Assembly: GCA_022793685.1 (NCBI GenBank)
Contig: JAAWDI010000046.1
Location: forward strand, 1 to 64,000
Direction of reading: 5' to 3'
Source: Oscillospiraceae bacterium
GTDB lineage: Bacteria; Bacillota; Clostridia; Oscillospirales; Oscillospiraceae
DNA: 64,000 nt
Made by a program: the position numbers and the translations under genes. Positions 1-64,000 of the stretch are shown here, in pieces; the first letter of the stretch is position 1; the number at the start of each line of letters is the position of its first letter. The notes below the pieces were generated by a model. That model searched no databases. It worked only from the letters and a program-made list of their open reading frames with translations, and was not told where the DNA came from.

Positions 1-2
1 CC

Positions 3-1352
3 ATCACCTTCCTGGATACCCCCGGCCACGCAGCATTTACCGCCATGCGGGCCAGAGTAGCCCAAGTTACCGAAATTGCGGTGCTGGTGGTTGACGCCGA
101 TGACGGAATAAAGCCCAAGACCGTCGAGGCCATCAACCACGCCATGGACGCCGGCGTTTCCATATTCGTTGCCATCAACAAGATGGATAAGCCGGAGGCC
201 AACCCCGACCGCATCAAGCAGCAGCTCACCGAATACGAGCTGGTGCCGGAGGAGTGGGGCGGCGAGACCATCATCTGTCCCATCTCCGCCAAGACGGGCG
301 ACGGCATTGACAACCTGCTGCAAATGGTGGTTCTGACCGCTGAGATGCAGGAGCTGAAGGCCAATCCCAACCGCACCGCCCACGGCGCTGTTATCGAGGC
401 CCGTCTGGACAAGGGCCGCGGCCCCGTGGCTACCCTGCTGGTGCAGAACGGCACACTGAAGCAGGGCGACGTCATCATTGCGGGCACCGCTGTGGGCCGC
501 GTCCGCGCCATGACGGACGCCAGCGGCAAAAAGCTGATGGAGGCCGGCCCTTCTGTGCCGGTGGAAATCATCGGCATGAGCGAGGTGCCCGGCGCGGGCG
601 ACGACTTCCACGCCGTGGCTGACGAGCGCATGGCCCGCGAGCTGGTGGAACAGCGCAAGCACGAGCAGAAAGCTGCCGCCGCAGGCCCCCAGAACCAGAA
701 AATCAGCTTGGAAGACCTGTTCTCCCAAATTCAGCAGGGCGAGCTGAAAGACCTGAACCTCATTGTCAAGGCCGACGTACAGGGCTCTGCCGAGGCGGTC
801 AAGGCCAGCCTGGAGAAGCTCACCAACGAGGAGGTGCGGGTGCGCGTCATCCACTGCGCCGTGGGCGCCATCAACGAAAGCGACGTGATGCTGGCCGCCA
901 CCTCCAACGCCATCATCGTGGGCTTTAACGTCCGTCCGGACAACAACGCCAAGGACAGCGCCGAGCGCAACAACGTGGATATGCGGATGTACCGCGTTAT
1001 TTACGACGCCATCGACGAAATCGAAACCGCTATGAAGGGTATGCTTGCTCCCAAGTTCCGTGAGGTTGCCCTCGGCACCGTGGAGGTGCGTCAGGTCTAC
1101 AAAATCACCAATGTGGGTATTGTGGCCGGCTGCTATGTCACCGACGGAAAGGTCACCCGCAACGCGCAGGTTCGCTTGGTGCGGGACGGCATTGTCGTCC
1201 ACGAGGGCGTTATGTCCTCCCTCCAGCGCTTCAAGGACAGCGTGAAGGAGGTCGCACAGGGCTATGAGTGCGGCATCACCATCGAAAAGTACAGCGACAT
1301 CAAGGAAGGCGACGTTATCGAGGCCTTTATGATGGAGCAAATCGAGGTATAA
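3..1352 (+). CDS. infB: Translation initiation factor IF-2, C-terminal part (5' truncated by window edge)
   Basis: IF-2 is the GTPase that places initiator fMet-tRNA on the 30S subunit and promotes subunit joining. The reading frame is open from base 3, so the gene starts outside the window; the ATG at 45 in the ORF track is internal. Visible are the G3 motif [12 protein letters not shown] at the left edge, the G4 motif NKMD (in [10 protein letters not shown]), the G5-like SAKTG, then the beta-barrel domain and the long C-terminal domains II-IV ([34 protein letters not shown]; the final [10 protein letters not shown]). Nothing is missing at the C-terminus. The usual nusA-infB-rbfA order is broken here: a strong terminator follows the stop codon and a small divergent gene pair separates infB from rbfA. 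Identification is certain from the G-domain and C-terminal motifs. Confidence 0.97.
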
Positions 1353-1358
1353 GCCAAC

Positions 1359-1388
1359 GGGGCGGGCGTATTCGCCCGCCCCCTTTTT
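1359..1388 (+). terminator. Rho-independent terminator after infB
   Basis: A 10-bp perfect GC-rich stem (GGGGCGGGCG / CGCCCGCCCC) with a 4-nt loop is followed by CTTTTT, seven bases after the infB stop. It would stop infB transcripts before rbfA. On the opposite strand it overlaps the last bases of the small minus-strand gene and could terminate that transcript too. Confidence 0.9.
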
Positions 1389-1650
1389 ACAGGCGGGACA
1401 GGGCAAGCCCCACGGACAGCCCGCAGGCAAAGGACGCCTCCGCGTCCAGCTCATAGGCAAGCTCCAGCTCGTCCCACAAAATAGCAAGACGTTCGGCAAC
1501 CTGTTGAGGCCACTCCTCTTTCAGCTTGGCATAGGCCCGCTCGGCACACCGGAAGCTCTCTTTTTTCTGGCGGAACGCCTCCGGGTCATACTGGTCTTGC
1601 AGGTAGTTTTCGCGGGCATACCGATATAGAATTCTCACTAATTGATACAC
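1387..1650 (-). CDS. Small unknown protein (87 aa), possibly DUF6809-like
   Basis: The start is GTG (1648-1650), supported by a GGAGGG ribosome binding site 6 nt upstream on the minus strand. The protein is 87 residues, charged and helical, with no signal peptide or membrane segment. It ends in an ELAYELDAEASFACGLSVGLALSRL-like stretch of the form F.xG...G..L, which resembles the C-terminus of small clostridial proteins of the DUF6809 type; this is a resemblance from memory, not a search result. It is divergent from the XRE repressor gene and shares a short AT-rich intergenic region holding two palindromes. That arrangement suggests both genes are controlled by the XRE protein. The function is unknown. 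Toxin, antitoxin or phage accessory roles are possible but nothing in the sequence supports one over another. Confidence 0.7.
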   Translation of the reverse strand: MYQLVRILYRYARENYLQDQYDPEAFRQKKESFRCAERAYAKLKEEWPQQVAERLAILWDELELAYELDAEASFACGLSVGLALSRL

Positions 1651-1684
1651 TGTTATCCCTCCAAAAGAGTAATTTGTTTGAATG

Positions 1685-1726
1685 AATTAGATTTAATCTA
1701 ATTTCATTATATTAGTTTATATCTAA
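1685..1726. promoter_or_regulatory. Paired palindromic operator between the divergent small gene and the XRE gene
   Basis: Two 15-bp sites share the form TTAG-N7-CTAA: TTAGATTTAATCTAA at 1687-1701 (palindromy extends to 1685-1703) and TTAGTTTATATCTAA at 1712-1726. They start exactly 25 bp apart in the AT-rich gap between the two divergent starts. A repeated two-fold-symmetric site next to a small XRE repressor gene is the classic layout of an autoregulated operator. Binding is inferred, not shown. Confidence 0.65.
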
Positions 1727-1746
1727 CTCGTCAAGAGGGGATTGAT

Positions 1747-1965
1747 ATGTTTCAAAGAAAAGTATTTGGCGGCCGTCTGCGGGAATTGCGCAGGGCAAAG
1801 CACGAAACCCAAGACCATCTTGCAACCCTGCTTGGTGTGACCGTCACTCAAATCAGCGACTTGGAAAACGGAAAGACCACAACCACATTTGAAAAACTTG
1901 TCGCCATCTGCGAATACTACAACGTGTCCGCAGATTATCTGCTCGGCCTGACGGACGAGCCTTAA
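1747..1965 (+). CDS. Small XRE-family HTH transcriptional regulator (72 aa)
   Basis: This is a one-domain Cro/CI-type DNA-binding protein. The helix-turn-helix spans about residues 10-65: GRLRELRRAKHETQDHLATL, then the turn and recognition helix in LLGVTVTQISDLENGK, then the typical LVAICEYYNVSADYLLGLTDEP ending. There is no second domain. The start is supported by GAGGGG 6 nt upstream. The gene sits directly upstream of rbfA: its stop (1963-1965) is followed by AAAGGAG and the rbfA ATG at 1980, so the two are probably on one transcript. Because infB ends in a terminator, rbfA-nrnA-truB-ribF would largely depend on the promoter of this repressor gene. Two TTAG-N7-CTAA palindromes upstream are candidate operators. 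Confidence 0.88.
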   Translation: MFQRKVFGGRLRELRRAKHETQDHLATLLGVTVTQISDLENGKTTTTFEKLVAICEYYNVSADYLLGLTDEP

Positions 1966-1979
1966 CGAAAGGAGCCGCT

Positions 1980-2324
1980 ATGGCAAGCAACCGAATCGGA
2001 CGTATCAACGAGGAGATACAGCGGGAGCTTTCCTCCCTCATCCGCACGGTGAAGGACCCGCGGGTCACCGGCATGATTTCCATCACCGCGGTGGACACCA
2101 CCCCCGACCTGCGTTATGCCAAGGTCTTTGTCAGTATGCTGGACAAGACCGACGTGCAGGAGGTGGTCAAGGGCCTCAAGTCTGCCGCCGGATACCTGCG
2201 CCGCCAGTTGGGTCAGGCGCTTCAGCTTCGCTATACGCCGGAACTGACCTTCGTTCCGGACAACTCCATCGAAGAGGGCGCGCACATTTTGAAGCTCCTG
2301 AACGATTTGGAGAAGAGCGAGTAA
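1980..2324 (+). CDS. rbfA: 30S ribosome-binding factor A
   Basis: RbfA is a single KH-fold protein that binds immature 30S subunits and helps process the 5' end of 16S rRNA. The 114-residue length is normal. Family features are visible: NRIGRINEEIQRELSSLI at the N-terminus, VKDPRVTGMISITAVDTTPDL with the conserved DPR, the AKVFVSML strand, LKSAAGYLRRQLGQALQLRYTPEL in the middle, and a final FVPDNSIEEGAHI. The start has an AAAGGAG site five bases upstream. It is the first housekeeping gene of the downstream half of the split infB operon (rbfA-nrnA-truB-ribF). Confidence 0.96.
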   Translation: MASNRIGRINEEIQRELSSLIRTVKDPRVTGMISITAVDTTPDLRYAKVFVSMLDKTDVQEVVKGLKSAAGYLRRQLGQALQLRYTPELTFVPDNSIEEGAHILKLLNDLEKSE

Positions 2325-2341
2325 CACAAGGGAGGCATTCC

Positions 2342-3286
2342 ATGACCATCGAAGAAACGGCGGCGCTGCTGCTGTCCAAGGATAACATTCTCATTCTCAC
2401 CCACGCCCGCCCGGACGGGGACACCATCGGTTGCGCCGCCGCCCTGTGCGCCGCTCTGCGGAAAAAGGGCAAAACCGCTTTCGCCCTGCCCAACAACGGC
2501 GCTACCGAAACCTACCGCGGCTATCTGGCGCCCTATGAAGCGCCTGCGGACTTCCAGCCTTCCTTTGTGGTATCGGTGGACGTGGCCGCGTTGCAGCTAT
2601 TCCCCAAGGAGGCGCTGCCTTACAAGGATTCCATCGGCCTTGCCATCGACCACCATCCCTCTTACGGCGGCTTTGCCAAGGAGAGCTGTGTCCAGCCCCA
2701 CCGGGCAGCCTGCGGGGAAATCATCTATGAACTGTGCTGCACCATGGGCGTGCTGGACGAGGAAATTGCCCTGCCGCTTTATGTGGCGGTGTCCACCGAC
2801 ACCGGCTGTTTTGTGTATAGCAACACCACGCCGCACACCCACCGGGTGGCCGCCGACCTGTTGGCCGTGGGCGGCTTTGCTCCGGCAGTGAACAAAAAGC
2901 TGTTCCGCACCAAATCCTTCGCCCGTATCAAGCTGGAGGGTCTGATGGCGGAAACGATGCAGTTCTATGACGGCGGCGCCATCGTCTTTGCGCCCGTCAA
3001 GCTGTCCATGCTGGCGGAGGCACAGGCAAACGATGCGGACGCGGAGGACTTGTCCGCGTTTACCAGTCAAATTGCAGGCGCTCACGTCACCGCCACCCTT
3101 CGGGAAACGGAGGAGGGCAACTGCAAAATCTCTCTGCGCACCGATGAAACGCTGAACGCCACCAAGGTGTGCGCCCTTCTGGGCGGCGGCGGCCACGCGG
3201 CTGCCTCCGGGGCGCTGTATCATGGCAGCGTGGAGGAGGCTATGCAGGCGCTGCTGGCCGCAATCCGGCAGGTGCAGCATGGCTAA
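2342..3286 (+). CDS. nrnA: DHH/DHHA1 phosphoesterase (NrnA-type oligoribonuclease / pAp phosphatase)
   Basis: NrnA degrades very short RNA oligonucleotides and can dephosphorylate pAp. The 314-residue protein has the DHH-family metal motifs in order: HARPDGDTIGCA (residues about 20-31), the VSVDVAA aspartate (about 80), IDHHPSYG (about 100, the DHH signature), and a later D in STDTGCFVYSNT. The C-terminal DHHA1 substrate-binding domain shows LGGGGHAAASGA. An rbfA-nrnA-truB order is common in Firmicutes, which supports the call. Its last 8 bases overlap the truB start, so translation is probably coupled. The start has GGGAGG upstream. Confidence 0.93.
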   Translation: MTIEETAALLLSKDNILILTHARPDGDTIGCAAALCAALRKKGKTAFALPNNGATETYRGYLAPYEAPADFQPSFVVSVDVAALQLFPKEALPYKDSIGLAIDHHPSYGGFAKESCVQPHRAACGEIIYELCCTMGVLDEEIALPLYVAVSTDTGCFVYSNTTPHTHRVAADLLAVGGFAPAVNKKLFRTKSFARIKLEGLMAETMQFYDGGAIVFAPVKLSMLAEAQANDADAEDLSAFTSQIAGAHVTATLRETEEGNCKISLRTDETLNATKVCALLGGGGHAAASGALYHGSVEEAMQALLAAIRQVQHG

Positions 3287-4145
3287 TGGCATCTTGATTG
3301 TGGACAAGCCAGAGGGCTGGACTTCTCAGGACGTGTGCGCCAAGCTCCGCGGCGTGCTGGGGGAACGGCGCATCGGCCATGGCGGCACATTAGACCCCAT
3401 GGCCACCGGCGTTCTGCCCGTTTTTGTGGGCCGTGCCACCCGCGCCGTGGAATATGCCGCCGAGGGCGACAAGGAATACATTGCCGAGCTTTTGCTTGGA
3501 CAAATTACCGACACCCAGGACGTGACTGGGAACACCACGGAAACCCGCCCTGTAACAGCGTCAAAAGCCGACCTTCAAGCCGTACTGACCCGCTTCACCG
3601 GCCCTATTCAGCAGGTTCCCCCCATGTACTCCGCCATCAAGGTGGGCGGCAAAAAGCTGTATGAGCTGGCCCGAAAGGGGAAAGAGGTGGAACGCAAGCC
3701 CCGGCCTGTCACCATTCACTCCTTGGAGCTGCTGGAACAGACCGGACAAGACCGCTATCGTCTGCGGGTGGCGTGCTCCAAGGGCACCTATGTGCGCACC
3801 CTGTGCCACGACATCGGTATGGCGCTGGGCTGCGGAGGCACGATGGCGGCTCTGCGGCGCACAAAGGCGGCCTCCTTCACCTTGGCCGACGCAACTCCCC
3901 TTCAGCAGATTGTGGACGGTCCGGAGAGGGAAGCGCTTCTCCTGCCTGTGGATACTTGCTTCTCCCAATATCCCGCCGTCACGGTGGATGGAAAGGCTCT
4001 GCGCCTTGCCCGAAACGGCAACCCCTTTCCCTATGAAACCGCCGAAGGCAGTTATCGGGTCTACGGCCCTGACGGTACATTTCTATTGTTGGGCCGGTGC
4101 TCTCATGGAACAATGTCCACTGTAAAAAGCTTTTTTGAGGTGTAA
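3279..4145 (+). CDS. truB: tRNA pseudouridine(55) synthase
   Basis: TruB makes pseudouridine 55 in the T-loop of tRNAs. The ORF track begins at 3222, but the family N-terminus (MANGILIVDKPEGWTSQDV) begins at ATG 3279, which overlaps the nrnA stop by 8 bases; the longer frame is only nrnA read out of phase. The catalytic aspartate motif GHGGTLDPMATGVLPV is intact, as are the GDKEYIAELLLG strand, QVPPMYSAIKVGGKKLYELARKG, and the RVACSKGTYVRTLCHDIG motif. A short C-terminal PUA-like region follows. Length is 288 residues, typical for the bacterial enzyme. It is cotranscribed with nrnA and ribF. Confidence 0.96.
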   Translation: MANGILIVDKPEGWTSQDVCAKLRGVLGERRIGHGGTLDPMATGVLPVFVGRATRAVEYAAEGDKEYIAELLLGQITDTQDVTGNTTETRPVTASKADLQAVLTRFTGPIQQVPPMYSAIKVGGKKLYELARKGKEVERKPRPVTIHSLELLEQTGQDRYRLRVACSKGTYVRTLCHDIGMALGCGGTMAALRRTKAASFTLADATPLQQIVDGPEREALLLPVDTCFSQYPAVTVDGKALRLARNGNPFPYETAEGSYRVYGPDGTFLLLGRCSHGTMSTVKSFFEV

Positions 4146-4150
4146 CGCCT

Positions 4151-5059
4151 GTGAAACAGAGAAAACGTGTGATTGCCCTTGGTTTCTTTGACGGAGTACA
4201 TTTAGGCCATGCCGCCCTGCTCAAGACCGTTGTGCAGCGGGCGGCAGAGCGGAACGCCAGCCCTGCCGCCGTCACCTTTGACACCCATCCCGACCAGCTT
4301 ATTCTGGGCCAGAGCGTTCCCCTCCTCACCTCACCGGAGGAGCGGACAGAGCTGATGGGCCGCCTGTACGGCGTCCATGACATTATCGTCGTCCCCTTTG
4401 ACCAGCACATGATGCATATGCCGTGGGAGGTATTCCTCACCGACTTTCTGGTTCAGGAGTGCGGCGCCGTCCATCTGGTGGCGGGACACGACTTCTGCTT
4501 TGGCTACCGGGGCGAGGGCACGCCGGAGCGGCTCAAAGCCAAGTGCGCGGAATTGGGGCTGGGCTGTGACATTATCCCCGCCGTGACCATGGAGGGCATT
4601 ACCGTTTCCTCCACCTACATCCGCACCCTGATTGCACAAGGTGAGATGGAACGGGCCGCCGCGTTCCTCGGCCACCCTTATACCGTCATAGGACAGGTGC
4701 GCCATGGCAAGCAGCTCGGACGCAAGCTGGGCTTCCCCACCATCAATTTGATTTTGCAGGAGGGCGTCATCGTTCCGGCCTTTGGCGTGTACGCCACGCT
4801 GGTCACCCTGCCGAACGGCGAGCGGCGCATGGCGGTGACCAACGTGGGGGTGCGGCCCACCACCGACGGTGAAAACACCTCCGTCACAGTGGAGGGTTAT
4901 ATTCTCGACTACTCCGGAGACCTCTACGGCCAGAGCGTGCAGATGGAATTTTACCGTCATCTGCGCCCGGAGCGCAAATTTGAGAGCGTGGAGGAGCTAA
5001 CCGCTATGGTGCTCCACAACGCGGACGAAACGCGGGCCTACTTCGCCCCAAAAACCTGA
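4151..5059 (+). CDS. ribF: Bifunctional riboflavin kinase / FMN adenylyltransferase
   Basis: RibF phosphorylates riboflavin to FMN and adenylylates FMN to FAD. Start is GTG 4151 with TGAGGTGT about 8 nt upstream, overlapping the truB stop region. The N-terminal nucleotidyltransferase domain shows ALGFFDGVHLGHAALL, TFDTHP, and later GHDFCFGYRGEGTPERL and TVSSTYIRTLIAQGE. The C-terminal riboflavin kinase domain starts at about residue 180 with GQVRHGKQLGRKLGFPTINL and continues with GVYAT and MEFYRHLRPERKFESVEEL. The 302-residue length is standard. It is the last gene of the rbfA operon and is followed by a terminator. Confidence 0.96.
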   Translation: MKQRKRVIALGFFDGVHLGHAALLKTVVQRAAERNASPAAVTFDTHPDQLILGQSVPLLTSPEERTELMGRLYGVHDIIVVPFDQHMMHMPWEVFLTDFLVQECGAVHLVAGHDFCFGYRGEGTPERLKAKCAELGLGCDIIPAVTMEGITVSSTYIRTLIAQGEMERAAAFLGHPYTVIGQVRHGKQLGRKLGFPTINLILQEGVIVPAFGVYATLVTLPNGERRMAVTNVGVRPTTDGENTSVTVEGYILDYSGDLYGQSVQMEFYRHLRPERKFESVEELTAMVLHNADETRAYFAPKT

Positions 5060-5064
5060 GCAGG

Positions 5065-5094
5065 AGCCGTGCGGCAGCCGCCGCACGGCTTTTT
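5065..5094 (+). terminator. Terminator after ribF
   Basis: A 10-bp stem AGCCGTGCGG / CCGCACGGCT with a 6-nt loop is followed by TTTT, immediately after the ribF stop. It lies between convergent ribF and spmB. Confidence 0.85.
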
Positions 5095-5619
5095 CTATCC
5101 TCCGAAGAACAGGCGTACCGCAAAAGCAGAGGCGGCAAACCCCGCCAAATCCGCGCACAGGGCGGCGGGGATGGCGTAACGGGTTTTGCGCACGCCGATA
5201 GCGCCGAAGTAAACCGCAATGGTGTAAAATGTCGTTTCGGTAGAGCCGAGCATCACCGCCGCCGTGCGGCCAATGGCGGAGTCCACGCCGTAGGTGGTAA
5301 TCAGCTCTGCGCCCACCCCCAGCGCTGCCGAACCGGACACCGGCCTCACCAGCATCAGGGCCACCGTTTCCGCCGGAATACCCACAGCAGTGAGCACCGG
5401 CGACAGTGCGCTGGCCGCCAGTTCCAGCGCCCCGGAGGCCCGCAGCATATAAACCGCCGTCAGCAGGCCCACCAGGGCCGGAATGACGCGCACCGTGGTG
5501 GCAAGCCCCTCCTTGCCGCCTGTCACCAGCGAATCGTACACGTCCACCCGCCGAAGCATCCCATAAACGGCCACCGCGGCAATAATCAGCGGCACCATCA
5601 TATTGAACAGCAGACTCAT
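5095..5619 (-). CDS. spmB: Spore maturation protein B
   Basis: SpmB is a multi-membrane-segment protein needed, with SpmA, for normal dehydration of the spore core. The ORF track extends upstream to 5697, but ATG at 5617-5619 (MSLLFNMMVPLIIAAVAVYGML) overlaps the spmA stop in an ATGA and gives the usual length of 174 residues. Hydrophobic stretches cover most of the protein. Family features include VDVYDSLVTGGKEGL, RASGALE, VRPVSGSAALG and STETTFYTIAVYFGAIGVRKTRYA. It is translationally coupled to spmA. Presence of this pair indicates an endospore former. Confidence 0.94.
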   Translation of the reverse strand: MSLLFNMMVPLIIAAVAVYGMLRRVDVYDSLVTGGKEGLATTVRVIPALVGLLTAVYMLRASGALELAASALSPVLTAVGIPAETVALMLVRPVSGSAALGVGAELITTYGVDSAIGRTAAVMLGSTETTFYTIAVYFGAIGVRKTRYAIPAALCADLAGFAASAFAVRLFFGG

Positions 5620-6206
5620 GCGCGGTTCCTCCACAGCCTGCCAAAGCATTTCGCCGCCGTGATACCGACTGCCACCGAAATAATGGAGGCCAACCACACC
5701 GCCGGCAGGATGTCAAAGGGTGTGGTACACCCCGCTGCCGCCCGAATGCCCGCCACCGTGGTTGGGATAAGCTGAATGGACGCTGTATTGCAAACCACCA
5801 GCATACACATGGCGTCGCTGGCAATTCCTTTGCGTCGGCCTCGCTCGTGCATTTGCTTGGCTGCCTCGATGCCCAACGGCGTGGCTGCGTTCCCAAGCCC
5901 CAGCAGGTTTGCCGAAACGTTGGCTGAAATGGATTCCATCACCTTTTCATCCCGACGGAACTCCGGGTACAACCGCCCTAACAGGGGCTTCAGCGCCCGC
6001 GAAAGCTTTTCCGCCAATCCGGAACGGCGCATCACCTCCATAACCCCCATCCACAGGCAGAGGGTTCCCGCCATTGCAATCGAAAGCTGGATTGCAGCCC
6101 CTGCTCCTTCCAGTGCCGCCGTCGCCACTGCCTCCCCGTTTCCCGTCAGGAGGCCGCACACCACGGACACCACGACCATTCCCGTCCAAATCACCGCCAT
6201 TGCCAT
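5616..6206 (-). CDS. spmA: Spore maturation protein A
   Basis: SpmA is the membrane partner of SpmB and has a nucleoside-recognition/gate-like fold. The 196-residue protein begins with a membrane segment (MAMAVIWTGMVVVSVVCGLL) and shows the family stretches GTLCLWMGVMEVMRRSGLAEKL, SANVSANLLGLGNAATPLG and CMLVVCNTASIQLIPTTV. The start has an AGGAGG site. The stop overlaps the spmB ATG by 4 bases (ATGA). The two genes form a minus-strand operon convergent with ribF. Confidence 0.95.
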   Translation of the reverse strand: MAMAVIWTGMVVVSVVCGLLTGNGEAVATAALEGAGAAIQLSIAMAGTLCLWMGVMEVMRRSGLAEKLSRALKPLLGRLYPEFRRDEKVMESISANVSANLLGLGNAATPLGIEAAKQMHERGRRKGIASDAMCMLVVCNTASIQLIPTTVAGIRAAAGCTTPFDILPAVWLASIISVAVGITAAKCFGRLWRNRA

Positions 6207-6354
6207 ATTCCTGTCCTCCTTTCTTTCATTCCTTACTTATACGAGCACAGGCGCTTGAACATGACCGCGCATCCGCAAATTTCATTCCTTTTATGTTATT
6301 TTCTTCCAATTTACTAAATATTCTTATTTTTTCCAGCTAAAATTCCAAAAAGCG

Positions 6355-6383
6355 TTGACATTCCTGCACTTCCATTGTAAGAT
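6355..6383 (+). promoter_or_regulatory. Sigma-A-type promoter for the AbrB-like gene
   Basis: TTGACA at 6355-6360 and TAAGAT at 6378-6383 are separated by exactly 17 bp in the AT-rich gap upstream of the AbrB-family gene. The first two positions of the -10 box fit the consensus TA. Confidence 0.75.
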
Positions 6384-6428
6384 GCACTTAACATAATACC
6401 TGACGGCAACCGAAAGGAGAAGGAAAAG

Positions 6429-6671
6429 ATGAAATCTACCGGTATTGTACGCAAGGTGGATGAGTTGGGACGCATCGTGCTGCCCATCGAGCTGCGCCGC
6501 ACCCTCGACATTGCGGAACGTGATGCCTTGGAAATCTACGTGGACGGGCCTTCTATCGTCCTGAAGAAGTATCAGCCCGCCTGCATCTTCTGCGACGACG
6601 CCAAGGACATCATCAACTACCGCGGCAAGAATATTTGCCGCAACTGCGTCAAGGCCCTGCTGGAGAAATAA
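6429..6671 (+). CDS. AbrB-family transition-state regulator with C-terminal zinc-ribbon-like tail
   Basis: This 80-residue DNA-binding protein has a SpoVT/AbrB swapped-hairpin domain at residues 1-47 (MKSTGIVRKVDELGRIVLPI; ELRRTLDIAERDALEIYVDG), nearly matching Bacillus AbrB. In Bacillus the AbrB C-terminal half is a multimerisation domain; here the tail instead holds two cysteine pairs (CIFC and CRNC, 18 residues between the first and last pair cores), which looks like a small metal-binding knuckle. AbrB-type proteins repress post-exponential genes, including sporulation and biofilm genes, in growing cells. An AAAGGAG site precedes the start and a sigma-A-like promoter lies 50 bp upstream. 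It is a single-gene transcript with its own terminator. Confidence 0.9.
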   Translation: MKSTGIVRKVDELGRIVLPIELRRTLDIAERDALEIYVDGPSIVLKKYQPACIFCDDAKDIINYRGKNICRNCVKALLEK

Positions 6672-6683
6672 TTCTGAAAGTAG

Positions 6684-6718
6684 GAAAAGCGGCCCCTGCC
6701 GAGCAGGGGCCGCTTTTC
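6684..6718. terminator. Bidirectional terminator between the AbrB-like gene and rsmI
   Basis: A 15-bp perfect stem (GAAAAGCGGCCCCTG / CAGGGGCCGCTTTTC) with a 5-nt loop ends in a T-run on both strands. It can serve the plus-strand regulator gene and the minus-strand rsmI transcript. Confidence 0.88.
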
Positions 6719-6770
6719 ATTTTCTTCTTCCAAATTTTCGCACATTAATTTCCATTAAATTACCCATTTT

Positions 6771-7619
6771 TTAACTATTTCTTCCTAAATCAAGCATAAA
6801 ATGATATAATTCGTTTTTAGAAAGTTCCAATTCCTTTGCCGCCTGTTTTATGGCGTCCCTTAAAGACATGCCGTCCTTTTGCAGCTCTTCCACACGGCAA
6901 GCGCCGTCTTCCACGGTGGGGCTGTCCTCCGTTTGCGGACAGGCGCCTTCCACCACCAAAACATACTCCCCCCGCGGCTCAAGGTCTCCTTCTGTGTAAT
7001 CGGCAACCGCTTCCCCCAAAGTTGTGCGGCGAACCTCCTCATGCAGCTTGGTCAGCTCCCGGCACAGCGCAATGCGGCGGTCTGCGCCAAAGGCTGCGCG
7101 CAGGTCGTTCAGCGTATCGGTCAGCTTATGGGGCGCCTCATAAAATATCATGGTACGCACTTCATTCTTCAGCTGGGCCAGCTGCGCCCGGCGGTTTTTC
7201 TTGTTGGTGGGCAGGAAACCCTCAAAGGTAAAACGGACGGTGGGCAGACCGGACAGGGTCAGCGCAACAATGAGTGCGCACGGGCCCGGCAGGGACTCCA
7301 CCAAAATCCCCCGCTCCACACACAGACGCACCAGCTCCTCGCCGGGGTCACTGATGGCGGGGGTGCCTGCGTCGGTCACCAGCGCGCAGCTTTCGCCTGC
7401 CAGCAGCCGCTCCACAATCGCCGCTGCGGAACGCTCCCCGCTGTGGCGGTGGTAGCTCGCCAGCGGCTTGCGCAGCCCCAGATGGTTCAAGACCTTCAGG
7501 GTAACCCGCGTATCCTCCGCCGCGATGAAGTCAACCTTTTGAAGGGTCTCCGCGCTCCGTGGGGATATATCCCCCAGATTTCCGATGGGGGTCGGCACCA
7601 AATACAGCGTTCCCGTCAT
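6771..7619 (-). CDS. rsmI: 16S rRNA (cytidine(1402)-2'-O)-methyltransferase
   Basis: RsmI uses SAM to methylate the ribose of C1402 in the decoding centre of 16S rRNA. The 282-residue protein starts with the family signature GTLYLVPTPIGNLGDISPRS and shows AAEDTRVTLKVLNHLG, SYHRHSG, LVTDAGTPAISDPGEELV, ESLPGPCALIVALTLSGLP and FEGFLPTNKKNRRAQL, then TMIFYEAPHKLTDTL. The start ATG overlaps the stop of the upstream methyltransferase gene by 4 bases. An rsmI next to a TrmN6/YabB-like gene is a common Firmicutes neighbourhood. Confidence 0.96.
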   Translation of the reverse strand: MTGTLYLVPTPIGNLGDISPRSAETLQKVDFIAAEDTRVTLKVLNHLGLRKPLASYHRHSGERSAAAIVERLLAGESCALVTDAGTPAISDPGEELVRLCVERGILVESLPGPCALIVALTLSGLPTVRFTFEGFLPTNKKNRRAQLAQLKNEVRTMIFYEAPHKLTDTLNDLRAAFGADRRIALCRELTKLHEEVRRTTLGEAVADYTEGDLEPRGEYVLVVEGACPQTEDSPTVEDGACRVEELQKDGMSLRDAIKQAAKELELSKNELYHFMLDLGRNS

Positions 7620-8233
7620 ACTCCATCACCCTCTACAATCAGCCCGCCTGGGCGGGCGTTCTTGACCGCCTCCACCAACAATAGCGGCGGGCGCAGTTTT
7701 AGTCGTTTTGGCTCTAAATTGGCATTGCGGAGCGCACACAGCACATCGGTCAGCCGGTCTGTCCGGTGACAGAGGGCAAATCTCCCGCCATTTTGAAGCA
7801 GCCGTCCCGCGGCGGCGGCAAAGTCCTCCAGCGAGGCGGATTCCTCCATCCGCGCATTGCCGCCGGAACGGCCCCCTCCTTTGGGAAAATAGGGCGGGTT
7901 ACACAGTACCAGCTGAAAGCGCCCCGCCTCCGGCAAGCCTTCGCCCGTCCTGACGTTGCCCAACACTGCCTGTCCTGCCAGACCGTTTTCCCGCAAATTC
8001 TCTCCCGTCAAGCGGACGGCGGCTTCCAGCGTGTCCACGCCTATCAGGGTAAGCCCCATGGCCCGGCGGGCGGCCAATACCAAAAGAGCGCCGCTGCCGC
8101 AGCCCAAGTCGCACACCTGCCAGCCACCCCTCACCGTGGCGAAAGCGCCCAAAGCCAGCGCGTCCCCCGTCAGGGGAAACACGTCCTCTTCCAGCCGAAG
8201 GGTGTATGGCTCCAGCGACTCCCACCTGCTCAT
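7616..8233 (-). CDS. tRNA1(Val) adenine-N6-methyltransferase-like protein (TrmN6/YabB family)
   Basis: This class I SAM-dependent methyltransferase of 205 residues carries motif I CDLGCGSGALLVLAA and the catalytic NPPY motif (LVLCNPPYFPKGGG) used for N6-methylation of adenine. Family members methylate A37 of a valine tRNA. The N-terminal TLRLEEDVFPLTGDALALGAF matches the YabB start pattern. It lies upstream of rsmI with a 4-bp ATGA overlap and downstream of nrdG with another 4-bp overlap, so nrdG, this gene and rsmI are translated as a coupled series. The exact tRNA target is inferred from family and context only. Confidence 0.88.
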   Translation of the reverse strand: MSRWESLEPYTLRLEEDVFPLTGDALALGAFATVRGGWQVCDLGCGSGALLVLAARRAMGLTLIGVDTLEAAVRLTGENLRENGLAGQAVLGNVRTGEGLPEAGRFQLVLCNPPYFPKGGGRSGGNARMEESASLEDFAAAAGRLLQNGGRFALCHRTDRLTDVLCALRNANLEPKRLKLRPPLLLVEAVKNARPGGLIVEGDGV

Positions 8234-8757
8234 GATTCAGGCCTCTGAAAGTGCGCCAGCGGGTCAGGCCGCGTCCATAAGACGGCTTGACCGGCGGCGC
8301 GGGTGGCCTTCATGTCAATGAGGCGCTGGTTGGTGCTGCCCCGAAAAAGCGCGCCGTAGGACTTGAGGATTTCCAGAAAAGGCCCGTCCACCAGTACGTC
8401 GGTCTCACGGAGAAGGGCGTCCCAATCGGGGCGGCCCGCCGCCGCCAGTTCTTCATAGCGGTAACCGGTGTATGTCCACACATTCAGCCCCTGTTGATGC
8501 GCAAAGGCCGCCAGCGCCCCGCAGGCTTCCGCCTGCTGGAATGGCTCGCCTCCCGATAGGGTAAGCCCTTCCACCAGCGGATTGGCCGTCAGAAGGGCTT
8601 GCAGCACCTCCACAGGGCGTTCTGTACCACCGGCAGGGTCGTGGGTTTCAGGATTGTGGCAGCCGGGGCAACGGTGGGGGCAGCCTTGGACAAATACGGT
8701 CAGCCGCAGGCCTGGGCCGTCCACAATGGAGTCCGTCACCACATTCGCAATACGCAT
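8230..8757 (-). CDS. nrdG: Anaerobic ribonucleotide reductase activating protein
   Basis: NrdG is a radical-SAM enzyme that installs the glycyl radical on NrdD. The 175-residue protein has the cluster motif CPHRCPGCHNPETHD (CxxxCxxC) at about residues 26-33, preceded by VDGPGLRLTVFVQGC, and the GGEPFQQ motif (LTLSGGEPFQQ). The length is typical of NrdG and shorter than pyruvate formate-lyase activases. A GAGGTGA site precedes the start. It follows nrdD on the minus strand, with a terminator-like hairpin between them, and overlaps the next gene by 4 bases. Confidence 0.95.
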   Translation of the reverse strand: MRIANVVTDSIVDGPGLRLTVFVQGCPHRCPGCHNPETHDPAGGTERPVEVLQALLTANPLVEGLTLSGGEPFQQAEACGALAAFAHQQGLNVWTYTGYRYEELAAAGRPDWDALLRETDVLVDGPFLEILKSYGALFRGSTNQRLIDMKATRAAGQAVLWTRPDPLAHFQRPES

Positions 8758-8770
8758 ACCGTCACCTCAT

Positions 8771-8801
8771 AAAAAACGGGCAGGCGCAGCGGCCCGCCCG
8801 T
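8771..8801 (-). terminator. Terminator-like hairpin between nrdD and nrdG
   Basis: Read on the minus strand, ACGGGC pairs with GCCCGT around a GC-rich loop and is followed by a run of six T. It sits 13 bases upstream of the nrdG start, so it probably reduces rather than abolishes nrdG expression relative to nrdD, unless nrdG has its own promoter. Confidence 0.6.
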
Positions 8802-8830
8802 TTTGTTCTGTTTCCCAAAAAATTTCTGCT

Positions 8831-11155
8831 TTAAACCGAATGTTTCACCCGGTCGTGCTCCTCCGCCCGCTTGGCGTTATTGAAGCGGTCGAGGGTGCCA
8901 ACCAAGTAGCCGGTGATGCGGCGGATACGCTCAAAGGGCACGCCGTCCGCCTCCGTGCGGTGGCAGCCGGGGCACTCGTCGCCGATAATACCGCTGAAGC
9001 CGCATACCGGGTCGCGGTCAACGGGGTGGTTGACGCTGCCATAGCCGATGCCCTGCTCCTTCATGCAGCGGATAACCCGCTCGAAGGCCTCCAGATTTTC
9101 GCTGGGGTCGCCGTCCATCTCAATGTAACTGATATGGCCCGCATTGGTGAGGGCGTGGTAGGGCGCTTCAATCTCAATCTTTTCACTGGCGGAAATTGGG
9201 TAGTACACCGGCACATGGAAGGAGTTGGTGTAATAATCCCGGTCGGTCACTCCTTCGATAACGCCGTACTTGGCCCGGTCCAGCTTCACAAAACGTCCGG
9301 ACAGGCCCTCCGCCGGCGTCGCCAGCAGGGAGAAGTTCAGGCCGCGCTTTTTGCTCTCCGTATCCATACGGGCGCGCATGTGGCCGATGATTTCACGGCC
9401 CAACACACGGGCTTTTTCGCTTTCGCCGTGGTGCTCGCCGATGAGCATTTTCAGCGTCTCCGCCAGACCGATAAAGCCCACGGACAGGGTTCCGTGCTTC
9501 AGCACCTCCCGCACCTCGTCGTCCCAATCCAGCTTCTCGCTGTCCAGCCATACGCCCTGCCCCATGAGGAAGGGGAAATTGCGCACCTTCTTGCGGGATT
9601 GAATCTCCATCCGCTCCAGAAGCTGGTTCACACACAAGTCCAGCTTGCGGTCGAGGCTCTCAAAGAACGCGTTCACGTCGCCGCGGGCCTTGATGGCCAG
9701 GCGCGGCAGGTTGATGGTGGTAAAGCTCAGGTTGCCCCGGCTGTTGCATATCTCACGGGTGGGGTCGTAGGTGTTGGCCATCACGCGGGTGCGGCAGCCC
9801 ATGTAGGCGATTTCGGTCTCCGGGTGGCCGGGCTTGTAATATTGCAGGTTGAAGGGCGCGTCGATAAAGGAGAAGTTGGGGAACAGCCGCTTGGCAGAGC
9901 ACCGCATGGCAAGCTGAAACAGGTCATAGTTCGGCTCGCCGGGGTTATAGTTGACCCCTTCCTTCACTCGGAAAATCTGAATGGGGAAGATGGCGGTCTC
10001 GCCGTTGCCCAGTCCGGCCTCGGTGGCCAGCAGCAGGTTTTTCATCACCATGCGGCCCTCAGGAGAGGTATCCATGCCATAGTTGATGGAGGAGAAGGGC
10101 GTCTGTGCGCCGGCACGGGAGTGCATGGTGTTCAGGTTGTGAATGAGCGCCTCCATAGCCTGATAGGTGGTACGGTCAGTCTCCTTCACCGCGCGGTAAT
10201 GGGCAAACTCCTGCGCTTTTTTCAAGGTCTCCTCATCGCCGCCGAACTGCTCCTGAAGCAGGGGCAGCTCCGCCGCTTCATAGGCGTCACAGTCCTCCAG
10301 CTTGGGATAAAGGCCCGTCTCCTCCTGCACCTTGGCGATGATTTCCTTGACCTGGCCCTCCGGGTCCTCCTGACCGCACAGCAGCATCAGCGCCCGTGCC
10401 AGATTCTGCCGGTACAGGCGAACAAAGGTCTTGGTCACGCCGTCTGCCATGCCATAGTCGAAGTTGACCACGCTCTGGCCGCCGTGCTGGTCGTTCTGGT
10501 TGGACTGGATAGCAATGCAGCACAGAGCAGAGTAGGAAGAAATGTCGTTCGGCTCACGCAGGTGGCCGTGGCCGGTGGAGAAGCCGCCCTTAAACAGCTT
10601 TTTGATGTCAATCTGGCAGCAGGTGGTGGTCAGGGTGAGAAAATCCAAATCGTGGATATGAATGTCGCCCTCTCGGTGGGCGCGGGCGTGCTCTGGATTG
10701 AGCACGAACATATCATAAAACTGTTTCGCGCCCTCGCTGCCGTACTTGAGCATGGAGCCCATGGCGGTGTCGCCGTCCACGTTGGCGTTCTCCCGCTTGA
10801 TGTCGCTCTCTTTGGCGGAAGCAAAGGTGATGTCCTCATAAATCTGCATCAGGCGGGTGTTCATTTCGCGGGCGCGGCTGCGCTCGGCCCGATAGAGAAT
10901 ATACGCCTTGGCGGTCTGGACATAGCCGTTGTCCATCAGCACCTTTTCCACCGTATCCTGCACATGCTCAACGGTGGGCTGTGAATTGCCCTCCTGCTCT
11001 AAAATGTCCACCACCTGACGGGAAAGCCGCTCCGCAGTCTCCCCCTGGCCGGGCTTATAGGTGGCGACAAACGCCTTGTTGATGGCCTCTGTAATCTTGC
11101 CCGCGTTGAAGTCCACAAGGCGGTTGTCACGTTTCTTGATTTGTGTGATGGTCAT
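8831..11155 (-). CDS. nrdD: Anaerobic (class III) ribonucleoside-triphosphate reductase
   Basis: NrdD reduces NTPs to dNTPs without oxygen, using a glycyl radical made by NrdG. The 774-residue protein begins with an ATP-cone regulatory domain (ITQIKKRDNRLVDFNAGKI; about residues 1-95). The catalytic domain contains HIHDLDF, TTCCQIDIKKLFKGGFSTGHG, SINYGMDTSPEGRMV and SVGFIGLAETLKMLIGEHHG. Near the C-terminus VCGFSGIIGDECPGC forms the metal-binding knob; the first position of the usual CxxC pair is Asp (DPVC), a variant I recall from other clostridial enzymes. The glycyl-radical loop is RITGYLVGTLDRFNNAKR. A palindrome of NrdR-box type lies about 60 bp upstream of the start. Confidence 0.97.
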   Translation of the reverse strand: MTITQIKKRDNRLVDFNAGKITEAINKAFVATYKPGQGETAERLSRQVVDILEQEGNSQPTVEHVQDTVEKVLMDNGYVQTAKAYILYRAERSRAREMNTRLMQIYEDITFASAKESDIKRENANVDGDTAMGSMLKYGSEGAKQFYDMFVLNPEHARAHREGDIHIHDLDFLTLTTTCCQIDIKKLFKGGFSTGHGHLREPNDISSYSALCCIAIQSNQNDQHGGQSVVNFDYGMADGVTKTFVRLYRQNLARALMLLCGQEDPEGQVKEIIAKVQEETGLYPKLEDCDAYEAAELPLLQEQFGGDEETLKKAQEFAHYRAVKETDRTTYQAMEALIHNLNTMHSRAGAQTPFSSINYGMDTSPEGRMVMKNLLLATEAGLGNGETAIFPIQIFRVKEGVNYNPGEPNYDLFQLAMRCSAKRLFPNFSFIDAPFNLQYYKPGHPETEIAYMGCRTRVMANTYDPTREICNSRGNLSFTTINLPRLAIKARGDVNAFFESLDRKLDLCVNQLLERMEIQSRKKVRNFPFLMGQGVWLDSEKLDWDDEVREVLKHGTLSVGFIGLAETLKMLIGEHHGESEKARVLGREIIGHMRARMDTESKKRGLNFSLLATPAEGLSGRFVKLDRAKYGVIEGVTDRDYYTNSFHVPVYYPISASEKIEIEAPYHALTNAGHISYIEMDGDPSENLEAFERVIRCMKEQGIGYGSVNHPVDRDPVCGFSGIIGDECPGCHRTEADGVPFERIRRITGYLVGTLDRFNNAKRAEEHDRVKHSV

Positions 11156-11211
11156 CGCTCTCTGCTCCCTTTTTCCAGTGCCGTTCTAAAACGGCCATTT
11201 TATTCCTCTCG

Positions 11212-11258
11212 ACACAATATCTTGTGTCTATCTTTTTTGCGTGTACCCATATAGTACG
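11212..11258. promoter_or_regulatory. NrdR-box-like operator upstream of nrdD
   Basis: ACACAATATCTTGTGT at 11212-11227 closely fits the NrdR box (ACACWATATATWGTGT). About 31 bp away centre to centre, GTACCCATATAGTAC at 11243-11257 is a weaker palindrome with a matching core. Two boxes about three helical turns apart are the usual layout for NrdR repression of ribonucleotide reductase genes. The first box is convincing; the second is degenerate. Confidence 0.65.
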
Positions 11259-11327
11259 ATATGCAGGAAAATCCGTCAAGCCCAATTTCTTTTTTCGTAT
11301 GTAGAATTTTCCCGAAAAGGAACATGC

Positions 11328-11363
11328 AAAAGCGAGCCGTCGGCCTTGCCGCGGCTCGCTTTT
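11328..11363 (-). terminator. Terminator after argS
   Basis: A 12-bp stem AAAAGCGAGCCG / CGGCTCGCTTTT with a 12-nt loop lies just past the argS stop on the minus strand and upstream of the nrdD promoter region, separating the two transcripts. Confidence 0.8.
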
Positions 11364-11376
11364 TTGATGTCAAAAT

Positions 11377-13122
11377 TCACATTTTTACCGGAGCGTTGAC
11401 GCCCAAAATTCCAAGGCCCACCGCCAGCACCGCCCGAACAGAGTCGGCCAGCTTCAGCCGCGCTTTCAGCAGAGCGGGCTCCTCGCCTTTGATTCGGTGG
11501 GCGTTGTAGAACCGGTGGAAATCCCCCGCCAACGCCGCCAGATAACGGTTCAGGCGGGACGGGTCTAAATCGCGGGCCGCCAGATGAATTTCTTCCGGCA
11601 GCTGGGAGAGGCATTTCAGCAGAGCGCGCTCCTCACCGCTTTGCAGCAAAGACGCGTCCACCTCCTCCGCCGCGGGCACCGCCTCCCCCTCCTCCTCCAG
11701 CCGAGACAGGAGGGAGCAGATGCGGGCATGGGCATACTGGACATAATACACCGGATTTTCGCTGTCCTGACGCACGGCCAAATCCAAATCGAAGTCCAAC
11801 GGGCTGGTGCTCACCCGCGAGTTGAAGAAATAACGGGCAGCGTCCACACTGATTTCGTCCAGCAGGTCGTGGAGGGCAATGGCCTTGCCGCTGCGCTTGG
11901 ACATCCGCACCGGCTTGCCGTCCTGCATCAGGTTCACCAGCTGCATCAGCACAATGGTCAGACGCTCCGAGCCGTTCAGGCCAAGGCCGTCCAGCGCCGC
12001 CTGTAAGCGCGCCACATGGCCGTGGTGGTCGGCGCCCCAGATATTGATGACTCGGTCAAAGCCCCGCTTTTCAAATTTATTGCGGTGATAGGCAATGTCG
12101 GCGGCAAAGTAGGTATAGAAGCCGTTTTGACGGCGCAGCACGTCGTCCTTCAAATCCAGCTTGTCCACCTGTTCCTGCGTTTTGCCCTCACGCAGATATT
12201 TTTCCTTCAGGAGGGCGGTGGTGTTCAGCCACAGCGCGCCGTCCTTCTCATAGGTCCAACCCTTCTTCGTCAGGAGGGACACCGTTTCCTCCACATAGCC
12301 GCTTTCGTGCAGCTCCGACTCAAAGAACCACTGGTCATACTCGATGCCGTAACGGAGCAGGTCCTCCTTCATCTTCGGCACGTTGACCTTCAGGCCAAAG
12401 GCGCTCATGGCCTCCAGCCACTCCGCCTCCGGCTTGTCCTTGTAGCTGTCACCGTACTGGTCGTAAAACTGTCGGGCCAGCTCCTTGATGTCGTCGCCGT
12501 GATAGCCCTCCTCCGGAAAGGGGAAGTTCTCCTCTCCCACCAGAAGCTGCATATAACGGGCATGAATGGAGTCAGCAAACTTGTGTATCTGGTTGCCCGC
12601 GTCGTTGACGTAGAACTCTTTCCAAGTATCATAGCCGTCCCGCTTCAGCACGTTGGCCAAGGTGTCGCCCAAAACGCCACCGCGGGCGTTGCCCATGTGC
12701 ATGGGGCCGGTGGGGTTGGCGGAGACGAACTCCACCATCACCTTTTCTCCCTTGCCCTCGCTGCTCTCGCCGTACCGGACGCCCTCCGCCTCAATGACGG
12801 ACAGCACTTCGCCATACCATTTATCAGCTAGGCGGAAGTTGAGAAAGCCGGGGCCTGCGGTCTCCGCGGATGCAAAATAGCTGCCCTCCAGCTCCAAATG
12901 GGCGATGATAGCCTCCGCAATGGCGCGGGGAGCCATGTGCAGCGGCTTGGCCGCCGCCATAGCGAAAGAGGACGCATAATCGCCGTTTTTTGCGTCCTTG
13001 GGTATCTCTATCGTGGCACTTACCGTTGCCCCGCCCGAGAGCACGCCCTTCGCCGCCGCCCGCTCATAAGCCTGCTGTGTCAGCTCCTGTACCTGCCGCT
13101 TGGCAGCTTCAATCAAATTCAT
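11377..13122 (-). CDS. argS: Arginyl-tRNA synthetase
   Basis: ArgRS is a class I synthetase that charges tRNA-Arg. The 581-residue length is typical. The N-terminal Add-1 domain includes ATIEIPKDAKNGDYASSFAM. The HIGH-type motif is SANPTGPMHMGNARGG; the KMSKS-type motif is PVRMSKRSGKAI. Other family segments are EFYVNDAGNQIHKFADS, NIWGADHHGHVARLQAAL and the C-terminal DALR anticodon-binding region ending in ILGVNAPVKM. Start ATG 13120-13122 follows a weak AGGAAACAGGAC. The start lies just 27 bp downstream (minus strand) of a leftover duplicate of the DUF1934 gene end. Confidence 0.97.
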   Translation of the reverse strand: MNLIEAAKRQVQELTQQAYERAAAKGVLSGGATVSATIEIPKDAKNGDYASSFAMAAAKPLHMAPRAIAEAIIAHLELEGSYFASAETAGPGFLNFRLADKWYGEVLSVIEAEGVRYGESSEGKGEKVMVEFVSANPTGPMHMGNARGGVLGDTLANVLKRDGYDTWKEFYVNDAGNQIHKFADSIHARYMQLLVGEENFPFPEEGYHGDDIKELARQFYDQYGDSYKDKPEAEWLEAMSAFGLKVNVPKMKEDLLRYGIEYDQWFFESELHESGYVEETVSLLTKKGWTYEKDGALWLNTTALLKEKYLREGKTQEQVDKLDLKDDVLRRQNGFYTYFAADIAYHRNKFEKRGFDRVINIWGADHHGHVARLQAALDGLGLNGSERLTIVLMQLVNLMQDGKPVRMSKRSGKAIALHDLLDEISVDAARYFFNSRVSTSPLDFDLDLAVRQDSENPVYYVQYAHARICSLLSRLEEEGEAVPAAEEVDASLLQSGEERALLKCLSQLPEEIHLAARDLDPSRLNRYLAALAGDFHRFYNAHRIKGEEPALLKARLKLADSVRAVLAVGLGILGVNAPVKM

Positions 13123-13149
13123 GTCCTGTTTCCTGCCCTCTCCTTGGTA

Positions 13150-13228
13150 TTACTGCTTCAACAAGGGCCGCTTCTGCTCCCGCACATGGATGCGGAACAG
13201 GTTCTCCCCCGCTACCGCGTGGTCGATT
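13150..13228 (-). pseudogene. Duplicated 3' end of the DUF1934 gene (fragment)
   Basis: This 79-bp stretch repeats the last 26 codons of the neighbouring DUF1934 gene (13345-13423) in the same orientation, including the stop. Read on the minus strand it encodes DHAVAGENLFRIHVREQK and then RPLLKQ-stop, identical in protein sequence to the intact gene. I count five base differences, all silent: GCG/GCA, CCC/CCT, a double change TTG/CTT, and TAA/TGA at the stop. There is no start codon or ribosome site for it, so it is not a gene by itself. See the corresponding finding for possible origins. Confidence 0.85.
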
Positions 13229-13344
13229 GCCCACCGGCTTTTCGCCGCCGGGTTCCCTTCGGTTATTTCAATCCTCGGGCGAACTGAATTCGCCCTCCGG
13301 CAAGGTTTTGCTCCGCAAAACGCTTGAATCGAAATCGACCCCGC
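13229..13344. repeat. Structured ~116-bp insert between the two copies of the DUF1934 gene end
   Basis: The spacer is flanked by GGTCGATT (13221-13228) and AATCGACC (13333-13340) as inverted repeats. It contains two clear hairpins: GGGCGAA/TTCGCCC with a 5-nt loop (13277-13295) and GTTTTGC/GCAAAAC with a 3-nt loop inside a longer CAAG/CTTG pairing (13301-13326). ATCGAAATCGACC at 13328-13340 is the exact inverse of 13417-13429 inside the intact gene. No ORF is evident. It looks like a small non-coding palindromic element (REP- or MITE-like). Confidence 0.55.
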
Positions 13345-13788
13345 TCACTGCTTAAGCAAAGGCCGCTTCTGCTCCCGCACATGGATGCGGAACAGGTTCT
13401 CCCCCGCTACTGCGTGGTCGATTTCGATGGCATAGTCGATTTCAATATCGCCGCCGCTTTCGCCCATACGGCAATCCATCCGCTTGGTGTTGACGCCCAC
13501 TGAAAGCGCGCCGTAAGGCGTTTCGTACAACGACAGGTGCCGCTTACCCTCTTCAAATACCATCTGGGAGTTGAATTCACCCATGCGCATCAGGGTGACC
13601 TTATCCTCTTCAATTTCCAGCGTGGTGGTGGTGCCGTTTAATCCGGTCAGCTCGCTTTCGGCATAGGAGAGCAGGAAGCCGCCCTCCTGCCGCTTTAACT
13701 GTCCTTCGGTCACAAGCTCAATGGCGTCGTCGCCGGTATCTTCAAAGCATTGCATCCCCCGAATGGAGATAATCACAGCTTTTTCCAC
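13345..13788 (-). CDS. DUF1934 domain protein (YwiB-like beta-barrel)
   Basis: The protein is 147 residues with no signal peptide or membrane segment. The pattern KAVIISIRGMQCFEDTGDDAIELVTEGQL, GGFLLSYAESELTGLNGTTTTLEI, VTLMRMGEFNSQMVFEEGKRHLSLYETPYG and INTKR-like VGVNTKRMD matches the DUF1934/YwiB family, a calycin-like beta-barrel of unknown function often encoded next to argS in Firmicutes. It is upstream of argS here as well. Its last 26 codons are repeated 195 bp downstream between it and argS, with only silent differences. What it binds is unknown. Confidence 0.88.
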   Translation of the reverse strand: MEKAVIISIRGMQCFEDTGDDAIELVTEGQLKRQEGGFLLSYAESELTGLNGTTTTLEIEEDKVTLMRMGEFNSQMVFEEGKRHLSLYETPYGALSVGVNTKRMDCRMGESGGDIEIDYAIEIDHAVAGENLFRIHVREQKRPLLKQ

Positions 13789-13865
13789 GGTTCATCCCTC
13801 TTTTTCTGGCGCAAAGCCATTGTAAACGGAAATATTATACATGAGATTGTCCGCCCTGTAAAGAC

Positions 13866-14726
13866 TTAATACCGGCTTATGTCCACGTGCTCCACCCGGC
13901 CGCTCACATCTTGCCGCAGGAAAATAGACGCAAGCTGCGTGAAATCCTCCGCCGTATCGCTGACAAAATAGCGGCTCTGTCCTGTCCGGCCCGGCTCTGC
14001 CAGAGCCGCGCACGCCGTCAACTGGCGTTTGGTCGCCTCCGCGCCGGCGGCGCCTGCGTCAATCAGCGTCACCTTCGGCCCCATAAATGCCCCGATGACC
14101 TCCTCCAACAGGGGATAATGGGTGCAGCCGAGAATGAGGGTGTCTATCCTTGCCTCTTTCAGCTCTGTGAGGTATTCCCGCACCACCGTTTCAATGACCA
14201 CATCCCCCGGTTGAAAACGTCCATTTTCCACAAGCGGCACGAACAGCGGACACGCCTTGGCCATCACCTGCGCCTCCGGCCTTGCTTCCTTGATAAACCG
14301 TTCATACGCGCCGCTGCGAATGGACGCCACGGTGCCAATCAGCCCGATTTTTCCGCCGCTGGTCGCCTCTGCCGCCGCCAGTGCCGCAGGCTTGGCCACG
14401 CCCAGAATGGGCAGGTCATTTTCTGCCGCCAGCACCTCCAATGCCGTGGTGGAGACGGTGCCGCAGGCGATGACGATGGCCTTCAAATCAAAGGAGCGCA
14501 GAAAAGCCACGTCCTGCCTGGCATATTTGACAATGGTTTCCTTGGAACGGCCGCCGTAAGGCACCCGTCCCGTGTCTCCGAAATAGACAATATCTTCCTC
14601 CGGCATCAGCCGCTGGATAGCCCGCACCGTTGTCAGGCCACCCAGCCCGGAGTCAAACACACCAATGGGTCTGCCGTCCAAGAAGGCGTCCCCCTTTCCT
14701 GTCGCTTGCCTGTTTTTCTCTATCAT
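13866..14726 (-). CDS. murI: Glutamate racemase
   Basis: MurI converts L- to D-glutamate for peptidoglycan. The 286-residue protein shows IGVFDSGLGGLTTVRAI near the N-terminus, IVYFGDTGRVPYGGRSKETI, the first catalytic cysteine in VIACGTVSTTALEVL (where many homologues read ACNTAS), and the second in LILGCTHYPLLEEVI. Both catalytic cysteines are present. The start codon lacks an obvious Shine-Dalgarno sequence, so a slightly different start is possible, but the next in-frame candidates would cut into the conserved domain. It is followed 77 bp later by the DUF1934 gene on the same strand. Confidence 0.95.
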   Translation of the reverse strand: MIEKNRQATGKGDAFLDGRPIGVFDSGLGGLTTVRAIQRLMPEEDIVYFGDTGRVPYGGRSKETIVKYARQDVAFLRSFDLKAIVIACGTVSTTALEVLAAENDLPILGVAKPAALAAAEATSGGKIGLIGTVASIRSGAYERFIKEARPEAQVMAKACPLFVPLVENGRFQPGDVVIETVVREYLTELKEARIDTLILGCTHYPLLEEVIGAFMGPKVTLIDAGAAGAEATKRQLTACAALAEPGRTGQSRYFVSDTAEDFTQLASIFLRQDVSGRVEHVDISRY

Positions 14727-14774
14727 ATGATAATCCGCTGGTGATTACAAGGGGCATTTTCTCCCCTGTGACGT

Positions 14775-14802
14775 TTGACATCCCTGAAAAATATACTATA
14801 AT
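14775..14802 (+). promoter_or_regulatory. Sigma-A-type promoter for the 139-aa unknown gene
   Basis: TTGACA (14775-14780) and a perfect TATAAT (14797-14802) with a 16-bp spacer lie about 65 bp upstream of the ATG at 14869. Confidence 0.8.
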
Positions 14803-14868
14803 ATCAGCATACGCCGCGCCATGCGCGGCACCCCAATTCAACTTCTCTGACCGTGAGGAGGACGCGCC

Positions 14869-15288
14869 ATGAAACTGGAACTGACGGCCAAGCAATACCG
14901 CCGCCTTTTGGATATGGTCTATATCGGCAACTGGATTCTCAATTCAACCCGGGGCGAAGACCGCTTCGCCGACTATGACGAGGTGGAGTCCCTGCTCTTC
15001 GGCAAGGCCAAGGAGGAGGGGATGCCCACTCTGGCCGAGGTGTACGAGGGGGAGGTCATTCCCTCCCGCGCCTTTGCCGAGGGCGGTATTCACGAGGCCA
15101 TTATGGAATATGAGAACAACGTCTTTTTTGACATTCTGGCGGAAGACCTTGCCCGGCGGGATATGGACGACGTTCCCATTGACGAGAGCAATTATGCCGA
15201 GCTTCAGGGCCGCATCAGCGCTTATATCGCTGAATTTGAGGAGCACGGCACCGACAACATTCTGGTGGAAGGCTCCAATCTGGAATAA
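14869..15288 (+). CDS. Unknown acidic cytoplasmic protein (139 aa)
   Basis: I do not recognise this family with confidence. The start (ATG 14869) has a GTGAGGAGG-like site and a strong consensus promoter upstream, and a terminator follows, so it is a real single-gene unit. The protein is acidic and probably all-alpha: LELTAKQYRRLLDMVYIGNWILNS at the N-terminus, then ADYDEVESLLFGKAKEEG, a central HEAIMEYENNVFFDILAEDLARRD segment, and a final ISAYIAEFEEHGTDNILVEG. There is no signal peptide, membrane segment or recognisable catalytic motif. The gene is divergent from murI. Confidence 0.75.
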   Translation: MKLELTAKQYRRLLDMVYIGNWILNSTRGEDRFADYDEVESLLFGKAKEEGMPTLAEVYEGEVIPSRAFAEGGIHEAIMEYENNVFFDILAEDLARRDMDDVPIDESNYAELQGRISAYIAEFEEHGTDNILVEGSNLE

Positions 15289-15301
15289 GCGAGCCAAAAG
15301 G

Positions 15302-15329
15302 GCCGGACGCATTGCGTCCGGCTCTTTTT
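15302..15329 (+). terminator. Terminator after the 139-aa gene
   Basis: A 9-bp perfect stem GCCGGACGC / GCGTCCGGC with a 3-nt loop is followed by TCTTTTT. It lies between convergent genes. Confidence 0.9.
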
Positions 15330-16275
15330 ATGCCTCGGCCACCAGTTGGTTCAGCTCTGCCGTCAGGCGGGTGCGCTCTCCCTCCAGCGTTTGGCGGCTC
15401 TCCTCCAGCTTCCGCATCAGGCTTTCCACCTTTTCCTCGCAGCGCCCCACCTGTGCCTGCGCGTCTTCAATATAGCGCTGCACTTCCCAGTCCACAAAGA
15501 GATTGTCGAAGAAAAGGTCGGCAAAACCCAGCAGACCGCCGGTAGGAAGGTCTATATTCAGCTCCATCTGCACGTCCTTCAGTTCAGCGGAAAAGCGGGA
15601 CAGGTGCCACTGGATACGCTCGATATCGTTCCGCGCGTCATCCATGGCGTTCTGCTTCAGCATGGTGCTTAAAAAATCGCCGCCCAGCATATCCCATACT
15701 CCATAGTTTTCCGCAGACCGCAGGTTGGCCGCTGCCGACGTAATGACCTGCTGCGCGGCCCGGCCTGCGGCGGCGGCCTCGTCCACCTCCTGCAGCACCG
15801 CGCCCACGCCAGATATTTGCTCCTCCAGCGCGGCGATGCGCTCCCCTGCTGGGCCGGAGCGCTGCCGCAGCACCTTCTGCTTTTCTGTCAGCAGGGCATT
15901 ATACTCCTGCTCCACATCGCGCAAGCCGTCCCGCTCCCTGCGGAGGGCATCCATGCGGCCCTCCACGTCGGTGCGCTCCCGTACCTTGGCATCATAGCGG
16001 AGCTTGGCGGCATAGGCCTCCGCCCGCTCCTTCTCCAGCCGTTCCTCCTTGCCGCCTCGGAGAGACGCCAGAAAGCCGGAAATGCCCTTTTCCAGCTTCT
16101 CCACGTCCCGCTCTTCCTTGCCCCACGTTTCCGCCAGCGCCTCTTCCCAGCGAAGCAAATCCTGCCGCTGTTCCTCTAAATCGCCCAGCATGGCGTTCAG
16201 CTTTTCCCTGCGGGCCAGCTTGGCGTGCAGGGCCCTCAGGCGCTCACACAGCTTCTCATATTCCAAATCGGTCAT
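15328..16275 (-). CDS. Coiled-coil protein of unknown function (315 aa)
   Basis: The ORF track starts at 16311, but ATG at 16273-16275 (MTDLEYEKLCERLRALHAKL) has a good AGGGGG site and the upstream extension overlaps likely promoter sequence (TACAAT). Residues 1-160 are heptad-rich coiled coil (EEQRQDLLRWEEALAETW, EKERAEAYAAKLRYDAKV). A more conserved-looking segment follows (NYGVWDMLGGDFLSTMLKQNAMDDARNDIERIQWHLSRF). There is then a hydrophobic glycine-rich patch (GGLLGFADLFFDNLFVDW) and a final coiled coil. No signal peptide. I recall similar WDLLGGG...DDA...IERAQ segments in uncharacterised bacterial proteins, but I can assign no function. Confidence 0.75.
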   Translation of the reverse strand: MTDLEYEKLCERLRALHAKLARREKLNAMLGDLEEQRQDLLRWEEALAETWGKEERDVEKLEKGISGFLASLRGGKEERLEKERAEAYAAKLRYDAKVRERTDVEGRMDALRRERDGLRDVEQEYNALLTEKQKVLRQRSGPAGERIAALEEQISGVGAVLQEVDEAAAAGRAAQQVITSAAANLRSAENYGVWDMLGGDFLSTMLKQNAMDDARNDIERIQWHLSRFSAELKDVQMELNIDLPTGGLLGFADLFFDNLFVDWEVQRYIEDAQAQVGRCEEKVESLMRKLEESRQTLEGERTRLTAELNQLVAEA

Positions 16276-16381
16276 GGGTTCAACCCCCTTTGTGATTTTA
16301 TTGTACCACAATGCGCCCGTCTATGTTAGAATGAAGCAAGCAAAATCCATGAAAGTACCATGAAAAAAGGAGGAAAATCCC

Positions 16382-16867
16382 ATGAATTTCCGCCCCATGC
16401 GCCGCAGCAGGCAAGCCCTCAGCCCGGAACGCTGCGCCGACATTCTGCACCGGGGCAGTTCCGGCGTGCTGGCCGTTTCCGGCGACGGCGGCTATCCCTA
16501 TGCCGTCCCCCTCAGCTATGTGTACGACGGAACGCGCATCCTGTTTCACTGTGCAAAAACCGGCCACAAACTGGACGCCATTGCCCAAAGCGATAAGGTC
16601 TCCTTTTGCGTCATCGACCAAGACGAGGTGGCGCCGGAGAAATACACCACCCTGTACCGGAGCGTTATCGCCTTTGGCCGTGCGCGGTTGCTGACCGATG
16701 AAGCGGAAGCCCGTGCCGCGTTGTGGCTGCTGTCCGCCAAATACGACAACGGCGACGAGGCGGGCCGCCGGGCGGAAATCGAGCAGGGCTTTGACCGCAT
16801 GTATATGGTGGAGGTCGTCATCGACCACATGACGGGCAAAGAGGCCATTGAACTGCTTCATACATAA
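16382..16867 (+). CDS. Pyridoxamine-5'-phosphate-oxidase-like flavin-binding protein (NimA-type)
   Basis: This 161-residue split-barrel protein has the layout of the 5-nitroimidazole-resistance (NimA)/PNPOx-like FMN-binding family: FRPMRRSRQALSPERCADIL at the N-terminus, then GVLAVSGDGGYPYAVPLSYVYDG, ILFHCAKTGHKLDAIAQSDKVSFCVID, and YTTLYRSVIAFGRARLLTDEAEARAAL. Family members bind FMN or heme and reduce small electrophiles; the substrate here cannot be read from sequence. A clear AAAGGAGG site precedes the start. It is a single gene divergent from the coiled-coil gene and ends in a terminator shared with the Rrf2 gene. Confidence 0.88.
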   Translation: MNFRPMRRSRQALSPERCADILHRGSSGVLAVSGDGGYPYAVPLSYVYDGTRILFHCAKTGHKLDAIAQSDKVSFCVIDQDEVAPEKYTTLYRSVIAFGRARLLTDEAEARAALWLLSAKYDNGDEAGRRAEIEQGFDRMYMVEVVIDHMTGKEAIELLHT

Positions 16868-16872
16868 CACAC

Positions 16873-16907
16873 AAAAAAGAGGGGGAGCGTTGCCCCCCCT
16901 CTTTTTA
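16873..16907. terminator. Bidirectional terminator between the NimA-like gene and the Rrf2 regulator gene
   Basis: AAAAGAGGGGG pairs with CCCCCTCTTTT around a short loop, with T-runs on both strands, between two convergent genes. The minus-strand gene stop falls inside it. Confidence 0.85.
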
Positions 16908-17306
16908 TTGCATCAGGTCTTTCAGGGTCACGGAGTCCACATACCGGCCGATGGCCTCCTGCAAGCCCTGCCAGAAGGGCAAGGTCGGGCAGTCCTCCAC
17001 CCGTTCGCAGGGAGACGCCCCCGGCTCCAAGCAGGCCACCGGAACCAGTTCTCCCTCCGTCACCCGAAGCACCTCGCCCAGCGGATAGCCCTCCGGTGCT
17101 CTGGTTAGACGGTAGCCGCCCGCCGCACCTCGAACGCTTTTCAGCAAGCCCGCTTTGCACAGCGGGCCGACAATCTGCTCCAAATATTTGACGGAAATCC
17201 CCTGTCGGGCGGATACGTCCCGCAAGGCGATGGCCCCGCCCTTGTCGTTGCAGGCCAAGTCGAGCATCAGCCGCAGGGCATAGCGCCCCTTTGTGGAAAT
17301 TTTCAT
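16905..17306 (-). CDS. Rrf2-family transcriptional regulator (IscR-like)
   Basis: This winged-helix regulator of 133 residues opens with the Rrf2 signature MKISTKGRYALRLMLDLA, followed by DVSARQGISVKYLEQIVGPLCKAGLLKSVRGAAGGYRL. Three cysteines (ACLEPGASPC and ERVEDC, spaced C-x7-C-x5-C) are in the position where IscR binds an Fe-S cluster, so it may sense Fe-S status or redox; CymR-type cysteine regulators lack these. The start overlaps the stop of the homocysteine methyltransferase-like gene by 4 bases (ATGA), so the two are coupled. That pairing hints at a role in sulfur metabolism, but this is inference. Confidence 0.92.
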   Translation of the reverse strand: MKISTKGRYALRLMLDLACNDKGGAIALRDVSARQGISVKYLEQIVGPLCKAGLLKSVRGAAGGYRLTRAPEGYPLGEVLRVTEGELVPVACLEPGASPCERVEDCPTLPFWQGLQEAIGRYVDSVTLKDLMQ

Positions 17307-18541
17307 GTCCCGCTCCCCACGGACACAGCGCCGTACTTTTTCACGGCGGCGGCAAGGGCTGCGTCGTTTTCAGCGCCCACTACGCCACAGACGCCGCAGT
17401 ACAACCGCAGAGCATGCTCCACTGCTTCCGGAGTACCTTGTACCGCCAGAGGACAATCCACGCCGCCCCGAAGGGCGGCTACGCCCTTGGCCAGCGCTTC
17501 AGGGCTGTCGCCCGTCAGACAAAGAAGGGTGTCCCCGTCGACAAGCTCCATAGCGTCGTCCAGAATGTCCTCCTCATCGGCATCGTCCGCAATGTGGAGG
17601 TTCTCCCGATTTTCTATGGGCAAGGGAAATACTGCACTTTCGCTGCACAGGGCGGCGGCAACGGCAGGGGCCGCTTTCGGCCCCTCCAAGCCGGACAGCG
17701 CATCCCGCAGCAGGGAAACATACCGGGGGGCGGTACCGCAGCAACCGCCCAAGAAGCGCACGCCTGCGGCGGCCAGCGCCCGCTGGCTGTCCGCAAACTC
17801 TTCCGGGGTAATGTCGTAGCCGCCGTCCTTTCTGGGCAGTCCCGCGTTGGGCTTGGCAATCAGCGGCAGGCTGGTGTGGCGGCGCAGCTCGGCAATCAGC
17901 TCCGGAAGCTGCCGGGGGCCAAGGGAACAGTTCACGCCCAGCGCCGAAGCGCCCAACGCCTCCGCCGTCATGGCAAAGGAAGCCGCCCCCGTCCCCATAA
18001 AGGTGCGGCCGCAGGCCTCAAAGGTCATGGTGCAGAGCACGGGCAGGCCGGTGTGCTCCTTGGCCGCCAGAAGCGCACAGCGCAGCTCCTGCAAATCCGC
18101 CATGGTTTCCAGCACCACCAAGTCGGCTCCCGCCCTTTCGCCCGCCTCCATCATCTCGGCAAAGAGGGCATAGCCCTCCTCAAAGGTCAGGTCGCCCGCC
18201 GGCTGCAACAGCCGCGGCAGCGGGCCAACGTCTAACGCCACCAAGGCGCCGGTTCCGGCACACGCCCGCTTGGCGCACTCCACGGAAGCGGCGATGACCT
18301 CTTCCGGCGCGTGGCCCGTCCCGGCCAGCTTCTCCCGGTTCGCACCAAAGGTGTTGGCGTATATAATATGGCTCCCTGCCTCTGCATAAGCGCGGTGAAT
18401 ATCCTCCAGCCAATCCGGATGCTCAAGGGCAGCCAGCTCCGTGCGCTCCCCCGCCTTCAGGCCCTTCTGCTGAAGCATAGTACCCATAGCGCCGTCTAAA
18501 AAGACGAAAGGCTGGTTTTCAAACAGCGTCGCTGTGTCCAT
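17303..18541 (-). CDS. Homocysteine S-methyltransferase domain protein with a truncated pterin-domain-like tail
   Basis: Start chosen at ATG 18539-18541 (MDTATLFENQPFVFLDGAMG) because GAGGAG lies 7 nt upstream; the ORF track extends 7 codons further. Residues 1-290 form the homocysteine methyltransferase barrel of MetH: LDGAMGTMLQ, ANTFGANREKL, and the zinc ligands in GVNCSLGP and GGCCGTAP. Residues 300-412 resemble the start of the MetH pterin-binding domain (DCPLAVQGTPEAVEHALRLY, AAVKKYGAVSVG), but the signature DTSDPE and NSVNGE elements are replaced (VQGTPE, GVVGAEN) and the domain stops halfway. No B12 domain follows. It may take methyl groups from a separate donor protein or from S-methylmethionine/betaine-like donors. 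It is translationally coupled to the Rrf2 regulator. Confidence 0.85.
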   Translation of the reverse strand: MDTATLFENQPFVFLDGAMGTMLQQKGLKAGERTELAALEHPDWLEDIHRAYAEAGSHIIYANTFGANREKLAGTGHAPEEVIAASVECAKRACAGTGALVALDVGPLPRLLQPAGDLTFEEGYALFAEMMEAGERAGADLVVLETMADLQELRCALLAAKEHTGLPVLCTMTFEACGRTFMGTGAASFAMTAEALGASALGVNCSLGPRQLPELIAELRRHTSLPLIAKPNAGLPRKDGGYDITPEEFADSQRALAAAGVRFLGGCCGTAPRYVSLLRDALSGLEGPKAAPAVAAALCSESAVFPLPIENRENLHIADDADEEDILDDAMELVDGDTLLCLTGDSPEALAKGVAALRGGVDCPLAVQGTPEAVEHALRLYCGVCGVVGAENDAALAAAVKKYGAVSVGSGT

Positions 18542-18643
18542 AGCCGTCTCCTCTCCGGGCAAAAGCCCGCGGAATTTCTACCGTTTTCCTATGGTTTACA
18601 GTATAGCGTTCCTTGTCCTGTTCGTCAAGGCCGCCGAAAGCAG

Positions 18644-18677
18644 AAAACCGGACAGGCAAAGCGGCCTGTCCGGTTTT
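18644..18677 (-). terminator. Terminator after the OYE-type oxidoreductase gene (first copy)
   Basis: A 13-bp perfect stem AAAACCGGACAGG / CCTGTCCGGTTTT lies 7 bases past the stop of the oxidoreductase on the minus strand. Confidence 0.88.
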
Positions 18678-18684
18678 ATTCAGG

Positions 18685-20562
18685 TTAAATCTGCATGGCG
18701 GCGTCGAAGCCGGTTTGGGTTGCAATGGCCAGCGTACCGCCCCGGCGGTTGCAGTCGCCCACAAAGTAAACGTCCTCCGCCAAATCACGGAAGGTCTCCA
18801 TGGCCGCGGCGTTGGGCCGGAAGCCAAGGGAGAGCACCAGCGTATCGCAGGGCAGGACGGTCTTGCTGCCGTCCTTCTCCGCCACGGTGGCCCCTTCGTC
18901 GGTCACGTCCTCCAGACGCACTTCACAGTGGAAGGTCACGCCCGCTTCCTTCAGAAGCTGCTTGATGCAGATAAGGTTGATGGCGTTGGCCCCGGCGCCC
19001 ACCTTGTCCTCCGGCACCATGTCGATAATGGTCACCTGCTTACCGTGGCGGGACAAGGCGACCGCCAATTCCATACCGGTCAATCCTGCGCCCGCGATAA
19101 CCACCTTATCGCCCACCTTGGCCTTGCCCAGCTCCACATCGCCCGACCATGCCACCTTGTCGGTGCCGGAGGCGGTAAAGGTGGGCAGGATAGGCACCGC
19201 GCCCGCCGCCACAATGATGGCGTCAGGGGCCACGGACTTCACCAGCGCCTCATCCGCCGCAGTGTTCATCCGCACCTCGATATTGGGATGCTCCTCCACC
19301 GTGCGAATAGACCATTGCAGATACTTCTTCATCTCCGCCTTGAAGTCGGCGGCACAGGCCATGCGGAAATTGCCGCCCAGCTCCCCGGTCTTTTCGCACA
19401 GCACCACGCTGTGCCCCCGGTTGGCCGCTGTGCGGGCGGCCTCCAAACCGGCGGGGCCGCCGCCCACCACCAGCACCTTTTTACTCTTCTCGGCCTTGCG
19501 CAGGTCGAAGCGAGTCTCCCTGCCAATCAGGGGGTTGACGGCGCAGCGCACCGACTTAAACTGGCTGTGGGTGCGGCCGATGCAGGTGTTGCAGCGCACG
19601 CAGGGACGAATCTGGTCGTCCTGCCCCTTCCGGGCCTTATTGACGCACTCGGTGTCCGCCAGCACGTTTCGAATCATGGCCACCACATCTACTTCTCCGG
19701 CGGCTACCACCCGCTCGGCGGTCTCCAAGTCGAAGGAGCCGATGACGGACACGGGGATGTCCAGCGCCTCTTTGAATTTCTTTGCAAAGGGCAGGTTCAT
19801 GGCGCGGGGCAGGTAAACCGGAGCGTTGATTTGGGGCAGCAGGTCGTCCACCTCCAGCAGCCCGCGGGAAACATGGAGCATGTCGATGTACGGCTGAATG
19901 ACCTTGGCGTATTCCAGCGTCTCTTCCAGCGTGGTCATACCGGGCAAAATCTCCTCGGCAGAGATGCGGTACTCAATGGGGAAGCCGGGACCGACTGCCG
20001 CCCGAACGGCCTCCAGCAGCTCCACACCGAAGCGGGTACGCTCGCCGAAGCGGTCGGTGCGGCGGTTATACTTCTTGTTGTAGAACATGGAGGGCACATT
20101 GCCGTGGCCGCCGTGAATCATCAGCATGTCAAACCCTGCGGCTTTGACCACTCCGGCGGCGGCGGCAAAGTTGCGGATAATGTCCTCCACCTCTTCCGTG
20201 GTAGTCTTATTCACCACGATTTCTGCGGGGGTGAGCATGTACTTGGAGTAGACCAGCTCAATGGACGCCTTGGCGCCATAGCGCTGGATGCCCTCTGCGA
20301 TGTCGTTGAGGTCGGAGAGAAAACCGCGGGTGGCGGACAGAATGCGTCCTCCGCCGGGTGCGGACTGGTCCACGTTGGTCACGCCGATGGTGACAACAGC
20401 GGCGCCTGACTTGGCCAGATTGACGGTGTACTGGTAAAATTCCGGCGTAACGGAACCGTCATGGCCGGTCAGAAAAGGGGCGGCAGGCGCCACCTCAATG
20501 CGGTTTTTAAGCTCCAGGTTGCCCAGCTTCAAGGGCCGGAAAATAGCGGCGGTCTTATCCAT
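18685..20562 (-). CDS. NADH:flavin oxidoreductase with Fe-S and FAD/NAD domains (2,4-dienoyl-CoA reductase/BaiCD type)
   Basis: The start is placed at ATG 20560-20562 (MDKTAAIFRPLKLGNLELKN), 11 nt after AAGGAG; the track's GTG start is too close to that site. Residues 1-350 are an Old Yellow Enzyme FMN barrel (NRIEVAPAAPFLTGHDG, ASIELVYSKY, IHGGHGNVPSMFYNKKYNRRTDRFG). A four-cysteine cluster motif follows (CVRCNTCIGRTHSQFKSVRC), then two dinucleotide-binding folds (VLVVGGGPAGLEAARTAA and VVIAGAGLTGMELAVAL). Relatives reduce enoyl-CoA or enone double bonds or act on bile acids and flavonoids; the substrate here is unknown. A paralogue lies at 43.4-45.3 kb. It is a single-gene transcript. Confidence 0.92.
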   Translation of the reverse strand: MDKTAAIFRPLKLGNLELKNRIEVAPAAPFLTGHDGSVTPEFYQYTVNLAKSGAAVVTIGVTNVDQSAPGGGRILSATRGFLSDLNDIAEGIQRYGAKASIELVYSKYMLTPAEIVVNKTTTEEVEDIIRNFAAAAGVVKAAGFDMLMIHGGHGNVPSMFYNKKYNRRTDRFGERTRFGVELLEAVRAAVGPGFPIEYRISAEEILPGMTTLEETLEYAKVIQPYIDMLHVSRGLLEVDDLLPQINAPVYLPRAMNLPFAKKFKEALDIPVSVIGSFDLETAERVVAAGEVDVVAMIRNVLADTECVNKARKGQDDQIRPCVRCNTCIGRTHSQFKSVRCAVNPLIGRETRFDLRKAEKSKKVLVVGGGPAGLEAARTAANRGHSVVLCEKTGELGGNFRMACAADFKAEMKKYLQWSIRTVEEHPNIEVRMNTAADEALVKSVAPDAIIVAAGAVPILPTFTASGTDKVAWSGDVELGKAKVGDKVVIAGAGLTGMELAVALSRHGKQVTIIDMVPEDKVGAGANAINLICIKQLLKEAGVTFHCEVRLEDVTDEGATVAEKDGSKTVLPCDTLVLSLGFRPNAAAMETFRDLAEDVYFVGDCNRRGGTLAIATQTGFDAAMQI

Positions 20563-20679
20563 GGTAGATACCACTCCTTATTGTTTGGCATTTTCGCCGC
20601 AGCCGACGGCAGTTTTACTCCTTACCATATTACCTGTTTTTCGCCCCTGACGCAAGAGGCAATCTGCAAGGATGCAAAA

Positions 20680-20703
20680 GACCCGAAGCATTTGCTCCGG
20701 GCC
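20680..20703 (-). terminator. Terminator-like hairpin after the GNAT gene
   Basis: GACCCGAAGCA and TGCTCCGGGCC pair with two mismatches just past the GNAT stop; on the minus strand it is followed by TTTTGC. It is a moderate-quality terminator. Confidence 0.55.
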
Positions 20704-20709
20704 TTACCA

Positions 20710-21201
20710 TCATAGGGTATGGTAAAACAGAACAATGTCCTCATAGCGGCCGGAGGGCAGCAGAAAACCGCCGGGCACCGTTCCGATGCGGACAAATCCC
20801 AGTGATTCGTACAAATGAATGGCGCTATGGTTGCTGGCCACCACCGCATTGAACTGAAGCAGCCGGAAGCCCAGCTCACCGCCCTTTTTTAAGCAGTGGG
20901 ACACCAAAGCACGCCCTACACGCTTGCCCCGATGCTGGGAGCCAACCGCATAGCTGGCATTGGCGATATGGCCGCACCGCCCCACATTATTGGGATGCAG
21001 AATGTAAAGCCCCACCACTTCGCCGGTCTCTTTATCCTCCGCCACCGCAGTGAAGGATTGTTCCGCGAAAAAGGCTGCCGCCGCTTCCGCTGTCATCGGT
21101 TCCGTTTGGGGATAGGCGACTCCGTCCCGCACCACTTCGTTCCAAATTTCCGTCATGCGCGCCACATCGGCAGGCCCGTAGGCCCGAACAAACGGTTCCA
21201 T
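20710..21201 (-). CDS. GNAT-family N-acetyltransferase
   Basis: A 163-residue acetyl-CoA-dependent acetyltransferase. The pattern VRAYGPADVARMTEIWNEVVRDG at the N-terminus, GLYILHPNNVGRCGHIANASYAV, the acetyl-CoA loop GSQHRGKRVGRALV, and NAVVASNHSAIHLYESLGFVRIGTVPGGF fit the GNAT fold and resemble the phosphinothricin/amino-acid acetyltransferase subgroup. The acceptor cannot be predicted. It is downstream of the iron alcohol dehydrogenase but separated from it by a terminator, so it is probably not part of the glycyl-radical locus. Confidence 0.9.
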   Translation of the reverse strand: MEPFVRAYGPADVARMTEIWNEVVRDGVAYPQTEPMTAEAAAAFFAEQSFTAVAEDKETGEVVGLYILHPNNVGRCGHIANASYAVGSQHRGKRVGRALVSHCLKKGGELGFRLLQFNAVVASNHSAIHLYESLGFVRIGTVPGGFLLPSGRYEDIVLFYHTL

Positions 21202-21221
21202 GTGCCTCTCTCCTTACGCAA

Positions 21222-21263
21222 AAATAGCAGACCGTATCTAAATTATGATACGGCCTGCTATTT
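21222..21263 (-). terminator. Terminator after the iron alcohol dehydrogenase gene
   Basis: A 17-bp stem with one mismatch (AAATAGCAG-CCGTATC / GATACGG-CTGCTATTT) around an 8-nt loop lies 14 bases past the stop, followed by TTTTT on the minus strand. Confidence 0.88.
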
Positions 21264-21276
21264 CATCTGTCAATAC

Positions 21277-22443
21277 TCAGCAATAGTTGTCGTACACGCT
21301 GGTCATGAAGGCAGTAATATCGTCCAGCGTCAGGGGATACTCATAGCTTCCGGTCAAGCCGTCGTTCAGGACGGTTTCTGCAAGCGCCAGGAATTGCTCG
21401 CGCCCAATTTCCTTTTCCGCCATGGTGGGAATGCCCAGCTTCTTCATCAACGCGCGGTTTGCGTCCGCCGCAGCCTTGGCCAGCTTCTCGCCCTTGCAGC
21501 CGCACTCTACACCGAAAATGGGAGCCAGCTTCTCTACTTTTTCAGGGAAATACTTGCCCATCAGCTCAATGGACGCGGGATTCACCCACGCGCAGGCCAA
21601 ACCGTGAGGGATATGAAAGGTATGGCCGATGGTGTGCGCCACAGCGTGGCCCACGTTTGCGTCACTCTCGTTGAAAGCGATGCCTGCAAAGTTGGAAGCA
21701 AGAGACATATACTCTCTCGGCTCCAGCGCGGTGACGTCGGCGCAAGCCTTGGGCAGCCACTGATTGATAAGGCCCATGACCTCAAAGGCCATCATTTCCG
21801 TGTGATAGGTGCAGTTCTTGGAGGTGATGGACTCAGTGACATGGCTCAAAGCGTCCAAGCCGGTGATAGCGGTGGGAAACGCGGGCAATCCAACGGCCAG
21901 CGCAGGGTCAACCACTGCATAGCTGGGGGGCGCCACAAGGCCCATCTTGCTGTCGGTCACCGGGTCGTTGACTACCGCCACATAGGTGGATTCACTGCCG
22001 GTACCAAAGGTCGTGGGGATGAGAATAACCGGCATCTGGGGCTTGGGCAACGTCATCTGTCCGGTGAACAGCTCCACCAGATGGTCAAGGATGCCGTCCT
22101 CGTTGGGCGTAACCACCGAAATGGCCTTGGCGGTGTCCAGACCGCTGCCGCCGCCCAGACCGACAATGCCGTCCACATGGTTCTCACGGGCGACGCGGGC
22201 ACCGTCCTTTACATTTCCGGCAGGGCATTCGGGCTTGGCCTCCGCCCACACAACGCACTCCACACCGGCGCTCTCCAGCGCCTTGACCACCTTCTTGTCA
22301 TGGCCCACGGAAACGATGCCGGGGTCGGTGACCAGCATGACCTTGCGCAGGCCAAGCTCCTTGGCCACCTCGCCGGTCTTTTCCGTCACGCCCGCGCCGT
22401 ACAGTACCGGACAAAGCTGCTTATAAGTTCCGCAATTCAGCAT
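21277..22443 (-). CDS. Iron-containing alcohol dehydrogenase
   Basis: This group III (Fe-dependent) NAD(P)H alcohol dehydrogenase of 388 residues shows the cofactor loop GIVGLGGGSGLDTAKAI, PTTFGTGSESTYVAVV, and the metal ligands in GLDALSHVTES and HAVAHTIGHTFHIPHG. It interconverts aldehydes and alcohols. A strong AGGAGG site precedes the start. It is the last gene of the glycyl-radical locus, though a terminator separates it from the phosphate acyltransferase gene, so it may have its own promoter. In known glycyl-radical pathways such an enzyme either makes the substrate (for example sulfoacetaldehyde to isethionate) or disposes of excess reducing power by reducing the aldehyde product; the sequence alone does not decide. 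Confidence 0.93.
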   Translation of the reverse strand: MLNCGTYKQLCPVLYGAGVTEKTGEVAKELGLRKVMLVTDPGIVSVGHDKKVVKALESAGVECVVWAEAKPECPAGNVKDGARVARENHVDGIVGLGGGSGLDTAKAISVVTPNEDGILDHLVELFTGQMTLPKPQMPVILIPTTFGTGSESTYVAVVNDPVTDSKMGLVAPPSYAVVDPALAVGLPAFPTAITGLDALSHVTESITSKNCTYHTEMMAFEVMGLINQWLPKACADVTALEPREYMSLASNFAGIAFNESDANVGHAVAHTIGHTFHIPHGLACAWVNPASIELMGKYFPEKVEKLAPIFGVECGCKGEKLAKAAADANRALMKKLGIPTMAEKEIGREQFLALAETVLNDGLTGSYEYPLTLDDITAFMTSVYDNYC

Positions 22444-22567
22444 TTCTCTTTTCCTCCTAATGTGCCTGCTATGAGGGTAGTATTGCCATTCCTCTTGTTA
22501 AAAAGTAGGCGTTAAATATTTCGCACGTTAATAATATCACAACGTATTTGGGGAGGCAAGAGAAAAA

Positions 22568-22605
22568 GCGGGGGAAACAAGACAAAAAAGCCTTGTTTCC
22601 CCCGC
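22568..22605 (-). terminator. Terminator after the phosphate acyltransferase gene
   Basis: A 14-bp perfect stem GCGGGGGAAACAAG / CTTGTTTCCCCCGC with a 10-nt loop sits 15 bases past the stop and is followed by TTTTTCT on the minus strand. Confidence 0.9.
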
Positions 22606-22620
22606 CCATTTTGTGCGAAA

Positions 22621-23532
22621 TTAATAATTTTTGGCAACGTAAGCAGCCAGTGCAATGGAATAGTACTTGTCCGACGCCGTAGCCGCACGGGACGTCAGTA
22701 CGATGGGAACCTTTGCGCCCACCACCATGCCGGCGGTCTCGGCCTTGCCCAGCACGGTCAATGCCTTGGTCAGAATGTTGCCGGAAGCGATGTCAGGCAC
22801 CAGCAGCAGGTCGGCGTCGCCGGCCACAGGACTCTGATAGCCCTTGATGGGAGCGGCCTCCGGGTCCATGGCCAAGTCGAAGGAGATGGGGCCTTCCACG
22901 GTGCAGCCGACAATCTCGCCCTTCTCGTTCATTTCCTTCAAGGCGGCGGCGTCCACGCACTCGGGCATCTTGGGGTTCAGAGTCTCCACGGCGCACAGGG
23001 CGGCAACCTTGGGATTCTCGATACCCATGGCGTGCAGCACATTGACCGCATTCTCCATGATGTCCTTCTTGCCCGCCAAATCGGGGTAAGTGTTCATACC
23101 TTGGTCGGTGACGGCGAACAGCTTGTGGTAGGTGGGAATCTCATAGAAGCCCAGCAGGGAAATCTTCTTGCCGGTGCGCAGGTTGTTCTCTTTGTTGACA
23201 ACAGCCTTCATCATCTCGCCGGTCTGGAGCTTGCCCTTCATCAGGACGGTACCCTTGCCCTCCTGAATCAGCTTAACGGCCACGGCCAGGCTGGCCTCCA
23301 CGCCGTCGGCGGCGATAATCTCATACTTGGCAGGGTCGTCGCCCTCAGCGGTGATGATTTCGCTGATTTTGGCCACATCACCCACGAGAATGGGGTTGAT
23401 AATGCCGTCCTTGGTGGCGCGGACAATGGCGTCCAGCGTGTGCTCGTCCTGCGCGTTGACCACGACGATGCGGGTCTTTTCCTCCATTGCCTTGGCGGCG
23501 TTTACCAGTTCGGTGAAGTTCTTGATAGACAT
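22621..23532 (-). CDS. Phosphate acyltransferase (phosphate butyryl/acetyltransferase family)
   Basis: The enzyme transfers an acyl group from CoA to phosphate, giving acyl-phosphate for ATP formation by a kinase. The start is placed at the second ATG (MSIKNFTELVNAAKAMEEKT) because GGGAG is 10 nt upstream of it but only 1 nt from the ATG at 23541. The 303-residue length and features ILVGDVAKISEI, VLMKGKLQTGEMMKAVVNKE, NVLHAMGIENPKVAALCAVE, GYQSPVAGDADLLLVPDIASGNILTKAL and VVGAKVPIVLTSRAATASDKYYSIALA match the phosphate butyryltransferase (Ptb) branch more than classical Pta. No kinase gene is in the window. It lies directly after the CoA-acylating aldehyde dehydrogenase, supporting an aldehyde to acyl-CoA to acyl-phosphate route. 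Confidence 0.9.
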   Translation of the reverse strand: MSIKNFTELVNAAKAMEEKTRIVVVNAQDEHTLDAIVRATKDGIINPILVGDVAKISEIITAEGDDPAKYEIIAADGVEASLAVAVKLIQEGKGTVLMKGKLQTGEMMKAVVNKENNLRTGKKISLLGFYEIPTYHKLFAVTDQGMNTYPDLAGKKDIMENAVNVLHAMGIENPKVAALCAVETLNPKMPECVDAAALKEMNEKGEIVGCTVEGPISFDLAMDPEAAPIKGYQSPVAGDADLLLVPDIASGNILTKALTVLGKAETAGMVVGAKVPIVLTSRAATASDKYYSIALAAYVAKNY

Positions 23533-23573
23533 ATTTTTCATACTCCCTTCGGGATAGATTTATTTTGCCTTGC

Positions 23574-23663
23574 GCAAAAGGCCATTAAGGGGAACCATTC
23601 CTCTTAACGGCCTTTTGCACTGAACCAGTTTACCCGTGCGCGTTTAGGCGCGCACGGGTAAAC
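23574..23663 (-). other. Two consecutive long hairpins between aldehyde dehydrogenase and phosphate acyltransferase genes
   Basis: A perfect 15-bp stem (GTTTACCCGTGCGCG / CGCGCACGGGTAAAC, 6-nt loop) at 23628-23663 is followed on the minus strand by a ~45-nt imperfect palindrome with a GCAAAAGGCC / GGCCTTTTGC outer arm at 23574-23618. Neither has a good U-run. They could be partial terminators or mRNA-stabilising/processing structures that set different levels for the two genes. Confidence 0.6.
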
Positions 23664-23706
23664 CCTATTTCATGATTGTTACGCCTGAAGCGCTCCGCAG
23701 AGCTTC

Positions 23707-25041
23707 TTACAGGACGTAGCCCAGGCCGCTGCCCATGGCGAAACGGCGCTTACGGGCGAAGCTGCGGGGAGAGGTAACGCCCTCGCCGGTCGGGGTAGCA
23801 ATCGTGGGGGAGTTGGTGCCGGTGCCGCAGATGCCGAACGCAGCCAGAGTGGGGGCGTTCATCGCGCACACGGTGGTGTTCATGCGCTTACCGAACAGGG
23901 TAGCGCGATCCATACGGGCAGTCCAGATGGCAGAGGAGTGCCAGTTGCCGTGCTCAGCGGCCACAGCGCGCTCGACAGCCTCTTCAAAGTCCTTGCAGCG
24001 GACGAAGGGCAGGACGGGCATCATCTGCTCGGTCTGCACCAGGTTGTCCTCGTTCTTCGCCTCGAGGATAGCCAGACGGGGGTCGCCCTCAACGGGGATG
24101 CCCAGGTCCTTCAGGATGACAGCTGCATTCTTGCCGACATACTTCTTGTTGGTGGCGCGGCCGCCGTCGGGAGTCGCGATGGTGCACTTCTCGTTGGCGA
24201 TAGCAGCCTCTTCGGGGGTCAGCAGACGGTTGCCCAGAGCCACCATCTCTTTAATCAGCTCGTCGAACACGCTGTCAACAACGAAAACTTCCTTCTCAGC
24301 GATGCAGAGCAGGTTGTTGTCGAAAGAACCGCCCATGGTCAGACCCTGAGCGACAGCCTTGATGTCGGCAGTCTCGTCCACCACGACAGGGGGGTTGCCC
24401 GGGCCGGCCGCGATGACCTTCTTGCCGGAGGACATCAGGGTCTTCACCATGCCGGGGCCGCCGGTGCCCAGCAACAGCTTGACGGAGGGCCACTTCATGA
24501 TGACGTCCAGCGTCTCCATAGTGGGCTCGCCGGGCATGGTCAGCAGGTTGGCGGGGCCGCCGGCCTCCACGATAGCCTGGTTGGCCAGGTGGCAGGCATA
24601 TGCACAGCTCTTCTTGGCAGCGGGGTGGGCATTGAAGACCACAGCGTTGCCGGCAGCCAGGTTGCAGATGCCGTTGGCAAAGATGGTGGAGGAGGGGTTG
24701 GTGCAGGGGGTCACGGCGCCGACCAGGCCGTAGGGGGCATAGTAGTCGACAGTCAGGCCTTCGCTGCTGGCCAGCACCTCGTGGGTCAGAGCCTCAATGC
24801 CCTGAGTCAGGGTGAAAGAACCGCCGTTCTTCTGCAGCTTATCCTCATAACGGCCGTAACCGGTCTCCTCAAACTCCATCTTGGACAGCTCTTCCAGATG
24901 AGCCATACCCATCTTCTTCATGCTGTCAATCATAGCCTGACGCTGGGGAGTGCTGAACTTGGTAACCAGCTCTTTCTGCGCGGCCTCGGCGGCAGCCAGA
25001 GCCTCTTCGGCGGTTTCAAAAACGCCTAACAGTTTCTCCAT
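23707..25041 (-). CDS. CoA-acylating aldehyde dehydrogenase (PduP/EutE-like), unencapsulated type
   Basis: It oxidises a short-chain aldehyde to its acyl-CoA with NAD+ and CoA. The 444-residue protein carries the catalytic cysteine in SFDNNLLCIAEKEVFV, the cofactor segment KLLLGTGGPGMVKTLMSSGKK, GPGNPPVVVDETADI, and a C-terminal TPTGEGVTSPRSFARKRRF that resembles PduP/EutE ends. PduP normally has a short N-terminal targeting helix for the microcompartment; here the protein begins almost at the catalytic domain, and no shell-protein genes are nearby, so it is probably cytosolic. AGGAGG precedes the start. Gene order activase - this enzyme - phosphate acyltransferase suggests it uses the aldehyde made by the glycyl-radical enzymes. 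Confidence 0.92.
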   Translation of the reverse strand: MEKLLGVFETAEEALAAAEAAQKELVTKFSTPQRQAMIDSMKKMGMAHLEELSKMEFEETGYGRYEDKLQKNGGSFTLTQGIEALTHEVLASSEGLTVDYYAPYGLVGAVTPCTNPSSTIFANGICNLAAGNAVVFNAHPAAKKSCAYACHLANQAIVEAGGPANLLTMPGEPTMETLDVIMKWPSVKLLLGTGGPGMVKTLMSSGKKVIAAGPGNPPVVVDETADIKAVAQGLTMGGSFDNNLLCIAEKEVFVVDSVFDELIKEMVALGNRLLTPEEAAIANEKCTIATPDGGRATNKKYVGKNAAVILKDLGIPVEGDPRLAILEAKNEDNLVQTEQMMPVLPFVRCKDFEEAVERAVAAEHGNWHSSAIWTARMDRATLFGKRMNTTVCAMNAPTLAAFGICGTGTNSPTIATPTGEGVTSPRSFARKRRFAMGSGLGYVL

Positions 25042-25177
25042 GGGATTTTCCTCCTATAAATAAATTTTAGGTCTTCGCATGTTTGGGGGCCTACCGGCTC
25101 GCCAAAGATGCAGCCGGCACAGGCCGGTTTATTTATACCTGTCCACGGCGGACAGAGCATAAACCGTTGAGAAGGCT

Positions 25178-26194
25178 TTAGTGGATGCAGACGGGCAGTC
25201 CCATATCCTCCAGCAGGGTTTTAAGCTCCTGCATATACTCGTCCGTGGGGGGCACAGCCTCCATGATGGGGATGTCGTCCTGAATACGCTGCCACTTCAT
25301 CACGCCCAGATTGTGGTACGGCAACAGCTGAATCATGGTCACGGTGCCGGGGTTGATTTTCTCCAGCTCGCAGCAGAACTCGCCGGTCTTGCGGATGTTC
25401 TCCTTGGAGTCGTTGAACTGGGGAATCACAGGAATACGCACCTGCAGCTTGCCGCCTGCGGCAGCCAACTTCTTGGCATTCTCCAGAATAATTTCATTGG
25501 GAACGCCTACAACACGCTTGTGCAGGTCGTTGTCCATGTGCTTCAGGTCATAGAGATAGAGGTCGGCATAGGGAACGGTCTTCTCCAGCAGTTCCCACTT
25601 GCAGTAGCCGGTGGTATCCAGCGCGGTGTTGATGTCCTTCTCCTTCAGCGCCTTTAGCAGCGCGATGGTAAAATCGGGCTGAGACATGGCCTCACCGCCG
25701 GAGACGGTGACGCCGCCGCCGGAGTGGTCATAGAAGGGCTTATCCTTGGAAACGCGCTCCACGATTTCTTCCACGGTATAATCGGTGCCGCACATATAGA
25801 GGGCGTCGGGATGGCAGACCGCCGCGCAGTCGCCGCAGTTGGTGCAGACCTTACGGTCGATATGTATCTTCTGGACGGGAGTCTCCACCATGCGGTCGCG
25901 GCCAATGCCGTTCTCGTCCACTTCGCTTTCCTTCACCATGCTGGTGGTCAGCTCACCGTAAGAGATAGCGCCCAGCTTACAGGCGTTGACGCAGGCGTCT
26001 TCACACTTCTGGGTGCCGATGCAGCGCATGGCCATCCAGGCCAGCTGGCTCTCAAACGCCTGAGACTCCGGGCTGTGGCACCACGGGCAGCGCAGGGGGC
26101 AGCCCTTCAGGAATACGGTGGTGCGGATGCCGGGGCCGTCCTGTACGGAGAAGCCCTGAATATCATAGGTCTTACCAGTCAATTTCTTTTCCAT
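25178..26194 (-). CDS. Glycyl-radical enzyme activating protein (radical SAM)
   Basis: A 338-residue activase that uses SAM and a 4Fe-4S cluster to generate the glycyl radical on the adjacent enzymes. The SAM-cluster motif is GCPLRCPWCHSPES (CxxxCxxC) near residue 31. An inserted two-cluster ferredoxin domain follows (CIGTQKCEDACVNAC and CTNCGDCAAVCHPDAL), as in activases of dehydratase-type enzymes and unlike PflA. The GGE motif reads VTVSGGEAMSQPDF, with Ala where many have Pro. Later YDLKHMD and VRIPVIPQFND are family elements. It is the only activase in the locus and presumably serves both glycyl-radical enzymes. Confidence 0.94.
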   Translation of the reverse strand: MEKKLTGKTYDIQGFSVQDGPGIRTTVFLKGCPLRCPWCHSPESQAFESQLAWMAMRCIGTQKCEDACVNACKLGAISYGELTTSMVKESEVDENGIGRDRMVETPVQKIHIDRKVCTNCGDCAAVCHPDALYMCGTDYTVEEIVERVSKDKPFYDHSGGGVTVSGGEAMSQPDFTIALLKALKEKDINTALDTTGYCKWELLEKTVPYADLYLYDLKHMDNDLHKRVVGVPNEIILENAKKLAAAGGKLQVRIPVIPQFNDSKENIRKTGEFCCELEKINPGTVTMIQLLPYHNLGVMKWQRIQDDIPIMEAVPPTDEYMQELKTLLEDMGLPVCIH

Positions 26195-26428
26195 TGATTT
26201 CCCCTCACAATACCTTTCTTTATGCGTTCTCTATGCGATGGAGCGACTCCCGTATCTTGTGAAAAACAAGACGTGCCGGGGCTTCCACGGCGCTGCCGCA
26301 GCGCTTCTATTCCGCGGCGGCTCCTCAAACCTCCATGCGAATTTATTATACACGTCCATGCACTTTTTTGCAAGGCATTTTTCCTGTTTTCCCGCTCCTG
26401 CAACCCTCACAAATATTTGTAGAATTGG

Positions 26429-26465
26429 GTAGGGGCGCGGCGCTTCTCCGGCGCCGCGCCCCTAC
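26429..26465. repeat. Long GC-rich palindrome between the first glycyl-radical enzyme gene and its activase gene
   Basis: A perfect 15-bp inverted repeat (GTAGGGGCGCGGCGC / GCGCCGCGCCCCTAC, 7-nt loop) has no U-run on the minus strand, so it is not a normal terminator. ATTTGTAG and CTACAAAT flank it and extend the symmetry. Clostridial genomes often carry dispersed GTAGGGGCG... palindromes, so a mobile intergenic repeat is the best guess. The rest of the 298-bp gap (26195-26492) holds the activase ribosome site (GAGGGG) and nothing else I can recognise. Confidence 0.6.
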
Positions 26466-26492
26466 AAATCCTGGAAATATGAAAACGCAAGC

Positions 26493-28928
26493 TTACAGAG
26501 CCAGCTCCGTGCGGCGAATCAGGTCGTCCTGCGCGTCCTTGAACACCTCGACAAAGTAGGCCGAGAAGCCCGCGATACGCACCACCAAATCCTGATAAGC
26601 GGCTGGGTCCTCCTGCGCCGCCCGCATAGTGTCGGCGGAAACAATGTTCATCTGAAGCTGCATACCGCCCAGATGGAAGAAGTAGGTCTCCATCAGCGCG
26701 CGGAGCTTCGCCTTGCCCGCGTCGCTGTTCACCGCAGAGGGGTGGAACTTCATGTTCAGCAGGGTGCCGTTGGAGAAGTCGGTCTGGTCAATGCAGGACA
26801 CCGACTTCAACTCAGCGGTGGGGCCGTTTTTGTCCATCTGCTGTACGGCAGACATGCCGTCGGACAGCGGAGCCATGGCACTGCGGCCGTCAGGGGTAGC
26901 CCAGGTGCCGAAGCCGAACAGCACGTTCATGGTGACAGGGTACAGGCCCGCGCTGACGCGGCCGCGGGGGCCGGAGGCCTGATTGCTGTAATCAGCCCAG
27001 ACCTTGGCGGCCCATGCAACGTATTTGTCGGCCTCGGCGTCGGCGTTGCCGTAGTGGGGGCACTCGCCGATGATGTACTGCTGAAGCTCCTCATAGCCCT
27101 TCCAGTTGGCCATGATGGCGTCGTACAGCTCACGGGTGGTGCACTTCTTGGTTTTGAAGCACAAGAAGTCGATGATGTTCATGCTGTCCGCCACGTTGCC
27201 GATGCCCACGCCGGCGGTGCCGGTGGAGTTGTATTTGGAGCCGCCGTAGGTCACGTCCATGCCCTTCTCCATGCAGCCAACCATGCTGGCAGAGACAACG
27301 GGCTGGGGCAGGGTCTCACGGTAGACGTACTCAAAGGCGTTGGTGCAGTTCAAGTCCCAGCGAATCCAGAACTCCATCTGTTTGCGGAACGCCTCCTTGA
27401 CCTCCTCCATGCTGGTCATCTCATAGAGATAGCCGGTGGCGGGGCCTTGCTGGGGCCGCAGGCTGCCGTCGGGCAGGGGCATGGGGTTCTGGCCGTTGTT
27501 AATGGCCATCAGCAGACCGTTGACCATGTTCATAAAGCTCTCGGTGCCGTTGCCGCCGCAGGCAGGCCACTCGTTGCCGCAGCCCGCGGGCTCCACGCAG
27601 CCGATGATGCAATAGTCCAGCATATCTTCCTCGTTGTTGTCCAAACGGCCCGCCTTTTTCAGGGACTCAATAACCACGGGGTCGGAGTAGAAGGAGGGCA
27701 CGCCGCCCGCCATCTTGTTGACCTCAAGAGCGCACTCCCACAGTTCGTCCGGAGTGCCAGGATGCAGGCGCAGGGACTGCGGGGGGTCGTGGAGCTTCAT
27801 TCGGCCCGCCGCCTCAAGGCACATATAGGTGACCACGTTGGTGGCGTCCTTGCCGTCGCGAGTTTGGCCGCCCAAGGTGAAGTTCTGACCGGAGGTATAG
27901 CCGGGCACGGACAGAGTGGGGCCTTCGCTCCACGGCTTGTTCAGCTCGGCCACCTTCAGCATGAAGCAGTCCAGAATCTCCTGGCCCTGAGCACGGGTCA
28001 TCTTGCCGGAGGCGATGTCCGCCTCGGCCAAATGGCCCAGATATTGGTCGACGCGGCCCAAGCTGGTGCCGTGAAGGTTGGCGTCCATCATGACGCAAAG
28101 CTGGTACATCCACAGGGCCTGCACGCCCTCGTGGAAGTCGCGGGCGCCGTGGCGCATGACCCACGCGCAGTTCTGGGAAATCTTCTCCAGCTCCGCCTTG
28201 CGGACACTGTCGGTCTCCTTGGCGGCCAGCTCGGCAGCATAGGCGCTGTAACGCTCCGCAAAGGTGAAGAAGCCCTCGCACACTACCTTGATGGCACGAT
28301 AGAAATTGTACTGGTCGATGGTCTTGCCGTAGATGCCGTTGTCTTCCAGCTCCTTAATCTTGGCGACAGCCTGCTGGTAGGTTTCCTCAAAGCCCTCGTT
28401 GACAGCCTTGTTGTAGTTGGCGCAGAAGTGGCCCACGGGTTGGGCGCCCTGACCCTGCGCGCCCATGTTGCAGCAGCCATTGTCGGCCAGGGCGTGATAG
28501 GCCTCCGGGATGTAGGGGTTGAAGCGGTCCAGCATGGAGTGGTTCAGCCAGAACTGGCCGTGGTCGAGCACATACTGGCGGGTCTCCTCGCTGCAAATGT
28601 AAGGGTCGTTCTTGCGCTCCATCAGGGAACGGCTCTCCAAGTCGCGGATGAGCCAATCCACGGAGTTTTCAGGGAACATGGCGGCGGCGCGGAACTTGGT
28701 GACCATAGCACCGACAATCAGCTCGCCCTCGTCGATGAAGCAGGGCAGCTTCTCGCACAGGTTCTTGAAGTTATAAGCGCGTTTCAGGATGCCGGTGAGG
28801 TTGTCATGCTCCTCATAGAACTCGGTGACGATTTTGAACCGGTTCAAGTCCAGCTCAGGCGTGACGGAACGGTACTTCTCGCGAATCTTCTGCACGCGCT
28901 CCGTCATGGGTTGAAATGTGTACGACAT
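26493..28928 (-). CDS. Glycyl-radical enzyme 1, dehydratase/lyase type, substrate unassigned
   Basis: The protein has 811 residues. The radical loop near the C-terminus is VVRIAGFSAYFVEVF (Gly radical in RIAGFSAYF), and the thiyl-radical active-site loop is DYCIIGCVEPAGCGNEWPAC, with Cys-x-Glu as in eliminases rather than the Cys-Cys pair of pyruvate formate-lyase. Compared with glycerol/propanediol dehydratase as I remember it, the serine in NGHSISLGR is Gly here (NLHGTSLGR) and the GWHD aspartate after GCVEP is missing (EWPACGG). It therefore seems not to be a diol dehydratase. N-terminal LDLNRFKIVTEFYEEH and AAAMFPENSVDWL are shared with the paralogue next door. AGGAGG precedes the start. 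The substrate could be a sulfonate, diol, amine or carboxylate; I cannot tell. Confidence 0.93.
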   Translation of the reverse strand: MSYTFQPMTERVQKIREKYRSVTPELDLNRFKIVTEFYEEHDNLTGILKRAYNFKNLCEKLPCFIDEGELIVGAMVTKFRAAAMFPENSVDWLIRDLESRSLMERKNDPYICSEETRQYVLDHGQFWLNHSMLDRFNPYIPEAYHALADNGCCNMGAQGQGAQPVGHFCANYNKAVNEGFEETYQQAVAKIKELEDNGIYGKTIDQYNFYRAIKVVCEGFFTFAERYSAYAAELAAKETDSVRKAELEKISQNCAWVMRHGARDFHEGVQALWMYQLCVMMDANLHGTSLGRVDQYLGHLAEADIASGKMTRAQGQEILDCFMLKVAELNKPWSEGPTLSVPGYTSGQNFTLGGQTRDGKDATNVVTYMCLEAAGRMKLHDPPQSLRLHPGTPDELWECALEVNKMAGGVPSFYSDPVVIESLKKAGRLDNNEEDMLDYCIIGCVEPAGCGNEWPACGGNGTESFMNMVNGLLMAINNGQNPMPLPDGSLRPQQGPATGYLYEMTSMEEVKEAFRKQMEFWIRWDLNCTNAFEYVYRETLPQPVVSASMVGCMEKGMDVTYGGSKYNSTGTAGVGIGNVADSMNIIDFLCFKTKKCTTRELYDAIMANWKGYEELQQYIIGECPHYGNADAEADKYVAWAAKVWADYSNQASGPRGRVSAGLYPVTMNVLFGFGTWATPDGRSAMAPLSDGMSAVQQMDKNGPTAELKSVSCIDQTDFSNGTLLNMKFHPSAVNSDAGKAKLRALMETYFFHLGGMQLQMNIVSADTMRAAQEDPAAYQDLVVRIAGFSAYFVEVFKDAQDDLIRRTELAL

Positions 28929-29051
28929 GATGGCATTGCCTCCTTTTATTTTTGTCGTCAGCTTTGATAGAATACCACAAAAACATTGTTAATTTCAACG
29001 CTTTCTTTGTGTATCATAAAACAATTTTATTGCAAGAATATGAACTTTTTG

Positions 29052-29087
29052 AAAAAAGCGCCGCACCCAAGTGGGTGCGCCGCTTTC
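29052..29087 (-). terminator. Terminator after glycyl-radical enzyme 2 gene
   Basis: AAAAGCGCCGCACCC and GGGTGCGCCGCTTT form a 14-bp stem with one mismatch, followed by TTTTT on the minus strand, between the two glycyl-radical enzyme genes. Confidence 0.8.
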
Positions 29088-29121
29088 GGAAACATCGCTT
29101 TTCGCAGTTTCTCTGTTTTGC

Positions 29122-31551
29122 TTAAAGGCCCTGCTCTGTGCGGCGAATCAGGTCGTCCTGGCTGTCCTTAAAGACTTCCACGAAGTAGGCGGAGAAGCCG
29201 GCCACACGCACGACCAGGTCGCGGTATTTGTCTGGATTCTGCTGGGCATCACGCAGCGTGTCGACGGAAACAATATTCAACTGCAGCTGCATGCCACCCA
29301 TGGCGAAAAAGTAAGTGTTCATCAGGTCAATCAGCTTCTGCTTGCCCTCTTCACTGTTGACGGCAGAGGGATGGAACTTCATATTTTGCAGAATACCGTT
29401 GCCATAAAGGTTCTGCGGCACCTTCGCCATGGAGGTCAGCGCGGCGGTGGGGCCGCTCTTGTCCATGCCCTGCACCGCACCGATGCCGTCGGACAGCGGA
29501 GTGTGCGCCCGGCGGCCATCCGGGGTAGCCCAAGTGCCGTAGCCGAACAGTACGTTCAGAGTAACCGGGTAGCAGCCCACGGACAGCGGACCACGGGGGC
29601 CATGGAAAGAGGTTCCGATTTTGGCATAGCTCTCCATCACGAAGGTAGCGTACTTATCCACCTCGGGGTCTGCGTTGCCGTAACGGGGGCACTCACCGTT
29701 GATGTAGTTCAGCATCTCCTCATAGCCTTCCCAGTTGGCCATGACGGCGTCATACAGCTCACGGGTGGTGTACTTTTTGGTCTTGAAGCATACATGGTCG
29801 ATGATAGCAAGGCAGTCCACCACATTGCCCACGCCCACGCAGCTCAGGCCGGTGGAGTTGTACTTGGAGCCGCCGTCCATAACGTCCATGCCCTTTTCCA
29901 TGCAGCCGCCCATGGTGGCGGACACGACAGGCTGGGGCAGAATGTTGGGAGCGATGGACTCGAAGATATTGCGCAGGTTCACGTCCCATGTGGTCCAGAA
30001 GCGAATCTGATCCTCATAAGCTTTCATGACCTCCTCAATGGAATTCATCTCATACAGGTAGCCGGTGGCGGGGCCAAACTGCGGGCCGGGCTTGCCATCC
30101 GGGGAAGGCATAGGATTATAGCCGTTGTTAATAGCCATCAGGAAGCCGTTGACAATATTGGTATAGGTTTCAGTGCCGTTGCCGCCGCAGGCAGGCCACT
30201 CCTGACCGCCCAGAGAAGGCTCCACACAACCGATTAAGCAGTAGTCCCACGCGTCCTCCTTGCCGATACGGCCGGTTCTGGTAAGAGCATCGATAACCAC
30301 ATCGTCAGAGTAGAAAGAAGGTACGCCGCCCGCACGCTTGGTAACCTCAATAGCGCAGTCCCACAGCTCTTTCGGGGTGTTCCTGTGGATACGCAGAGCC
30401 TGCGGGGGGTCGTGCAGCAGCAGACGACCCGCCGCCTCAAGGCACATGTAGGTGCAGACGTTGGTGGCGTCGTTGCCGTCTTTGTCCACGCCGCCCAAGG
30501 TGAACAGCTGGCCGTTGGTGTAGCCGGGGTTGGCCAGAACCGCGCCCGCAGACCAAGGCTTATTCAACTCGGCTACCTTCAGATAATACATATCCATGAT
30601 TTCCTGAGCTTCTTCACGGGTCAGCTTGCCGGAAGCCAAATCAGCCTCGGCATACTTGCCCAGGTACTGGTCCACACGACCCATGGAGGTGCCGTGCATG
30701 TTGGCGTCCAGCATGACGCACATCTCATAGAACCACAGTGCCTGAACCGCCTCGTAGAAATCACGGGCAGGGTTCTCAACGACCCAGTCCAGCGTGACAG
30801 CCAGCTTCTCCAGTTCAGCCTTGCGCTTGGCGTCCTTCTCCTTCTTTGCCAAATCGGCGCAGTGGGCGGAGTAACGCTTGGCCAGCGTAATCATACCCTC
30901 GCAGACGATAGAGATGGAGCGGTAGAAGTTGTACTGGCGGGCGGTGGTGCCCACCATGCCGGTGCCTTCCAGCTCCTTGATTTTAGCGTCAGCCTCCGCC
31001 TTGATGGCCTTGAAGCCCTTGTCAACGGCCTTGCGATAGCCGGTGCAGAAGTGACCCACAGGCTGAGCGTTCTGACCCTGGGGACCGTAGCCGCAGCAAC
31101 CATTGCCAGCCAGATGGTCACGGTAAATTTCAGGGATATAAGAGTTCATCTTGGCGCTCATGCACTCCTGCATCCAGAAATCCACGGTACTCAGGACGTA
31201 CTCACGCACCTCATCAGGCACAATGTAAGGGTCGGTTTCACGTTCCCACAGCAGGCCGCTGGTCAGTTCTTCCTTCAGCCAGTCCACCGAGTTTTCAGGG
31301 AACATGGCGGCGGCGCGGTACTTGGCGGTCAGGCTGCCCACGATGATTTCGCCGTCGTTGACGTGGGGGGGCATCTTTTCGCACAGGTTCTTGAAGTTGT
31401 ACGCCCGCTTCAGAGCACCGGTAATGTCACGGTGCTCCATGTAGAATTCCGTTACCAGCTTATAGCGGTTCAGGTCCAGTTCAGGCTGGGTGTTGCGGTA
31501 GCGCTCACGCATCGCAGCCACACGGGGGGCAATGGGGCTAAACTGATACAT
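29122..31551 (-). CDS. Glycyl-radical enzyme 2, paralogue of enzyme 1, substrate unassigned
   Basis: The ORF track starts at 31716, but ATG at 31549-31551 (MYQFSPIAPRVAAMRERYRN) aligns with the neighbour's start and has GGAGGT upstream; the true length is 809 residues. The radical loop is VVRVAGFSAYFVEVF and the active-site loop DYCLIGCVEPSLGGQEWPAC. It shares with enzyme 1 the blocks LDLNRYKLVTEFYMEH, AAAMFPENSVDWLKEEL, QGQNAQPVGHFCTGYRKAV, QYNFYRSISIVCEG and HGTSMGRVDQYLGKY, so the pair arose by duplication and differs mainly in peripheral segments. The EWPACGGNGTE sequence after GCVEP distinguishes both from diol dehydratases. It is separated from enzyme 1 by a terminator, suggesting independent expression and different substrates. 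Two LysR genes lie upstream. Confidence 0.93.
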   Translation of the reverse strand: MYQFSPIAPRVAAMRERYRNTQPELDLNRYKLVTEFYMEHRDITGALKRAYNFKNLCEKMPPHVNDGEIIVGSLTAKYRAAAMFPENSVDWLKEELTSGLLWERETDPYIVPDEVREYVLSTVDFWMQECMSAKMNSYIPEIYRDHLAGNGCCGYGPQGQNAQPVGHFCTGYRKAVDKGFKAIKAEADAKIKELEGTGMVGTTARQYNFYRSISIVCEGMITLAKRYSAHCADLAKKEKDAKRKAELEKLAVTLDWVVENPARDFYEAVQALWFYEMCVMLDANMHGTSMGRVDQYLGKYAEADLASGKLTREEAQEIMDMYYLKVAELNKPWSAGAVLANPGYTNGQLFTLGGVDKDGNDATNVCTYMCLEAAGRLLLHDPPQALRIHRNTPKELWDCAIEVTKRAGGVPSFYSDDVVIDALTRTGRIGKEDAWDYCLIGCVEPSLGGQEWPACGGNGTETYTNIVNGFLMAINNGYNPMPSPDGKPGPQFGPATGYLYEMNSIEEVMKAYEDQIRFWTTWDVNLRNIFESIAPNILPQPVVSATMGGCMEKGMDVMDGGSKYNSTGLSCVGVGNVVDCLAIIDHVCFKTKKYTTRELYDAVMANWEGYEEMLNYINGECPRYGNADPEVDKYATFVMESYAKIGTSFHGPRGPLSVGCYPVTLNVLFGYGTWATPDGRRAHTPLSDGIGAVQGMDKSGPTAALTSMAKVPQNLYGNGILQNMKFHPSAVNSEEGKQKLIDLMNTYFFAMGGMQLQLNIVSVDTLRDAQQNPDKYRDLVVRVAGFSAYFVEVFKDSQDDLIRRTEQGL

Positions 31552-31763
31552 GCTTAAATACCTCCATTTTTTTGATATACACAGGCAGCCGTCCGGCGGC
31601 AGTTTTCTGCGCCGGAACGCCCGGTTATTCCATTTTTGTTCCGCCGGGTCGCTTTTTATCGACTTTTTCCTATGATGAATTGTAGCACGGGGGCAGCGCC
31701 CGTGTAAAATACACAAAAGCTAACCCTTCATAGGCGCAAAACTATATAACCCATACAAATCCC

Positions 31764-32660
31764 TTATACTTGGCCATATAATTCCTCTATGCTCTGCTGC
31801 AGGCAACCGAGAAACCGCAGGAAGGTGCCGCTTTTCAGACCGAACAGCGCCTGAATCCCCACCTCCACACCGGGCAGCTCTCGCCACGTCAGCGCCGGGT
31901 CGTTACACAGATAGCTGACATCAAAAAAGACGGCGGCTCCCAGTCCGGCCGCAGCGGCGTTAAGCATTCCCGAAATAGAATTTGTCTGGGAACACCGAGC
32001 CGGGTCTAAACCATGATGCTCTAACACTTTGGAAAAATACTCGTAGTAGTCCACGTCCCCCTCCGGGCGGACGGTTATCAAATTGCAGTCGGGCAGGTTC
32101 AGCTCTCCCTTTTCCACCTTCAGCTCATCCGGCGCCCCGGAAAAAAGCACCGCCTTGCTGCGGCAAAGAGGAACCGCCTCCAGCATCCGTCCGTCAGTGG
32201 AGACATATTCCGGCAGCACGACCACATCGGCATCTCCCGACTTGAACATACTCCACAGCTCTTTCACGTCGGCACGCATCAGGATAACCTCGTTGCCCTG
32301 CTCCGCCGCCTGATAATTGGCAATGGCGTCCTTCAGCGCCGGAATGCGGCTGACGCTCAGGCCGCGCATAATGGCGATGCCCACCTTTTTCCGTCCGCCC
32401 ACGTTGCCGCTGCGGGAACGCGCTACCGACAGCTTTATCTGGTCGCGGACGCCCCGCAGGGTGTGATACATCAGCACGCCTTCCGGCGTGAGGGACACAG
32501 CAGAGCGGTTCCGTTCCAGCAGGGAAAAGCCAAGACTTTCCTCCAGCAGCTTGATGTGCTTGGAAAGGGTAGGCTGGGAAATGGACATCTGTTCCGCCGC
32601 ACGGGAAAAGTTCAGCGTTTCCGCCACGGCGAGAAAGCTGCCAACCTGCATTTCCGTCAT
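31764..32660 (-). CDS. LysR-family transcriptional regulator A
   Basis: A 298-residue regulator with an N-terminal winged HTH (MQVGSFLAVAETLNFSRAAE; MSISQPTLSKHIKLLEESLG; LERNRSAVSLTPEG) and a periplasmic-binding-like effector domain. It lies upstream of the second glycyl-radical enzyme in the same orientation, starting 3 bp after the stop of a second LysR gene. The two LysR genes are therefore likely cotranscribed. It is the obvious candidate activator of the glycyl-radical genes, but LysR genes are more often divergent from their targets, so the target is not certain. The effector is unknown. Confidence 0.92.
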   Translation of the reverse strand: MTEMQVGSFLAVAETLNFSRAAEQMSISQPTLSKHIKLLEESLGFSLLERNRSAVSLTPEGVLMYHTLRGVRDQIKLSVARSRSGNVGGRKKVGIAIMRGLSVSRIPALKDAIANYQAAEQGNEVILMRADVKELWSMFKSGDADVVVLPEYVSTDGRMLEAVPLCRSKAVLFSGAPDELKVEKGELNLPDCNLITVRPEGDVDYYEYFSKVLEHHGLDPARCSQTNSISGMLNAAAAGLGAAVFFDVSYLCNDPALTWRELPGVEVGIQALFGLKSGTFLRFLGCLQQSIEELYGQV

Positions 32661-32663
32661 GGC

Positions 32664-33563
32664 TTACTCCCCCGTTTCCGTCATGTATTCCCGCAGCAGG
32701 CGGACAAAGTCGCTCACCGCCGGGTTCGGATTTTTTCGTTTCCACACCGCGCACATCTGAAGGGACGGAAGCCCTGTATTATCCACGGGCAGCAGGCGGA
32801 GGTCCGGACAGAAGCTCATGCGCCGCATCCACGGCGCCACCGTAATTCCAAGTCCTGCCTCCACACAGGCCAGCATGGAATCCAGGTCGCGGGCATAGCG
32901 GATAACGGAGTCGTCCACCCGTAAAAGCTCTTTTACCCCCTGAATGTAGCTGCGGAACATTTCGCCGCCCTCGTGGTGGGCAATCCAAACCGTGTCGTGT
33001 GAGAAATCATACTGGTGCATGGGAACGCCCCCCGCCACCAGATGACCGGCGGGCAGCACCAGCGCATACTCGTTATACCATAGCCTTTCGCACTCCCAGT
33101 TGCGGCCCGGCAGTTCAGAGGCCGTGTTGATAATCATATCAAGCTGGTCGTGGTTAAACTTGTTGGCCAGAATAGAGTGGTGGAAGGACTGCACTGTCAC
33201 CTCCACATTGCGGTGCTTCTCCCGCAGCGCCTTCAGCGTCCGGAGAAGGGCAGGGCAGGTCTCAAACCCTTCAGAAACGCCAATCTTCAAGGCACCGCCG
33301 CAATCGCACATATATTTGGCCCGTGATACCGCTTCATCGACGGTTTCGCGGCTTCGCTTGAAAGCGTCAATGATAATACGGCCCTCCGGCGTCAGCTCTG
33401 TACCGCTTTTCAGCCGCTCAAACAGACGGATGCCGAACTCCTCCTCCAGCAGGCATATCTGCTTGCTGATGGAGGATTGCGCCACATATAGATGCTTGGA
33501 TACCTCGGAGAACTTTTTATATTCCGCAAGCGCGATTGCGTATTCCATCTGGTTGATGTTCAC
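32664..33563 (-). CDS. LysR-family transcriptional regulator B
   Basis: A 299-residue LysR protein with the HTH MNINQMEYAIALAEYKKFSE, HLYVAQSSISKQICLLEEEFGIRLFERLKSG and a typical effector-binding domain (ALKIGVSEGFETCP; HDTVWIAHHEGGEMF). It is only moderately similar to regulator A, so it is not a recent duplicate. The two genes are adjacent with a 3-bp gap. The 145-bp region upstream (33564-33708) is AT-rich and should hold its promoter; I see no clear operator in it. Confidence 0.92.
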   Translation of the reverse strand: MNINQMEYAIALAEYKKFSEVSKHLYVAQSSISKQICLLEEEFGIRLFERLKSGTELTPEGRIIIDAFKRSRETVDEAVSRAKYMCDCGGALKIGVSEGFETCPALLRTLKALREKHRNVEVTVQSFHHSILANKFNHDQLDMIINTASELPGRNWECERLWYNEYALVLPAGHLVAGGVPMHQYDFSHDTVWIAHHEGGEMFRSYIQGVKELLRVDDSVIRYARDLDSMLACVEAGLGITVAPWMRRMSFCPDLRLLPVDNTGLPSLQMCAVWKRKNPNPAVSDFVRLLREYMTETGE

Positions 33564-33708
33564 AGGACAGCCACCTTCTTTGCGTCAGCCATACATTGAG
33601 CAAACGCTATCAAATTCGCCTTTTCGAGTTATTTTATCACATTTCAATGTTTTTTTCAATCACACATTCCTTCCATTATGGTGTTTTTTCTATCAAAATT
33701 CGCTCTCT

Positions 33709-34845
33709 TTATCCTTTCAGCACTTCTGCCAAGGTCTTCGCAAACAGTTTTCCGCCGCCGATGGCCTCCTGAAGCGTATTGCCGTGGCTGCCCACCTCCA
33801 CCAGAAGGCACCCTGGCAAATATTGCTGATTATAACGCGAAGCCCGCATGGCAATGGCGCGCGCCAGCTTGGGCGTGGAGGCGTTCAGCGCCTGCTGCAC
33901 CTTCACCGCAAAGGTCAAATTCAGCCGCCAGTTGGGGTGGGACGCGCCCCCTTGGTCCGTCCCCACCACCATCATCACCTGCGCCACCTTTGCGCCGTCC
34001 ACCTCCGTGACCACCTTATAGGTTGTGCCGTCCTCACCCACCAAAGCGTCCCGGTGCACGTCCAGCACCACTTTAATAGAGGGGTAACGCGCCAGATAAT
34101 CGGCCACGGATTGCGTCGAGCGGCCATAGGCCCCATTGTAAGAGGGATAATCGTACAGGCTGCGGTCATGAAGCACCGTGATGCCATAGCTCTCCAGCAC
34201 CTTGGCCATCTCGTCCCCCACCCGCACCACATTATAATTGGTGTCGGTTGTGCGGTACGAGCTGCTTTCCGTGTACACATCGCTGCCGTCGGGGGTATAG
34301 GCCTCGCTGCCATGGGTGTGATAGATGAGCACCTGCGGCCCGTCCTCTCCCAGCGACACCGGCAGTTCCGCCGCCGCCATGGCGGCTACATCTACCTCCG
34401 CATCGGTTGGATTTTGGATATACACCTCCGCCGCATGGCTGTACCCTGACCCGCCGCGGGGAATGATGGTCTGCTCCACCACGTCGGCGGAGGCGTTGCT
34501 CTGGGGCACAGTCTCGGTCGGCTCCTCGTCGTCAGGAGGGACCGCGTTATCCGTTTCCACAGGGGCGGGCGGCCCTGCCAGCAGCAGGGGCGATTGCCGC
34601 ACCACCATGGTCTGCCAGCGGTTCAAACCCGCCAGGGTGCCGTCCTCTCCGTTGGGGCGGCCCAGCTCATAACGCAGAACGGAGATGGCAAAGTCCGCCC
34701 CGCTCTCCCAGCTTGAAAAAACCGCGCTCACACTGTCCCACGGCGCCGTCAATGCAACAACCCACAGGGTAAGCACCGCCAAAAAAAGGGCTAGCGCCCT
34801 TCTCAGCCCTTTGCCACACAACCACTTTTTCCGCTTCAATGCCAT
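33709..34845 (-). CDS. spoIIP: Stage II sporulation protein P (peptidoglycan hydrolase)
   Basis: SpoIIP works with SpoIID and SpoIIM to remove septal peptidoglycan and drive engulfment of the forespore. The 378-residue protein has an N-terminal membrane anchor (LRRALALFLAVLTLWVVAL), a Pro/Glu-rich linker, and the catalytic amidase/endopeptidase domain with VLIYHTHGSEAYTP, VVLDVHRDAL and LLVEVGSHGNTLQEA, which carry the zinc-ligand His and Glu residues typical of the family. It is divergent from the ytvI-like gene; the intergenic region should contain promoters for both, probably sporulation-sigma dependent, but I could not assign boxes. Confidence 0.94.
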   Translation of the reverse strand: MALKRKKWLCGKGLRRALALFLAVLTLWVVALTAPWDSVSAVFSSWESGADFAISVLRYELGRPNGEDGTLAGLNRWQTMVVRQSPLLLAGPPAPVETDNAVPPDDEEPTETVPQSNASADVVEQTIIPRGGSGYSHAAEVYIQNPTDAEVDVAAMAAAELPVSLGEDGPQVLIYHTHGSEAYTPDGSDVYTESSSYRTTDTNYNVVRVGDEMAKVLESYGITVLHDRSLYDYPSYNGAYGRSTQSVADYLARYPSIKVVLDVHRDALVGEDGTTYKVVTEVDGAKVAQVMMVVGTDQGGASHPNWRLNLTFAVKVQQALNASTPKLARAIAMRASRYNQQYLPGCLLVEVGSHGNTLQEAIGGGKLFAKTLAEVLKG

Positions 34846-34999
34846 CGCTCCCTTGTCCTTTGTGATGCTTTACCCTATGACCTGTCCCACCGGATTATGA
34901 CGGCCTGTCCCGTTTCCGCCCCGTCAAAGGGCGTATATTTCCCGCCAGAATTGTGTAAAAGAACAAGGGGCCGCTGTGCCCCGGAGAGGAGGCCGACCC

Positions 35000-36151
35000 A
35001 TGGAACACCATCAGCCGCTTTCCGGCCAGGAACGGCTTGCGCTTTGGCTTCGCTGCCTGCTGCGGCTGGGGGCGCTGCTTCTTATCATCTGGGCCGTGCG
35101 GAAGGTACTGCCGGGACTGTTTTCCCTGCTGCTGCCCTTCCTGCTGGCGCTGCTCACCACATGGCTTTTGAATCCCGCCGTCAAGTTTTTGCAAAAAAAG
35201 TGCCACCTTTCCCGTGGCGGAAGCGCCCTTGTGGCCGTGCTTTTGACCTTTGCCCTGGCAGGCGGCGGCCTCACCGCCGTGTGCTATTTTCTTGTGCGTG
35301 AGGCGGTGGATTTGGCGCAAAGCTGGCAGTCCCTTTTTGAAGAGCTGACAAACGCCTTTTCCTCTCTGGACGCAGCCTTTGACTCTCTTTTCAAGGTGCT
35401 TCCCCCCGATGTTGCCGAATTGGTTGCCTCCCTCCGTGACGACCTACTCCACTGGCTGGGCACCGCCGTGCCCGGCTTCCTCTCCGGCCTCGCCTCAAGG
35501 GCCACCGACGCGGCTATGGGCCTGCCCTCCTTTTTCATCGGGCTGATGACCTATCTGCTGGGCACTTTTTTCCTCTCGTCCGGGTGGCCGGTCTATCTGC
35601 GGCGAATGTCGGAAAATCTGACCACCGGCGGACGGCAGCGCATGGCCGCCCTGCGCACCGTCACCGTCACTGCCTTCGGCGGCTATCTGAGAGCGCAGCT
35701 TCTGCTGTCGCTGGGGGTGTTCGTTCTGCTGACGGCAGGTTTTCTGCTGATGAAGCAGCCCTATGCGCTCCTGCTGGCGCTTCTTCTGGCCGTATTGGAC
35801 TTTATCCCCATCGTCGGCTCCGGAACCGTTATGATTCCATGGGGCGTTATCGCCCTGCTGATGGGGGATTTCTCCGCCGCCGTCCCTATTTTGGCTCTGT
35901 GGGCGGTCATCGCCCTGTTCCGCCAGATTGCAGAGCCGCGTATTCTGGGCGGCCAAACCGGCCTTTCCCCCATTCTGTCCCTCCTGTCGGTCTATGTGGG
36001 TATGCGGCTTTACGGCGTGGCCGGTATGATTCTCGCTCCGGTGCTGGTGCTCATTGTCCGCAATTTGGTGGCCTCCGGCGCGGCGGACGGACTTTTGCGG
36101 GACGCAAAGCTGCTGTTTTGGGATACCGCCCGGCTGTGGAGCGGTTCATAA
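35000..36151 (+). CDS. ytvI: AI-2E family permease, sporulation protein YtvI-like
   Basis: Start placed at ATG 35000 with GAGAGGAGG 8 nt upstream; the track's start at 34976 lacks a site. The 383-residue integral membrane protein has about eight segments, beginning LLRLGALLLIIWAVRKVLPGLFSLLLPFLLALLTTWLLNP. The family core is visible: LLALLLAVLDFIPIVGSGTVMIPWGVIALL and AEPRILGGQTGLSPILSLLSVYVGMRLYGVAGMILAPVLVLI. In spore formers this branch is named YtvI and is made in the mother cell. Its position divergent from spoIIP fits. The transported substrate is unknown. Confidence 0.85.
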   Translation: MEHHQPLSGQERLALWLRCLLRLGALLLIIWAVRKVLPGLFSLLLPFLLALLTTWLLNPAVKFLQKKCHLSRGGSALVAVLLTFALAGGGLTAVCYFLVREAVDLAQSWQSLFEELTNAFSSLDAAFDSLFKVLPPDVAELVASLRDDLLHWLGTAVPGFLSGLASRATDAAMGLPSFFIGLMTYLLGTFFLSSGWPVYLRRMSENLTTGGRQRMAALRTVTVTAFGGYLRAQLLLSLGVFVLLTAGFLLMKQPYALLLALLLAVLDFIPIVGSGTVMIPWGVIALLMGDFSAAVPILALWAVIALFRQIAEPRILGGQTGLSPILSLLSVYVGMRLYGVAGMILAPVLVLIVRNLVASGAADGLLRDAKLLFWDTARLWSGS

Positions 36152-36198
36152 ACCGTTTTCCAATTTTTCAAAAACCGTTTGAATTTTCTTCACGGTTT
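36150..36198. promoter_or_regulatory. Three AAACCGT(TT) sites upstream of the HtrA gene
   Basis: AAACCGTTT occurs at 36150-36158 and again at 36172-36180 (22 bp apart, two helical turns), and ACGGTTT, its inverse, at 36192-36198. The AT-rich region between ytvI and htrA is short, and such phased repeats suggest a transcription-factor site controlling htrA. No regulator can be named. Confidence 0.4.
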
Positions 36199-36259
36199 GG
36201 ACATAACTTTGCAGTATCCTGTCGTTAGTTCAAACAGACAACGCAAAGGAGCGACCGTT

Positions 36260-37624
36260 ATGGACCTCAACAATCTGGACGAAATCAATGAGTTTTACCG
36301 CCGCAGGGCGGAGGAAAACTACCGCCGCCAGCGGGGCGAATCCACTGTGGACGCAGCAGGCTACAAGGTGGAGGACGCAGACCCCACCCCGCCCAAGCGT
36401 CATAAGGCAAAAAAGCGCACCGGCGGGCGGATGGTGGCCGCAGCCCTCGTCTGCGCCCTGCTGGGCGGAGCGGTAGGCGGCCTGAGCGTAGGCGGCGTGA
36501 CTGGCGCTTTCGGCCATGAGAAGGACGCGTCTACCGTCTATGAGGGCGACCGCCCCCTTGCCGTGGTGAACACCGTACAGATTCCCACCGGCGACCCGCT
36601 CACGCCCCAGCAGATTTATGCCTCCTATTTGGGCGCGTGCGTGGGCATCAACGCCGGCGTTACCACCAACGTCTGGGGCTGGGAGACCACCTCCGCCGTC
36701 TCCGGCAGCGGCTTTGTCATCAGCGAGGGCGGCTATATTGTCACCAATTACCACGTGGTGGAGAATGCCAGCAGCATCAAGGTAACCTTCTCTGACGGCG
36801 TCAGCTACGACGCTGTCTATATCGGCGGCGAACGGGAAAACGATGTGGCTGTACTGAAAATCGACGCAGAGGGCCTTGCCCCCGTCATTCTGGGCGACAG
36901 CGACAACATGGTGGTGGGCGACAACGTGTACACCATCGGCAACCCGCTGGGCGAGCTGACCTACACCATGACCGACGGCATGGTGTCCGCCCTGAACCGC
37001 ACCGTCACCAATGACAGCGGCGTCACCATGAATATGCTGCAAACCAATTGCACCATCAACTCCGGCAACTCCGGCGGCCCGCTCTTCAACCAGTACGGCG
37101 AGGTCATCGGCATCACCTCCGCCAAGCTGTCCGGCAGTTCCTCTTCCGCCGCCTCCATTGAGGGCCTTGGCTTTGCCATCCCCATCAACGACGTGCGCGG
37201 CATCATCACCGACCTGATGGAGAAGGGCTATGTCACGGGCAAGCCCTATCTGGGCGTCACCGTTTCCAATGTGACCGAAAGCGAGGCCCAGCGCTACCAC
37301 CTGCCTCAAGGCGTTTTGATTGAGCAGATGGAGCAGGGCGGCGCGGCCGACCGGGCAGGTCTCCAGCCCGGCGACATCATCACCGCCGTGGGTGACGCCT
37401 CCGTGACCACCTATTCCGAGCTGAACGCCGCCAAGAACAGGTATAAGGCCGGCGAGACCGTTGCCTTTACCGTCACCCGCTCAGGCGAGGAATTGATGGT
37501 AGACGTTACCTTCGACGAAGCCCCCATTACCAACAGCAGCCAGCAGGAGCCGACGCAGACCCAACAGGGACAGCAAGGCCAAAGCGGTTCCCGCTACAGC
37601 TTCCCCTTCTCTTGGGGAAACTGA
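36260..37624 (+). CDS. HtrA/DegP-family serine protease with PDZ domain
   Basis: Start placed at ATG 36260 (MDLNNLDEINEFYRRRAEEN) with AAAGGAG 8 nt upstream. The 454-residue protein has a cytoplasmic N-terminus rich in charged residues, one membrane anchor (GRMVAAALVCALLGGAVGGLSVGGV; about residues 52-75), and then an external S1C protease domain. The catalytic triad is in IVTNYHVVENAS (His), NDVAVLKIDAEG (Asp) and INSGNSGGPLFNQ (Ser). A PDZ domain follows (YLGVTVSNVTESEAQRYHLPQGVLIEQM; GLQPGDIITAVGDASV), and the tail is Gln/Thr-rich. It is a surface quality-control protease; no two-component system is next to it. Confidence 0.94.
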   Translation: MDLNNLDEINEFYRRRAEENYRRQRGESTVDAAGYKVEDADPTPPKRHKAKKRTGGRMVAAALVCALLGGAVGGLSVGGVTGAFGHEKDASTVYEGDRPLAVVNTVQIPTGDPLTPQQIYASYLGACVGINAGVTTNVWGWETTSAVSGSGFVISEGGYIVTNYHVVENASSIKVTFSDGVSYDAVYIGGERENDVAVLKIDAEGLAPVILGDSDNMVVGDNVYTIGNPLGELTYTMTDGMVSALNRTVTNDSGVTMNMLQTNCTINSGNSGGPLFNQYGEVIGITSAKLSGSSSSAASIEGLGFAIPINDVRGIITDLMEKGYVTGKPYLGVTVSNVTESEAQRYHLPQGVLIEQMEQGGAADRAGLQPGDIITAVGDASVTTYSELNAAKNRYKAGETVAFTVTRSGEELMVDVTFDEAPITNSSQQEPTQTQQGQQGQSGSRYSFPFSWGN

Positions 37625-37663
37625 ATGCTGTTGACATATTCCCTCTCTCTCTTCTTCTCTCTA

Positions 37664-37708
37664 ACAGCAGAACCCCCGCAGCGCTATGCGCTGCGGGGGT
37701 TCTGCTGT
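37664..37708. terminator. 21-bp perfect palindrome between htrA and the lysophospholipase gene
   Basis: ACAGCAGAACCCCCGCAGCGC pairs perfectly with its complement around a 3-nt TAT loop between two convergent genes. There is no U-run on either strand, so it is not a textbook terminator, but its position and strength suggest it ends both transcripts. Confidence 0.6.
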
Positions 37709-37715
37709 CCCATAT

Positions 37716-38648
37716 TCAAGGCATATGCTCCTCCAGCCATGCCAGCATATCCGCATATACCTCCTGCTTGTTGGTCTCATTGATGATTTCGTGCCGTCCG
37801 CCGGGATAGAGCTTCAGCTTTAAGTCTCGCACTCCCGCCTTGCGGTACATCTCGTAAACTTTTTCCACGCCCTTGCCCATGCCGCCCACCGGGTCCGCAT
37901 CGCCGGAGAACAGCCCGATGGAGGTGTCAACGTCCAGTCGGCTCAGGGCCTGCCTGCTTGCAATATACTGAAGGCCGCCCAGCATATCCCGGTACATCCC
38001 CGCCGTCGGCATAAAGGTGCAGTATGGGTCTTTCAAATAGGCGTCCACCACCGCCTCGTCCCGGGAAATCCAGTCGGCGGAGGTTCGGTTAGGCGCGAAT
38101 TTCCGGTTATACGCCCCAAGGGAAAGATTGTTGACTAGCTTGCTCACCTTGTCCATTCCCCGCACATGACCCACAAGGGACGCCACCGCTTTGCCCAGGG
38201 ACACCAAAAACGCGCTCTCCTGCCCCGTGCCCGATAAGATTGCGCCGCTGACCTCGCCGGGGTAGCGGCACAGATAGGTGCGGGTCAGGAACGACCCCAT
38301 GGAGTGGCCCAGCAGAAAATAAGGCAGGCCGGAAAATTCCTCCCCCATTCTCTGCCGCAGGGTACGAATGTCCGCCGTCACCAGCGTCCAACCGTCGTAT
38401 TTCCCGAAGTAGCCGAATTTTCCGTCCTGCGCGCCCGTTCTGCCATGGCCCAGATGGTCCTCTCCGCATACGACATAGCCCCGCTCATTTAGAAACGCGG
38501 CAAAGTCCGCGTAACGTCCCACATATTCCGCTACGCCGTGGACAATCTGCACCACCGCCTTCGGCTCTCCCTCCGGCAGCCATACCGTGGCGTAAATCTG
38601 ATGCTCGCCATCGGCAGACGGATAAGTAAATTCTCTCACACGCTCCAT
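37716..38648 (-). CDS. Alpha/beta hydrolase, monoacylglycerol lipase/lysophospholipase type
   Basis: Start placed at ATG 38646-38648 (MERVREFTYPSADGEHQIYA) with AAGGAG 10 nt upstream; the track extends 42 codons too far. The 310-residue protein has the oxyanion region VVQIVHGVAEYVGRY, GEDHLGHGRTG, the nucleophile elbow LLGHSMGSFLTR, and the later acid/base residues in LFSGDADPVGGMGKG and LYPGGRHEIINE. This matches the Hydrolase_4 (serine aminopeptidase S33-like, lysophospholipase) family. No signal peptide, so it acts in the cytoplasm. It is divergent from glpK, which fits a role in glycerolipid use, but that link is only positional. Confidence 0.9.
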   Translation of the reverse strand: MERVREFTYPSADGEHQIYATVWLPEGEPKAVVQIVHGVAEYVGRYADFAAFLNERGYVVCGEDHLGHGRTGAQDGKFGYFGKYDGWTLVTADIRTLRQRMGEEFSGLPYFLLGHSMGSFLTRTYLCRYPGEVSGAILSGTGQESAFLVSLGKAVASLVGHVRGMDKVSKLVNNLSLGAYNRKFAPNRTSADWISRDEAVVDAYLKDPYCTFMPTAGMYRDMLGGLQYIASRQALSRLDVDTSIGLFSGDADPVGGMGKGVEKVYEMYRKAGVRDLKLKLYPGGRHEIINETNKQEVYADMLAWLEEHMP

Positions 38649-38731
38649 GGAAATTCTTCTCCTTCTGTGGTATGATACTGTTATTCCAAGTTTATCCTCT
38701 CTTGACGGCTGCGTCAAGGGTGAAAGGGGCG

Positions 38732-40237
38732 ATGGCTTTGCCGTCCTATCTTCTGGCGCTTGACCAAGGCACAACCAGCTCCCGCGCTATCCTGTTCGAC
38801 CAGACCGGCGCGCGCGTTGCCATGGCGCAGCAGCCCTTTCCCCAGCACTACCCCCGCCCCGGCTGGGTAGAACACGCCCCCATGGAGCTGCTGGAGAGCC
38901 AGTTCTCCGCCGCAGCCGCATGCGTGGCGCAAAGCGGGGTCTCTTCCGGCGACATTGCCGCCGTCGGCGTCACCAACCAGCGGGAAACAGCAGTAATATG
39001 GGAAAAAGCCACCGGCAAGCCCATCTACAACGCCATTGTCTGGCAGTGCCGCCGCACGGCGGAGGCCTGCGACCGCCTTTCCGCCGAGGGCATGGGCAGT
39101 TATGTGCGGGACAAGACCGGCCTGCTTATCGACGCATACTTTTCCGGCACCAAATTTCAATGGATGTTGGACGCGGTTCCCGGCGCGCGCCGACGGGCCG
39201 AAAAGGGCGAGCTGCTCTGCGGCACGGTGGACAGCTGGCTCATCTGGAACCTGACGGGGCGGCACGTTTCCGACTACTCCAACTGCGCCCGCACCATGCT
39301 GTTTGACATCGGTGCCCTTCGCTGGGACGAGACCCTCTGCCGCCGGTTGGAAATCCCCATGCAGATGCTCCCACAGCCGGTTCCCAACAGCGGCGACTGC
39401 TTCGGCTCAGTCAAGCACGGTATTCCGGGGCTGGAGGCGTTGGCGGGCGTTCCGGTGCGGGGCGCTGCGGGCGACCAGCAGGCCGCCCTGTTCGGTCAGG
39501 GGTGCTTCACCCCCGGACAGGCCAAGAACACTTACGGCACCGGCTGCTTCACGCTGATGAATGTAGGCGGCACGCCCCTGCGCTCCAGCGGCGGTCTCGT
39601 GACCTCCGTGGGCTGGAATTTGGGCAGCGATACCACCTATGTGCTGGAAGGGAGCGTCTTTAACGCAGGCTCCTCCATTCAATGGTTGCGGGACGAGCTG
39701 GGGCTGATTTCCTCCTCCTCGGAGTGCGACGTTTTGGCGGAGTCCGTTCCGGACAACGGCGGGGTGTATCTGGTGTCCGCCTTCACCGGATTGGGCGCGC
39801 CCCACTGGGATATGTACGCCAGAGGCGCTGTCGTTGGCCTGACCAGAGGGAGCACCAAGGCTCACCTTGCGCGAGCGACGCTGGAGGGCATCGCCTATCA
39901 GGTCGCCGATTTGGTGGATACCATGGGCCATGACGTGCCCGGCGGCGTCACTGAGCTGCGGGTGGACGGCGGCGCGTGCGTCAGCGATTTCATGATGCAG
40001 TTCCAGTCCGACCTGTTGGGCATCCCCATCGACCGGCCCGCCATGGCGGAGACCACCGCTTTGGGCGCGGCCTTTCTGGCCGGGCTGTCCGCCGGAGTGT
40101 GGGACAGCACAGACGCCCTTTCCGCCCTCCGTAAAAGCGAGCGGGTGTTCACCCCAAAGAAAAGCCGGGAACGGGAATTCGCCGTCTGGCACAAGGCGGT
40201 AGAACGGGCCAAGGCGTGGGCGGACGAGGCGCAGTAA
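38732..40237 (+). CDS. glpK: Glycerol kinase
   Basis: GlpK phosphorylates glycerol with ATP to glycerol-3-phosphate. Start placed at ATG 38732 (MALPSYLLALDQGTTSSRAI) with AAAGGGG upstream; the longer track ORF is unlikely. The 501-residue protein shows LDQGTTSSRAILFDQTG, AVGVTNQRETAVIWEKATG, IVWQCRRTAEACDRL, LICGTVDSWLIWNLTG-like sequence (LLCGTVDSWLIWNLTG), YGTGCFTLMNVGG and LTELRVDGGA-like VTELRVDGGACVSDF. All FGGY-family elements are present. No glycerol transporter or glpD is next to it. It may have been recruited to use glycerol released by the divergent lipase; this is inference. Confidence 0.95.
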   Translation: MALPSYLLALDQGTTSSRAILFDQTGARVAMAQQPFPQHYPRPGWVEHAPMELLESQFSAAAACVAQSGVSSGDIAAVGVTNQRETAVIWEKATGKPIYNAIVWQCRRTAEACDRLSAEGMGSYVRDKTGLLIDAYFSGTKFQWMLDAVPGARRRAEKGELLCGTVDSWLIWNLTGRHVSDYSNCARTMLFDIGALRWDETLCRRLEIPMQMLPQPVPNSGDCFGSVKHGIPGLEALAGVPVRGAAGDQQAALFGQGCFTPGQAKNTYGTGCFTLMNVGGTPLRSSGGLVTSVGWNLGSDTTYVLEGSVFNAGSSIQWLRDELGLISSSSECDVLAESVPDNGGVYLVSAFTGLGAPHWDMYARGAVVGLTRGSTKAHLARATLEGIAYQVADLVDTMGHDVPGGVTELRVDGGACVSDFMMQFQSDLLGIPIDRPAMAETTALGAAFLAGLSAGVWDSTDALSALRKSERVFTPKKSREREFAVWHKAVERAKAWADEAQ

Positions 40238-40249
40238 AAAGGAACCAAG

Positions 40250-40280
40250 CGGGTGGGCGCTGCAAGCGCTGCCCACCCGT
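40250..40280 (+). terminator. Hairpin after glpK
   Basis: CGGGTGGGC pairs with GCCCACCCG around a GC-containing loop, 12 bases after the glpK stop. The T-run is weak (GTTTGG), so it is a plausible but not ideal terminator. It lies just upstream of the aromatic-operon promoter. Confidence 0.65.
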
Positions 40281-40311
40281 TTGGCAGAGTCCGAAAAGAT
40301 AAAATTGCCTC

Positions 40312-40340
40312 TTGACTTTAACACCAAAAAGTGCTAAAGT
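40312..40340 (+). promoter_or_regulatory. Promoter of the aromatic biosynthesis operon
   Basis: TTGACT (40312-40317) and TAAAGT (40335-40340) are separated by 17 bp. They precede the leader-peptide ORF by about 32 bp, which gives a transcript start suited to a short leader. Confidence 0.7.
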
Positions 40341-40371
40341 AGCCCCAGAACAAACGGAGGGAGGAACCGGA

Positions 40372-40446
40372 ATGACCCACTTTTTCGGTCTGGCGTACGG
40401 CTATTACCGCTATTATTGCAATAGCGGCGGTTTTGTGCGCTCTTGA
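40372..40446 (+). CDS. Phe/Tyr-rich leader peptide of the DAHP synthase operon (24 aa)
   Basis: A 24-codon ORF, too short for the ORF track. It starts at ATG 40372 with a very strong GGAGGGAGG site 7 nt upstream and ends at TGA 40444-40446. Its sequence contains HFFGLAYGYYRYYC and a later Phe: five tyrosine and three phenylalanine codons in 24. This matches the design of attenuation leader peptides such as PheL and TrpL, in which ribosome stalling at scarce amino acid codons decides whether a downstream terminator forms. Here the Tyr codons lie on the left arm of the first hairpin and a terminator with a T-run follows before the DAHP synthase gene. The role is inferred from this layout, but the combination is unlikely to be chance. 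Confidence 0.85.
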   Translation: MTHFFGLAYGYYRYYCNSGGFVRS

Positions 40447-40520
40447 CCGGATGCCCACGGCAGGGAACAGGTTCCTTCGCTGACCGCGGCGCCCGCAGGG
40501 CGTGCGCGGTTTTATTTTTT
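40406..40520 (+). promoter_or_regulatory. Transcription attenuator of the DAHP synthase operon
   Basis: The first hairpin (CCGCTATT / AATAGCGG, 40406-40427) overlaps the tandem Tyr codons and would be disrupted by a stalled ribosome. The terminator (ACCGCG-GCGCCC / GGGCGT-GCGCGGT, 40483-40510) ends in TTTTATTTTTT. A small middle stem (GGAAC/GTTCC, 40464-40475) lies between. The terminator's 5' arm (ACCGC) can pair with GCGGT at 40427-40431 on the right arm of hairpin 1 as a candidate antiterminator, though only five pairs are obvious by eye. Confidence 0.75.
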
Positions 40521-40540
40521 GCAGGAAAGGGTGTTTTACC

Positions 40541-41557
40541 ATGATTTTGATTATGAAGCAGGGCTTCTCAGAGTCCGAATTGCAGGAGGCCATCCACGCC
40601 ATGGAGGCCGGCGGCGTCAAGGTGATGGTCTCCAAGGGCAGCGAGACCACCATTCTGGGCGCTGAAGGCAACTCCTCCAAGCTCGATGAGGAAAAGCTGG
40701 CCCAACTCACCGGTGTGGAGCGCGTCATGCGGGTGAGCGAGCCGTTCAAAAAAGCCAACCGCAAGTATCATCCGGACAACAGCGTTATTGACATTGGCGG
40801 CGGCGTACAGGTGGGCGGGGACAAGCTGGCCGTCATCGCCGGGCCGTGCTCTGTGGAGGGCGAGGCTCAAATCACAGGCGTGGCGCAGGCGGTAAAAGCC
40901 GCCGGGGCGGCCGCCCTGCGGGGCGGCGCGTACAAGCCCCGTACCTCTCCCTATGCCTTCCAAGGCATGGGCGTGGAGGGCGTGCGCCTGCTGCTGGAGG
41001 CCAAGCAGGCCACCGGCCTGCCCATCGTCACCGAGCTGATGAGCTCCGACCAACTTCCCTTCTTCGAGGAATGCGTGGATGTGATTCAAATCGGCGCGCG
41101 GAATATGCAGAACTTCGACCTTTTGAAAAAGGTAGGCAAGTGCTCCAAACCCATCCTGCTGAAGCGGGGGCTCTCCTCTACCATTGAGGAGTGGCTCATG
41201 TCTGCCGAGTATATCATGGCGGGCGGCAACAACAACGTCATCCTCTGCGAACGCGGCATCCGCACCTTTGAAACCTACACCCGCAACACCCTCGACCTGT
41301 CCGCCGTGCTGGCGGCAAAGCAGCTCTCCCACTTGCCGGTGGTGGTAGACCCCTCCCATGCCTGCGGCAAGGCGTGGATGGTGGAGCGCATGGCGCTGGC
41401 CGCCGTCGCCGCCGGCGCGGACGGACTGCTCATCGAAGTGCACAACGACCCCCAGAACGCATGGTGCGACGGCGCGCAATCCATCACACCCGCTCAGTTT
41501 GCCGAGCTGATGCCCAAGGTGGCCCAGATTGCCGCCTGCGTGGGCCGTACCCTTTAA
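40541..41557 (+). CDS. aroF: 3-Deoxy-7-phosphoheptulonate synthase (DAHP synthase, AroF type with N-terminal FXD domain)
   Basis: It condenses PEP and erythrose-4-phosphate in the first step of aromatic amino acid synthesis. Start placed at ATG 40541 (MILIMKQGFSESELQEAIHA); the track's start at 40502 lies in the terminator arm. Residues 1-85 form the ferredoxin-like regulatory domain seen in Firmicutes/Thermotoga enzymes. The catalytic barrel follows: KLAVIAGPCSVEGEAQI, AAALRGGAYKPRTSPYAFQG, VDVIQIGARNMQNFDLLKKV, KPILLKRGLSSTIEEW, VVVDPSHACGKAWMVE. Length 338 is typical. The gene leads the operon with tyrA and an MBL-fold gene and is preceded by a leader-peptide attenuator. Confidence 0.95.
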   Translation: MILIMKQGFSESELQEAIHAMEAGGVKVMVSKGSETTILGAEGNSSKLDEEKLAQLTGVERVMRVSEPFKKANRKYHPDNSVIDIGGGVQVGGDKLAVIAGPCSVEGEAQITGVAQAVKAAGAAALRGGAYKPRTSPYAFQGMGVEGVRLLLEAKQATGLPIVTELMSSDQLPFFEECVDVIQIGARNMQNFDLLKKVGKCSKPILLKRGLSSTIEEWLMSAEYIMAGGNNNVILCERGIRTFETYTRNTLDLSAVLAAKQLSHLPVVVDPSHACGKAWMVERMALAAVAAGADGLLIEVHNDPQNAWCDGAQSITPAQFAELMPKVAQIAACVGRTL

Positions 41558-41569
41558 GGGGGCGCAGTC

Positions 41570-42415
41570 ATGGAGCAAAAAACTATCCTTGTGGTCGGCC
41601 TCGGCCTGATTGGCGGCTCCTTGGCCATTGGCCTCAAGGGCTTTGAGGACTATGCCATCGTGGGCTGCGACGTAAGCCAGCCCACCCTTCGTTTCGCCGC
41701 TGAGCACGGTATCTGCGACAGGCTCACCGAACACGCCGCGGACGCTGTCCCTTCCGCCGACGTGACCCTGCTCTGCCTTCACCCTCAGGGTATCCTCGAC
41801 TTTATGAAAGAGCACGCCGGGAGGTTCAAGCAGGGCAGCCTTGTGACAGACGTGTGCGGCGTCAAGACCGCCATTATGGAGGGCGCTTCCGCTCTGCCGG
41901 AGTGCGTAGACTTCATCGGCGGCCACCCCATGGCGGGCACGGAATTCTCCGGCATCGAGCACGCCTTTGGTGAGATGTTCCAGCTTGCCCATTATCTGGT
42001 CACGCCGCGGGAAACCAGCACCCCGGATCACCTCGACCTGCTGCGCCGTATGGCGGAGCACATCGGTTTCCGTGATTTCATCACCACCACGCCGGAGCAG
42101 CACGACGCCATGATTGCCTACACCAGTCAGATGATGCACATCATCGCCCTGTCCGTATGCGACGACGAGGGGCTGTTCACCTGTAAGGGCTTCGAGGGCA
42201 ATTCCTTTCGGGACTGCACCCGGGTGGCGGCGCTGGACGTGCCGCTTTGGACGCAGCTTTTCTCCCTCAACGCCCCGGCGTTGGACAAGGTGCTGGCAGA
42301 GCTGGAGGTGCACCTTGCCGATTACCGTAAGGCCCTCCAAAGCGGCGACCGCAGCGCCCTTGCGGACAAGCTGCGCTATTCCGCCGCCCGAAAGCGGCAG
42401 ATGAATCTGGAATAA
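41570..42415 (+). CDS. tyrA: Prephenate dehydrogenase
   Basis: TyrA oxidatively decarboxylates prephenate to 4-hydroxyphenylpyruvate, the tyrosine branch. The 281-residue protein starts with an NAD-binding fold (LVVGLGLIGGSLAIGLKG) and shows VTDVCGVKTAIMEG, DFIGGHPMAGTEFSGIEHA, TPEQHDAMIAYTSQMMHIIA and the FRDCTRVAALDVPLW helix. There is no ACT domain at the end, so feedback by tyrosine may occur through the leader attenuator or the DAHP synthase domain instead. It starts 12 bp after the DAHP synthase stop, so the two are one operon; Tyr-rich leader codons fit a tyrosine-responsive operon. Confidence 0.95.
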   Translation: MEQKTILVVGLGLIGGSLAIGLKGFEDYAIVGCDVSQPTLRFAAEHGICDRLTEHAADAVPSADVTLLCLHPQGILDFMKEHAGRFKQGSLVTDVCGVKTAIMEGASALPECVDFIGGHPMAGTEFSGIEHAFGEMFQLAHYLVTPRETSTPDHLDLLRRMAEHIGFRDFITTTPEQHDAMIAYTSQMMHIIALSVCDDEGLFTCKGFEGNSFRDCTRVAALDVPLWTQLFSLNAPALDKVLAELEVHLADYRKALQSGDRSALADKLRYSAARKRQMNLE

Positions 42416-42433
42416 AAGCGAGGTCACGCGATT

Positions 42434-43321
42434 ATGTACGAGCTGATACAGGCCGGTGAAAACACATGGTATATGGATTGTCCCACCAAGGTGGGGCTGG
42501 TTCGCACTGCCTCCGGCCACGGCGTTCTGATTGACGGCGGCAGCGACAAGGACGCCGCAAAAAAAGTCCTCCGCCACATGGAGGCTCTCGGCCTGTCGCT
42601 GGACGCGGTCTACTGCACCCACGCCCACGCCGACCACATTGGGGGCTGCCGCCACCTGCAAAACAGTACCGGCTGTAAAATCTATGTTCCGGAGGATGAG
42701 TTGGCCTACCCTGCCCAGCCCATTTTGGAGCCTGCCATGCTCTACGGCGGACGTCCGCCCAAGGTGCTGTGCAACAAGTTCCTGATGGCGCCCTCCTTCG
42801 AGGCGGAGGCCCTGACGGCCGACGTACTGCCGGAGGGCTTCCGCATGGAATTGGTAGGGGGGCACTGCGCCGCCATGGCGCTGCTGCAAACGCCGGACGG
42901 CGTCTGGTTTGCAGGGGATGCGGTGGCGTCGGAGGAAACGCTCCAAAAATATCCGGTGTCTTACCTGATGGACGTGGACGGCTTCCTCGCTGCCCTGGAC
43001 AAAGTGGAAACGCTAACGGGCACGCTGTTCGTCCCCGCCCACGCCCCCGCCAGCGGGGACATTACACCGCTGGCGGAGGTCAACCGCCGCAATACGCTGG
43101 AGCTGTGCGCCATGCTGAAGGGCATCTGCGCTGCGCCCTCCACCATGGAGGACATTTTGAAGGCAGTCTTTGACCGGCTGGGCCATACGCTTAACTGGAT
43201 TCAATATGTGCTGGTGGGGTGCACCCTCCGCTCCTATCTGGCCTGTTTGATGGACAAGGGCGAGCTTGTGACCGATGTGGCGGACAACCGCCTGCTGTGG
43301 AAACTCCCCGAAGAAGCCTGA
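42434..43321 (+). CDS. Metallo-beta-lactamase-fold hydrolase
   Basis: A 295-residue MBL-fold protein with the first zinc motif YCTHAHADHIGG (HxHxDH), then LVGGHCAAMALLQTPDGVWFAGD giving the later His and Asp ligands. A C-terminal region of about 80 residues (LELCAMLKGICAAPSTMEDI; YVLVGCTLRSYLACLMDKGEL) looks like a winged-helix addition found in LACTB2-like thioesterase/RNase relatives. It starts 18 bp after tyrA with a GCGAGGTCACGCG leader and is probably in the same operon. Its link to aromatic metabolism is unknown. No signal peptide. Confidence 0.88.
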   Translation: MYELIQAGENTWYMDCPTKVGLVRTASGHGVLIDGGSDKDAAKKVLRHMEALGLSLDAVYCTHAHADHIGGCRHLQNSTGCKIYVPEDELAYPAQPILEPAMLYGGRPPKVLCNKFLMAPSFEAEALTADVLPEGFRMELVGGHCAAMALLQTPDGVWFAGDAVASEETLQKYPVSYLMDVDGFLAALDKVETLTGTLFVPAHAPASGDITPLAEVNRRNTLELCAMLKGICAAPSTMEDILKAVFDRLGHTLNWIQYVLVGCTLRSYLACLMDKGELVTDVADNRLLWKLPEEA

Positions 43322-43333
43322 CCTCAAAACCAG

Positions 43334-43370
43334 AAACGCCCGCTGGGATATATCCCAGCGGGCGTTTTTC
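43334..43370. terminator. Bidirectional terminator after the aromatic operon
   Basis: A 34-nt uninterrupted palindrome (AAACGCCCGCTGGGATA and its complement) ends in TTTTT on the plus strand; it lies between convergent genes, 13 bp after the MBL-fold stop. Confidence 0.92.
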
Positions 43371-43377
43371 GTTCTGT

Positions 43378-45303
43378 TTACAGGATAGCCATCGCTGCAT
43401 CATAGGCAGTACGGGTGGCGTTGAAAATCGTCCCCTGCCTGGTGTTGCAGTCGCCCAGATAAACGACCTCCGGCGCGCAGTCCGCAAAGGAGCGGGCCAA
43501 CTCCGTCCTGGCGCGCACGCCAAGGGAGAGCACCAGCGTATCGCAGGGCATCTCCATTGCCTCCCCGTTCCGTGTTACCGTAATACCCCTATCCGTGACG
43601 GCCTCCAACCGGGTTTCCGGCAGAATTTCCACGCCCCGCAGCTCCATCATCTCCCGCAGCGCCAGAATATTCATCTTTGCGCCGCCGGTTCCGATTTTAT
43701 CGGCGCTTGCCATATCGATGAGGGTAACCTTCTTCCCCTGCCGGGACAGGTCAACGGCGCACTCCATGCCCGTCATGCCCGCGCCGGCAATGATAACGGT
43801 GTCGCCCACCGTCACGTTGCCCATGTCCACATCGCCCACCCAAACAGCCTTGGGGTTGCCCTTCAAGAAATCGGGAATAAGCGGCTCGCTGCCCACGGCC
43901 ACCAGCACTGCGTCATAGCTTTCCGCTTTCAGGGCAGCGGGGGTGGCCTCCGTGTTCAGCTTGACGGTGATGCTTTCGTCCCGCTCCACCATACGAACGC
44001 TCCATTCAATATAGCGGCGGATGTCCGCTTTCATCTCGGAAGCGGCGGCCAAATTGAGGGCGCCGCCCAGCTTGTCCTGCTTTTCGTACAGGGTAACCTT
44101 GTGGCCGCGCTTTGCCGCCGTCCGGGCGGCCTCCATGCCGGCGGGGCCGCCGCCCACCACCGCCACCTTGCGGGAACCTTCCGGTGCGGGATAGTTCATC
44201 CACAGCATTTCCCGTCCCAGCGTGGGGTTGATGGCGCACCGCACGGGCAGAAAGCCGTTGTGGGTGCGGTGGATGCAGGTGTTGCAGCGGATACAGGGCT
44301 TGATTTCGTCTGCCTTGCCCCGCTTCAGCTTGCGGGCAATCTCATGGTCGGCCAAAAGGGGACGGGACATGGATACCAAATCAATTTTCCCGTCCGCAAT
44401 GGCCTGGGACGCCACCTTGTAGTCCATACCGCCCACACAGGACACCGGAATATGCAGCGCCTTTTTGAACTGCTCCGCATAAGGCAGATTAAAGCCCCGC
44501 TCGAAGTACAGCGGCGGCATGACATAGGGCGTCAGCTTATGCACCGCAAGCTGTCCGCGGGAAACGTGGAGCCAGTCTATCTTGTCCTCAATCACCTTGA
44601 CAAACTCGATAAGCTCCGGCATTTCCGGGCTGCCCTCCATCATGTCCGTGCCGCTGATGCGGTACTCAATGGCAAGGGCGTCCCCCACTGCGGCGCGGAT
44701 ACCGTCCAGAATTTCCACGGTAAAGCGGCAGCGGTTCTCAAAGCTGTCACAACCGTATTCATCGTGGCGGTGGTTATACAGCTTGGAGAAGAACGCCGCT
44801 GGGGGCTGGAGATGTGCGCCGTGGATGACCACATAATCGCCGCCCGCCTTCTGAACCCGCACCGCCGCGTCGATGTATTGCCCAATCATTTCCTTGACTC
44901 CGGCGTTGTCATAGTTGTCTGGACTTATCTCAATTTGGGGCATTCCCTTTTTGTCCCGCTCGTCAAAGGTCTCGGTCTCGCCGCCGATGGGCACCAACTC
45001 GATGCCAGCCTTGCAATCATAGGCGTGGACGGTGTCAAACATCTGGGTAAGCTGGTTGATACAGCTATCATTGGACAGGTCGGGCAGTGTGATGCCATAG
45101 GGAATGGGCGTGATGGAGCCGGTGCCCACCGCCACACAGGCCGCGCCGCCTACCGCCAGCCCCCGCACCCACTCGATGAGTTCCCGATTGATATGGTTGT
45201 CCGCCGTGCAGAAAAAGGGGTAGGTCGGAGAAAAAAGAATACGGTTTTTCAGTTCCATACGCTTGGTGCGCAGGGGTTGGAGCAGATTTTGATAGTCGCT
45301 CAT
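43378..45303 (-). CDS. NADH:flavin oxidoreductase with Fe-S and FAD/NAD domains (second copy)
   Basis: Start placed at ATG 45301-45303 (MSDYQNLLQPLRTKRMELKN) with GGGAGGT 6 nt upstream; the track adds 26 codons of leader. The 641-residue protein has the OYE barrel (NRILFSPTYPFFCTADNH, GIELVPIGGETET, IHGAHLQPPAAFFSKLYNHR), the cluster motif CIRCNTCIHRTHNGFLPVRC, and the two nucleotide folds VAVVGGGPAGMEAARTAA and VIIAGAGMTGMECAVDL. Architecture equals the copy at 18.7-20.6 kb but with clear sequence differences in the barrel, so substrates probably differ. A ~70-bp element shared with the transglutaminase gene lies just upstream. Confidence 0.92.
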   Translation of the reverse strand: MSDYQNLLQPLRTKRMELKNRILFSPTYPFFCTADNHINRELIEWVRGLAVGGAACVAVGTGSITPIPYGITLPDLSNDSCINQLTQMFDTVHAYDCKAGIELVPIGGETETFDERDKKGMPQIEISPDNYDNAGVKEMIGQYIDAAVRVQKAGGDYVVIHGAHLQPPAAFFSKLYNHRHDEYGCDSFENRCRFTVEILDGIRAAVGDALAIEYRISGTDMMEGSPEMPELIEFVKVIEDKIDWLHVSRGQLAVHKLTPYVMPPLYFERGFNLPYAEQFKKALHIPVSCVGGMDYKVASQAIADGKIDLVSMSRPLLADHEIARKLKRGKADEIKPCIRCNTCIHRTHNGFLPVRCAINPTLGREMLWMNYPAPEGSRKVAVVGGGPAGMEAARTAAKRGHKVTLYEKQDKLGGALNLAAASEMKADIRRYIEWSVRMVERDESITVKLNTEATPAALKAESYDAVLVAVGSEPLIPDFLKGNPKAVWVGDVDMGNVTVGDTVIIAGAGMTGMECAVDLSRQGKKVTLIDMASADKIGTGGAKMNILALREMMELRGVEILPETRLEAVTDRGITVTRNGEAMEMPCDTLVLSLGVRARTELARSFADCAPEVVYLGDCNTRQGTIFNATRTAYDAAMAIL

Positions 45304-45337
45304 GGCCATACCTCCCGTCGTTTGCTTGTGCCAATTA

Positions 45338-45411
45338 TGCCGTAGGCGCAGCACGCCGTTGTGGCATATGTGTAAAATCAAACATAATAGCTGCTTTCAG
45401 TTATTATAGCA
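45338..45411 (-). repeat. Duplicated upstream element, copy A (in front of the second OYE-type gene)
   Basis: This element and 58589-58660 share about 53 of 68 aligned bases, in the same orientation relative to the downstream minus-strand gene. Read on the minus strand it contains a palindrome TAATAACTG/CAGCTATTA (one G-T pair), a TTGATTTTA segment, and a second stem GGCG-TGCTG-CGCC enclosed by GCC/GGC. A minus-strand promoter TTGCGC-N17-TATAAT overlaps its upstream edge, so the first palindrome overlaps the -10 region. Confidence 0.65.
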
Positions 45412-45460
45412 TCAAACAACTTGTGGCGCAACGCATCCCCGCCGCTCTACCTCAAGTCGG

Positions 45461-45489
45461 GTGACTTTTTCCCCGAAAAGCGGTACAAT
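45461..45489 (+). promoter_or_regulatory. Promoter of the XRE-membrane regulator gene
   Basis: GTGACT (45461-45466) and TACAAT (45484-45489) are separated by 17 bp, 24 bp upstream of the ATG at 45513, which has AAAGGGG as ribosome site. Confidence 0.6.
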
Positions 45490-45512
45490 CAAGGCGAAAG
45501 GGGCGTGTACAG

Positions 45513-46853
45513 ATGAACGCCGTATATACTGGCAGCCGAATCGCCACCCTACGCAAGGATAAAGGGTGGACCCAAAAAGAACTGGCGGAACAGCTTCACA
45601 TCACGGACAAGGCCGTCAGCAAATGGGAGCGGGGCCTCAATTTCCCAGACCTTGCCCTGCTGGAGCCGCTGGCCGCCGCATTGGACACCTCAGCGGCCGA
45701 CCTGCTGGGTCTGGAGGATACCTCCGCCGCTGTGCTGGAGGCCGTTGCAGAGCTTCACAATAAGGAGGAAGCCAAGCTGAAAAAGCGGCTTTTGGCAACC
45801 GGGTGCATTTTTATGGCGCTGAGCCTTGTCATCTTCCTTTACCTCCTCGCCTGCGGGACTGGCCCGCACCCCTCAATCACGCCGCAAGGTCTGCTCCACA
45901 TCGTGGCTCTTGCCCTGTTTACCGTCAGCTTCCACGCCCTTTGGCCCTTTGCCGACAAGACCGCGGTCTTTTGGGTGGGCGCTGTCAAAGGCTCCCGCGT
46001 TGTCACAATGTCAGGCTTTTTCGTCAAGCGCCCGCCTATGCCTGCCGGTATGCTTCCAAAGCAAGAGGAAGCAGACACACCATCCGCCTTACTCCTTGAA
46101 GACGACCTCCCGTCTCCCGAACAGGTCAAGGCCGCTCTGAGCGTTCCCGGCTACAAGCTGTTGCCCGCCCTGCGCCTCCTATTCGCCGTCGGCATTGTGA
46201 ACATTCTGCTGGCGGTCATTTCCTGCTTTGGCCCCCATTGGCTGAACATAGCGGGCGCCATTGTGCTTTTGGTTGGTACGGTCATGCTTTGCCGCGCTAT
46301 TCGCAGCAGGGAGCTGTTGGCCGGCGCTGTCTTCGGCGCGGTCAATCTGGGGCTAATGATTATCTTCTTTTTTGCCCTGCCATCCTCCCTGCCTGTCTCA
46401 GGGAACCTCATTGCGGGTATTGTCCTTGTGGTGTGCGGCGTCGCCCATACAGTCTGCCTGTACCGCGGAATGGCTGACCATATGAACGCACGGGGCTTCC
46501 GTGGAGAAGCGACCACAGCCGTGCTTGCCGCCAACCTGACGATTTTTCTCTATGCGACCTCTGTTTGCTTGATGGGGTACAGCTTGTATGACAACCCGCA
46601 GGCATGGGGTTTTGGCCTTGAGGCACCCCTGCTTCAAGGCGCGCTCACGGTAGTGGAAACACTGCGCTTCGGAATGCCTGCGGCGGCGTTGCGGGCAATC
46701 TGGACTTCTTTACAAGACGTGCTCTTTAGCAACCCTGAGACAATCCTGCTCTGCATCGCTGTGGCGGTCTTTGCAGTGACCGCCCTCGGCAGCGGCGTTT
46801 CCTTCTTCCGCAAATGCTGTCGCTGTCTGAACGCGGAAGCGCCGGAAGGGTGA
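45513..46853 (+). CDS. XRE-family HTH protein with multi-pass membrane domain
   Basis: The first 70 residues are an XRE HTH (TGSRIATLRKDKGWTQKELAEQ; HITDKAVSKWERGLNFPDLALLEPLAAAL). A linker is followed by about eight hydrophobic segments, including LLATGCIFMALSLVIFLYLLACG, LLFAVGIVNILLAVISCFG, WLNIAGAIVLLVGTVMLC, LAGAVFGAVNLGLMIIFFFALP and AVLAANLTIFLYATSVCLMGY. Clostridial proteins of this layout are membrane-tethered regulators that often control a neighbouring transporter or stress gene. An internal hydrophilic stretch holds KRPPMPAGMLPKQEEADTPS. Directly downstream is the remnant of a second copy. The regulated gene and signal are unknown. Confidence 0.85.
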   Translation: MNAVYTGSRIATLRKDKGWTQKELAEQLHITDKAVSKWERGLNFPDLALLEPLAAALDTSAADLLGLEDTSAAVLEAVAELHNKEEAKLKKRLLATGCIFMALSLVIFLYLLACGTGPHPSITPQGLLHIVALALFTVSFHALWPFADKTAVFWVGAVKGSRVVTMSGFFVKRPPMPAGMLPKQEEADTPSALLLEDDLPSPEQVKAALSVPGYKLLPALRLLFAVGIVNILLAVISCFGPHWLNIAGAIVLLVGTVMLCRAIRSRELLAGAVFGAVNLGLMIIFFFALPSSLPVSGNLIAGIVLVVCGVAHTVCLYRGMADHMNARGFRGEATTAVLAANLTIFLYATSVCLMGYSLYDNPQAWGFGLEAPLLQGALTVVETLRFGMPAAALRAIWTSLQDVLFSNPETILLCIAVAVFAVTALGSGVSFFRKCCRCLNAEAPEG

Positions 46854-46873
46854 ACGGAAAAGGAGCATAACCT

Positions 46874-47038
46874 ATGGCCTCCGCATACACCGGCAATCAA
46901 ATTTCTGCCCTGCGCAAAGAAACGGCTGGACGCAGAAGAAGCTTCCGTTTTCTTCTCATTCTACCCACCGGCTTGCTTATTGTTTTGAGTCGGTCGATGT
47001 TTCTTGGCTATTGGCCGCTGTCAGAAAGCCTAAAATGA
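46874..47038 (+). pseudogene. Remnant of a second XRE-membrane regulator gene
   Basis: ATG 46874 opens a 54-codon frame beginning MASAYTGNQISALRKE, closely matching the start MNAVYTGSRIATLRKD of the preceding gene. After that, reading the next bases one frame over gives NGWTQKKLP, which matches the neighbour's KGWTQKEL, so one base is missing. The original frame continues into a hydrophobic stretch (FLLILPTGLLIVLSRSMFLGYWP) and stops at 47036-47038. The rest of the gene is gone. A GGAG site (AAAAGGAGCATAACCT) still precedes the ATG. It is too short for the ORF track. Confidence 0.7.
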
Positions 47039-47040
47039 CG

Positions 47041-47077
47041 TAAAAATCCCGCTGACCCTTGGTCAGCGGGATTTTTA
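47041..47077. terminator. Bidirectional terminator between the XRE remnant and the M42 gene
   Basis: A 17-bp perfect stem (TAAAAATCCCGCTGACC / GGTCAGCGGGATTTTTA) with a 3-nt loop and T-runs on both strands. Confidence 0.92.
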
Positions 47078-47094
47078 TACGTCCTCAAAGGCGG

Positions 47095-48171
47095 TTAAAA
47101 ACTTCCAATCAGGTCGGCGTTGGCACGCTCCAGAATGGCGGCGGCCAGCTTTCCGGCGTTCACCACATCCTCATGGGCGGCAATGCCATAGTGGGTGTGG
47201 ATATACCGCACAGGGATACCGATGACAATGACGGGCACACTCCCGTTGGACAGGTGAATGGGCGCGCCATTGGTAGAGCCGCCGGTGCGCACACTCTCCT
47301 GCACGGGAATGCCCAGCTCCTCCGCCAGATTCAGCGCAAAGCGCTGATAGCGGGGGTTGGTAATCATGCGGGCGTCAATGTGGCGCAGCATGGGGCCTTT
47401 GTGGATGGCGGTCTGCACCATGTAAGGCTCCACCACCGTGTCGTCGGCAGGGCAGCCCTCAAAGACGATAGCCAAATCAGGCTTTACCACGTTGGCGGTG
47501 ACGGTAGCGCCACGGGTACCCATCTCCTCCTGCACGGCGAAAGCGGCGGTCACATCCACCTGAAGCTCCTTCCCCTTCACGTTGTCCAGCGTGTGGAGAA
47601 TGGCGGCACAGCCCATGCGGCAGTCAAACGCCTTGCCAATCATCAGGTCATGCTTCTCCTGATACTCAAAGGTCACGTCGGGCACCACCGGCGCGGCGAT
47701 GCGTACATGAAAATCACGGATGACCTCCTCCTTGGAGGAAGCGCCGATGTCGATGCTCATATCTTCCACTGTGGGCGCTGCGCCTTTTTCCGCTGCGCTC
47801 ATGAAGTGAGGCGGCTTGCTGGCAATCACGCCGGGGATGTAGTCGCCGTCCGCCGTCTGCACCCACACCCGATGGGCCGGAATGTTGGTAGGTACCCAAC
47901 CGCCCAGCGTGGTAAACCGCAGGGTGCCGTCCGGCTTGATGGCCTGCACCATAAAAGCCACCTCGTCGCTGTGGGCGTCAAGCTGCACCATGGGGCGGCC
48001 CCCCTTGTTTTCCTTGCGGGCAAGGTAAAGGTTGCGCAGGCTGTCCTCCTGAAAAGAGCCATACGCGCCGCCGTAGGTACGCAGGACAGTCAGAACCTCG
48101 TCCTCAAAGCCGGGCGCGCCCTTGGCGTTGGACAGGGCGGCCGCCATCTGGAGAGACGTTTCTTTTTCCAT
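47095..48171 (-). CDS. M42-family metallo-aminopeptidase (glutamyl aminopeptidase/deblocking type)
   Basis: M42 enzymes are cytosolic tetrahedral dodecamers that trim N-terminal residues from peptides. The 358-residue protein has the family metal-ligand motifs in order: VQLDAHSDEVAFMV, KAFDCRMGCAAIL, FAVQEEMGTRGATV, VFEGCPADD and VRYIHTHYGIAAHED. GGRGA-like substrate segments appear as RTGGSTNGAPIHL. GGGAGA precedes the start. It ends the minus-strand run oppA-B-C-D-F, creatininase, M42, so imported peptides are a natural substrate. Whether the whole run is one transcript is not certain, but no strong terminator is visible between these genes. Confidence 0.93.
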   Translation of the reverse strand: MEKETSLQMAAALSNAKGAPGFEDEVLTVLRTYGGAYGSFQEDSLRNLYLARKENKGGRPMVQLDAHSDEVAFMVQAIKPDGTLRFTTLGGWVPTNIPAHRVWVQTADGDYIPGVIASKPPHFMSAAEKGAAPTVEDMSIDIGASSKEEVIRDFHVRIAAPVVPDVTFEYQEKHDLMIGKAFDCRMGCAAILHTLDNVKGKELQVDVTAAFAVQEEMGTRGATVTANVVKPDLAIVFEGCPADDTVVEPYMVQTAIHKGPMLRHIDARMITNPRYQRFALNLAEELGIPVQESVRTGGSTNGAPIHLSNGSVPVIVIGIPVRYIHTHYGIAAHEDVVNAGKLAAAILERANADLIGSF

Positions 48172-48201
48172 CTTTCATTCTCCCTTGAAGCTGATTATTT
48201 C

Positions 48202-48984
48202 TTAAAATTCCGTGCCGCAGGCCTTGGCGATGTCCACCTTTTTGAACTCCTCCATGAAGTCCGCAATGTAGTCCGCCGTTGTCTGAAGCATCTTCTGCCC
48301 CCACTCCACCGTGGCGGTCTCAGGATGGTCGGGGCCAATCCAGCCGTTGTGAGTCACGCTGGGGGTCAAGCGGGGGATATTGACACTGACACCCTTATAT
48401 TCCACCGAAGTAAAGCCGGTAGCCTTCAGCGTATCAGACACGTCATGGAGCACCATGGGGCCGGGCACCTCGCTCTGGTCGACCAGAGTGGGGTCGATGC
48501 CCAGAATGGCCGCCGTTTCCTCGCCGCCGCCGTGGCCGCCCTTCCATGCGGGGTCCATGTCCCATGCCATCAGCCACCAGTTCAGCTCGGCCAGAATGCC
48601 GCCCTTGCGCTGGATGTCATAGCCCACCCGGTCAATGGCCTTCACATTGCCGCCATGGCCGTTCAGAATAACGAAGCGGCGTGCGCCGTGCTGGAACAGG
48701 CTGTCGCACACATGGCTGAGCACCTGATACAGCAGCTCCGTACCCAGGTTGATGGTGCCGGGATAGTCGCAAAGGCTCTCCGTCGCGCCGTAGGGAATGG
48801 TGGGGCAGATGAGCACGTCGCTTTTTTCCTCGATTTTATCCAGCAGGAAGTCGGGAATCAAGGTGTCTGTACCCAGCGGCATATGCCGGCCGTGGCACTC
48901 GATGGAACCAACGCCGATGATAACGGTATCGTTGCTTTTGAAGTATTCCTCTGCCTTCGGCCAGGTCAAATTGGAAAGACGCAT
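48202..48984 (-). CDS. Creatininase-family amidohydrolase
   Basis: A 260-residue metal-dependent hydrolase of the creatininase fold. Motifs: VGSIECHGRHMPLGTDTLIP (Glu, His, Asp ligands), FVILNGHGGNVKAIDRV, and KGGHGGGEETAAIL with the later His and Glu. The fold includes creatinine amidohydrolase, the formamide hydrolase ArfB, and MftE-type peptidases. Its position between a peptide ABC importer and an M42 aminopeptidase suggests a cyclic amide or peptide substrate rather than creatinine, but this is inference. GGAGGTAATGTC precedes the start. Confidence 0.9.
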   Translation of the reverse strand: MRLSNLTWPKAEEYFKSNDTVIIGVGSIECHGRHMPLGTDTLIPDFLLDKIEEKSDVLICPTIPYGATESLCDYPGTINLGTELLYQVLSHVCDSLFQHGARRFVILNGHGGNVKAIDRVGYDIQRKGGILAELNWWLMAWDMDPAWKGGHGGGEETAAILGIDPTLVDQSEVPGPMVLHDVSDTLKATGFTSVEYKGVSVNIPRLTPSVTHNGWIGPDHPETATVEWGQKMLQTTADYIADFMEEFKKVDIAKACGTEF

Positions 48985-49032
48985 GACATTACCTCCAAAT
49001 CATATCGCCGGTGTTGCCCGGTGTAAAATACA

Positions 49033-50025
49033 TCAAATCAGCGGATAGTGGCAGGCGCACAGGCGGCCCGGCGCGATTTCCAGCAACTCCGGCACCTCTG
49101 TGCGGCACTTATCGGTACAGTGGGGGCAGCGGGGGTGGAATTTGCAGCCCGACGGCGTGTTGATGGGACTGGGCGGCTCGCCCTCAATGGCGTACTCCCG
49201 GTTCCGGTCGAGGGGGTCGAGCTTGGGGGCCGCCTTGGTCAACACTTGGGTATAGGGGTGGGCGGGCCTGTCGAAAATTTCCTCCGTGGGGCCGACCTCC
49301 ACATTGCTGCCCAGGTACATGACCATCACCCGATGGGTGATATGGCGCACCACCCGCAGGTCGTGGGAGATAAACAGCACCGTCAAGTCCAGCTCATCCT
49401 GAAGCTGCGCCAGCAGGTTGATAATCTGCGCCTGAATGGACACATCCAGCGCAGACACCGGCTCGTCCGCCACGATAAAGGCGGGATTGAGGGACAGCGC
49501 ACGGGCGATGCCGATACGCTGCCGCTGTCCGCCGGAGAACTCGCCGGGGAACCGCTGGGCAATGTCCATGGTGAGGCCGCTCATGGTGAGCAGCTTTTCC
49601 ACCTGCGCGGGTATTTCATTGTCGGGCACCACCTTATGCACCTTCAGCATTTCGGCGACGGTGTCATACACCGACATACGGGGATTCAGGGACGAATAGG
49701 GGTCTTGGAAAATCATCTGCATCTGGGGGCGAATTTTCCGCAGAGCCTCCCCCTTCATGTGGGAAATATCCGTACCCCGCAGCTTGATGGTGCCGCTGGT
49801 CGGCTCGTAAAGGCGGAGAATGGTACGGGCCAGCGTAGACTTGCCGCAGCCGGACTCGCCCACAAGGCCAAGGTTCTCGCCCTTGTAGATTTTGAAGGAT
49901 ACGTCGTTGACCGCCTTGAGGTATTTCTTTTCTTTCTTCTGGGCAGCGTCAATGATGCCGCGCTTCTGAGGGAACCACTTGCAGAGGTGCTCCACCTCCA
50001 GCAAAAGCTCGCGCTCGTCACTCAT
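49033..50025 (-). CDS. Oligopeptide ABC transporter ATP-binding protein (OppF/DppF type)
   Basis: The second ATPase of the importer, 330 residues. Walker A is GLVGESGCGKSTLARTI; Q-loop MIFQDPYSSLNPR; signature EFSGGQRQRIGIARAL; Walker B FIVADEPVSALDVS; H-loop LFISHDLRVVRHI. The C-terminal oligopeptide-transporter tail with CKFHPRCPHCTDKC forms an Fe-S-binding-like Cys cluster typical of the family. The start overlaps the preceding ATPase gene by 8 bases and has AGGAGG. Substrate class (di- or oligopeptide) is not resolved. Confidence 0.94.
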   Translation of the reverse strand: MSDERELLLEVEHLCKWFPQKRGIIDAAQKKEKKYLKAVNDVSFKIYKGENLGLVGESGCGKSTLARTILRLYEPTSGTIKLRGTDISHMKGEALRKIRPQMQMIFQDPYSSLNPRMSVYDTVAEMLKVHKVVPDNEIPAQVEKLLTMSGLTMDIAQRFPGEFSGGQRQRIGIARALSLNPAFIVADEPVSALDVSIQAQIINLLAQLQDELDLTVLFISHDLRVVRHITHRVMVMYLGSNVEVGPTEEIFDRPAHPYTQVLTKAAPKLDPLDRNREYAIEGEPPSPINTPSGCKFHPRCPHCTDKCRTEVPELLEIAPGRLCACHYPLI

Positions 50026-51109
50026 TTGGCTCCACCTCCTGCTCCTTGGCTTTGGCCGCGGCCTCCGGTGAAATCAATCCTTGGAATTCGCTGGTCACGT
50101 CAAGACGGTGGCAGCGGGCGAAGTGGCCCGGCTCCACCTCCACGATGTCGGGCCGCTTTTCGTGGCAGACGTCGCAGGCGTATTTGCACCGGGGCGCAAA
50201 GGGACAGCCCTCCGGCAGGTTTGCCAGGTTGGGAGGCGCGCCGCCGATGGCCTCCAGCGTACCGCCCGCGGTGTCCTCATTGGGCAGGGAGCCCATCAGT
50301 CCGTAAGTGTACGGGTGGCGGGGATGGGCAAACAGGGTGACGGTGTCCGTCATCTCCACAATCTGTCCGGCATACATGACGGCCACCCTGTCGCACATCT
50401 GGGCGATAACCCCCAAATCGTGGGTAACAAGGATAATGCTCATACCCAGCTCGTCCTTGAGCCGGTTCAACAGCTTCATAATCTGGTCCTGAATGGTCAC
50501 GTCCAGCGCGGTGGTCGGCTCGTCGGCCAGCAGCAGCTTGGGCCGGGCGCCCAGCGCGATGGCAATCATGGCGCGCTGACGCATACCGCCGGAAAACTGA
50601 TGGGGGTATTCCTCCAGGCGAGTCTCCGGAGACGGGATGCCCACCAGCTTCAGCAGCTCCAGCGCGGCTCGGTGCTTTTCGGCCTTGGTCATCTTCCGCT
50701 TGACTTCCTTGCCGTCCTTGTCCTTTTCGGTGATGAACGCGCCCTCAAAGGCCTCGTAAATTTGGGTCTTTATCTTCAGCACCGGGTTCAGGGAGGTCAT
50801 CGGCTCCTGAAAGATGATGGAAATCTCACGGCCCCGCACCTTCCGCAGTTCCCGCTGGTTCATCTTGGTGATGTCTTGTCCCTTATAGAGTATCTCTCCG
50901 CCGGACACCCGTCCGGGGGCTTTCAGCAGGCCAAGGATGGAGCGCATAGTCTGGCTCTTTCCGCAGCCGGACTCGCCCACAAGGCCGAAGGTCTCGCCCT
51001 CGTAAATGTCAAAGGAAACGCCGTCCACCGCTTGAACGGTTTCGTATTTACCGGGAAATTGGACGCTCAAATCCTTTACCTCAAGCAATTTCTTCTCCAC
51101 GCTGCTCAC
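50018..51109 (-). CDS. Oligopeptide ABC transporter ATP-binding protein (OppD/DppD type)
   Basis: The start is taken as GTG 51107-51109 (VSSVEKKLLEVKDLSVQFPG), forming a GTGA overlap with the permease stop; the track's longer N-terminus is the permease gene read out of frame. The 363-residue ATPase has Walker A LVGESGCGKSQTMRSI, Q-loop IIFQEPMTSLNPV, signature QFSGGMRQRAMIAIAL, Walker B LLLADEPTTALDVT and a Cys-rich C-terminal motif CPFAPRCKYACDVC. An insertion (ITEKDKDGKEVKRKMTKAEK) lies between Q-loop and signature, which is common in this branch. It pairs with the OppF-type ATPase. Confidence 0.93.
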   Translation of the reverse strand: MSSVEKKLLEVKDLSVQFPGKYETVQAVDGVSFDIYEGETFGLVGESGCGKSQTMRSILGLLKAPGRVSGGEILYKGQDITKMNQRELRKVRGREISIIFQEPMTSLNPVLKIKTQIYEAFEGAFITEKDKDGKEVKRKMTKAEKHRAALELLKLVGIPSPETRLEEYPHQFSGGMRQRAMIAIALGARPKLLLADEPTTALDVTIQDQIMKLLNRLKDELGMSIILVTHDLGVIAQMCDRVAVMYAGQIVEMTDTVTLFAHPRHPYTYGLMGSLPNEDTAGGTLEAIGGAPPNLANLPEGCPFAPRCKYACDVCHEKRPDIVEVEPGHFARCHRLDVTSEFQGLISPEAAAKAKEQEVEPNE

Positions 51110-51966
51110 CGCCCTTTCGTGCGCAGGAAGTCCGTCAGGCCGTCGCCCAGCAGAGAGAAGCCCACGCCGCTGATTGCCAGGAACAGGCCGGGGAAGAAGG
51201 TCGTCCACCACGCGAAGGTGATAAAGTTACGGCCCTCATTGAGGATGGAGCCCCACTCCGGTGTGGGCGGCTGAACGCCCAAGCCGAGGAAACTCATGGA
51301 CGCGCCCGTCAGCATACACATCACCACGTCGGACGCAGCGAACACTACGGCCGAACTGATGACGTTGGGCAGCAGGTGACGGAACAGGATGCGGGCGTCG
51401 GAAAAACCGGCCACCCGTGCCGCCTGGATAAACTCCGAGTCCTTCAGCACCAGCACCTCGCTTCGCACCAGCTTTGCATAACTCATCCATCCCACCAGCC
51501 ATAGGGCGATGAAGAGGTTCATGGTTCCTTTGCCCAAGATAGCCATAATGGTGATAACCAGAATGGTAAAGGGGAACGCCATCATCACGTCGGTGACGCG
51601 CATGAGGATGCTGTCCAGCACGCCGCCGTAATAGCCGGCCAACAGGCCGATGATGCCGCCGATGAAGAAGGGCACCACCGTGCCCAGCACGCCGATGAGC
51701 AAATCGATGCGTGCGCCCCACACCACGCGGGAAAACACGTCGCGGCCATAGAAGTCGGTGCCGAAAATGTGCTCGGCGCTGGGCGCGGCGTTCTGAATCA
51801 GCGTGTTGGTTTCAATGGGGTCATAGGGTGCAATAAACTGGGGGAAGATGGCCATGATAACCACCAAAACCACAATAACAGTACCCACCACGAGGGAGGG
51901 CTTGGCAAGAAAGCCGGGAATGCGGCTTCTCTTTTGCAGGGGGCTTGCGCCGTTATACCGTTTCAT
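51106..51966 (-). CDS. Oligopeptide ABC transporter permease (OppC/DppC type)
   Basis: A 286-residue membrane protein with an N-terminal cytoplasmic stretch (NGASPLQKRSRIPGFLAKP), a first membrane segment (LVVGTVIVVLVVIMAIFPQF), the family sequence HIFGTDFYGRDVFSRVVWGARIDLLIGVLG, and the ATPase-contact EAA loop in AARVAGFSDARILFRHLLPNV. It overlaps the next gene by 4 bases and starts 15 bp after the OppB-type permease stop. The start has GGGGGTGGGAG. Confidence 0.94.
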   Translation of the reverse strand: MKRYNGASPLQKRSRIPGFLAKPSLVVGTVIVVLVVIMAIFPQFIAPYDPIETNTLIQNAAPSAEHIFGTDFYGRDVFSRVVWGARIDLLIGVLGTVVPFFIGGIIGLLAGYYGGVLDSILMRVTDVMMAFPFTILVITIMAILGKGTMNLFIALWLVGWMSYAKLVRSEVLVLKDSEFIQAARVAGFSDARILFRHLLPNVISSAVVFAASDVVMCMLTGASMSFLGLGVQPPTPEWGSILNEGRNFITFAWWTTFFPGLFLAISGVGFSLLGDGLTDFLRTKGR

Positions 51967-51981
51967 ACTCCCACCCCCCTA

Positions 51982-52923
51982 TCACAGACTGACCCGCGGG
52001 TCGAGCAGCGAGTACAGAATATCGGTAATCAAATTGATAACCAACACCATCACGGCAAACAGCAGAACCACCGACTGCACCACAGCGTAATCACGGCCGA
52101 AGATGGCGTCGCTGGCCAGCTTGCCGATGCCGGGGATGGAGAACACCGTCTCGATGATGACGGAGCCGCCCAAGGTGCCCGCCATACGCATGGACAGCAG
52201 GGTGACGGTGGAAATCATGGAATTGCGCATCACATGGCGGGAACGCACCTGTCCGTCGCTGATGCCCTTGCTGCGGGCAAAGTCCACATAATCCATTCGG
52301 GTGATGTCCACCACCGAATTGCGGGTGTTGCGCACCAGCAGGGCGGTGGTCATGAGGGACTGGGTGACGGCGGGCAAAATCAGGCACTTGAACTCTCCCC
52401 ACAGGGAGGTGTTGTCCCAGCCGCCCGCAGGGAGCCATTTCAGCTTGATGGCAAACAAAATCATCAGCAGCAGGCCCACCCAGAAAGAGGGCATGGAAAT
52501 GGCCACCAGCGACGCCGTCCGCACCACCTGGTCGCCCAAACGGTCCTTGTGGGTTCCTGCAAAATAGCCCAGCGGCAAGCTGATAAGCACCGAAATCAAG
52601 GTGGATAACAATGTCAGCGCCAGCGTAACCGGAAACCGGACCGCCAGCAGGTCTGCCACAGGCAGGTTGTTCTTGAAGGAGGTTCCCAAATCCAGGGTGA
52701 GCACCTGCTTCAGGAACAGGAAATACTGCGTGGGCAGCGGTTCGTTCAACCCCAGCTTTTCCGTCAAAGCAGCGACGGCAGCCGGAGTCGCTTTATCACC
52801 CAAAATCAGCCGGGCCGGCTCGCCGGGGATAAGGTGAACGATGGAGAACACCAGAATCGTCACAACAAGCAACACCGGTATCATCTGTAAAATGCGCTTT
52901 AGGATATACTGAAGCCTGCTCAA
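51982..52923 (-). CDS. Oligopeptide ABC transporter permease (OppB/DppB type)
   Basis: The start codon is TTG (52921-52923), supported by AGGTG upstream and by the family N-terminus SRLQYILKRILQMIPVLLVV. The 313-residue protein shows IPGEPARLILGD, LGTSFKNNLPVADLLAVRFP, PLGYFAGTHKDRLGDQVVRT, the EAA-type loop ARSKGISDGQVRSRHVMRN, and FSIPGIGKLASDAIFGRDYAVVQ. All are typical of the DppB/OppB permease. A strong hairpin in the gap between oppA and this gene may reduce permease expression relative to the binding protein. Confidence 0.94.
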   Translation of the reverse strand: MSRLQYILKRILQMIPVLLVVTILVFSIVHLIPGEPARLILGDKATPAAVAALTEKLGLNEPLPTQYFLFLKQVLTLDLGTSFKNNLPVADLLAVRFPVTLALTLLSTLISVLISLPLGYFAGTHKDRLGDQVVRTASLVAISMPSFWVGLLLMILFAIKLKWLPAGGWDNTSLWGEFKCLILPAVTQSLMTTALLVRNTRNSVVDITRMDYVDFARSKGISDGQVRSRHVMRNSMISTVTLLSMRMAGTLGGSVIIETVFSIPGIGKLASDAIFGRDYAVVQSVVLLFAVMVLVINLITDILYSLLDPRVSL

Positions 52924-53046
52924 AAATATGCACCTGCCTTTTTATTGTCTCTGCTGTGCCCCTTTTCTGCGCGGCGGCCCTGGGCCGCCCTGATGCGCCC
53001 GGCCATAGGGAAATCCTCTTTCCACATGGCCGGAAGCACCAGTTGA

Positions 53047-53082
53047 AAACAGGGGATGGAGCGTGCGCCCCATCCCCTGTTT
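53047..53082 (-). terminator. Hairpin between oppA and oppB
   Basis: A 13-bp stem AAACAGGGGATGG / CCATCCCCTGTTT with a 10-nt loop follows the oppA stop. On the minus strand it is followed by TTTTCAAC, a weak U-run, so it probably allows partial read-through to the permease genes. Confidence 0.7.
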
Positions 53083-53116
53083 CGGCTGAGAGCGTGCTTA
53101 CTTCCTGCCGGACAAC

Positions 53117-54688
53117 TTATTTGGTCTTCGTCCAGTCCTTTGCATAGTAGACATAGAACGGGCTGAGATACACGCCGTCCACCTTGCCGGAATAGGCCAT
53201 GGCGGAGTCGTTCCGGTACAGGGGGATGACGTTGGCGTTGTCGTGGATGCGCTGCTGAATGTCCTGATACATCTCAACGCGCTTGGCGTGGTCCAGCTCC
53301 ACCAGAGCCTGCTCGTTCAGCTGGTCCAGCTCAACGTCGTTCAGGCCGGTGTAGAAGCACTGGGCCTGGTCATAATCGACCGTCCAGCCCACAACGCCGG
53401 AGGGGTCCTGATAATCGTCCACCCACTGGAGGATGGTGGACTGATGCTCCAGGTTCTGGAACTTGGCGCTGGTGGCAGCGCTCTCCAGCAGCTCGATTTC
53501 GCACTCGAAGCCGGCCTGGTCCACCTGGTTCTTAATCAGGGTGGCAATCTGCTCATAGAAAGCAGAGCCGGTGCGGACGGTCAGGGTGAACTTGACAGGC
53601 TCGGTATAACCGGCATCCGCCAGCATCTGCTTGGCAGTCTCAGGCGCATACTCGGTGACCGGAATGGAGGTGTTGCTCCACTCGCCCTGGGTGGCGGAGA
53701 CGATAGCGCCGACAGGCGCGCCGTACTCGCCGGCAATGGCGCTGGCCAGCTCCTTGGTGTTCAGCGCATAGTACATGGCCTGACGCACCTTCACATCATC
53801 GAAGGGGGCGTGGGTGGTGTTCAGGGTCAGGTAGTAAATCTGAGTGGAGGGATAGATGCCCAGCTCCAGGGAATCGTCGCTCTCCACAGCCTGAGCCAGG
53901 CTGAAGGGGAAGATGGGGGCCACATCAATCTGGCCGGACTGCAGCTGCATCAGACGGGTGTTGTCGTCCGCAATGACCAGGTACTTCAGTTCTTTGGTCT
54001 TGGGCATACCCTCTTCACGGTAGTTGGGGTTTGCGACCAGCGTGATGTCGGTGCCCAGGTTCCACTGCTGGAGCATATACGGGCCGGTGCCCATGGGCGC
54101 CTTCAGATACTCGTCGTCCGTCATGCTCTCGGCGTACTCCTTGCAGCCCAGAACCATGTTGAAGCAGCCCAGCTGAGCCAGGAAGCCGGGGGTGGGGGCC
54201 TTCAGCTTGATAATAACCTGCGTATCGGTGGCCTCAACGGTGTCGATAGGCTCAGCGATGAAGGCATAGTTGGACAGCTCGAAGTCACGGGCGCGGTACA
54301 GGGACCAAACCCAGTCCTCAGGCTTCACGTCGCGGCCGTCGGAGAACTTCACGCCCTGCACCAGATTAAAGGTGTAGGTCAGGCCGTCCTCGCTGATGGT
54401 CCAGTCGGTGGCCAGGCAGGGGACAATTTCGCCATCGGTGGCCGTGGAGACCAGGCCCTCATAAATCTGCTGGGTAATCTGAATCTCGGCAGGGCCGCAG
54501 CCGGGGCCGTTGGGCTCAAGCTGCATCGGCTCGGAAGTGATGCCCAGCACGATTTGGTCAGCGAATTCACCGCCGACAGGCTCGTTGGTGTCCTCCGGCT
54601 CTTTAGAGTTATTGGTGCAGGCCACAAGGCCGAGCACCATAACCAGCGCCAGAGCCAACGCCGCCAGTTTGCGCGCAATGCTTCTCAT
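53117..54688 (-). CDS. Oligopeptide ABC transporter substrate-binding lipoprotein (OppA/DppA type)
   Basis: A 523-residue extracellular solute-binding protein, family 5. The N-terminus is a lipoprotein signal (KLAALALALVMVLGLVACTN) with lipobox LVAC. The mature protein shows LEPNGPGCGPAEIQITQQIYEGL, LATDWTISEDGLTYTFNLVQGVKFSDG, KAPMGTGPYMLQQWNLGTDIT, VRQAMYYALNTKEL and VIPLYRNDSAMAYSGKVDGVYLSPF, which fit the SBP_bac_5 fold. AGGAGG precedes the start. A promoter with a 20-bp palindrome lies just upstream. The substrate could be a peptide or, as in some family 5 proteins, another small molecule. Confidence 0.94.
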   Translation of the reverse strand: MRSIARKLAALALALVMVLGLVACTNNSKEPEDTNEPVGGEFADQIVLGITSEPMQLEPNGPGCGPAEIQITQQIYEGLVSTATDGEIVPCLATDWTISEDGLTYTFNLVQGVKFSDGRDVKPEDWVWSLYRARDFELSNYAFIAEPIDTVEATDTQVIIKLKAPTPGFLAQLGCFNMVLGCKEYAESMTDDEYLKAPMGTGPYMLQQWNLGTDITLVANPNYREEGMPKTKELKYLVIADDNTRLMQLQSGQIDVAPIFPFSLAQAVESDDSLELGIYPSTQIYYLTLNTTHAPFDDVKVRQAMYYALNTKELASAIAGEYGAPVGAIVSATQGEWSNTSIPVTEYAPETAKQMLADAGYTEPVKFTLTVRTGSAFYEQIATLIKNQVDQAGFECEIELLESAATSAKFQNLEHQSTILQWVDDYQDPSGVVGWTVDYDQAQCFYTGLNDVELDQLNEQALVELDHAKRVEMYQDIQQRIHDNANVIPLYRNDSAMAYSGKVDGVYLSPFYVYYAKDWTKTK

Positions 54689-54733
54689 TGCAGTTTCCTC
54701 CTTTTCCTTTCTAAATTCCGTGTGAAATCATCC

Positions 54734-54794
54734 GTTACAGCATTTACTGTAACAGTGCTAATTGAATTATAGCAAACACCTACTGTCATTGCAA
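54734..54794 (-). promoter_or_regulatory. oppA promoter with palindromic operator
   Basis: On the minus strand, TTGCAA (54789-54794) and TATAAT (54766-54771) have a 17-bp spacer. Just downstream, GTTACAG-N6-CTGTAAC (54734-54753) is a perfect 7+6+7 palindrome placed around the first transcribed bases, where a bound repressor would block transcription. The adjacent RpiR-family gene is the likely regulator. Confidence 0.7.
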
Positions 54795-54825
54795 CATCTT
54801 TTTCCGTCTATTTTCAGCCAAAAAG

Positions 54826-54871
54826 GCAAGAAAAGGCGTCATGTTTCACAAAAAGCGACGCCTTTTCTTGC
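54826..54871 (-). terminator. Terminator after the RpiR-family gene
   Basis: A 15-bp perfect stem GCAAGAAAAGGCGTC / GACGCCTTTTCTTGC with a 16-nt loop, located between the RpiR gene and the oppA promoter. Confidence 0.85.
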
Positions 54872-54891
54872 AAGTTTTCTTTCATTCTGAT

Positions 54892-55740
54892 TCAGTTTGC
54901 CGGAAAAAACGCCTCAAACCGCTCCCTCAAGTCCGTTTGAGCGGCCTCCTCCCCTTCACCGGCAACATAAGAACAAAACAGGCTGACCGTATCCACCATG
55001 CTCATCATAGCCGTAAATGAGTTGGTCAGTCCCAGCAGGGACACATGGCAGTAAAGGATAGCAGCCGCGTCCTGCGCCACCGGAGAGCCGGGCCGGTCGG
55101 TCAGGGCAACCACCGGTATTCCGATTTCCCCGCAGTAGCGGGCTGCGGCCACCGTGTCCGCTCCATAGGGCGGAATTGCCACCGCCACCAACAGGCTTCG
55201 TTCCGGCGTTTGCGCCAGATGGTTGAAGATGTCCCGCTTGTCCTGCAAGTCCAGCACATAGCTGTCAATCCCCAAATCATTCAGGCGGTAGTGGAGGTAA
55301 TCTCCTATCACACGGCTGAGGTCGTGAGCGGCAATATATACCCTCCCCGCCTTGTGAAGCAGTTCCGCAAAAGCGAACAGCTGCTCTGTCGTATTGCGCT
55401 CGAAGGTGGTTTGAATGGCTTCCCGCTCGGCTCTCGCCACTTTGCCATACAGCTCCCCTGCGCTGTCGCTGCCCGCCACCGCCAGCTTCATGCGCTTGCC
55501 CGGATTTACCTTTTGAATCACATAGTCCTGCAACGCTTTTTTCAGTTCCAGATAGCTTTTCAGCCCCAACGCCCGGCAGAAATTCAGTACGGTAACCTCA
55601 GTGGCGTGCACCCGCTGGGCAAAGCTGCGCAGCGAGCAGAAGCAGCACTGCTCCGGCTCGCTGAGGATATAATCGCAGATGCGCTTGCGGGTTTTACTAA
55701 ACCCATCGTATCGTGCGCTGATTTCTTCCAGAATATCCAT
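54892..55740 (-). CDS. MurR/RpiR-family transcriptional regulator
   Basis: A 282-residue regulator with an N-terminal RpiR HTH (ISARYDGFSKTRKRICDYIL; FAQRVHATEVTVLNFCRALGLKSYLELKKAL) and a C-terminal SIS sugar-isomerase-like domain (LHKAGRVYIAAHDLSRVIGDYLHYRL; AVAIPPYGADTVAAARYCGEIGIPVVALTD). RpiR proteins usually sense phosphosugars. Here it lies directly upstream of the peptide importer operon, on the same strand but with its own terminator, and a palindrome sits at the oppA promoter. It may therefore sense a product of peptide or amino-sugar-peptide (for example muropeptide) breakdown. That idea is inference from context. Confidence 0.92.
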   Translation of the reverse strand: MDILEEISARYDGFSKTRKRICDYILSEPEQCCFCSLRSFAQRVHATEVTVLNFCRALGLKSYLELKKALQDYVIQKVNPGKRMKLAVAGSDSAGELYGKVARAEREAIQTTFERNTTEQLFAFAELLHKAGRVYIAAHDLSRVIGDYLHYRLNDLGIDSYVLDLQDKRDIFNHLAQTPERSLLVAVAIPPYGADTVAAARYCGEIGIPVVALTDRPGSPVAQDAAAILYCHVSLLGLTNSFTAMMSMVDTVSLFCSYVAGEGEEAAQTDLRERFEAFFPAN

Positions 55741-55784
55741 CCGTTTCTCTTCCTATCTCAAAATTTCGCACAGGCGCAAAAAGA

Positions 55785-55812
55785 AAGGCCCGGAACATGG
55801 CTCCGGGCCTTC
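55785..55812 (-). terminator. Terminator after proS
   Basis: AAGGCCCGGA pairs with TCCGGGCCTT around a 7-nt loop, 6 bases past the proS stop, and is followed by TTTCTTTTT on the minus strand. Confidence 0.85.
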
Positions 55813-55817
55813 TCCAA

Positions 55818-57257
55818 TCAGTAGGCAACGCCCCAATATACCATTTTCTTTGCTTGCTTGCCGCAGATGGCGCAAACGTCGCTCAGGTGCTCCTGCTCCA
55901 GTGGGATACACCGGGAAGAGACGCCCGCCTCCTCCTTCATCCGCAGCTCGCACTCCAACTCGCCGCACCACATGGTCTTGGCAAAGCCGCCCTGGGCGGC
56001 CATCTTCTCCTTAACCTCTTCCAACGTGGCGCAGGCGTAGGTGTTGTCTTCCAAATTCTTTTTGGCCCTGGCATACAGCCCGTCGTGGACGGCGTCCAGC
56101 AGCTCCGCAACCTTCGTTTCCACGTCATTCAGGGCCACCGTCAGTTTTTCGCCGCTGTCACGGCGGACAATGACGCACTGGTTCTGTTCTATGTCCTTGG
56201 GACCAAGCTCGATGCGCAGGGGTACGCCCTTCATCTCATATTCCGCAAACTTCCAGCCGGGGCTGTTGTTGCTGTCGTCCATCTTGACCCGATAGCCGGC
56301 CGCCTTCAACCGCTCCATGAGGGTTCGGTTGGCCTCCAGTACGCCGTCCTTATGCTGCGCCACCGGAATGACGATGACCTGCACCGGCGCGATGCGCGGC
56401 GGCAGCACCAGGCCGTTGTTGTCTCCGTGGGTCATGATAACGCCGCCGATGAGCCGGGTGGACACGCCCCAACTGGTCTGGAAAGGATGGTGCAGCTGGT
56501 TGTCCTTGCCGGTAAAGGTGATGTCAAAAGCCTTGGCGAAGCCGTCGCCGAAATAGTGGCTGGTTCCGGACTGCAGGGCCTTCTTGTCGTGCATCATGCA
56601 CTCCACCGTATAGGTGGCCTCGGCGCCGGAGAATTTCTCCTTGTCGGTCTTGCGGCCCTTCACCACAGGCATGGCCAGATAGTTCTCGCAGAAATCAGCG
56701 TAGATGTTGAACATCTGCTCGGTCTCCGCAATGGCCTCCTCCTCCGTGGCGTGCATGGTATGGCCCTCCTGCCACAGGAATTCCCGATGGCGGAGGAAGG
56801 GGCGGGAGGTCTTTTCCCAGCGCAGGACGCTGCACCACTGGTTATACAGCTTGGGCAGGTCGCGGTGGGACTGGATGATATGGGCGTAATGCTCGCAAAA
56901 CAGGGTCTCGGAGGTGGGACGGATGCAATAACGCTCCTCCAGCGGCTCATTGCCGCCGAACGTGACCCATGCGCACTCAGGCGCAAACCCCTCCACATGG
57001 TCCTTCTCCTTCTGGAGCAGGCTCTCAGGAATCAGCATGGGGAGGTACACGTTTTCGTGTCCGGTTTCCTTAAATTTGGCGTCCAGCACCTTCTGGAAAT
57101 TCTCCCAGATTGCATAGCCATAAGGTCGAAGGATGAACATGCCCTTGATGCTGGAATAGTCGATGAGTTCTGCCTTGCGGCACACATCGGTGAACCACTG
57201 GGCAAAATCGACCTCCATATCTGTGATTTGCTCGACCTGCTTCTTCTCCTTCGACAT
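55818..57257 (-). CDS. proS: Prolyl-tRNA synthetase, archaeal/eukaryal-like (type 3)
   Basis: Start placed at ATG 57255-57257 ([20 protein letters not shown]); the track includes 19 extra codons. The 479-residue enzyme is the shorter class II form without the bacterial editing insert. Motif 2 is [32 protein letters not shown]; motif 3 is [20 protein letters not shown]; proline-site residues lie in [18 protein letters not shown]-terminal zinc-binding domain ends in VYWGVAY (the conserved terminal Tyr) with [11 protein letters not shown]. Many Clostridia have this type in addition to or instead of the bacterial type; only one is visible here. Confidence 0.95.
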
Positions 57258-57350
57258 AATGAAAACCTCTCTTTGAACAAAAAGTACCTTATATTTTACG
57301 CACCGGCGCCCCAAAAGTCAAGGGTTCTGTATGCTTTGCGGGCCTTGGAG

Positions 57351-57545
57351 TCAAATCTCCCTGTACCGCAGCCAGAGGTAAATTCCAAGCCCTGGGATGA
57401 GCGCCGCCAGCCCGAAAACAATCAGCCAGCCAAAAAGCGATATTCCGTTGTCTCCTCCGTTTTTGGTCAACCGGTACGCTGTCCCATAGGCGAAAAAGGT
57501 CTGTACGATGACGATGAGCCGCCATAATATGAGCAGAAATCCCAT
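57351..57545 (-). CDS. Small membrane protein (64 aa, two membrane segments)
   Basis: The start has AAGGAG 9 nt upstream (GGAGACTGCTG-ATG), so it is a real gene. Two hydrophobic segments are visible: GFLLILWRLIVIVQTFFAYG and GISLFGWLIVFGLAALIPGLGIYLWL, joined by a short polar loop (TAYRLTKNGGDN), with a basic RYREI end. I do not recognise the family with confidence; the ALIPGLGIYLWL ending resembles small superinfection-immunity-type or DUF4870-type membrane proteins. It lies between the transglutaminase-like gene and proS on the same strand. Confidence 0.65.
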   Translation of the reverse strand: MGFLLILWRLIVIVQTFFAYGTAYRLTKNGGDNGISLFGWLIVFGLAALIPGLGIYLWLRYREI

Positions 57546-57585
57546 CAGCAGTCTCCTTTACGCTGCGTCCTGCGCCCACCAGCTT

Positions 57586-58512
57586 TCAGGCGCCTCCGGC
57601 GGCAGGAACAGGTCGTTGTTGTCGTGGCCGTCGCCCACATGCGTTAAAATTCCAGTGACTGGTCAAAAACTCCTCGTCGGAGCGCAGCAGCCAGCTCTCA
57701 TCCGGCCTTTCCGGGTCACCGTTGTCCATCCATGTCACGTCCACATGATACCACTGCCCGTCCACCCGCACCAGGTTCCATGCGTGATGGGCGCTCCTCG
57801 TCTCGCCAGAGACCACGATGCTGTCCAGCCCCAAGGCCTCCGCCAAACACTGGAAGGTCTGGGCGTAGCCCTCGCAGACGCACATGCCGTACACCAAAGC
57901 GCCGTATTCGCTGCCGGCAAAGCGGTTGCGGTCATGGTTTTCCCTGCTCCAGCCGCCCTCCAGGCTTTCATAGTTGTACTCCAGCTCATTGCACATTAGG
58001 TCACAGATGGCGCGCACCTTCTTTTCGTCGGAGGCGTCCTTGCCCGGCAGCTTGGCCACCCATTCCTCAAAGACCGGCTCGAAAGCGGCGGTCATCTCCT
58101 CCCGGCTGCCGACGGGGACAATGGCTTCCCCGCGCTCTACCCCCACAAAGCCCGTGAAATCCTCGTTGGTAATCAGCACGTACTTTCCCCACTGCCACCG
58201 CCGCACCGCGTGGAGGGCGTTGTACAGGTCCAACACGTCCAGCATGGCCAGCCATTTCTGGTCTTCGTCACCGCTGAGGAGCGGCTCGTCAAACAGATAC
58301 GGCTCGCCTTCGGTGATAACGCCCGACTCCAGCACCTCATAAAGCTGCCGCTGCTCCTCCGTCATCTTGGCAACAAAGAAATCCCGCACCGAAACCTCCT
58401 CCGCAGCGGGCTCTGTCTCCGTCGGAGACGGCGTAGGGTCGGGCCCTCCCTGGGGCGTGCAGCCTGCCAGCAAAAGCAGAGCGAGCAAAAGAGGAAACAG
58501 ACGCTTTTTCAT
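57586..58512 (-). CDS. Lipoprotein with transglutaminase-like domain, apparently frameshifted near its C-terminus
   Basis: Start placed at ATG 58510-58512 (MKKRLFPLLLALLLLAGCTP) with GGAGGG upstream; the signal ends in a lipobox LAGC. The transglutaminase-like core shows YGMCVCEGYAQTFQCLAEALG (catalytic Cys), SAHHAWNLVRVDGQWYHVDV (His) and TWMDNGDPERPDE (Asp region). The frame then ends in an odd Arg/Pro/Gln-rich tail. Removing one G from the GGG run near 57628-57635 gives instead NACGDGHDNNDLFLPPEA and then PESWWAQDAA, ending at 57558-57560. This reads like a natural C-terminus, so a one-base insertion (real or sequencing error) is likely. The full gene would span 57558-58512. Confidence 0.85.
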   Translation of the reverse strand: MKKRLFPLLLALLLLAGCTPQGGPDPTPSPTETEPAAEEVSVRDFFVAKMTEEQRQLYEVLESGVITEGEPYLFDEPLLSGDEDQKWLAMLDVLDLYNALHAVRRWQWGKYVLITNEDFTGFVGVERGEAIVPVGSREEMTAAFEPVFEEWVAKLPGKDASDEKKVRAICDLMCNELEYNYESLEGGWSRENHDRNRFAGSEYGALVYGMCVCEGYAQTFQCLAEALGLDSIVVSGETRSAHHAWNLVRVDGQWYHVDVTWMDNGDPERPDESWLLRSDEEFLTSHWNFNACGRRPRQQRPVPAAGGA

Positions 58513-58588
58513 GGTAATCCCTCCGGTGTTGTAATGAGCCGGCCTCATGTACCAAAGGCGCGGCGGCATATAGCCTGCGGCCATTGCA

Positions 58589-58660
58589 CCACAGGCGCAA
58601 CACGCCGTTGTGGGACATGGATAAAATCAAGTACAATAGCCGTTTGCGGCTATTGTAACA
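58589..58660 (-). repeat. Duplicated upstream element, copy B (in front of the transglutaminase-like gene)
   Basis: About 53 of 68 positions match 45338-45411. Read on the minus strand, CAATAGCCG pairs perfectly with CGGCTATTG (4-nt loop), then TTGATTTTATCC, then a stem CCACA-AC-GGCG / CGCC-TGTGG around TGTTG. Differences from copy A in the first palindrome are partly compensatory (TAATAACTG/CAGCTATTA versus CAATAGCCG/CGGCTATTG). It ends 76 bp upstream of the lipoprotein start. Confidence 0.65.
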
Positions 58661-58734
58661 CAGGCCGGTTAAAAAAGCACGAAAAACGCCGGGAGGCTCT
58701 TCCGCACAACAGGTTGCAGTCTGCATGGGCTTTC

Positions 58735-58764
58735 TTGACACTTTACCACAAAATAGGGTAAAAT
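58735..58764 (+). promoter_or_regulatory. Promoter of the topoisomerase subunit B gene
   Basis: TTGACA (58735-58740) and TAAAAT (58759-58764) with an 18-bp spacer, about 100 bp upstream of the ATG at 58862. Confidence 0.65.
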
Positions 58765-58861
58765 AGTAAAAGACAGCTATTTGATAATGCCATATACTGC
58801 AACGGCGCGCCGCGCCTGTAGTAAGGCAAAGAGTAAATGACCGCAAAAAGGAGAACCGACC

Positions 58862-60853
58862 ATGGCAAAACCGTCCAAAGATTACGGCAACGACTCCATC
58901 GCCTCCCTCAAGGGTGCAGACCGGGTACGCAAGCGCCCCGGCGTCATCTTTGGTTCCGACGGGTTGGAGGGCTGTGAGCACGCCGTCTTTGAAATTCTCT
59001 CCAACGCCATTGACGAGGCCCGCGAAGGGCACGGCTCCCTCATCACTGTCCGCCGCTTTGCGGACGGCTCCATCGAGGTGGAGGACCAGGGCCGCGGCTG
59101 TCCGGTGGCATGGACCGAGAAGGAGCAGCGCTACAACTGGGAGCTGGTGTTCTGTGAGCTGTACGCCGGCGGCAAGTATGGCGGCAGCGAGGGAGACAAC
59201 TATGAATATTCCCTTGGCCTGAATGGTCTTGGCTCCTGCGCCACCCAGTACGCCAGCGAATATATGGACGTGACGGTCTGGCGGGACGGCAAAAAGTACT
59301 CCCTCCACTTTGAGAAGGGTGAAAATGTGGGCGGTCTTTCGGAGGAAGAAACCGACCGCGGCAAGAAAACGGGCACCCGTATTCGCTGGAAGCCTGACCT
59401 GGACGTGTTCACCGACATCGCCATTCCCGCCGACTATTTCACCGACGTGATGAAACGGCAGGCGGTGGTCAACGCCGGCGTCACCTTCCGCTTTCTGGAC
59501 GCGGGACAGGAGGCCTTGGAGTTCCGCTACGACAACGGTATTTTAGATTATGTCACCGAGCTTGCGGGGGAAGGCTCCCTCACAGCGCCCACCTTCTGGC
59601 AGACGGAACGGAAGGGCCGAGACCGTGAGGACAAGCCGGAATATAAGGTGAAGCTGTCGGTCTCCTTCTGCTTCTCCAATACGGTACAGATAATCGAGCA
59701 CTATCACAACTCCAGCTGGCTGGAGCACGGAGGCAGTCCGGAAAAGGCCATGCGCTCCGCCTTCGTCTCCGCCATCGACGCTTATCTGCGGGGGCAAAAC
59801 AAGTACCAGAAAAATGAGAGCAAGGTCACCTGGAACGACATTCAGGACTGCCTCGTGCTGGTGAGCAACAACTTCTCCACCCAGACCAGCTATGAAAACC
59901 AGACCAAGAAGGCCATCAACAACAAGTTCGTGCAGGAGGCCATGGCCGACTTCCTCCGCGCCCAGCTTGAGGTCTACTTCATCGAGAACCGCTTTGACGC
60001 GGAGAAAATAGCGGAGCAGGTGCTGGTAAACAAACGCTCCCGTGAAACGGCGGAGAAGGCGCGGCTGAACATCAAGAAGAAGCTCTCCGGCAGCGTGGAC
60101 ATCTCCAACCGGGTGCAGAAATTCGTGGACTGCCGCTCCAAGGATGTGGAGCAGCGGGAACTGTATATCGTGGAGGGTGACTCCGCATTGGGCAGCGTCA
60201 AGCTCTCACGGGACGCGGAGTTCCAGGGCATCATGCCGGTGCGGGGCAAGATACTCAACTGTCTCAAGGCGGACTATGCCAAAATCTTTAAGAGCGAAAT
60301 TATCACCGACCTTTTGAAGGTTATGGGCTGCGGCGTGGAGGTGCAAAACAAGCACGTCAAAGACCTGAACGCCTTTGACAAGGCCAACCTCCGCTGGAAC
60401 AAAATCGTCATCTGCACCGACGCCGACGAGGACGGCTTCCAGATACGCACCCTTATCCTGACCATGCTGTGGCGGCTCACCCCCACCCTCATCAAAGAGG
60501 GCTATGTCTATATCGCGGAGACCCCCCTTTATGAAATCACCTACAAGGACGGCGGTAAGGACATGACCTGGTTCGCCTATTCGGAAAAAGAGAAAAACGA
60601 CATTCTCTCTGGTGAGTTAGTGGACAAAAAGTACAGCCTTCAGCGCTCCAAGGGTTTGGGCGAGAACGACCCGGAGATGATGGCACTGACCACCATGAAC
60701 CCCGCCACCCGGCGGCTTATCAAAGTCCTGCCGGAGGGCGCCGACCTGACGGCGCAGATGTTCGACCTGCTGCTGGGCAACAATCTTCAGGGACGGAAGG
60801 ACCACATCGCCAACGAAGGGTACAAATATTTGGAATTGGCCGACATCTCATAA
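58862..60853 (+). CDS. Type IIA DNA topoisomerase subunit B (ParE-like, divergent branch)
   Basis: The ATPase/TOPRIM subunit of a type IIA topoisomerase, 663 residues. The GHKL ATPase domain shows RVRKRPGVIFGSDGLEG, EILSNAIDEAREGHG and SLGLNGLGSCATQYAS. The TOPRIM domain has YIVEGDSALGSVKLSRD, where gyrase and ParE usually read EGDSAGGSAKQGRD, and CTDADEDGFQIRTLILTMLWR instead of the common DADVDGSHIRTLLLT. These differences place it in a divergent clostridial branch rather than GyrB. The C-terminal QRSKGLGENDPEMMALTTMNP is conserved. AAAGGAG precedes the start. Its A-subunit partner lies downstream, after an intervening secreted-protein gene. Confidence 0.9.
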   Translation: MAKPSKDYGNDSIASLKGADRVRKRPGVIFGSDGLEGCEHAVFEILSNAIDEAREGHGSLITVRRFADGSIEVEDQGRGCPVAWTEKEQRYNWELVFCELYAGGKYGGSEGDNYEYSLGLNGLGSCATQYASEYMDVTVWRDGKKYSLHFEKGENVGGLSEEETDRGKKTGTRIRWKPDLDVFTDIAIPADYFTDVMKRQAVVNAGVTFRFLDAGQEALEFRYDNGILDYVTELAGEGSLTAPTFWQTERKGRDREDKPEYKVKLSVSFCFSNTVQIIEHYHNSSWLEHGGSPEKAMRSAFVSAIDAYLRGQNKYQKNESKVTWNDIQDCLVLVSNNFSTQTSYENQTKKAINNKFVQEAMADFLRAQLEVYFIENRFDAEKIAEQVLVNKRSRETAEKARLNIKKKLSGSVDISNRVQKFVDCRSKDVEQRELYIVEGDSALGSVKLSRDAEFQGIMPVRGKILNCLKADYAKIFKSEIITDLLKVMGCGVEVQNKHVKDLNAFDKANLRWNKIVICTDADEDGFQIRTLILTMLWRLTPTLIKEGYVYIAETPLYEITYKDGGKDMTWFAYSEKEKNDILSGELVDKKYSLQRSKGLGENDPEMMALTTMNPATRRLIKVLPEGADLTAQMFDLLLGNNLQGRKDHIANEGYKYLELADIS

Positions 60854-60893
60854 GAAACGTGTGCCGGTTAAAATTTGCAGAGGAGGAAACGTG

Positions 60894-62735
60894 ATGAAAC
60901 GGCTATTCACTTTCGTACTCACACTGGCGCTCTGCCTGAGCGCACTGCCCGGACTGGCCTTCGCCGCCAGTACCGCTCCTTTGTGGGAGCGGGCGGGCTA
61001 TGACAGCAAGGCCGCCTGTCTGGAAATCTGTGAAATTACAGAAGCAGAATACGCCCAACTGGAGAAGGAAGCGGCTACCTTCGACCCGGAGGCCTATTTT
61101 GAGGAGGAATACGGCGACTGGTACACCCGCGAGGAGTTCGAGGAATACTACCTCTCCGAAGGCGAGACCTTTGAGGAATACCTGACGTGGGACTGGTTCA
61201 CCGACCGCGTCATCGAGCTTGAGGACGCGCGTTTTGAGGCGTGGAAGAAATCCCACGGTTATCTTCTCTCCGGCTTTGACCCGGAGGCCTATTTCGAGGA
61301 GGAACACCCCTATTGGGACTCCCCGGAGGAGTATATGGAAATCAGCGGCATAACCCGCTCGGAATTTGAGACGGAGATGCAGGACGAATACCTCCGTGAC
61401 CGCTATGATGCCGAGCGGGAGGCCCAGCGGCAGAAAGCGTGGGCGGAAAACCTGATTTCCACCATGGGCGGCAAGCCCGGCAAGGTCAACGTGGTGGTGG
61501 GCGGCTCCTGCGTGGTTTTCCCCAGCGCAGCGCCGGAATTGGTCAAGGGCCGCACCATGGTGCCCCTTCGTGCCGTCATGGAGGCGCTGGGCGCCAAGGT
61601 GGAGTGGACGGACGGCGGCGTTGCCTGCACGCTGGACGGCGTGACCCTATCCTTCCGCGTGGGGGACACGGTGCTGAACGTCACAAAGGACGGCAAGACT
61701 GAAACCGTACAGATGAAAACCGCCCCCTACCTCAAGGGCAACTTTACCTATGTGCCCGTCCGCTTCTTTGCCGAGGCGCTGGGCTATGACGTATTTTGGG
61801 ACAGCCTCTGCACCTCCGCCGTGCTGATTGACAAGGAGGCCGTCATCGCAGAGCTGGACAAGGACTTCACCATTTACAATGAAATTCTCGCTTGGCAGGC
61901 GAAGGCCAACGGCGACGGCGCGCGGGAAGGCAGCCTCTCCGCCACTATGAATGTCACCACTATGGACTCCATCAGCGGCAACAAGACCGTTACCGCCTCC
62001 GCCAACGGGACGCTCCTCGCCAGCAGCGAGGCAGTCAACCTGTCCGGCACCATGAACCTGTCCAGCTTGGTTGACCTGATGCAGGCACAGGGGGATTATC
62101 CAGAGCTTGCCGGCCTGCCGCAAATGCTGCGCAGCCTGCCGTACAGCTTCATCGCTTCTCAGGAGGGCATCTTCCTCAATATGCCCCAACTGACGGAAAC
62201 GGGTGAAATGGATGCGGGCCATTGGAGCCTGCTTGGCAGCGGCGTTTCTCTGGGCGGCACAGCTGACAGGAGCGAAACCCTTGGCCATTATATCTACGAC
62301 AGCACGACAGCCGCCAACATGTTCCCCGTTTTGCTGTCCGGCCAGTTGGCTGACGCGGCGGAAATCCTGTCCGACACTTGGGGAGACAGCAATTTCACCC
62401 GCAGCGGCTCCGGCTATGCGTGGAAAATGGACACGGACGATTACGGCGTTGGCTCCTATGACTCTCCTTACAGCGAATTGGAGGTAAGCGCCACCTTCCG
62501 CCCCGACGGCAACGTCAGCTTCCGTATGGCCATGGGGATGCGTACCAGCCTCATCGGCGGCCCCGTCGCCATGCGCATTACCTGCTCCGGCAGCAGCGGC
62601 GTGTCCGGCGGAAATCTGGATATGCAGCTTCAGCTTCGCAACATGGCGGACGTCGGCATCAAAGCAAACTGGAACTGCCGCAGCACCAGCCGCGTCCCCG
62701 TCACCGCGCCGCCGGAGGGCGCGGTCATCGAATAA
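60894..62735 (+). CDS. Secreted protein with copper-amine-oxidase-N-type (stalk) domain
   Basis: Start placed at ATG 60894 with AGAGGAGG 7 nt upstream. The signal peptide is KRLFTFVLTLALCLSALPGLAFA. A long acidic, aromatic region (about residues 30-190; FDPEAYFEEEYGDWYTREEF; a second FDPEAYFEEEHPYWDSPEEY) contains an internal repeat. The stalk domain follows (GRTMVPLRAVMEALGAKVEW; GNFTYVPVRFFAEALGYDVFW; about residues 220-330). The remainder is a Ser/Thr-rich beta domain. No catalytic site is visible; such proteins are surface or wall-associated in Firmicutes. It is odd that it sits between two topoisomerase subunit genes on the same strand, with only 40 bp on either side. Confidence 0.85.
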   Translation: MKRLFTFVLTLALCLSALPGLAFAASTAPLWERAGYDSKAACLEICEITEAEYAQLEKEAATFDPEAYFEEEYGDWYTREEFEEYYLSEGETFEEYLTWDWFTDRVIELEDARFEAWKKSHGYLLSGFDPEAYFEEEHPYWDSPEEYMEISGITRSEFETEMQDEYLRDRYDAEREAQRQKAWAENLISTMGGKPGKVNVVVGGSCVVFPSAAPELVKGRTMVPLRAVMEALGAKVEWTDGGVACTLDGVTLSFRVGDTVLNVTKDGKTETVQMKTAPYLKGNFTYVPVRFFAEALGYDVFWDSLCTSAVLIDKEAVIAELDKDFTIYNEILAWQAKANGDGAREGSLSATMNVTTMDSISGNKTVTASANGTLLASSEAVNLSGTMNLSSLVDLMQAQGDYPELAGLPQMLRSLPYSFIASQEGIFLNMPQLTETGEMDAGHWSLLGSGVSLGGTADRSETLGHYIYDSTTAANMFPVLLSGQLADAAEILSDTWGDSNFTRSGSGYAWKMDTDDYGVGSYDSPYSELEVSATFRPDGNVSFRMAMGMRTSLIGGPVAMRITCSGSSGVSGGNLDMQLQLRNMADVGIKANWNCRSTSRVPVTAPPEGAVIE

Positions 62736-62774
62736 GCACACCCCCATCTTTCATCAGATAAGGATGATAAGCCA

Positions 62775-64000
62775 ATGCCAAAGAAGAAGCAGCCGGAGCG
62801 AAAGCTCGACGCCATCGATACCTCCAATGTCCGCGGCCTCAGCGCCGAGGTGCTGGAGCAGCCCATCACCGAGACGCTGGAACTGAACTACATGCCCTAT
62901 GCCATGTCGGTCATCGTCTCCCGCGCCATTCCGGAGATTGACGGGTTTAAGCCCTCTCACCGTAAGCTGCTTTACACCATGTACCAGATGAAGCTGCTCA
63001 CCGGCAGCCGCACCAAGTCGGCCAACATCGTGGGGCAGACTATGAAGCTGAACCCCCACGGCGACGCCGCCATCTATGACACCATGGTGCGCCTTTCCCG
63101 CGGCTACGGCGCTCTGCTCCACCCCTTTGTGGACAGCAAGGGCAACTTCGGCAAGGTCTACTCCCGCGATATGGCGTGGGCCGCTCCCCGATACACGGAG
63201 GCCAAGCTGGACCCTGTCTGCGCCGAGTTCTTCCGCGACATCGACCAGGACACGGTGGACTTTGTGGACAACTACGACGGCTCTATGCAGGAGCCGACCC
63301 TGCTGCCCACCACCTTCCCCAACGTGCTGGTGGCCGCAAATCAGGGCATTGCCGTGGGCATGGCATCCAACCTGTGCGGCTTCAATCTGGGGGAGGTGTG
63401 CGACGCTGCCATCGCCCATCTGGACAATCCGGACTGCGACCTGCTGGACATTCTGAAGGCCCCCGACTTCCCCACCGGCGGCGAGCTGCTTTACGACGGG
63501 GCAGAGCTGGCGGAGATTTACCGCACCGGCCGCGGTTCCTTCAAGGTGCGGGCCAAGTGGCGTTATGAAAAAGAGGGAAACCTCATCGAGATTTATGAAA
63601 TTCCCTACACCACCACCGCCGAGGCCATTATGGACAAGGTGGCGGAGCTTATCAAGGCGGGCAAAATCAAAGAGATTGCCGATATGCGGGACGAGACCGA
63701 CCTTTCCGGCCTGAAGCTGACCATCGACCTCAAACGGGGAACCGACCCGGAAAAGCTGATGCAAAAGCTGTTCCGCACCACCCCCTTGCAGGACTCCTTC
63801 GGCTGCAACTTTAACATCCTTATCGCCGGAATGCCCAAGGTCATGGGCGTCAAGGAGATTTTGGACGAGTGGTGCGCATGGCGCTCAGAGAGCGTCCGCC
63901 GCCGGGTGTACCACGCCATGAAGAAGAAGCAGGAGAAGCTGCACCTCTTAAAGGGCCTCAAAAAAATCCTGCTGGACATCGACAAGGCCATCAAAATCGT
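62775..64000 (+). CDS. Type IIA DNA topoisomerase subunit A (ParC-like), 3' truncated by window edge
   Basis: The ORF is open to the window end (408 codons visible) and is not in the ORF track. It begins MPKKKQPERKLDAIDTSNVR and continues LNYMPYAMSVIVSRAIPEID, GFKPSHRKLLYTMYQMKLL, MKLNPHGDAAIYDTMVRLSR, and the active-site tyrosine in MAWAAPRYTEAKLDPV. The residue matching E. coli GyrA Ser83 is Ala (GDAAIYD versus GDSAVYD). This is the quinolone-contact serine, so this enzyme may be naturally less quinolone-sensitive. It forms a pair with the subunit B gene upstream. The DGFKPSHRKLL sequence, where gyrase has DGLKPVQRRIL, supports a divergent branch. Confidence 0.9.
   Translation, partial: MPKKKQPERKLDAIDTSNVRGLSAEVLEQPITETLELNYMPYAMSVIVSRAIPEIDGFKPSHRKLLYTMYQMKLLTGSRTKSANIVGQTMKLNPHGDAAIYDTMVRLSRGYGALLHPFVDSKGNFGKVYSRDMAWAAPRYTEAKLDPVCAEFFRDIDQDTVDFVDNYDGSMQEPTLLPTTFPNVLVAANQGIAVGMASNLCGFNLGEVCDAAIAHLDNPDCDLLDILKAPDFPTGGELLYDGAELAEIYRTGRGSFKVRAKWRYEKEGNLIEIYEIPYTTTAEAIMDKVAELIKAGKIKEIADMRDETDLSGLKLTIDLKRGTDPEKLMQKLFRTTPLQDSFGCNFNILIAGMPKVMGVKEILDEWCAWRSESVRRRVYHAMKKKQEKLHLLKGLKKILLDIDKAIKI

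Follow-up and report, generated by a model that had tools for sequence, protein, structure and literature searches.

A stretch of 64,000 nucleotides from an Oscillospiraceae bacterium (referred to here as the window) raises the question of why two genes with no obvious common function are preceded by the same element of about 70 bp. The initial annotation, which described these two copies (A and B), suggested that the first palindrome of the element might be an operator and that the second might form an RNA structure in the 5' untranslated region (UTR) of the mRNA.

Copies in the window and the source genome

A search of the whole source assembly (1.67 Mb in 69 contigs, 73% complete, and the sole genome of its genus among those compared) aligned copy A (45344-45411, minus strand) with copy B (58585-58660, minus strand) with an E value of 1.4e-9; the 68 aligned bp are 78% identical, as originally estimated. 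It was also correct that both copies have the same orientation relative to the minus-strand gene downstream. That the two regions share an element was upheld, but the count of two was not: the window holds a third copy (Table 1), contig C56 of the source genome carries two further full copies in tandem (46221-46354, upstream of a znuA-type gene; whole-assembly search), and contig C26 has a degenerate copy. Copy B and the third copy occupy a common divergent intergenic region, each pointed at its own gene. The tandem pair on C56 (L014:3700-3860, G000) lies directly after a bidirectional terminator-like hairpin, and its second unit is partly decayed.

Table 1. Element copies, putative promoter motifs, and adjacent genes in the window. 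R1 is the covariance model of the window's class of elements.
Feature	Position	Strand	Basis
Element copy A (bulge-AC class), preceding OYE-type oxidoreductase gene	45333-45414	-	Model R1, 76.8 bits
Copy A -10 box TATAAT, within hairpin 1 left arm	45403-45408	-	Sequence
Copy A -35-like TTGCGC, spacer of 17 to -10	45426-45431	-	Sequence; spacer-17 enrichment across all copies
Copy A hairpin 1, centred on predicted start site	45382-45409	-	
Copy A hairpin 2, AC bulge, GGCG-CGCC core; 3' arm runs into second -10-like CATAAT	45336-45368	-	
Gene 3' of copy A: OYE-type FMN/FAD oxidoreductase	43378-45303	-	PF00724 and Pyr_redox_2
Element copy B, upstream of transglutaminase-like lipoprotein gene	58582-58663	-	Model R1, 85.8 bits; DNA fold z -5.3
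Copy B -10 box TACAAT within hairpin 1; matching change in opposite arm	58652-58657	-	Sequence
Gene 3' of copy B: transglutaminase-core lipoprotein	57586-58512	-	PF01841
Third copy, divergent from copy B; hairpin 1 degenerate, hairpin 2 intact	58753-58828	+	Model R1, 30.3 bits; E 1.6e-4 and 5e-5
Promoter TTGACA-18-TAAAAT bearing third copy	58735-58764	+	Insert-free counterpart in relative G022
Gene 3' of third copy: B subunit of a type II topoisomerase, gyrB/parE type	58862-60853	+	PF00204, PF00986, PF01751

Promoter geometry and insert-free counterparts

Read on the gene strand, the element consists of a TGnTATAAT motif, a palindrome (hairpin 1), a spacer of 12 to 13 nt, a second hairpin (hairpin 2), and a second TGnTATAAT. 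The left arm of hairpin 1 begins with the TATAAT of the first motif, and the overlap of the first palindrome of copy A with a -10 box had been recognized previously. The GGCG-TGYTG-CGCC stem that was reported to be kept between copies A and B is indeed kept; it is part of a longer stem, hairpin 2, which has a GGCG/CGCC-type core, a constant 2-nt AC bulge (ACAAC), and a 3' arm leading into the second TGnTATAAT. Because the distance from TATAAT to the hairpin 1 loop is about 7 nt, the purine loop is the predicted transcription start, and the left arm would not be transcribed.

When 127 distinct upstream regions were considered for the wider family of elements, -35-like hexamers were enriched solely at spacers of 17 to 18, and on the gene strand only. 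The window's class followed this pattern: 14 of its 56 copies had at least four of six -35 matches at spacer 17, versus roughly 2 elsewhere. Over the set, the sigma-A arrangement of a -35 element 17 bp from the -10 box was found, with variation among individual copies, and we infer that the element-bearing promoters are active. The two TGnTATAAT copies at a site tended to be the same variant, agreeing within genomes in 148 of 176 letters (mean of shuffled pairs 133, maximum 144), and n was identical in 67 of 74 repeats of the wider family. Local quasi-palindrome repair is an alternative source of this site-by-site agreement. Related elements that share hairpin 1 but differ in the middle hairpin were seen at L062, L064, L130, L075, and other loci; one class has a kept UC/AACC internal loop and another is of the GGCCGCCCTACGGGCATGGCC type, and all share the orientation and the position relative to the -10 box.

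The coding flanks of element-bearing loci were used to retrieve orthologs from congeners. The initial annotation had missed what these comparisons suggest, namely, that the element is an insertion, with orthologous promoters occurring with and without the block. The cleanest pair was found upstream of a hexokinase-like gene, where genome G207 has a single 71-bp block directly after GGTATAAT that genome G076 lacks. Both flanks are near-identical, and the promoter TTTACG-17-TATAAT is common to the two genomes. The block in G207 is bounded by GGTATAAT on the left and GGTATGAT on the right, a candidate target-site duplication whose right copy is also part of hairpin 2. Four other promoters had the insert at the equivalent point: another one from the G207/G076 pair and those of DEAD-box helicase, mscS-type, and gamma-carbonic-anhydrase-type genes (names read from the sequences). 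The topoisomerase promoter that bears the third window copy is insert-free in G022, where it is recognizable as TTGACACTTTA...GGGTAA, and R1 had no match upstream of the other topoisomerase orthologs read (one weak match lies elsewhere in L325). For copy A, no OYE ortholog close enough to reveal an empty site was found among 40 relatives.

The block thus seems to behave like an insert placed at the -10 box. Recombination between the two TATAAT copies could account for a single empty site as a loss. Parsimony suggests insertion rather than loss as the direction of change.

Distribution and base pairing of the element

Of 301 genomes from the bacterial family, 98 had R1 matches, the highest count per genome being at least 15; among approximately 398 other genomes of the phylum, only 1 had a match at a stricter cutoff. 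Copy number ranged within a genus from at least 15 to 1 (genus g4) or from 12 to 1 (genus g15). A scan of GTDB genomes located the core palindrome in at least 118 stretches; the matches listed were mostly titled Oscillospiraceae or Clostridia metagenome-assembled genomes, and the named genomes of the set were Oscillospiraceae. A window-class copy with a hairpin 2 near the consensus was observed in a different family of the phylum (L314:375-449), for which horizontal spread is possible.

Placement was not random with respect to genes, as it would be in a simple repeat family. Element orientation followed the gene at 98 sites, whereas 13 sites disagreed or had been misplaced by the simple gene finder, and 18 lay at contig edges. 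The genes that follow the copies are unrelated, as the initial annotation had surmised from the two that it saw. They resemble a random sample, with 128 Pfam families in 68 downstream proteins and none in more than 3 of them. A regulon was rejected on the latter ground.

One explanation for these patterns is a host promoter architecture that is inherited vertically and in which slippage between the TATAAT direct repeats removed the block from the empty promoters. The TGnTATAAT repeats that flank each unit and the tandem gains and losses that were seen would suit such slippage. At the DEAD-box helicase site, however, one genome is filled whereas four relatives, which carry TATACT, are empty, and at the hexokinase-like site two further congeners are empty, making three empty and one filled. 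These ratios, the unrelated downstream genes, and the jumps in copy number between congeners make vertical inheritance improbable.

The pairs with and without the insert, the copy-number jumps, the non-orthologous genes, the fixed position at the -10 box, and the uniform orientation instead lead us to conclude that the element is probably a non-autonomous mobile element of about 70 to 80 bp that inserts immediately 3' of sigma-A -10 hexamers in one orientation. Survival bias could mimic such targeting. Insertion at TGnTATAAT would leave the host -35/-10 spacing intact, and the right end of the element would supply a second, extended -10 box, so that the gene would stay expressed and the insertion would be tolerated. 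The end of the element would also be a new target, which fits the tandem arrays. If this is true, landing to the base at the -10 box would let a mobile element spare its host, since genes would be entered at their starts and kept on, and some of the variation in promoters and leaders across a dominant family of gut bacteria would be accounted for.

The compensatory changes between the palindromes of copies A and B that the initial annotation had pointed out are present in the sequence, and covariation was strong in the larger alignment. Across 54 distinct copies, 93% of the cells pair and 163 were changed on both sides (at most 27 in slid controls; 0 of 500 shuffles reached 163), in an alignment that was fitted to the model and so leans towards structure. 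These features bear on the idea that the palindrome is the operator of one conserved transcription factor over the -10 box and start site, accompanied by a leader RNA. A symmetric palindrome across the start site and a fixed orientation would be expected of such an operator. However, the arm sequences vary with full compensation, even between copies in one genome, so that pairing rather than sequence is kept, and the genes form no regulon. We therefore regard an operator as exceedingly improbable.

By general expectation rather than a control, an RNA helix under selection usually accepts G.U much more readily; here, departures from pairing comprised 25 G.T and 40 A.C, with G.T not commoner in either hairpin. 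Because hairpin 1 spans the predicted start site, it cannot form within its own transcript. That G-U is not preferred to A-C and that hairpin 1 lies outside its own transcript indicate that the pairing is kept at the DNA level. As DNA, the complete element folded far better than shuffled sequences in copy B (Table 1) and two other copies (z -9.6 and -6.7) and weakly better in copy A (z -1.2) and the third copy (z -2.0).

A cis-acting 5'-UTR RNA, such as an attenuator or mRNA stabilizer, that has spread to many genes would account for the location of hairpin 2 near the 5' end of mRNAs that start from the first -10 box. Conservation of pairing at the RNA level, however, was not what was observed. 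Neither stem favors G-U, hairpin 1 falls outside the RNA, and the leaders predicted for the mRNAs of copies A and B had no or only slight gain over shuffles (z 0.16 and -1.6), with a slight gain for the third copy (z -2.3). Furthermore, an Rfam search of the window and 18 loci returned no family covering the element. This leaves a 5'-UTR RNA very unlikely, contrary to the initial suggestion for the second palindrome. As a caution, a hairpin close to a start site in these genomes need not be an operator or an RNA switch. A match to the Rfam family STnc490 (62.1 bits; L062:7787-7896), unexpected in this group, lies about 6.7 kb from an element on the same contig.

Alternatively, the palindromes might be functionless and kept solely by quasi-palindrome correction during replication, with mobility either as proposed above or rare. 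Such correction would give pairing that is Watson-Crick only and similar counts of G.T and A.C. It should also remove the AC bulge and the ACAAC motif, yet both persist, and we give this explanation little credence.

Mode of movement and relation to known repeats

REP sequences are extragenic and are not known to target promoters. Like the element, REPs and REPINs mobilized by TnpA-REP (RAYT) are small palindromic hairpins, one of them bulged, that occur both dispersed and in tandem (PMC3116915, PMC8266576). In contrast to that system, the Y1 partner is missing from most of the element-rich genomes tested. Searches with PF01797 detected Y1_Tnp in 4 of 16 element-rich versus 8 of 14 element-poor genomes, with none in the source genome and none in G269, a single-contig genome carrying 9 copies. 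A Y1 transposase was rejected as the partner, as its distribution does not track the element. In 12 genomes, neither a larger autonomous version with the same hairpin 2 nor a transposase or longer form carrying these ends was found, and the exact palindrome was absent from viral contigs.

IS608, of the IS200/IS605 family, inserts 3' of its target motif. The element resembles this family in its hairpin ends, its location 3' of a short motif, and sequence complementary to the target that agrees with it site by site (PMC5934647, PMC6006769). In IS608 the target is selected via base pairing to element sequence (PMC5934647). By analogy, the -10-complementary arms of the element may recognize the target by pairing, which would tie the arms to the target's variant. 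However, the element has no tnpA, no Y1 TnpA (PF01797) was found that it encodes or that would mobilize it, its target is a promoter -10 box, and the same motif stands at both ends. Movement as single-stranded hairpin DNA with target recognition by arm pairing, as in IS200/IS605, is offered only tentatively. Slightly more doubtful is the specific version in which a single-strand hairpin transposon homes to sigma-A promoters, its arms complementary to TGnTATAAT pairing with the -10 box. Such pairing might take place in the melted open complex, so that insertion would be into working promoters only and would leave them working. The element offers a testable case of target choice in which a promoter would be recognized via base pairing.

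Correia elements and other promoter-carrying miniature inverted-repeat transposable elements (MITEs) are likewise short, noncoding, dispersed upstream of genes, and promoter bearing (PMC10969869). The element is noncoding, mobile in the reading favored here, and multicopy, as MITEs are. Unlike them, it has direct TGnTATAAT repeats at its ends rather than terminal inverted repeats of their type, it lies precisely 3' of a pre-existing -10 box whose -35 it keeps, and its two hairpins covary. Pneumococcal BOX and RUP repeats are also small modular repeats of Firmicutes with tandem modules, but their sequences, target, and promoter geometry differ (PMC3049150). No description of the element was found among the papers listed for MITEs, REPs, BOX/RUP, and mobile promoters, and a full-text search with the element sequence returned matches on unrelated subjects, as judged by title. 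The best-supported classification is a new variant among small dispersed repeats such as MITEs and REPs, set apart by being placed, to the exact base, directly 3' of the -10 box. At one locus (L214, the end of contig C74 in G207), the contig stops exactly at a copy of the element, as near-identical repeats would cause in assembly.
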